Source of the DNA: [Mycobacterium] nativiensis
Lineage (GTDB): Bacteria > Actinomycetota > Actinomycetes > Mycobacteriales > Mycobacteriaceae
NCBI RefSeq assembly: GCF_020172685.1
Contig: NZ_CP083986.1
Location: 4,782,672-4,794,062 of the forward strand
Direction of reading: 5' to 3'
DNA length: 11,391 nt
Made by a program: the position numbers and the translations under genes. Numbering within the stretch: the first letter of the stretch is position 1; each line of letters opens with the position of its first letter. Below the pieces are notes generated by a model. The model saw only the letters and a list, made by a program, of their open reading frames with translations. It had not been told where the DNA came from and did not search any database. Below are positions 1-11,391 of the stretch, in pieces.

Positions 1-36
1 TTATCTGGTGTCGCGAGCATGTGTGTATGACTGTTA

Positions 37-73
37 CCGATTAGGTGCGTCCCGTGCCGATCAGCCTAATCGG
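37..73. repeat. Perfect 9-bp inverted repeat
   Basis: CCGATTAGG at 37-45 is matched exactly by its reverse complement CCTAATCGG at 65-73, with a 19-base loop. It lies downstream of the tetR stop on the minus strand. There is no T-run on either side, so it is not a convincing intrinsic terminator. It could be an operator or RNA hairpin for a gene left of the window. The rest of 1-181 shows no gene that I can support. Confidence 0.5.
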
Positions 74-181
74 GAACGATTGAATCGCACGGTGTGCCCG
101 CCTAGGGATTGCGCGGCTGCCATCCCGGCCCGTTTCTCCTGTCGCCTGCCCGGTTGCACTGATTGCGCCCCGGGAGAGGGC

Positions 182-877
182 TCACCCCGGGCGGTTGTCG
201 TCTGTGCCCCTTTGACCGTCGGGCTGTGGAACTGCGGATTGGGCTTCCTGGGTCCGGTGAGTGGCCAGGAAGTCGTCGACGATGCGGGCGCAGTCGTGTG
301 CGGTGATGGATCGCAGGCCGGTCATTCGTGCGAACGCGAGTGGTCCGATGAGTTGGCACAGTGCGAGATCCGGGTCCAGGCCGTCGAATTCAGCAGCGGC
401 CTCAATGTCTTGCAGGATGGCGTCGAAGGGCTGCCGGTATTGGTTGATGACCCGCGCTCGCAGCGCCTGCGGGGCATGTTCGGTGCTGGCGTGATCGATT
501 GTGGTCGGGCCCAGGGCGAGCCAGGCCAGCATGGTGATGTGTGCTGGGGCGTCGGCGAACAGCGCAGACTGTCGGGTGAGCAGTTCGATGAGTCGTTCGC
601 GCAATGTCCCACTGGCCGGCCCGGGTGGGGTTACTTGAGGTAAGAGTCGCTCGAAGGTGGCCGCGAGCAACTGCGATGAGCTGCCGAAATGGCGGTAGAG
701 GGTGGTGCGGGCCACCTTGGAAGCTTTGGTGACCGCCTCGATGGTGACGGCTTCGATGCCACCGCTGCTGAGCAGCGCGGTCGCGGCGTCGAGCAAGCGG
801 TTGCGCGACCGGGTCCGGCGGGGGTCAATATCGTCGTCATCGGGCACCGGCGGTACCTGCTCGCTGCTCACACCCAC
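182..877 (-). CDS. TetR/AcrR family transcriptional regulator
   Basis: This is probably a ligand-responsive dimeric repressor. The N-terminal TetR DNA-binding domain is clear at about residues 22-72: a first helix with RNRLLDAAT, then the helix-turn-helix with VTIEAVTKASKVARTTLYRHF at about 44-64, whose TTLYRHFG is the family hallmark. The remaining ~150 residues are helical and variable, as expected of a ligand/dimer domain, and do not reveal the ligand. Length (231 aa) is normal for the family. The start at 877 is GTG. A second GTG at 871 is better placed behind the GAGGGG purine run at about 884-889, so the protein may be two residues shorter. The gene diverges from the thioesterase gene. 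The shared spacer holds a 16-bp palindrome that is a good operator candidate, implying autoregulation and control of the neighbours. The tail after residue ~210 is polar and probably disordered. Confidence 0.93.
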   Translation of the reverse strand: MGVSSEQVPPVPDDDDIDPRRTRSRNRLLDAATALLSSGGIEAVTIEAVTKASKVARTTLYRHFGSSSQLLAATFERLLPQVTPPGPASGTLRERLIELLTRQSALFADAPAHITMLAWLALGPTTIDHASTEHAPQALRARVINQYRQPFDAILQDIEAAAEFDGLDPDLALCQLIGPLAFARMTGLRSITAHDCARIVDDFLATHRTQEAQSAVPQPDGQRGTDDNRPG

Positions 878-936
878 TCACCCCTCGCCTCATTCCAGAT
901 TCCCGACCAATTACCCGCGTCACCGCCCGTAACGGG

Positions 937-952
937 TACCGTACCAACGGTA
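937..952. promoter_or_regulatory. Candidate TetR operator in the divergent spacer
   Basis: TACCGTACCAACGGTA is a perfect 6-4-6 inverted repeat, overlapped on its left by the 5-1-5 palindrome GGTACCGTACC (935-945). It sits in the 101-base spacer between the divergent tetR (start 877) and thioesterase (start 979) genes, 26 bases before the latter. Size, symmetry and place fit a TetR-type operator. Flanking motifs CCCGTAACG (926-934) and GTAGCGCAGCG (950-960) recur in the next intergenic region. Binding is inferred. Confidence 0.55.
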
Positions 953-978
953 GCGCAGCGAAACTATGTGTACCGAAG

Positions 979-1536
979 GTGTCGTTGGTGGCCGATCACT
1001 CACCGCATCACGATGTCGCGTCCGGCCGCTCGGGTGCGGCACGGCCTGAGCTGCTGCCCGCACATACTCGGACGTGTATGGGTTGCGGACCGCAGAATCC
1101 GCACGGTCTGCAGCTGGTGGTTTACCGCAGCGGCGACACGGTGTACGCGGACGTGACTTTCGACGAACGCCACGTCGGCGCGCCCGGTCTGGCGCACGGC
1201 GGGGCGGTCGCCGCCGCCTGCGACGACGTGCTGGGGTTCGCGCTGTGGATTGCCGGCGCGCCCGCTGTGACACGCAGCCTGACCGTCGAATACCTCCAGC
1301 CGGTCGTGCTGCATCGATCCCACCGCATCACCGCGCACATTGCCTCCCGGGAAGGCCGCGTGCTGCACATCGGCGCAACCGGCACCGACCCCGAGGGGGC
1401 CACCCGATTCACCGCAAATGCGGTGTTCGTCGTGGTCACCGCCGATCACTTCGCCGCCTATGGCGACGTAGCAGCGTTCGAACATCTTCTTCGGCGGCTC
1501 GGGGACAACGGGGCGCCGAGCGATCCGGAATCCTGA
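979..1536 (+). CDS. PaaI-type hotdog-fold thioesterase
   Basis: This is a probable acyl-CoA (or acyl carrier) thioesterase of the PaaI/4HBT hotdog superfamily, acting in the cytosol. The domain spans about residues 33-158. The central helix carries the diagnostic GLAHGGAVAAACDD (70-83), with HGG at 73-75 and acidic D82/D83, one of which is likely catalytic. The strand TVEYLQPV is also typical. Near the front is TCMGCGPQNPHGLQL, with C33 and C36, a common opening of actinobacterial PaaI-like proteins. About 30 residues precede the domain and look disordered, so the GTG start at 979 may be too early. There is only a weak GAAGG immediately before it. The gene faces away from tetR across a palindromic spacer and reads toward the DUF6188-like and mmpL genes, suggesting a role in processing the acyl compound that the transporter handles or responds to. 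The substrate cannot be read from the sequence. Confidence 0.88.
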   Translation: MSLVADHSPHHDVASGRSGAARPELLPAHTRTCMGCGPQNPHGLQLVVYRSGDTVYADVTFDERHVGAPGLAHGGAVAAACDDVLGFALWIAGAPAVTRSLTVEYLQPVVLHRSHRITAHIASREGRVLHIGATGTDPEGATRFTANAVFVVVTADHFAAYGDVAAFEHLLRRLGDNGAPSDPES

Positions 1537-1543
1537 CCCGCAA

Positions 1544-1587
1544 CCCGTAACGCTATTACTAGTAGCGCAGCGCTACTTGCCGTACCA
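1544..1587. promoter_or_regulatory. Second palindromic regulatory site, sharing motifs with the tetR operator region
   Basis: AGTAGCGCAGCGCTACT (1561-1577) is a perfect 8-1-8 palindrome, preceded by a second palindrome TACTAGTA (1557-1564). Three motifs match the tetR/thioesterase spacer exactly: CCCGTAACG (1544-1552 and 926-934), GTAGCGCAGCG (1562-1572 and 950-960) and CCGTACCA (1580-1587 and 939-946). The first two are separated by 9 bases here and by 15 bases there. This is probably a second binding site for the same regulator, placed just before the DUF6188-like gene. It could instead act as a hairpin between the two genes. Confidence 0.5.
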
Positions 1588-1615
1588 TTTCAGTGCAGAC
1601 CGGTTGGGCGTCGAC

Positions 1616-1620
1616 GGAGG
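1616..1620 (+). promoter_or_regulatory. Ribosome binding site GGAGG for the DUF6188-like gene
   Basis: A full GGAGG lies six bases before the ATG at 1627. It is the clearest Shine-Dalgarno sequence on the plus strand here and fixes that start. Confidence 0.8.
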
Positions 1621-1626
1621 TGCGCG

Positions 1627-2061
1627 ATGTACACCACGTGGATCGAAGGTTGCACCGTGCAGCGGATGTCGTTGCAGGGTGATCTGGTGTTGAGCTTTGA
1701 TGACGCCAACGAGGTAGTCATCAGTTGCCTGCTGTGGCTTGCCCTGCCGGCTAGCGGTGAGTTTCCGGCCGAGGAAGTGCTCATCGACCCGCGCGAGGTC
1801 GCCGCCCACCAACGTCCGCTACTGGATCTGGCGGGTGCGGTGTGCACGAAGGCATGCCACGACGATTCCGGTCGGCTACTCCTGAGCTTCTCCAACGGCC
1901 TGCGCATCGAGGTCAGCGCCAACGAGCGCGCCACCGCCTGGGAGCTCTACGGCAAACACCACGGTTACATGGCGTGCCTGCCGCACGGCAGGGTCAAGGT
2001 GGTCCGCCATGACATCCCCTACGACGAGGACGACAATGCCGGTGCAACGACCCCCAACTAA
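1627..2061 (+). CDS. DUF6188-like protein, function unknown
   Basis: This is a 144-residue, probably cytosolic protein with no signal peptide or membrane segment. Alternating hydrophobic strands suggest a beta-rich fold made of two similar halves. Each half has a 'hydrophobic strand, Asp/Asn, Gly or Glu, hydrophobic strand' pattern: LVLSFDDANEVVIS at about 19-32 and LLLSFSNGLRIEVS at about 84-97. The second half is followed by a TAWELYG stretch. That arrangement resembles the DUF6188 family of mycobacteria, as I recall it; the role of that family is unknown. The ATG start is set by a strong GGAGG. The gene ends 54 bases before mmpL and probably shares its transcript, so it may be an accessory factor of the transporter. 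The last ~15 residues are acidic and polar. Confidence 0.7.
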   Translation: MYTTWIEGCTVQRMSLQGDLVLSFDDANEVVISCLLWLALPASGEFPAEEVLIDPREVAAHQRPLLDLAGAVCTKACHDDSGRLLLSFSNGLRIEVSANERATAWELYGKHHGYMACLPHGRVKVVRHDIPYDEDDNAGATTPN

Positions 2062-2115
2062 GGATCTTCGTCATCGCCGGCAGCCGAGTCATTGTGACCG
2101 GCGGCAGCGTCTTTC

Positions 2116-5100
2116 GTGGGCGCAGGCGCGGTGAGTGCGGACAACCCGGGCGGTGCGGGCACGGCAACCCTGCCTGTGCGGGCCCGCAACGGGGTGGCCG
2201 ATCCGGGCCAATCCAGTGAGTACAGCAGCCGGTTAGCAACACTGGCCGGGTTCACGGTGCGTCATAAAGCACTGGTCATCGGCGGCTGGATCGCCGTCGC
2301 CGTGCTGCTTGCACTGGTGTTCCCGCAGCTGGAAACGGTGGTACGGCAGCAATCGGTGAACCTGATCCCCCGCGACGCCGCGTCGTTTCAAACCGTGGAC
2401 CGCATGAGCGCGGCCTTCGGTGAACAGGGCTCCAAAACGATGCTGGTCGTGGCGATGGAAGACCCCGACGGCTTAACCGCGCCGGTGCGCAACCGCTATG
2501 AGCAGTTGGTGGTGCAGCTGCGCGCCGATACCGACCACGTCTTGCTGGTTCAAGATCTGCTCGCCGACCCGGTCACCGCGGCGCATGCGACCAGCAATGA
2601 CGGCAAAGCCTGGTATCTGCCGGTGGGTGTGGCCGGCACCCTGGGTGACCCCAAGGCCGCCGAATCCGTCCAAGCCGTGCGCGACATCGCCGCCGGTTTA
2701 TTCGCCGGTTCACCGACGACCGTGCACGTGACGGGCCCGGCGGCCACCTTCAACGACCAGATCGCTGCCGCCGAACACGACCTGCTGCTGATCTCGATCG
2801 CCACCGCCGCGCTGATCGCACTGATCCTGCTGATTGTCTACCGGTCGGTGTTCACCGCCTTGCTGCCCCTGCTGGTGATCGGGGTCAGCCTGGCCGTCGG
2901 CCGTGGTGTGCTGTCTGTCCTCGGCGAGAGCGGCATGCCCGTCTCGCAGTTCACCGTGGCGTTCATGACCGTGATCCTGCTCGGGGCGGGCACCGACTAC
3001 ACGGTGTTTTTGATCAGCCGCTACCACGAACAGCGCCGCGCACATGTCCCCGCCGATCAGGCCGTCATTCATGCCACCGCCAGCATCGGGCGCGTGATCC
3101 TGGCCTCGGCGGCCACCGTTGCGCTGGCCTTTTTTGCCATGGTTTTCGCTCGCCTCAGTGTTTTCGCCGGGCTCGGCCCGGCCTGCGCGGTCGCCGTGCT
3201 GGTCGGATTCCTGGCCACCGTGACCCTGTTGCCGCCGGTGCTGGCGCTGGCCGCCCGCCGTGGAATCGGCGAGCCGAAATCCGATCGAACCCGCCGCTAC
3301 TGGAACAGTGTCGCTGTCGCGGTGGTCCGCCGGCCGGTGCCACTGTTGGCCGTGAGCCTGGTGATCCTGCTGGCCCTCTCGGCCATCGCCACCACGATGA
3401 AGATCAGCTACGACGACCGCAAAGGCCAGCCTGCCACCACCGCCAGCAACCAGGGTTACCAACTGCTGGATCGCCACTTCCCCAAAGACGTCGTCATCAC
3501 CGAATTTCTCGTCGTGGAGAACCCCGACGACATGCGCACCAGCAAAGGTCTGGCCGACCTCGACGAGATGGCCTCCCGGGTCGCCCAAGTATCCGGGGTC
3601 ACCAAAGTCATCGGGATAACCCGCCCCACCGGCACCCGTCTCGAACAAGCCCAACTGTCTTGGCAGAACAGGCAGATCGGCGACAAGATGGCCGACGCCG
3701 TCGCCGATGGCGACGCACGAAAAGGCGACCTCACTCAACTCACCGACGGCGCCGATCAACTCGCTGGCGGCCTGGCCCAGCTCGATGCCGCCCTGCACGC
3801 GATCTTGACCCCGCTGTCGGGCGTACTGGCCCGAGCCCAATCCGGTGACACCCTGCTGTGGTCATCTCGACCGTTGCTGCAAGAACTTTCGGCCTCCGCA
3901 CCCACCGTCGACCAAGCCATCCAATCCGGCCCCGGGCTGCGGTCGCGGGCGGATCAAGCCGAAACCGCCCTCGCCGTGCTGGCCCCCCTCGTCGATGGCC
4001 TGAACACTTCCGAGTGGTGTGCCACCACGCCGCAATGCGCGCAAATCCGTAACCAGGTCCGGATCCTGGTGAGTTTGCGCGATAACGGATTCTTCACCGA
4101 AGTCGCCACCCTCGGCGATCGCTACAACCCTGACACCGACGCCACCATTGCTGGCACCCTTGCCGACATACAAGCCGCTGCCGCAGCACTTGACAAGGCC
4201 TTCGGAACTCAGGGTGATCCCGCGGACCCGGCCGGCAACATCGGCCGGCTCCAAGAGGGCGTCGGCCAACTCGCTTCCGGGGCGCAAGCGCTGGCCGCCG
4301 GTGTGCACGCCCTGGCCGACAGCAACATCGAAATGTTGGCTCGGATGGGCCAGGTCGCCGCCCAACTGCAGAACTCGGCCCGCGCCAGCGCCGGCTCTGA
4401 CGCAGCGAGCGGTTTCTACCTGCCCGCCAGTGCCTTCGATAACCGTCAATTCACCGACGTTGCCAAACAATTCCTCTCACCCGATGGCAAAACCGCCCGC
4501 TTTGTCGTCGAATCCAGCTACGACCCCTACAGCGCGCAGGCGATCACCCTCGCCCGCCAGATCGTCGAGACCGCCGACACCGCCCGCCCCAACACCACCC
4601 TGGCCAACGCCACTATCGCCGTTGCCGGGTTCCCCGCCGTCAACTCCGACATCCAACGGCTCCTGTCGGCTGACTTCACCCAACTGGCCATCAGCACCCT
4701 GGTCATCGTCGGACTCATCCTCATCCTGCTCTTGCGCGCCCTGCTCGCCCCGCTATACCTGCTGGGGACGGTCGTGCTGAACTACCTGGCCTCACTGGGC
4801 ATCGGAGTGCTGGTCTTCCAATGGGGACTCGGCTACGAAATCGCCTGGCCCGTCCCGTTGCTGGCTTTCATCATCCTGGTAGCCGTCGGCGCCGACTACA
4901 ACATGCTGCTCGTCTCACGGCTGCGGGAGGAATCCAAACACAACATTCGCGTAGGGGTACTGCGCACCGTCGCCCGCACCGGCTCGGTCATCACCTCGGC
5001 CGGAATCATCTTCGCCGCCAGCATGTTCGGACTGATGTTCGGCTCCATCGCGATCATGATCCAAGTCGGCCTCATCATCGGCTGCGGACTCCTACTCGAC

Positions 5101-5247
5101 ACATTCCTCGTTCGCACCCTCACCGTCCCCGCCATCGCCACACTCCTGCGCGAAGCCAGCTGGTGGCCCAACACGCCGCGCTCTATCCCACCTCCACACC
5201 GTCAGGCCCGCCTGAGCGATCCGTATTACGACACAGGCACCCTGTAA
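2116..5247 (+). CDS. mmpL: MmpL-family RND transporter
   Basis: This is an inner-membrane RND exporter of the MmpL group, whose members move lipids, siderophores or drugs across the mycobacterial cell envelope using the proton gradient. One membrane helix lies at about 52-70. A first periplasmic domain covers about 71-220, then a helix bundle covers about 222-380 and continues into 406-425. A large second periplasmic region runs to about 855, and the last bundle is about 857-1010. The paired proton-relay signatures are both intact: GTDYTVFLISR (D294, Y295) and GADYNMLLVSR (D927, Y928). Region ~530-760 is a long helical insert with heptad-like QLAGGLAQLDAAL and QLASGAQALAAG stretches, like the coiled-coil arm of MmpL4/MmpL5-type proteins. 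It carries a likely disulfide pair, C635 and C641. The start is uncertain: GTG 2116 or GTG 2131, both with weak ribosome sites; a stop at 2095 bars anything earlier. No mmpS gene is adjacent. Substrate unknown. Confidence 0.95.
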   Translation: MGAGAVSADNPGGAGTATLPVRARNGVADPGQSSEYSSRLATLAGFTVRHKALVIGGWIAVAVLLALVFPQLETVVRQQSVNLIPRDAASFQTVDRMSAAFGEQGSKTMLVVAMEDPDGLTAPVRNRYEQLVVQLRADTDHVLLVQDLLADPVTAAHATSNDGKAWYLPVGVAGTLGDPKAAESVQAVRDIAAGLFAGSPTTVHVTGPAATFNDQIAAAEHDLLLISIATAALIALILLIVYRSVFTALLPLLVIGVSLAVGRGVLSVLGESGMPVSQFTVAFMTVILLGAGTDYTVFLISRYHEQRRAHVPADQAVIHATASIGRVILASAATVALAFFAMVFARLSVFAGLGPACAVAVLVGFLATVTLLPPVLALAARRGIGEPKSDRTRRYWNSVAVAVVRRPVPLLAVSLVILLALSAIATTMKISYDDRKGQPATTASNQGYQLLDRHFPKDVVITEFLVVENPDDMRTSKGLADLDEMASRVAQVSGVTKVIGITRPTGTRLEQAQLSWQNRQIGDKMADAVADGDARKGDLTQLTDGADQLAGGLAQLDAALHAILTPLSGVLARAQSGDTLLWSSRPLLQELSASAPTVDQAIQSGPGLRSRADQAETALAVLAPLVDGLNTSEWCATTPQCAQIRNQVRILVSLRDNGFFTEVATLGDRYNPDTDATIAGTLADIQAAAAALDKAFGTQGDPADPAGNIGRLQEGVGQLASGAQALAAGVHALADSNIEMLARMGQVAAQLQNSARASAGSDAASGFYLPASAFDNRQFTDVAKQFLSPDGKTARFVVESSYDPYSAQAITLARQIVETADTARPNTTLANATIAVAGFPAVNSDIQRLLSADFTQLAISTLVIVGLILILLLRALLAPLYLLGTVVLNYLASLGIGVLVFQWGLGYEIAWPVPLLAFIILVAVGADYNMLLVSRLREESKHNIRVGVLRTVARTGSVITSAGIIFAASMFGLMFGSIAIMIQVGLIIGCGLLLDTFLVRTLTVPAIATLLREASWWPNTPRSIPPPHRQARLSDPYYDTGTL

Positions 5248-5319
5248 CCGCCGCAGATTGGGGGATTACGGCTACGGGTGCGTGGTTTCGGCGCCACAAT
5301 GGCTGGAATCGCGAGTGAA

Positions 5320-5379
5320 GTGCAGGCGGTGCCCCAAGCCGTTGTTGCGATGGCACCCATTAGCCGCCGCCCCCTGCAC
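5320..5379. repeat. Nested inverted repeats spanning the tnpC 3' end
   Basis: The outer arms are GTGCAGG (5320-5326) and CCTGCAC (5373-5379). The inner arms are GGTGCC (5328-5333) and GGCACC (5352-5357). The structure covers the tnpC stop codon (5360-5362) and lies in the 112-base gap after mmpL. It may be a shared terminator for the converging transcripts, although no T-run is present, or a site near the left end of the mobile element. The rest of 5248-5359 shows nothing that I recognise. Confidence 0.4.
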
Positions 5380-5773
5380 CGTTTCCGGCGTCGAGTTGTC
5401 CGTAGAGCAGTGCGATTGTCGATTCTTGTTCGGCAAGCTTGGTTCTCAGTGCGCGGATCTCACCGTCCTTGGCGACCAGTTGGGCACGTAGGGCGGCTAC
5501 GACGGTGCTCTCGCGGCCCGTCGCGGCGTCGAGCGAAGGCGGCTGGCGTCGGTAGGCGTCGATGATCGCGACGAGGTCGCGGTGCTTGTAGACGGTCTTG
5601 CGTTCTACGCCGGCGCGGGCAGCGACGGTGGATATGTTGATGATGGCGTTGGTCTTGCGCAGGTGTTTGATGGCGCGTTCGATATCCCGGCGCTTGGTCT
5701 GGGAGATGTTCTTACGGTAGTCGGCCAGGGCGCGGCGGGCGTTATCCGAAGGGGGAGGGGGGCGTTGCCTCAT
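5360..5773 (-). CDS. TnpC-like (DUF6262-like) HTH and coiled-coil protein
   Basis: This is a 137-residue basic protein matching the small third protein of Tn554-type recombination trios (TnpC of Tn554 is about 125 aa). In that transposon TnpC helps, but is less essential than, TnpA and TnpB. A basic helix (about 14-40) is followed by a likely helix-turn-helix, ISTVAARAGVERKTVYKHRDL (47-67), the usual core of this family. A coiled coil (about 89-127) carries LRAQLVAKDGEIRALRTKLAEQ, and the tail is Gly-rich. The ATG at 5773 overlaps the tnpB stop as ATGA, and no ribosome site is visible, so translation is probably coupled to tnpB. The frame stays open upstream to 5968, but that extension is Arg-rich and out of frame with tnpB, so it was not used. 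It is inferred to bind DNA or the recombinases. The family name is from memory. Confidence 0.82.
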   Translation of the reverse strand: MRQRPPPPSDNARRALADYRKNISQTKRRDIERAIKHLRKTNAIINISTVAARAGVERKTVYKHRDLVAIIDAYRRQPPSLDAATGRESTVVAALRAQLVAKDGEIRALRTKLAEQESTIALLYGQLDAGNGAGGGG

Positions 5774-7998
5774 CCGGGTGCGTTGGGGTCGGCTTTGCGT
5801 AGAACAGATTCGTGGCTGCCGCGGGTCTTGACCTTCAACAGCGGCAACCGGTTTGAGGCACCAGCACCGCCCACACTGGCTCCGTTCGCGAGGCCCTCGG
5901 TGTCGGTGTGCAGACGCTCGATGATCGCGTCCAGAGAGGCGATCTCCCGGCGCCGTTCGTGAATCCACACGTTGTCGTCGGTGAGTTCCCGCCCGCTACG
6001 TCGCCGGTACTGTTCGCGGCGGACCTCGATCAAGTTGACGGTCTTGGCGCGCTGCGCGATCAATTCGTCGAGATGAGTGGCGTCGGTGGCGAAATGCCCG
6101 CATGACAGACAAGCATTTCCTTTGTCACAGCTCTTCAGCGGAGGAAGCAGGCACACGCCGTTGGGAAGTACCCGATCCGTGCGGGCCGCCAGTTGAGTCA
6201 TGTCATAAATATCGGATGGACTGATTGCGATATCGGTGCCGTGTGCGCCGACCTTCTTGTGCCGCAGGAATTCTGACTCAGCTGTTGCAGCAAGCGTCGC
6301 AGCGTAGCGCAGGGTCATCTCAGGGGATGCGTGCCCAAGGTATCGCTGTACCACGTGAATGGGAACGCCGTCGTTTAGCAACTCGGTGGCCCGGGTATGG
6401 CGCAGCCGATGGGTCTGGCTGAACCGCAGCGGACGCCCGGCCGAGTCGGCCAGGCCGTGAACCTTGTCGAGTTTGTTCAGTGCCACACCGTAGGACTGGT
6501 AGGTGCGGGCCCGGTGGCCCTGATGCTGGTGGCGCAGTCCGAGGAACAGGTACTTCGGGCTCAGCCCAGGGTAGCGGCGGCGAACCCACTGTTGCTGTTC
6601 GGTGATCACGTTGACCACCGCCTTCTCAACCAGGATCGACGGCAGTACCCCGTCGACCTTGGTCTGCTGGTAGCGCAACTTGGCGACGAATGCGTTGGGG
6701 TCATCGGAATCTGTGGGGCGTTCCGGGCCGGGAATAGCGGTCAGAGGGTCGAAGTCGAGCATCAGTATCTCCGAGGCTCGGCGTCCGGTCAGCGCCTGCA
6801 GCAGCCAGACGCGCGCGGCTTGCGGGTCTCCGAGGCCGGCGACAACCGAGATCGTTGCATCAGGGTGAGTGATGGCCACCGGCATACCGCGATCGGCCGC
6901 CAGCACATCGAGGTAGCACAGCATCTGCTGCAATTCCGACGTGGAGAACCACGTCAGCTCCCGCTGCCGGTTGGCGCGGCGCGTTCGAAACGCCGCGCCC
7001 CACAGACGCGTGTAGGTGTCGGTGATCTGAGCCCACCGGGGGTCGCCGGTCGCCGCAGCGGCTTCCTCGGCGTGATCAACCATGAAGGCGTAGAACACCT
7101 GGGCCTGCGACTGGGTCGAGTCCACCGCGGATGCTGACAACGGCCGGTCTGGTTTGAACTGTGCGGATGGGGATTTCAGGTAGTTGGAGAACTCGGTGAA
7201 CAACAACCGCAGGGCGGCGCGGTCATCGGCCAACAGTGGGGTGCTGATGTTGCGGGCGGCCAAGAACGGGCCGAGGTGCCTGGCCATGTTGCGAGCACGA
7301 TCGGCTACCGATGACCAGCGCAGCAATTCCGCGGTTATGGAGGTGCGCAGCCAGAACCGCACGCCCTCACGCAGCCAGGGCGGGTGGATCGCGGCAAGTT
7401 TGACGACTTGGTCATGGCTGGGTTCATGTTCGCGCTGTGGTATGCGGGGATCAGCCCGTAGATCCCAGATGTCATGGGCCCACCACGGGGCATCGGTGCA
7501 GCGCACCGATACGTAAAGATGCAGGTGCTCGATCAAGGCCACGACCTGGCGCCGAGCCCCCGCGGAGGGCAGGCGGGCGTTGCGGCGCTCAAAGCGCACC
7601 ACGGCGTGACGTACGACATCCTCGGCCGCGAGGTCTGCAATGCTCACTGGAGGCCGGTGATACCGCTGCTGGTGCTCGGCGGCGGCGTCGGTCAAGGCGA
7701 CGGCCGTCCACTTCAGCAGGAACGGCTCGATCTTGCGGATTCCTTCGTGGCCGCACAACCACACCCACCACGCCATTTCTTGGCGAAAGCGTTCTGGGAC
7801 ATCGGCGGGGGTGAAGTCGTGGCCGTCGGGATTGTTCAGGTAGCGCTGGTTGCGCACGAACACGGCGTCGAACGGTGCAGCGTCGATGCGGTAGTGCAAA
7901 GTTCGCCACGATTCAGGGACCTGCTGCCATTGCCGATCCCACACGGTGGCCGCCGCGGATCCTGCAGAATCGACGTGACTGTTACGGGGTTGAGTCAT
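5770..7998 (-). CDS. TnpB-like tyrosine recombinase with Cys-rich C-terminus
   Basis: This is a large (742 aa) phage-integrase-family recombinase corresponding to TnpB of Tn554-like trios. Residues 1-190 form a long N-terminal extension and about 195-310 a core-binding region. The catalytic domain is about 350-580, with all active-site residues visible: R407 in TGRRASE, K447 in QQTKVDG, H530/R533/H534 in HRLRHTRA, H556 in YLGHAS and the nucleophile Y565 in LRYAAT. After it comes a putative zinc-binding knot with C616, C624, C630, C633 and H635 (CLLPPLKSC, then CLSCGHF), followed by a charged helix (about 642-700). That tail is typical of this recombinase group and absent from ordinary integrases. 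The ATG at 7998 has a good GGAAGG site (8005-8010) and overlaps the end of tnpA by 17 bases. The protein is probably active. Confidence 0.92.
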   Translation of the reverse strand: MTQPRNSHVDSAGSAAATVWDRQWQQVPESWRTLHYRIDAAPFDAVFVRNQRYLNNPDGHDFTPADVPERFRQEMAWWVWLCGHEGIRKIEPFLLKWTAVALTDAAAEHQQRYHRPPVSIADLAAEDVVRHAVVRFERRNARLPSAGARRQVVALIEHLHLYVSVRCTDAPWWAHDIWDLRADPRIPQREHEPSHDQVVKLAAIHPPWLREGVRFWLRTSITAELLRWSSVADRARNMARHLGPFLAARNISTPLLADDRAALRLLFTEFSNYLKSPSAQFKPDRPLSASAVDSTQSQAQVFYAFMVDHAEEAAAATGDPRWAQITDTYTRLWGAAFRTRRANRQRELTWFSTSELQQMLCYLDVLAADRGMPVAITHPDATISVVAGLGDPQAARVWLLQALTGRRASEILMLDFDPLTAIPGPERPTDSDDPNAFVAKLRYQQTKVDGVLPSILVEKAVVNVITEQQQWVRRRYPGLSPKYLFLGLRHQHQGHRARTYQSYGVALNKLDKVHGLADSAGRPLRFSQTHRLRHTRATELLNDGVPIHVVQRYLGHASPEMTLRYAATLAATAESEFLRHKKVGAHGTDIAISPSDIYDMTQLAARTDRVLPNGVCLLPPLKSCDKGNACLSCGHFATDATHLDELIAQRAKTVNLIEVRREQYRRRSGRELTDDNVWIHERRREIASLDAIIERLHTDTEGLANGASVGGAGASNRLPLLKVKTRGSHESVLRKADPNAPG

Positions 7999-9286
7999 GG
8001 CTCACCTTCCAGCCGGCGACGAAGCTCTTCCACTGCGCGACCGTGCGCATCTCGGCGTCGGCGGTCACCCACCCGTAGATCGACAGCGTGGTCTGCACAT
8101 CGGCGTGGCCGAGACGGCGCATCACCACGTGTTCAGGCACCCCAGACAACAGCAGAGCTGTAGCGTGGGTGTGGCGCAGCCAGTGAGGAGTCCAGTCCTG
8201 CGGCAACACATCAGCATGGGCGGCCGTGAGGGTGTCCACCTTGTCGTAGACGGTTTCCGGGCGCAACGGTGCATAGCGCTGGCCGCGTGCCAGATTGACG
8301 AACACGAAGTGCGACGCCAGATCGGCAACCGCGACGTCGGCGGCCCACCCGATCAGCTGCCACACGTACTCGCTGTAGAGGGCTACCAGATCATCGCCGA
8401 TGTAGATCCGGCGTGCACCGGACTTGGCTCGTACCCCATGGGGGTGATCGTCGCGGCCGGCCACCAGAATCGACGGAGTCTCACCCCCGGTGATATGGAA
8501 ATCATTGTGGCGCAAAGATAATGCTTCACCTATTCGCATTCCGGTCTCGGCCAGGACGGCGAAGAATAACCGGTCACGCAAACCCGCCTCGCTGCCGGTC
8601 CACTCACCCGACGGCGACTGCACACTGCAGCCATCCAGGATGGCGTTGACTTGATCGGGCAACAACACCGGCGTCTCGCTGCGATTGGGTGCACGCCGGC
8701 GGTGCACAGGCACCTCCTGATCACGTCGCGGTCCGACACCAGCCAGGGTGGGGGCATAGCGGCGCCGCGAGGATCGGGCGTGGGAGGAAAACAAGCGGCG
8801 GTACGGGCGGGTCAAATCGTGGGCGTCGGCGAAGTACCGGTACATCGACAACACCGCAGCCCCCCGCGGCTGCAACGACGACTCGGCCATCCCAGGCCCG
8901 GGCTCACCGATACGGACCATGCCCGGCAGATCCCCAGTCCGCAGATAACACAGGAACTCGCCAAACAGGCTAGTGGGAAAATCATCCCAGGCCGCGCCGG
9001 TGTGTTCGAGCACCGTCCACCACGCCGATAGCCCGTATGCGTAGGCACGCACCGTATTTGGAGACGCGCCCTGATCTGCGAGGAACCGCAAGTACTCTCG
9101 GGCAGGTGCAACGGGTAGCCGATCGGCGCCGACCACCGTGTAGGTATCAGGCCGGTCCGGGAAACACAGCCGCTGCACCCGCGCCACGTTCAGCAGCCTC
9201 TCGCGCCGTTCATGGAGTTTTACCGCGACGGAAATCGTCGAGGCGGACCACTTGATGCCGCTCTTCCGGGGCTGATCCGCTAGCAC
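7982..9286 (-). CDS. TnpA-like tyrosine recombinase
   Basis: This is a tyrosine site-specific recombinase corresponding to TnpA of Tn554-like trios (TnpA of Tn554 is about 361 aa; here up to 434). The SAM-like core-binding domain is at about 60-165, with AREYLRFLADQGASPNTVRAY at its front. The catalytic domain is about 205-425. Active-site residues are complete: R251 in TGMRIGEAL, K288 in VRAKSG, H368/R371/H372 in HWLRHTHA, H394 in RLGHAD and nucleophile Y404 in LSIYGWV. The longest start is GTG at 9286, which overlaps the XRE-ImmA gene by 77 bases and has a poor ribosome site. A GTG at 9187 has GAGAGG nine bases upstream and begins 22 bases after the XRE-ImmA stop, so the protein may really be 401 residues. 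Either way the two genes are probably co-transcribed. Confidence 0.92.
   Translation of the reverse strand: MLADQPRKSGIKWSASTISVAVKLHERRERLLNVARVQRLCFPDRPDTYTVVGADRLPVAPAREYLRFLADQGASPNTVRAYAYGLSAWWTVLEHTGAAWDDFPTSLFGEFLCYLRTGDLPGMVRIGEPGPGMAESSLQPRGAAVLSMYRYFADAHDLTRPYRRLFSSHARSSRRRYAPTLAGVGPRRDQEVPVHRRRAPNRSETPVLLPDQVNAILDGCSVQSPSGEWTGSEAGLRDRLFFAVLAETGMRIGEALSLRHNDFHITGGETPSILVAGRDDHPHGVRAKSGARRIYIGDDLVALYSEYVWQLIGWAADVAVADLASHFVFVNLARGQRYAPLRPETVYDKVDTLTAAHADVLPQDWTPHWLRHTHATALLLSGVPEHVVMRRLGHADVQTTLSIYGWVTADAEMRTVAQWKSFVAGWKVSHDSTP
8005..8010 (-). promoter_or_regulatory. Ribosome binding site for tnpB
   Basis: GGAAGG on the minus strand lies six bases before the ATG at 7998, inside the end of tnpA. 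It supports this start and shows that tnpB can initiate on its own despite the overlap. Confidence 0.7.
9197..9202 (-). promoter_or_regulatory. Ribosome binding site for an alternative tnpA start
   Basis: GAGAGG on the minus strand is nine bases before the in-frame GTG at 9187. This is the best Shine-Dalgarno sequence near the tnpA 5' end and argues for the shorter protein, which would then begin just after the XRE-ImmA stop at 9210-9212. Confidence 0.5.
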
Positions 9287-10463
9287 CGCGCATCCCGACG
9301 GCAGCCATCGGGCGCCTGTCAGATGCAGGTGAAGGCCGTTGCGTAGCCAGGAACCATTCGAGCAGATCCGATGGAAATATCATTGACTCGCGTGCGGCCA
9401 GCATCGGCACCGAGGCATCCCCGTAGCAGCGTTCCACCCACTTGCGCAGCAGCCTGGGCCGCTCGGGGTCACGTTCGTTCCATCCGGGTTCCGTCATACC
9501 CCAGGTATGCCCAGTCTCAGGATTGATCCGTGAATACAGTTGTGTGGTAAGCATTTTTGCGCGATCAGCGTCGATCAATCCCGAGTCACGCATGTGCATG
9601 ATCAGCGAACCCAACGACAAGCCCCACTTGTCCTTGAGCGGTTTGAGGTTCAACAGTGACATCACCTGTGGCAACTCCGGCGCCAGCGCGGCGACGGGCG
9701 CCAACAACTCGGTGGCGAACCGGTTGGCCTCCAACTCCTCGCCCGAGTTCACCGAGCAGTGCCCACGGCTGTGCAACACCAAATGCCCCAACTCATGGGC
9801 AACGGTGAATCGGGTCCGTTCCCACGACTCGGATTCGCGCAACACTACGAGCGGGCGATCCCGGTGTCGTCCCACCCAACTCGAATAACCCAAGTGCTTC
9901 TCGTCACGCGCTCTCCCCGGTGTGGCCGCGAACTCGCTCTCCCACTCACCCGGAGTGCGCCGCCGGACGATCACCGGTGCACCCAATCGCTCAGTTTCAT
10001 ACATCAAATCATCCAGTGGCTCATGAGGTTCTAGCCCCATCGCCTCGCGCAGCCACCCTGCGGCCTGGACCGCGCTCGGCCGGTGATGATCCTTGCCGCA
10101 GATCGACGGGACCTTCACATGAGGCAATTTCGACCGCTCATCCAGGTCGCCGAGAAAATCGCCGGCGAGCGAAGCGAACGTCGCCAAGAAGTCCTGCTCG
10201 CCAACAGTCATCGACTTTGGCGCCCGGAAAAGCAACTCACCCGCCGATACGCGAGACTGCGGTTCCGAGCTGAAAAACCGTGCAGGAAAGCGGAACAACT
10301 CCGACAGCCCCGCAACCTCATCAACGGACAACATGATCGTCGAAGACTTCTCGATCTTCGTCTGGCGGGCATTGCTCCAGCCAACCAGGCCCACCACAGA
10401 AGTTGCCGTCATGCGCCGCAATAGCCGGGCCTGCCGGACCCGTGCACCAAAAACCTCGATCAT
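9210..10463 (-). CDS. Fused XRE-type HTH and ImmA/IrrE metallopeptidase
   Basis: A 417-residue fusion of a DNA-binding domain and a zinc peptidase. Residues 1-65 form an XRE-like HTH (FGARVRQARLLRRMTATSVVGLVG, then Q34-TKIEKSS) continuing into LSVDEVAGLSELFRFPARFF, the usual linker in XRE-ImmA fusions. The peptidase domain is about 130-260, with the HExxH site in FTVAHELGHLVLH (H223, E224, H227). A glutamate in EELEANRFATELL (242-254) is the expected third zinc ligand. The C-terminal ~160 residues are helical and of no family I recognise. ImmA of ICEBs1 cleaves the ImmR repressor to allow excision, and IrrE of Deinococcus cleaves DdrO. Fused XRE-ImmA proteins also often pair with a toxin. Here it lies between an unknown gene and tnpA, overlapping or abutting tnpA. 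The likely roles are controlling the recombinases, or acting as antitoxin to the upstream protein. ATG start; weak ribosome site. Confidence 0.9.
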   Translation of the reverse strand: MIEVFGARVRQARLLRRMTATSVVGLVGWSNARQTKIEKSSTIMLSVDEVAGLSELFRFPARFFSSEPQSRVSAGELLFRAPKSMTVGEQDFLATFASLAGDFLGDLDERSKLPHVKVPSICGKDHHRPSAVQAAGWLREAMGLEPHEPLDDLMYETERLGAPVIVRRRTPGEWESEFAATPGRARDEKHLGYSSWVGRHRDRPLVVLRESESWERTRFTVAHELGHLVLHSRGHCSVNSGEELEANRFATELLAPVAALAPELPQVMSLLNLKPLKDKWGLSLGSLIMHMRDSGLIDADRAKMLTTQLYSRINPETGHTWGMTEPGWNERDPERPRLLRKWVERCYGDASVPMLAARESMIFPSDLLEWFLATQRPSPASDRRPMAAVGMRGASGSAPEERHQVVRLDDFRRGKTP

Positions 10464-10527
10464 CGTGCGCTCGATTCAACATCACCCGAGTGGGAGCCCC
10501 GCATGCACCCAGCAGTGTGCACGAGGG

Positions 10528-11304
10528 CTACGACGATTCCGGCGGCGCTTCGTTCAGTGTCTCCTCGGTGACGCCGTCGGCATCCGCGAAGTCCTCGTCC
10601 CGGCGCCGCTTTCCGGGCATTGCAACCTCGGTAGCCTGCGTGAACGGATCCATGGTGGGTGCCGTTTTCGCACGCTGCTCCATGATCGGTGGCGGCAGCG
10701 GAGTGCTGGCGTAGAGTACCTGAACCTTGTCGGTGAGTATGCCCGCAGCCAAGACCGCACCACCCAAGCCCAGATTGCCTGGCCACCACAGTACGTATTG
10801 CCGATACCCGGGAGGCTCCGGAATGCCATCCCCGCCGCCGATTGGGTACCCCAATTCCTCCTCGATACTCAGCTGATGCTCGCCGGGCACATACTCCACC
10901 GATTCGAGCAGGCTGCCGTCCCAGTTGCGTGGATGTTTGCGCACCCCGATACGAGACCCCTTCCCGTCGACCAGAACAATCCCAAACCCGTTGCCCTTGA
11001 TCGCCTTCAAAGTCGAGTCCTCGGTCTGGCGACGCCACCTCGAGAACAGCAACGTCTCCAGCAGCGTGCATGACACGGTGATTCCTCGGGGATCGTTCCC
11101 CTGATCGACGTACCGGTCCGGAACCTCCGCCAACCTCGCACACAGATCGCCATGCGTTTCGCCCAACACGAGAGCATGCTGCTCGACGAACTTCTCCACC
11201 AGCAGTTGTGGATTGTCGTGTAGGTCCATGGGGTGAATTTTTACCCCGGTATCCCACATCGGCCGGCGCGCCACGCCGTGCAAACTTGGAAAATGTTTGG
11301 CCAA
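10528..11304 (-). CDS. Unrecognised protein paired with XRE-ImmA
   Basis: I do not recognise this protein (up to 258 aa). There is no signal peptide, and the one hydrophobic run (GGAVLAAGIL, about 182-191) is too short for a membrane span. An N-terminal helical part (about 26-95) includes LLVEKFVEQHALVLGETH and LLETLLFSRWRRQ. A strand-rich middle and end (about 100-205) holds FGIVLVDGKGSRIGVRKHP, YVLWWPG and VQVLYASTPLPPP. The last ~45 residues are charged and probably disordered. This layout resembles the uncharacterised partners often found before XRE-ImmA genes in actinobacteria, as I recall them. The pair is separated by 64 bases. The start is doubtful: 11304 is TTG, with ATG at 11259 and ATG at 11229 as alternatives. 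The last gives 233 aa and leaves the helical domain whole. It may be the toxin or effector partner of the XRE-ImmA protein, but no nuclease motif is visible. Confidence 0.72.
   Translation of the reverse strand: MAKHFPSLHGVARRPMWDTGVKIHPMDLHDNPQLLVEKFVEQHALVLGETHGDLCARLAEVPDRYVDQGNDPRGITVSCTLLETLLFSRWRRQTEDSTLKAIKGNGFGIVLVDGKGSRIGVRKHPRNWDGSLLESVEYVPGEHQLSIEEELGYPIGGGDGIPEPPGYRQYVLWWPGNLGLGGAVLAAGILTDKVQVLYASTPLPPPIMEQRAKTAPTMDPFTQATEVAMPGKRRRDEDFADADGVTEETLNEAPPESS
11230..11247. promoter_or_regulatory. Near-perfect palindrome just before an internal ATG
   Basis: GGGGT (11230-11234) and ACCCC (11243-11247) flank an eight-base AT-rich centre, directly upstream of the candidate ATG at 11229 on the minus strand. 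If translation starts there, this may be an operator for the XRE domain or a small hairpin over the start. Confidence 0.35.
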
Positions 11305-11391
11305 CCATACCTAAGAGGATACATGTATACGATGATTAATGTGCAGGTAAACACGCTGATTGACCAATAGAACGTGTTAAACCTCTGATAA
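11305..11391 (-). promoter_or_regulatory. AT-rich upstream region with possible promoter and palindromes
   Basis: This stretch is clearly more AT-rich than the rest of the window. On the minus strand it offers TTTACC (11346-11351) and TATACA (11324-11329) with 16-base spacing, a modest match to sigma-70 -35 and -10 boxes. The proposed -10 overlaps the perfect palindrome ATACATGTAT (11319-11328), a good place for a repressor. Further up, GGTAAACACG (11346-11355) is mirrored by CGTGTTAAACC (11373-11383) with a one-base bulge. It is probably the promoter/operator of the five-gene minus-strand run, autoregulated by the XRE domain. The window ends here, so an element end cannot be excluded. Confidence 0.45.

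Follow-up and report, generated by a model that had tools for sequence, protein, structure and literature searches.

The window, the whole stretch of 11,391 nucleotides from [Mycobacterium] nativiensis that was analysed, is exactly one complete mobile element from terminus to terminus (1..11391, minus strand). The element is Tn554-like and carries a RosmerTA-type gene pair in one run with a trio of recombination genes. The pair, located between the left end and the first recombinase gene, is somewhat favoured to be a retention module first and an expression switch of the element in addition. The unit, its gene order, its single clade, the termini, the cargo, the tadA site, the peptidase motif and the palindrome discussed below are all read from the sequence itself.

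The element and its insertion site

The original prediction placed the feature at 5360..11304, a range that contains the five-gene run but is too small, as the feature is the whole window. The left terminus lies at 11391 and the right terminus at 1. An element in Mycolicibacter MYC098 has equal length and equal ends, interrupts tadA and is identical over the 10,179 bases compared. In the host genome, the contigs on either side consist of tadA sequence followed by 36-37 bases of the element ends, and this pilus gene is the insertion target of the window element.

The left terminus, TTATCAG (11385..11391, minus strand), follows the pattern TTATC[ACTG]G of related loci. Of 28 loci selected from the 52 after a first look upstream of gene 1, all but L125 have such a site ahead of gene 1 (27/28), with differing adjoining flanks. 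No left end is found in the 190 nt before gene 1 in L123, L126, L128, L129, L133 and L137, and the left end in L129-L132 lies ∼6 kb further upstream. The right terminus, CCAGATAA (1..8, minus strand), contains GATAA, the inverse of the left TTATC. A right end was sought within the fetched stretch and none was found in L105, L109, L111-L115, L118, L119, L135 and L141; candidates in L124 and L150 were rejected for want of a convincing join.

Insertion is precise and site-specific, and removing the element restores an in-frame tadA in all 10 elements with both ends read. Six variable bases remain at the left border after removal, relative to L192, the one tadA without an interruption that was read over the site. 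The assembly of the host genome breaks at both element ends despite the one site found, an indirect sign that suggests excision. By reasoning from the contig ends, an excised circle with only one six-base border would make the element contig a few bases longer than seen; a mixture of circles with either border would fit.

The element family, whose cargo includes transporter genes, occurs on chromosomes and plasmids of mycobacteria, Gordonia, Tsukamurella and a few other actinomycetes, with near-identical copies at different sites in different species and defined ends. Between tnpC and the right terminus, the window harbors an MMPL family transporter (2116..5247, plus strand) and, by protein domain match, a DUF6188 protein (1627..2061, plus strand), a thioesterase of the 4HBT, PaaI-like type (979..1536, plus strand) and a TetR family regulator (182..877, minus strand). 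A plasmid copy has a similar gene set after tnpC, and the stretch from tnpC to the right end differs in length and content among elements.

The five-gene run

The five predicted minus-strand genes are all there, in the predicted order of gene 1, XRE-ImmA, tnpA, tnpB and tnpC; three starts are shifted relative to earlier calls, based on where homologs begin. Gene 1 (10528..11229, minus strand; 233 aa), the fast-evolving partner and probable RmrT-like toxin by prediction, most likely starts at ATG 11229, where many homologs begin. The XRE-ImmA gene, rmrA (9210..10463, minus strand; 417 aa), encodes a predicted RmrA-like antitoxin and probable repressor in which the zinc motif HELGH is kept. The tyrosine recombinase gene tnpA (7982..9187, minus strand) most likely starts at GTG 9187, 22 bases past the rmrA stop. 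Of the two junctions first proposed, the 22-base gap is therefore most likely and the 77-base overlap unnecessary. A second tyrosine recombinase of 742 aa is encoded by tnpB (5770..7998, minus strand). For the DUF6262-like tnpC (5360..5773, minus strand; 137 aa), the sequence together with the lengths of several relatives (128-153 aa) points to ATG 5773 as the most likely start, so that tnpC overlaps the tnpB stop. The intergenic gaps are short across 41 loci, with medians of 61 nt between gene 1 and rmrA and 21 nt between rmrA and tnpA.

TnpA and TnpB match Pfam Phage_integrase, and TnpC scores 23.6 bits against Pfam DUF6262, below the cut-off of 29. The HxxRH motif is present in 39/41 TnpA and 41/41 TnpB, and the LGH..Y motif in all 41 of each. 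The trio is presumably Tn554-like, the label given in the original prediction: it has the tnpA-tnpB-tnpC operon order and two tyrosine recombinases with catalytic motifs.

Linkage of the pair and the trio

In named genomes, tnpA lies directly downstream of rmrA in 50 of 52 close XRE-ImmA relatives, a linkage that is far beyond chance. In these 50 loci tnpB and tnpC follow as well, except where the contig stops before them. Ahead of rmrA, 49 of the 52 loci have a related gene 1 (the other three are cut by contig ends), a conserved adjacent partner gene as in RosmerTA systems; L050 of the family sample has none. The 52-locus counts, here and for the palindrome below, include copies that are nearly identical, and the family sample shares members with the named-genome set. 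The TnpB proteins of pair-bearing trios form a single clade (100/99), and this, together with the 50/52 linkage, leads to rejection of a chance neighbourhood.

In the family sample, window included, 12 intact trios have a TnpB of 58% identity or more, and the pair is present in all 12. Two further trios at order level comprise one with the pair and one decayed trio with an rmrA remnant. The pair is absent from 12/12 more distant trios examined, some of them broken (L087, L088, L213) and one, L219, with tnpA and tnpB ∼4 kb apart. Two of the pair-less trios, L084 and L085, have their left end 110 nt upstream of tnpA, too close to accommodate the pair; in no others is a TTATC end near tnpA clear by eye. 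TTATC sites before tnpA are also present in L089, L093, L094 and L096, and no exact TTATC before tnpA is found in L087, L088, L098 and L099.

Outside the clade, the trio accompanies 0/28 RmrA relatives at 22-34% identity and is not directly downstream of four examined plasmid RmrA genes at 34-43%. The family sample also includes two close RmrA loci that lack the trio: in L040, a Nocardia locus that also appears as L121, gene 1 accompanies RmrA, and in L050 gene 1 is absent. A scattered pattern, with the pair mostly without the trio and the trio mostly without the pair, is not what is observed, since within the subfamily the pair almost never occurs without the trio and the intact clade trios examined all carry the pair. 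The predicted joining of pair and trio in one run thus holds as a conserved unit, with the pair placed where control of the trio is possible.

Several loci were dropped before these counts. L086 lies at a contig edge, as do some of the trio fragments L083, L090, L091, L092 and L100, in which neither tnpA nor gene 1 nor rmrA was detected. The very distant trios L093-L098, of which L095 and L097 are short, showed no pair, and L099, another such trio, has a weak divergent rmrA. Copies can be missed because the order-level search scored at most two candidates per genome and the family search at most five. Pairwise gene distances rise together across 28 non-redundant elements, for which 11 of the 52 loci with incomplete or unusual genes and 13 near-copies were left out: r is 0.93 for gene 1-rmrA, 0.88 for tnpA-tnpB, 0.85 for rmrA-tnpA, 0.75 for rmrA-tnpB and 0.71 for gene 1-tnpB.

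A candidate operator

The palindrome TACATGTA (11320..11327, minus strand) is a candidate operator at a -10-like box identified by eye and is the sole copy in the element. Among 46 loci, 41 have a palindrome of this type ahead of gene 1 and five have none; six of the 52 loci were left out (three with the upstream region cut, three without gene 1). The rest of the operons has 4 other sites in 241,385 nt, and the palindrome occurs in 0/12 pair-less trios, four of them very distant. An inverted repeat seen by eye, GGGGTAAAAATTCACCCC (11230..11247, minus strand), directly precedes the gene 1 start and is also present in the nearest relatives. A consensus scan finds no sigma-70-like promoter anywhere in 5200-11391, a result that says little because none is found before gene 1 either.

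The two proteins of the pair

The XRE-ImmA protein matches Pfam Peptidase_M78 (5e-13), with an HTH match below cut-off, and the PADLOC RmrA model (5e-44); its match to NCBIfam antitox_spr1629 (1.1e-15, 57.6 bits) is under the cut-off of 335. The HExxH motif is found in 52/52 RmrA. As in a RosmerTA antitoxin, an N-terminal XRE HTH and an ImmA/M78 peptidase are present in one protein, and a search of nine window proteins turned up no further XRE protein. The host genome has a second RmrA, L050 (46-48%), and a third, L052 (27-30%); both were rejected as trio relatives, as neither has a trio. L052 is a standard RmrTA locus of the host genome (RmrT match 8.6e-34).

RosmerTA antitoxins are described as countering toxins (PMC10440598; PMC12795458). 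With a fused HTH-peptidase whose nearest described family is the RosmerTA antitoxins, a toxin-antitoxin pair is the first reading. For the same reasons, and with no separate repressor in the window to cut, the proteolysis-sensing switch of the original prediction is disfavoured; some proteolytic control may still operate, because HTH cleavage is suggested for Rosmer-like antitoxins (PMC10440598).

Gene 1 probably encodes a divergent RmrT-like toxin, judged by its position, its partner and a possibly similar predicted fold; sequence comparison does not support this. PADLOC RmrT models give no match up to E=10 for the window gene 1 and six relatives, and profile comparison with RmrT yields a probability of 0.3%, or, with larger alignments, 1.6% in local and 11% in forced global mode (P 6e-4, one comparison). 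As no RmrT model matches, the pair is called RosmerTA-like and is not placed as a RosmerTA member; an RmrT match need not define RosmerTA, since RmrTs are described as different toxins (PMC10440598).

The predicted fold of gene 1 has weak matches (best Foldseek E 0.47), of the same sort as a standard RmrT yields, and many of these weak matches are restriction enzymes, which presumably share the PD-(D/E)XK fold. An active nuclease of this type was set aside and remains a hint, because no complete catalytic motif is seen by eye; D88 and R97 are each kept in 73/76 sequences. Residue 119, just before a low-confidence loop in the predicted structure, is Q in 73/76, in most cases with [LMYF]-x-[LIF] after it. 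Because this region resembles the clamp motif only in part, a RipA-like role as a sliding-clamp binder was likewise set aside as a lead. The tail is also low-confidence in the predicted structure and contains a near-invariant DF (75/76 each), a possible recognition site. Gene 1 is the fastest evolving gene, with a median identity of 25%. Between the two roles first offered for it, toxin would fit better than signal input.

Proposed retention and switching, and alternative explanations

The favoured reading is that a RosmerTA-type pair was taken up once into a Tn554-like recombinase operon, between the left end and tnpA, and has been kept since. In this reading the TACATGTA palindrome, at a single promoter, is most likely the binding site for the XRE half of RmrA, which would repress all five genes from there; the ImmA half, or the whole RmrA, would restrain gene 1. 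Loss or inactivation of RmrA through element loss, replication stress or phage attack would release gene 1 and the recombinases together, so that one repressor-antitoxin would control both. We infer co-transcription, repression, toxicity, neutralisation and the trigger from sequence. The primary role of the pair would be retention of an excising element. As the pair is constant between the element end and the enzymes that move the element, it may guard or switch that movement. A stronger form, doubtful at present, casts RmrA as sensor, repressor and antitoxin in one protein; its inactivation by host stress or phage attack would arm the toxin and turn on the recombinases simultaneously, the element excising as the host halts.

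The pair could instead be anti-phage or addiction cargo that shares the operon by history and has no influence on transposition, which we consider possible but rather unlikely. RosmerTA systems are described as defending against phages (PMC10440598), RmrA relatives outside the clade are without the trio, and contents from tnpC to the right end vary between elements. Cargo normally varies, however, whereas the pair is constant in the clade, diverges together with the recombinases and sits directly before tnpA with short gaps, away from other cargo. The nearest described relatives being antitoxins, and no separate repressor being seen in the window, it is improbable that, as first proposed, ImmA responds to a signal by cutting its own HTH or gene 1, thereby freeing the recombinase operon, with gene 1 as signal input and not toxin; the invariant HExxH, the HTH cleavage proposed for Rosmer-like antitoxins (PMC10440598), the rapid evolution of gene 1, as a sensor might show, and its DF as a possible recognition site would agree with it. 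Very improbable is a gene 1 that acts as a recombination accessory protein, such as a DNA-binding directionality factor at the ends, with RmrA as its regulator: gene 1 accompanies RmrA without the trio in L040, pair-less trios manage without gene 1, and the weak fold matches are shared with a standard RmrT.

If the favoured reading of retention and switching is true, phage-defence-type toxin-antitoxin systems are tied directly to the control of transposon movement. Excision with and without the pair is measurable, because near-identical copies with defined ends lie at different sites in different species.

Comparison with known systems

The window resembles Tn554-like transposons in its two tyrosine recombinases and small DUF6262-like protein in an overlapping operon, and in precise insertion into one gene. 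It is unlike Tn554 in the pair between the left end and tnpA, in the short inverted TTATC/GATAA ends and in tadA as a frequent target. Tn3-family transposons can harbor a toxin-antitoxin pair as an integral part of the transposition module; compared with these cases, both the pair and the recombinase type of the window are different. The window shares with RosmerTA (RmrT/RmrA), including RipA/RipB (Spr1630/Spr1629), an antitoxin-type protein that combines XRE and ImmA (M78) and has a partner gene next to it. It differs in that this partner matches no RmrT model and in the linkage of the pair to a recombinase operon. ICEBs1 ImmR/ImmA likewise places XRE and ImmA functions near the recombination genes of a mobile element (PMC10440598). 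The ICEBs1 arrangement, in which one protein is the XRE repressor and another, ImmA, cuts it, is not found in the window: XRE and ImmA are described there as two proteins (PMC10440598) and are here one fused protein with another partner.

Element boundaries, insertion target and cargo

What the window contains is an entire transposon, and its recombinase operon includes a conserved toxin-antitoxin-like pair. The minus strand of the window starts with TTATCAG and finishes with CCAGATAA, and the window is therefore exactly one element. Of 28 loci examined, 27 have a TTATC[ACTG]G site at 121-169 nt ahead of gene 1, beside differing flanks, and the right ends of the elements terminate in GATAA. 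In Mycolicibacter MYC098, the pilus ATPase gene tadA is split by an element of the window's length. Removal of the TTATC...GATAA segment restores an in-frame tadA in all ten elements with both ends read; element lengths range from 9,574 to 39,092 bases. Relative to the one uninterrupted tadA readable across the site (L192), the joined tadA is longer by six bases at the left border, and these differ between elements. They may resemble coupling bases, which likewise vary among other elements that tyrosine recombinases mobilize. In loci L101, L103, L135, L136, L138-L142, L144, L145 and L147, the six variable bases sit between a CACCTG-like tadA motif and TTATC, with L135 differing more than the others.

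Given these boundaries and the in-frame tadA left on removal, every gene located past tnpC and before the right end is cargo; in the window these encode an MMPL transporter, a DUF6188 protein, a thioesterase and a TetR regulator. The five genes also occur on a plasmid of Mycobacterium dioxanotrophicus, followed there by a set similar to this cargo. The left flanks of loci L109 and L112-L115 share another insertion target, a coding sequence that we take to resemble an Orn/Lys/Arg decarboxylase. At the right ends of L183-L190, a second GATAA-ending repeat (e.g. CTACAGATAA), perhaps a recombinase arm site, often precedes the terminus by ∼80 bases.

Movement and possible excision

Four species share a nearly identical ∼12.1-kb element whose left flanks differ (L129-L132), which argues for recent movement of the whole unit; these copies carry ∼6 kb of extra sequence ahead of gene 1. 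In the genome that the window comes from, a contig reaches 37 bases into the element's left end and stops there, the element forms a separate contig, and a third contig starts 36 bases inside the right end; both terminal sequences are matched exactly in those three contigs only. At the level of assembly contigs, breaks at both ends of an element with a single site suggest that inserted and excised copies coexist; a second, unseen copy or an assembler effect may also produce them. Seven other contigs end at most 1 base from a terminus (L106, L108, L134 and L143 on the left; L126, L128 and L131 on the right), and that of L120 at most 5 bases away.

The five-gene operon and its proteins

The original prediction of a joined minus-strand run of five genes was right and understated, as the run belongs to a complete transposon. 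Guided by homologs, gene starts were shifted from the positions first proposed, and the run now comprises gene 1 (10528-11229), the XRE-ImmA gene rmrA (9210-10463), tnpA (7982-9187), tnpB (5770-7998) and tnpC (5360-5773), all on the minus strand. The XRE-ImmA protein is nearest to RosmerTA antitoxins (PADLOC RmrA, 5e-44), and it matches Pfam Peptidase_M78 (5e-13) and NCBIfam antitox_spr1629 (1.1e-15, far under the model's cut-off). The HExxH peptidase motif is present in all 52 RmrA proteins. Searches of Pfam, NCBIfam and PHROGs (E 0.001) and of PADLOC (E 10) assigned gene 1 to no family; among 5.8 billion proteins searched, it has 33 other relatives, those named all from mycobacteria or unspecified actinomycetes. 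Its residues Q119 (73/76), just ahead of a low-confidence loop, and D213 and F214 in the tail (75/76 each) are near-invariant, and each region is a possible short binding motif.

Linkage of the pair and the recombinase trio

Within 201 family genomes, RmrA at ≥45% identity across most of its length occurs in 14 places, including the window, and the trio follows in 12, the exceptions being L040 and L050. A scan of named genomes retained 80 of 167 relatives, 52 at ≥42% identity (L101-L152) and 28 more distant; this set and the family sample overlap, and both include near-identical copies. The proposed co-occurrence of XRE-ImmA homologs with the trio is borne out in the closer group: tnpA lies directly downstream in 50 of the 52; of these 50, 49 also have tnpB and 43 tnpC, the others stopping at contig or locus ends. 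Gene 1 lies upstream of rmrA in 49 of the 52, the other three being truncated by contig ends. tnpA is missing from two loci: L121 of Nocardia, which is identical with locus L040, and L151 of Pseudonocardia, where a tnpC-like stretch is retained. The trio is absent from all 28 RmrA loci of the more distant group. Apparent frame breaks in rmrA and in tnpB are seen in L152 (Mycolicibacterium septicum) and L110.

All 13 plasmid records with TnpB at ≥59% also carry RmrA at ≥46%; the listed positions adjoin in eight and are at least 7 kb apart or on different strands in five. Four plasmid RmrA at 34-43% were inspected and none has the trio directly downstream, one having it nearby on the other strand.

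The window's own genome holds two further loci. L050 (contig C106, 6080-8777) encodes a second RmrA, 46-48% identical, without trio or gene 1 and preceded by a 488-aa protein of coiled-coil-like appearance. L052 (contig C122, 7277-8999) is a standard RosmerTA locus (RmrT, 8.6e-34) and a useful control.

Starting from the trio, the pair accompanies all 12 intact trios with TnpB ≥58% identical in the 201 genomes, window included. An order-level search added L211, with all five genes, and L212, decayed with an rmrA remnant. The pair is absent from all 12 examined trios with TnpB at 33-47% (L084, L085, L087-L089, L213-L219). A TnpB tree built from 28 non-redundant trios with the pair and nine without it places the pair-bearing trios in one clade (support 100/99, with a program warning on long branches); L086 was entered as pair-less, yet a contig edge cuts its locus. 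L084 and L085 agree from TTATC onward and diverge before it; by eye, TTATC lies only 110 nt ahead of tnpA, which leaves no space for the pair in either element. The simplest history is a single uptake of the pair between the element end and tnpA.

Gene distances across the 28 elements rise together, with shared ancestry uncorrected: r is 0.93, 0.81 and 0.71 for gene 1 against rmrA, tnpA and tnpB, 0.85 and 0.75 for rmrA against tnpA and tnpB, and 0.88 for tnpA against tnpB. Of these genes, gene 1 diverges most rapidly, with a median identity of 25% (48, 65 and 63% for the other genes). In L210 (508-5721), a different, distant trio has a 242-aa gene before tnpA and a divergent XRE-ImmA gene, with an MMPL-like gene farther on; L099 shows a similar pattern. 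An ImmA protein may thus have become associated with a recombinase trio a second time, independently.

Control region

Of 46 loci, 41 carry the palindrome TACATGTA, or a version one base short, ahead of gene 1, placed by eye at a −10-like box. Just four further sites occur in the remaining 241,385 nt of these operons; the window element has a single copy. In 12 trios that lack the pair, including four very distant ones, the palindrome is absent before tnpA. Intergenic gaps across 41 loci are short (medians 61 and 21 nt), the extremes stemming from broken or overlapping genes. A simple scan for sigma-70-like promoters found none elsewhere and is indecisive because none was found before gene 1 either. 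From this arrangement, RmrA would repress the whole operon from the palindrome as candidate operator. An inverted repeat right before the gene 1 start (11230-11247), also present in the nearest relatives, is a possible second operator or translation control.

Relation to known systems

The proposal that the pair acts as a switch for transposition is a plausible hypothesis. The pair is RosmerTA-like and the trio Tn554-like, both known kinds; their combination is not claimed as unpublished. Precedent exists in the Tn3 family, where toxin-antitoxin pairs lie inside transposition modules.
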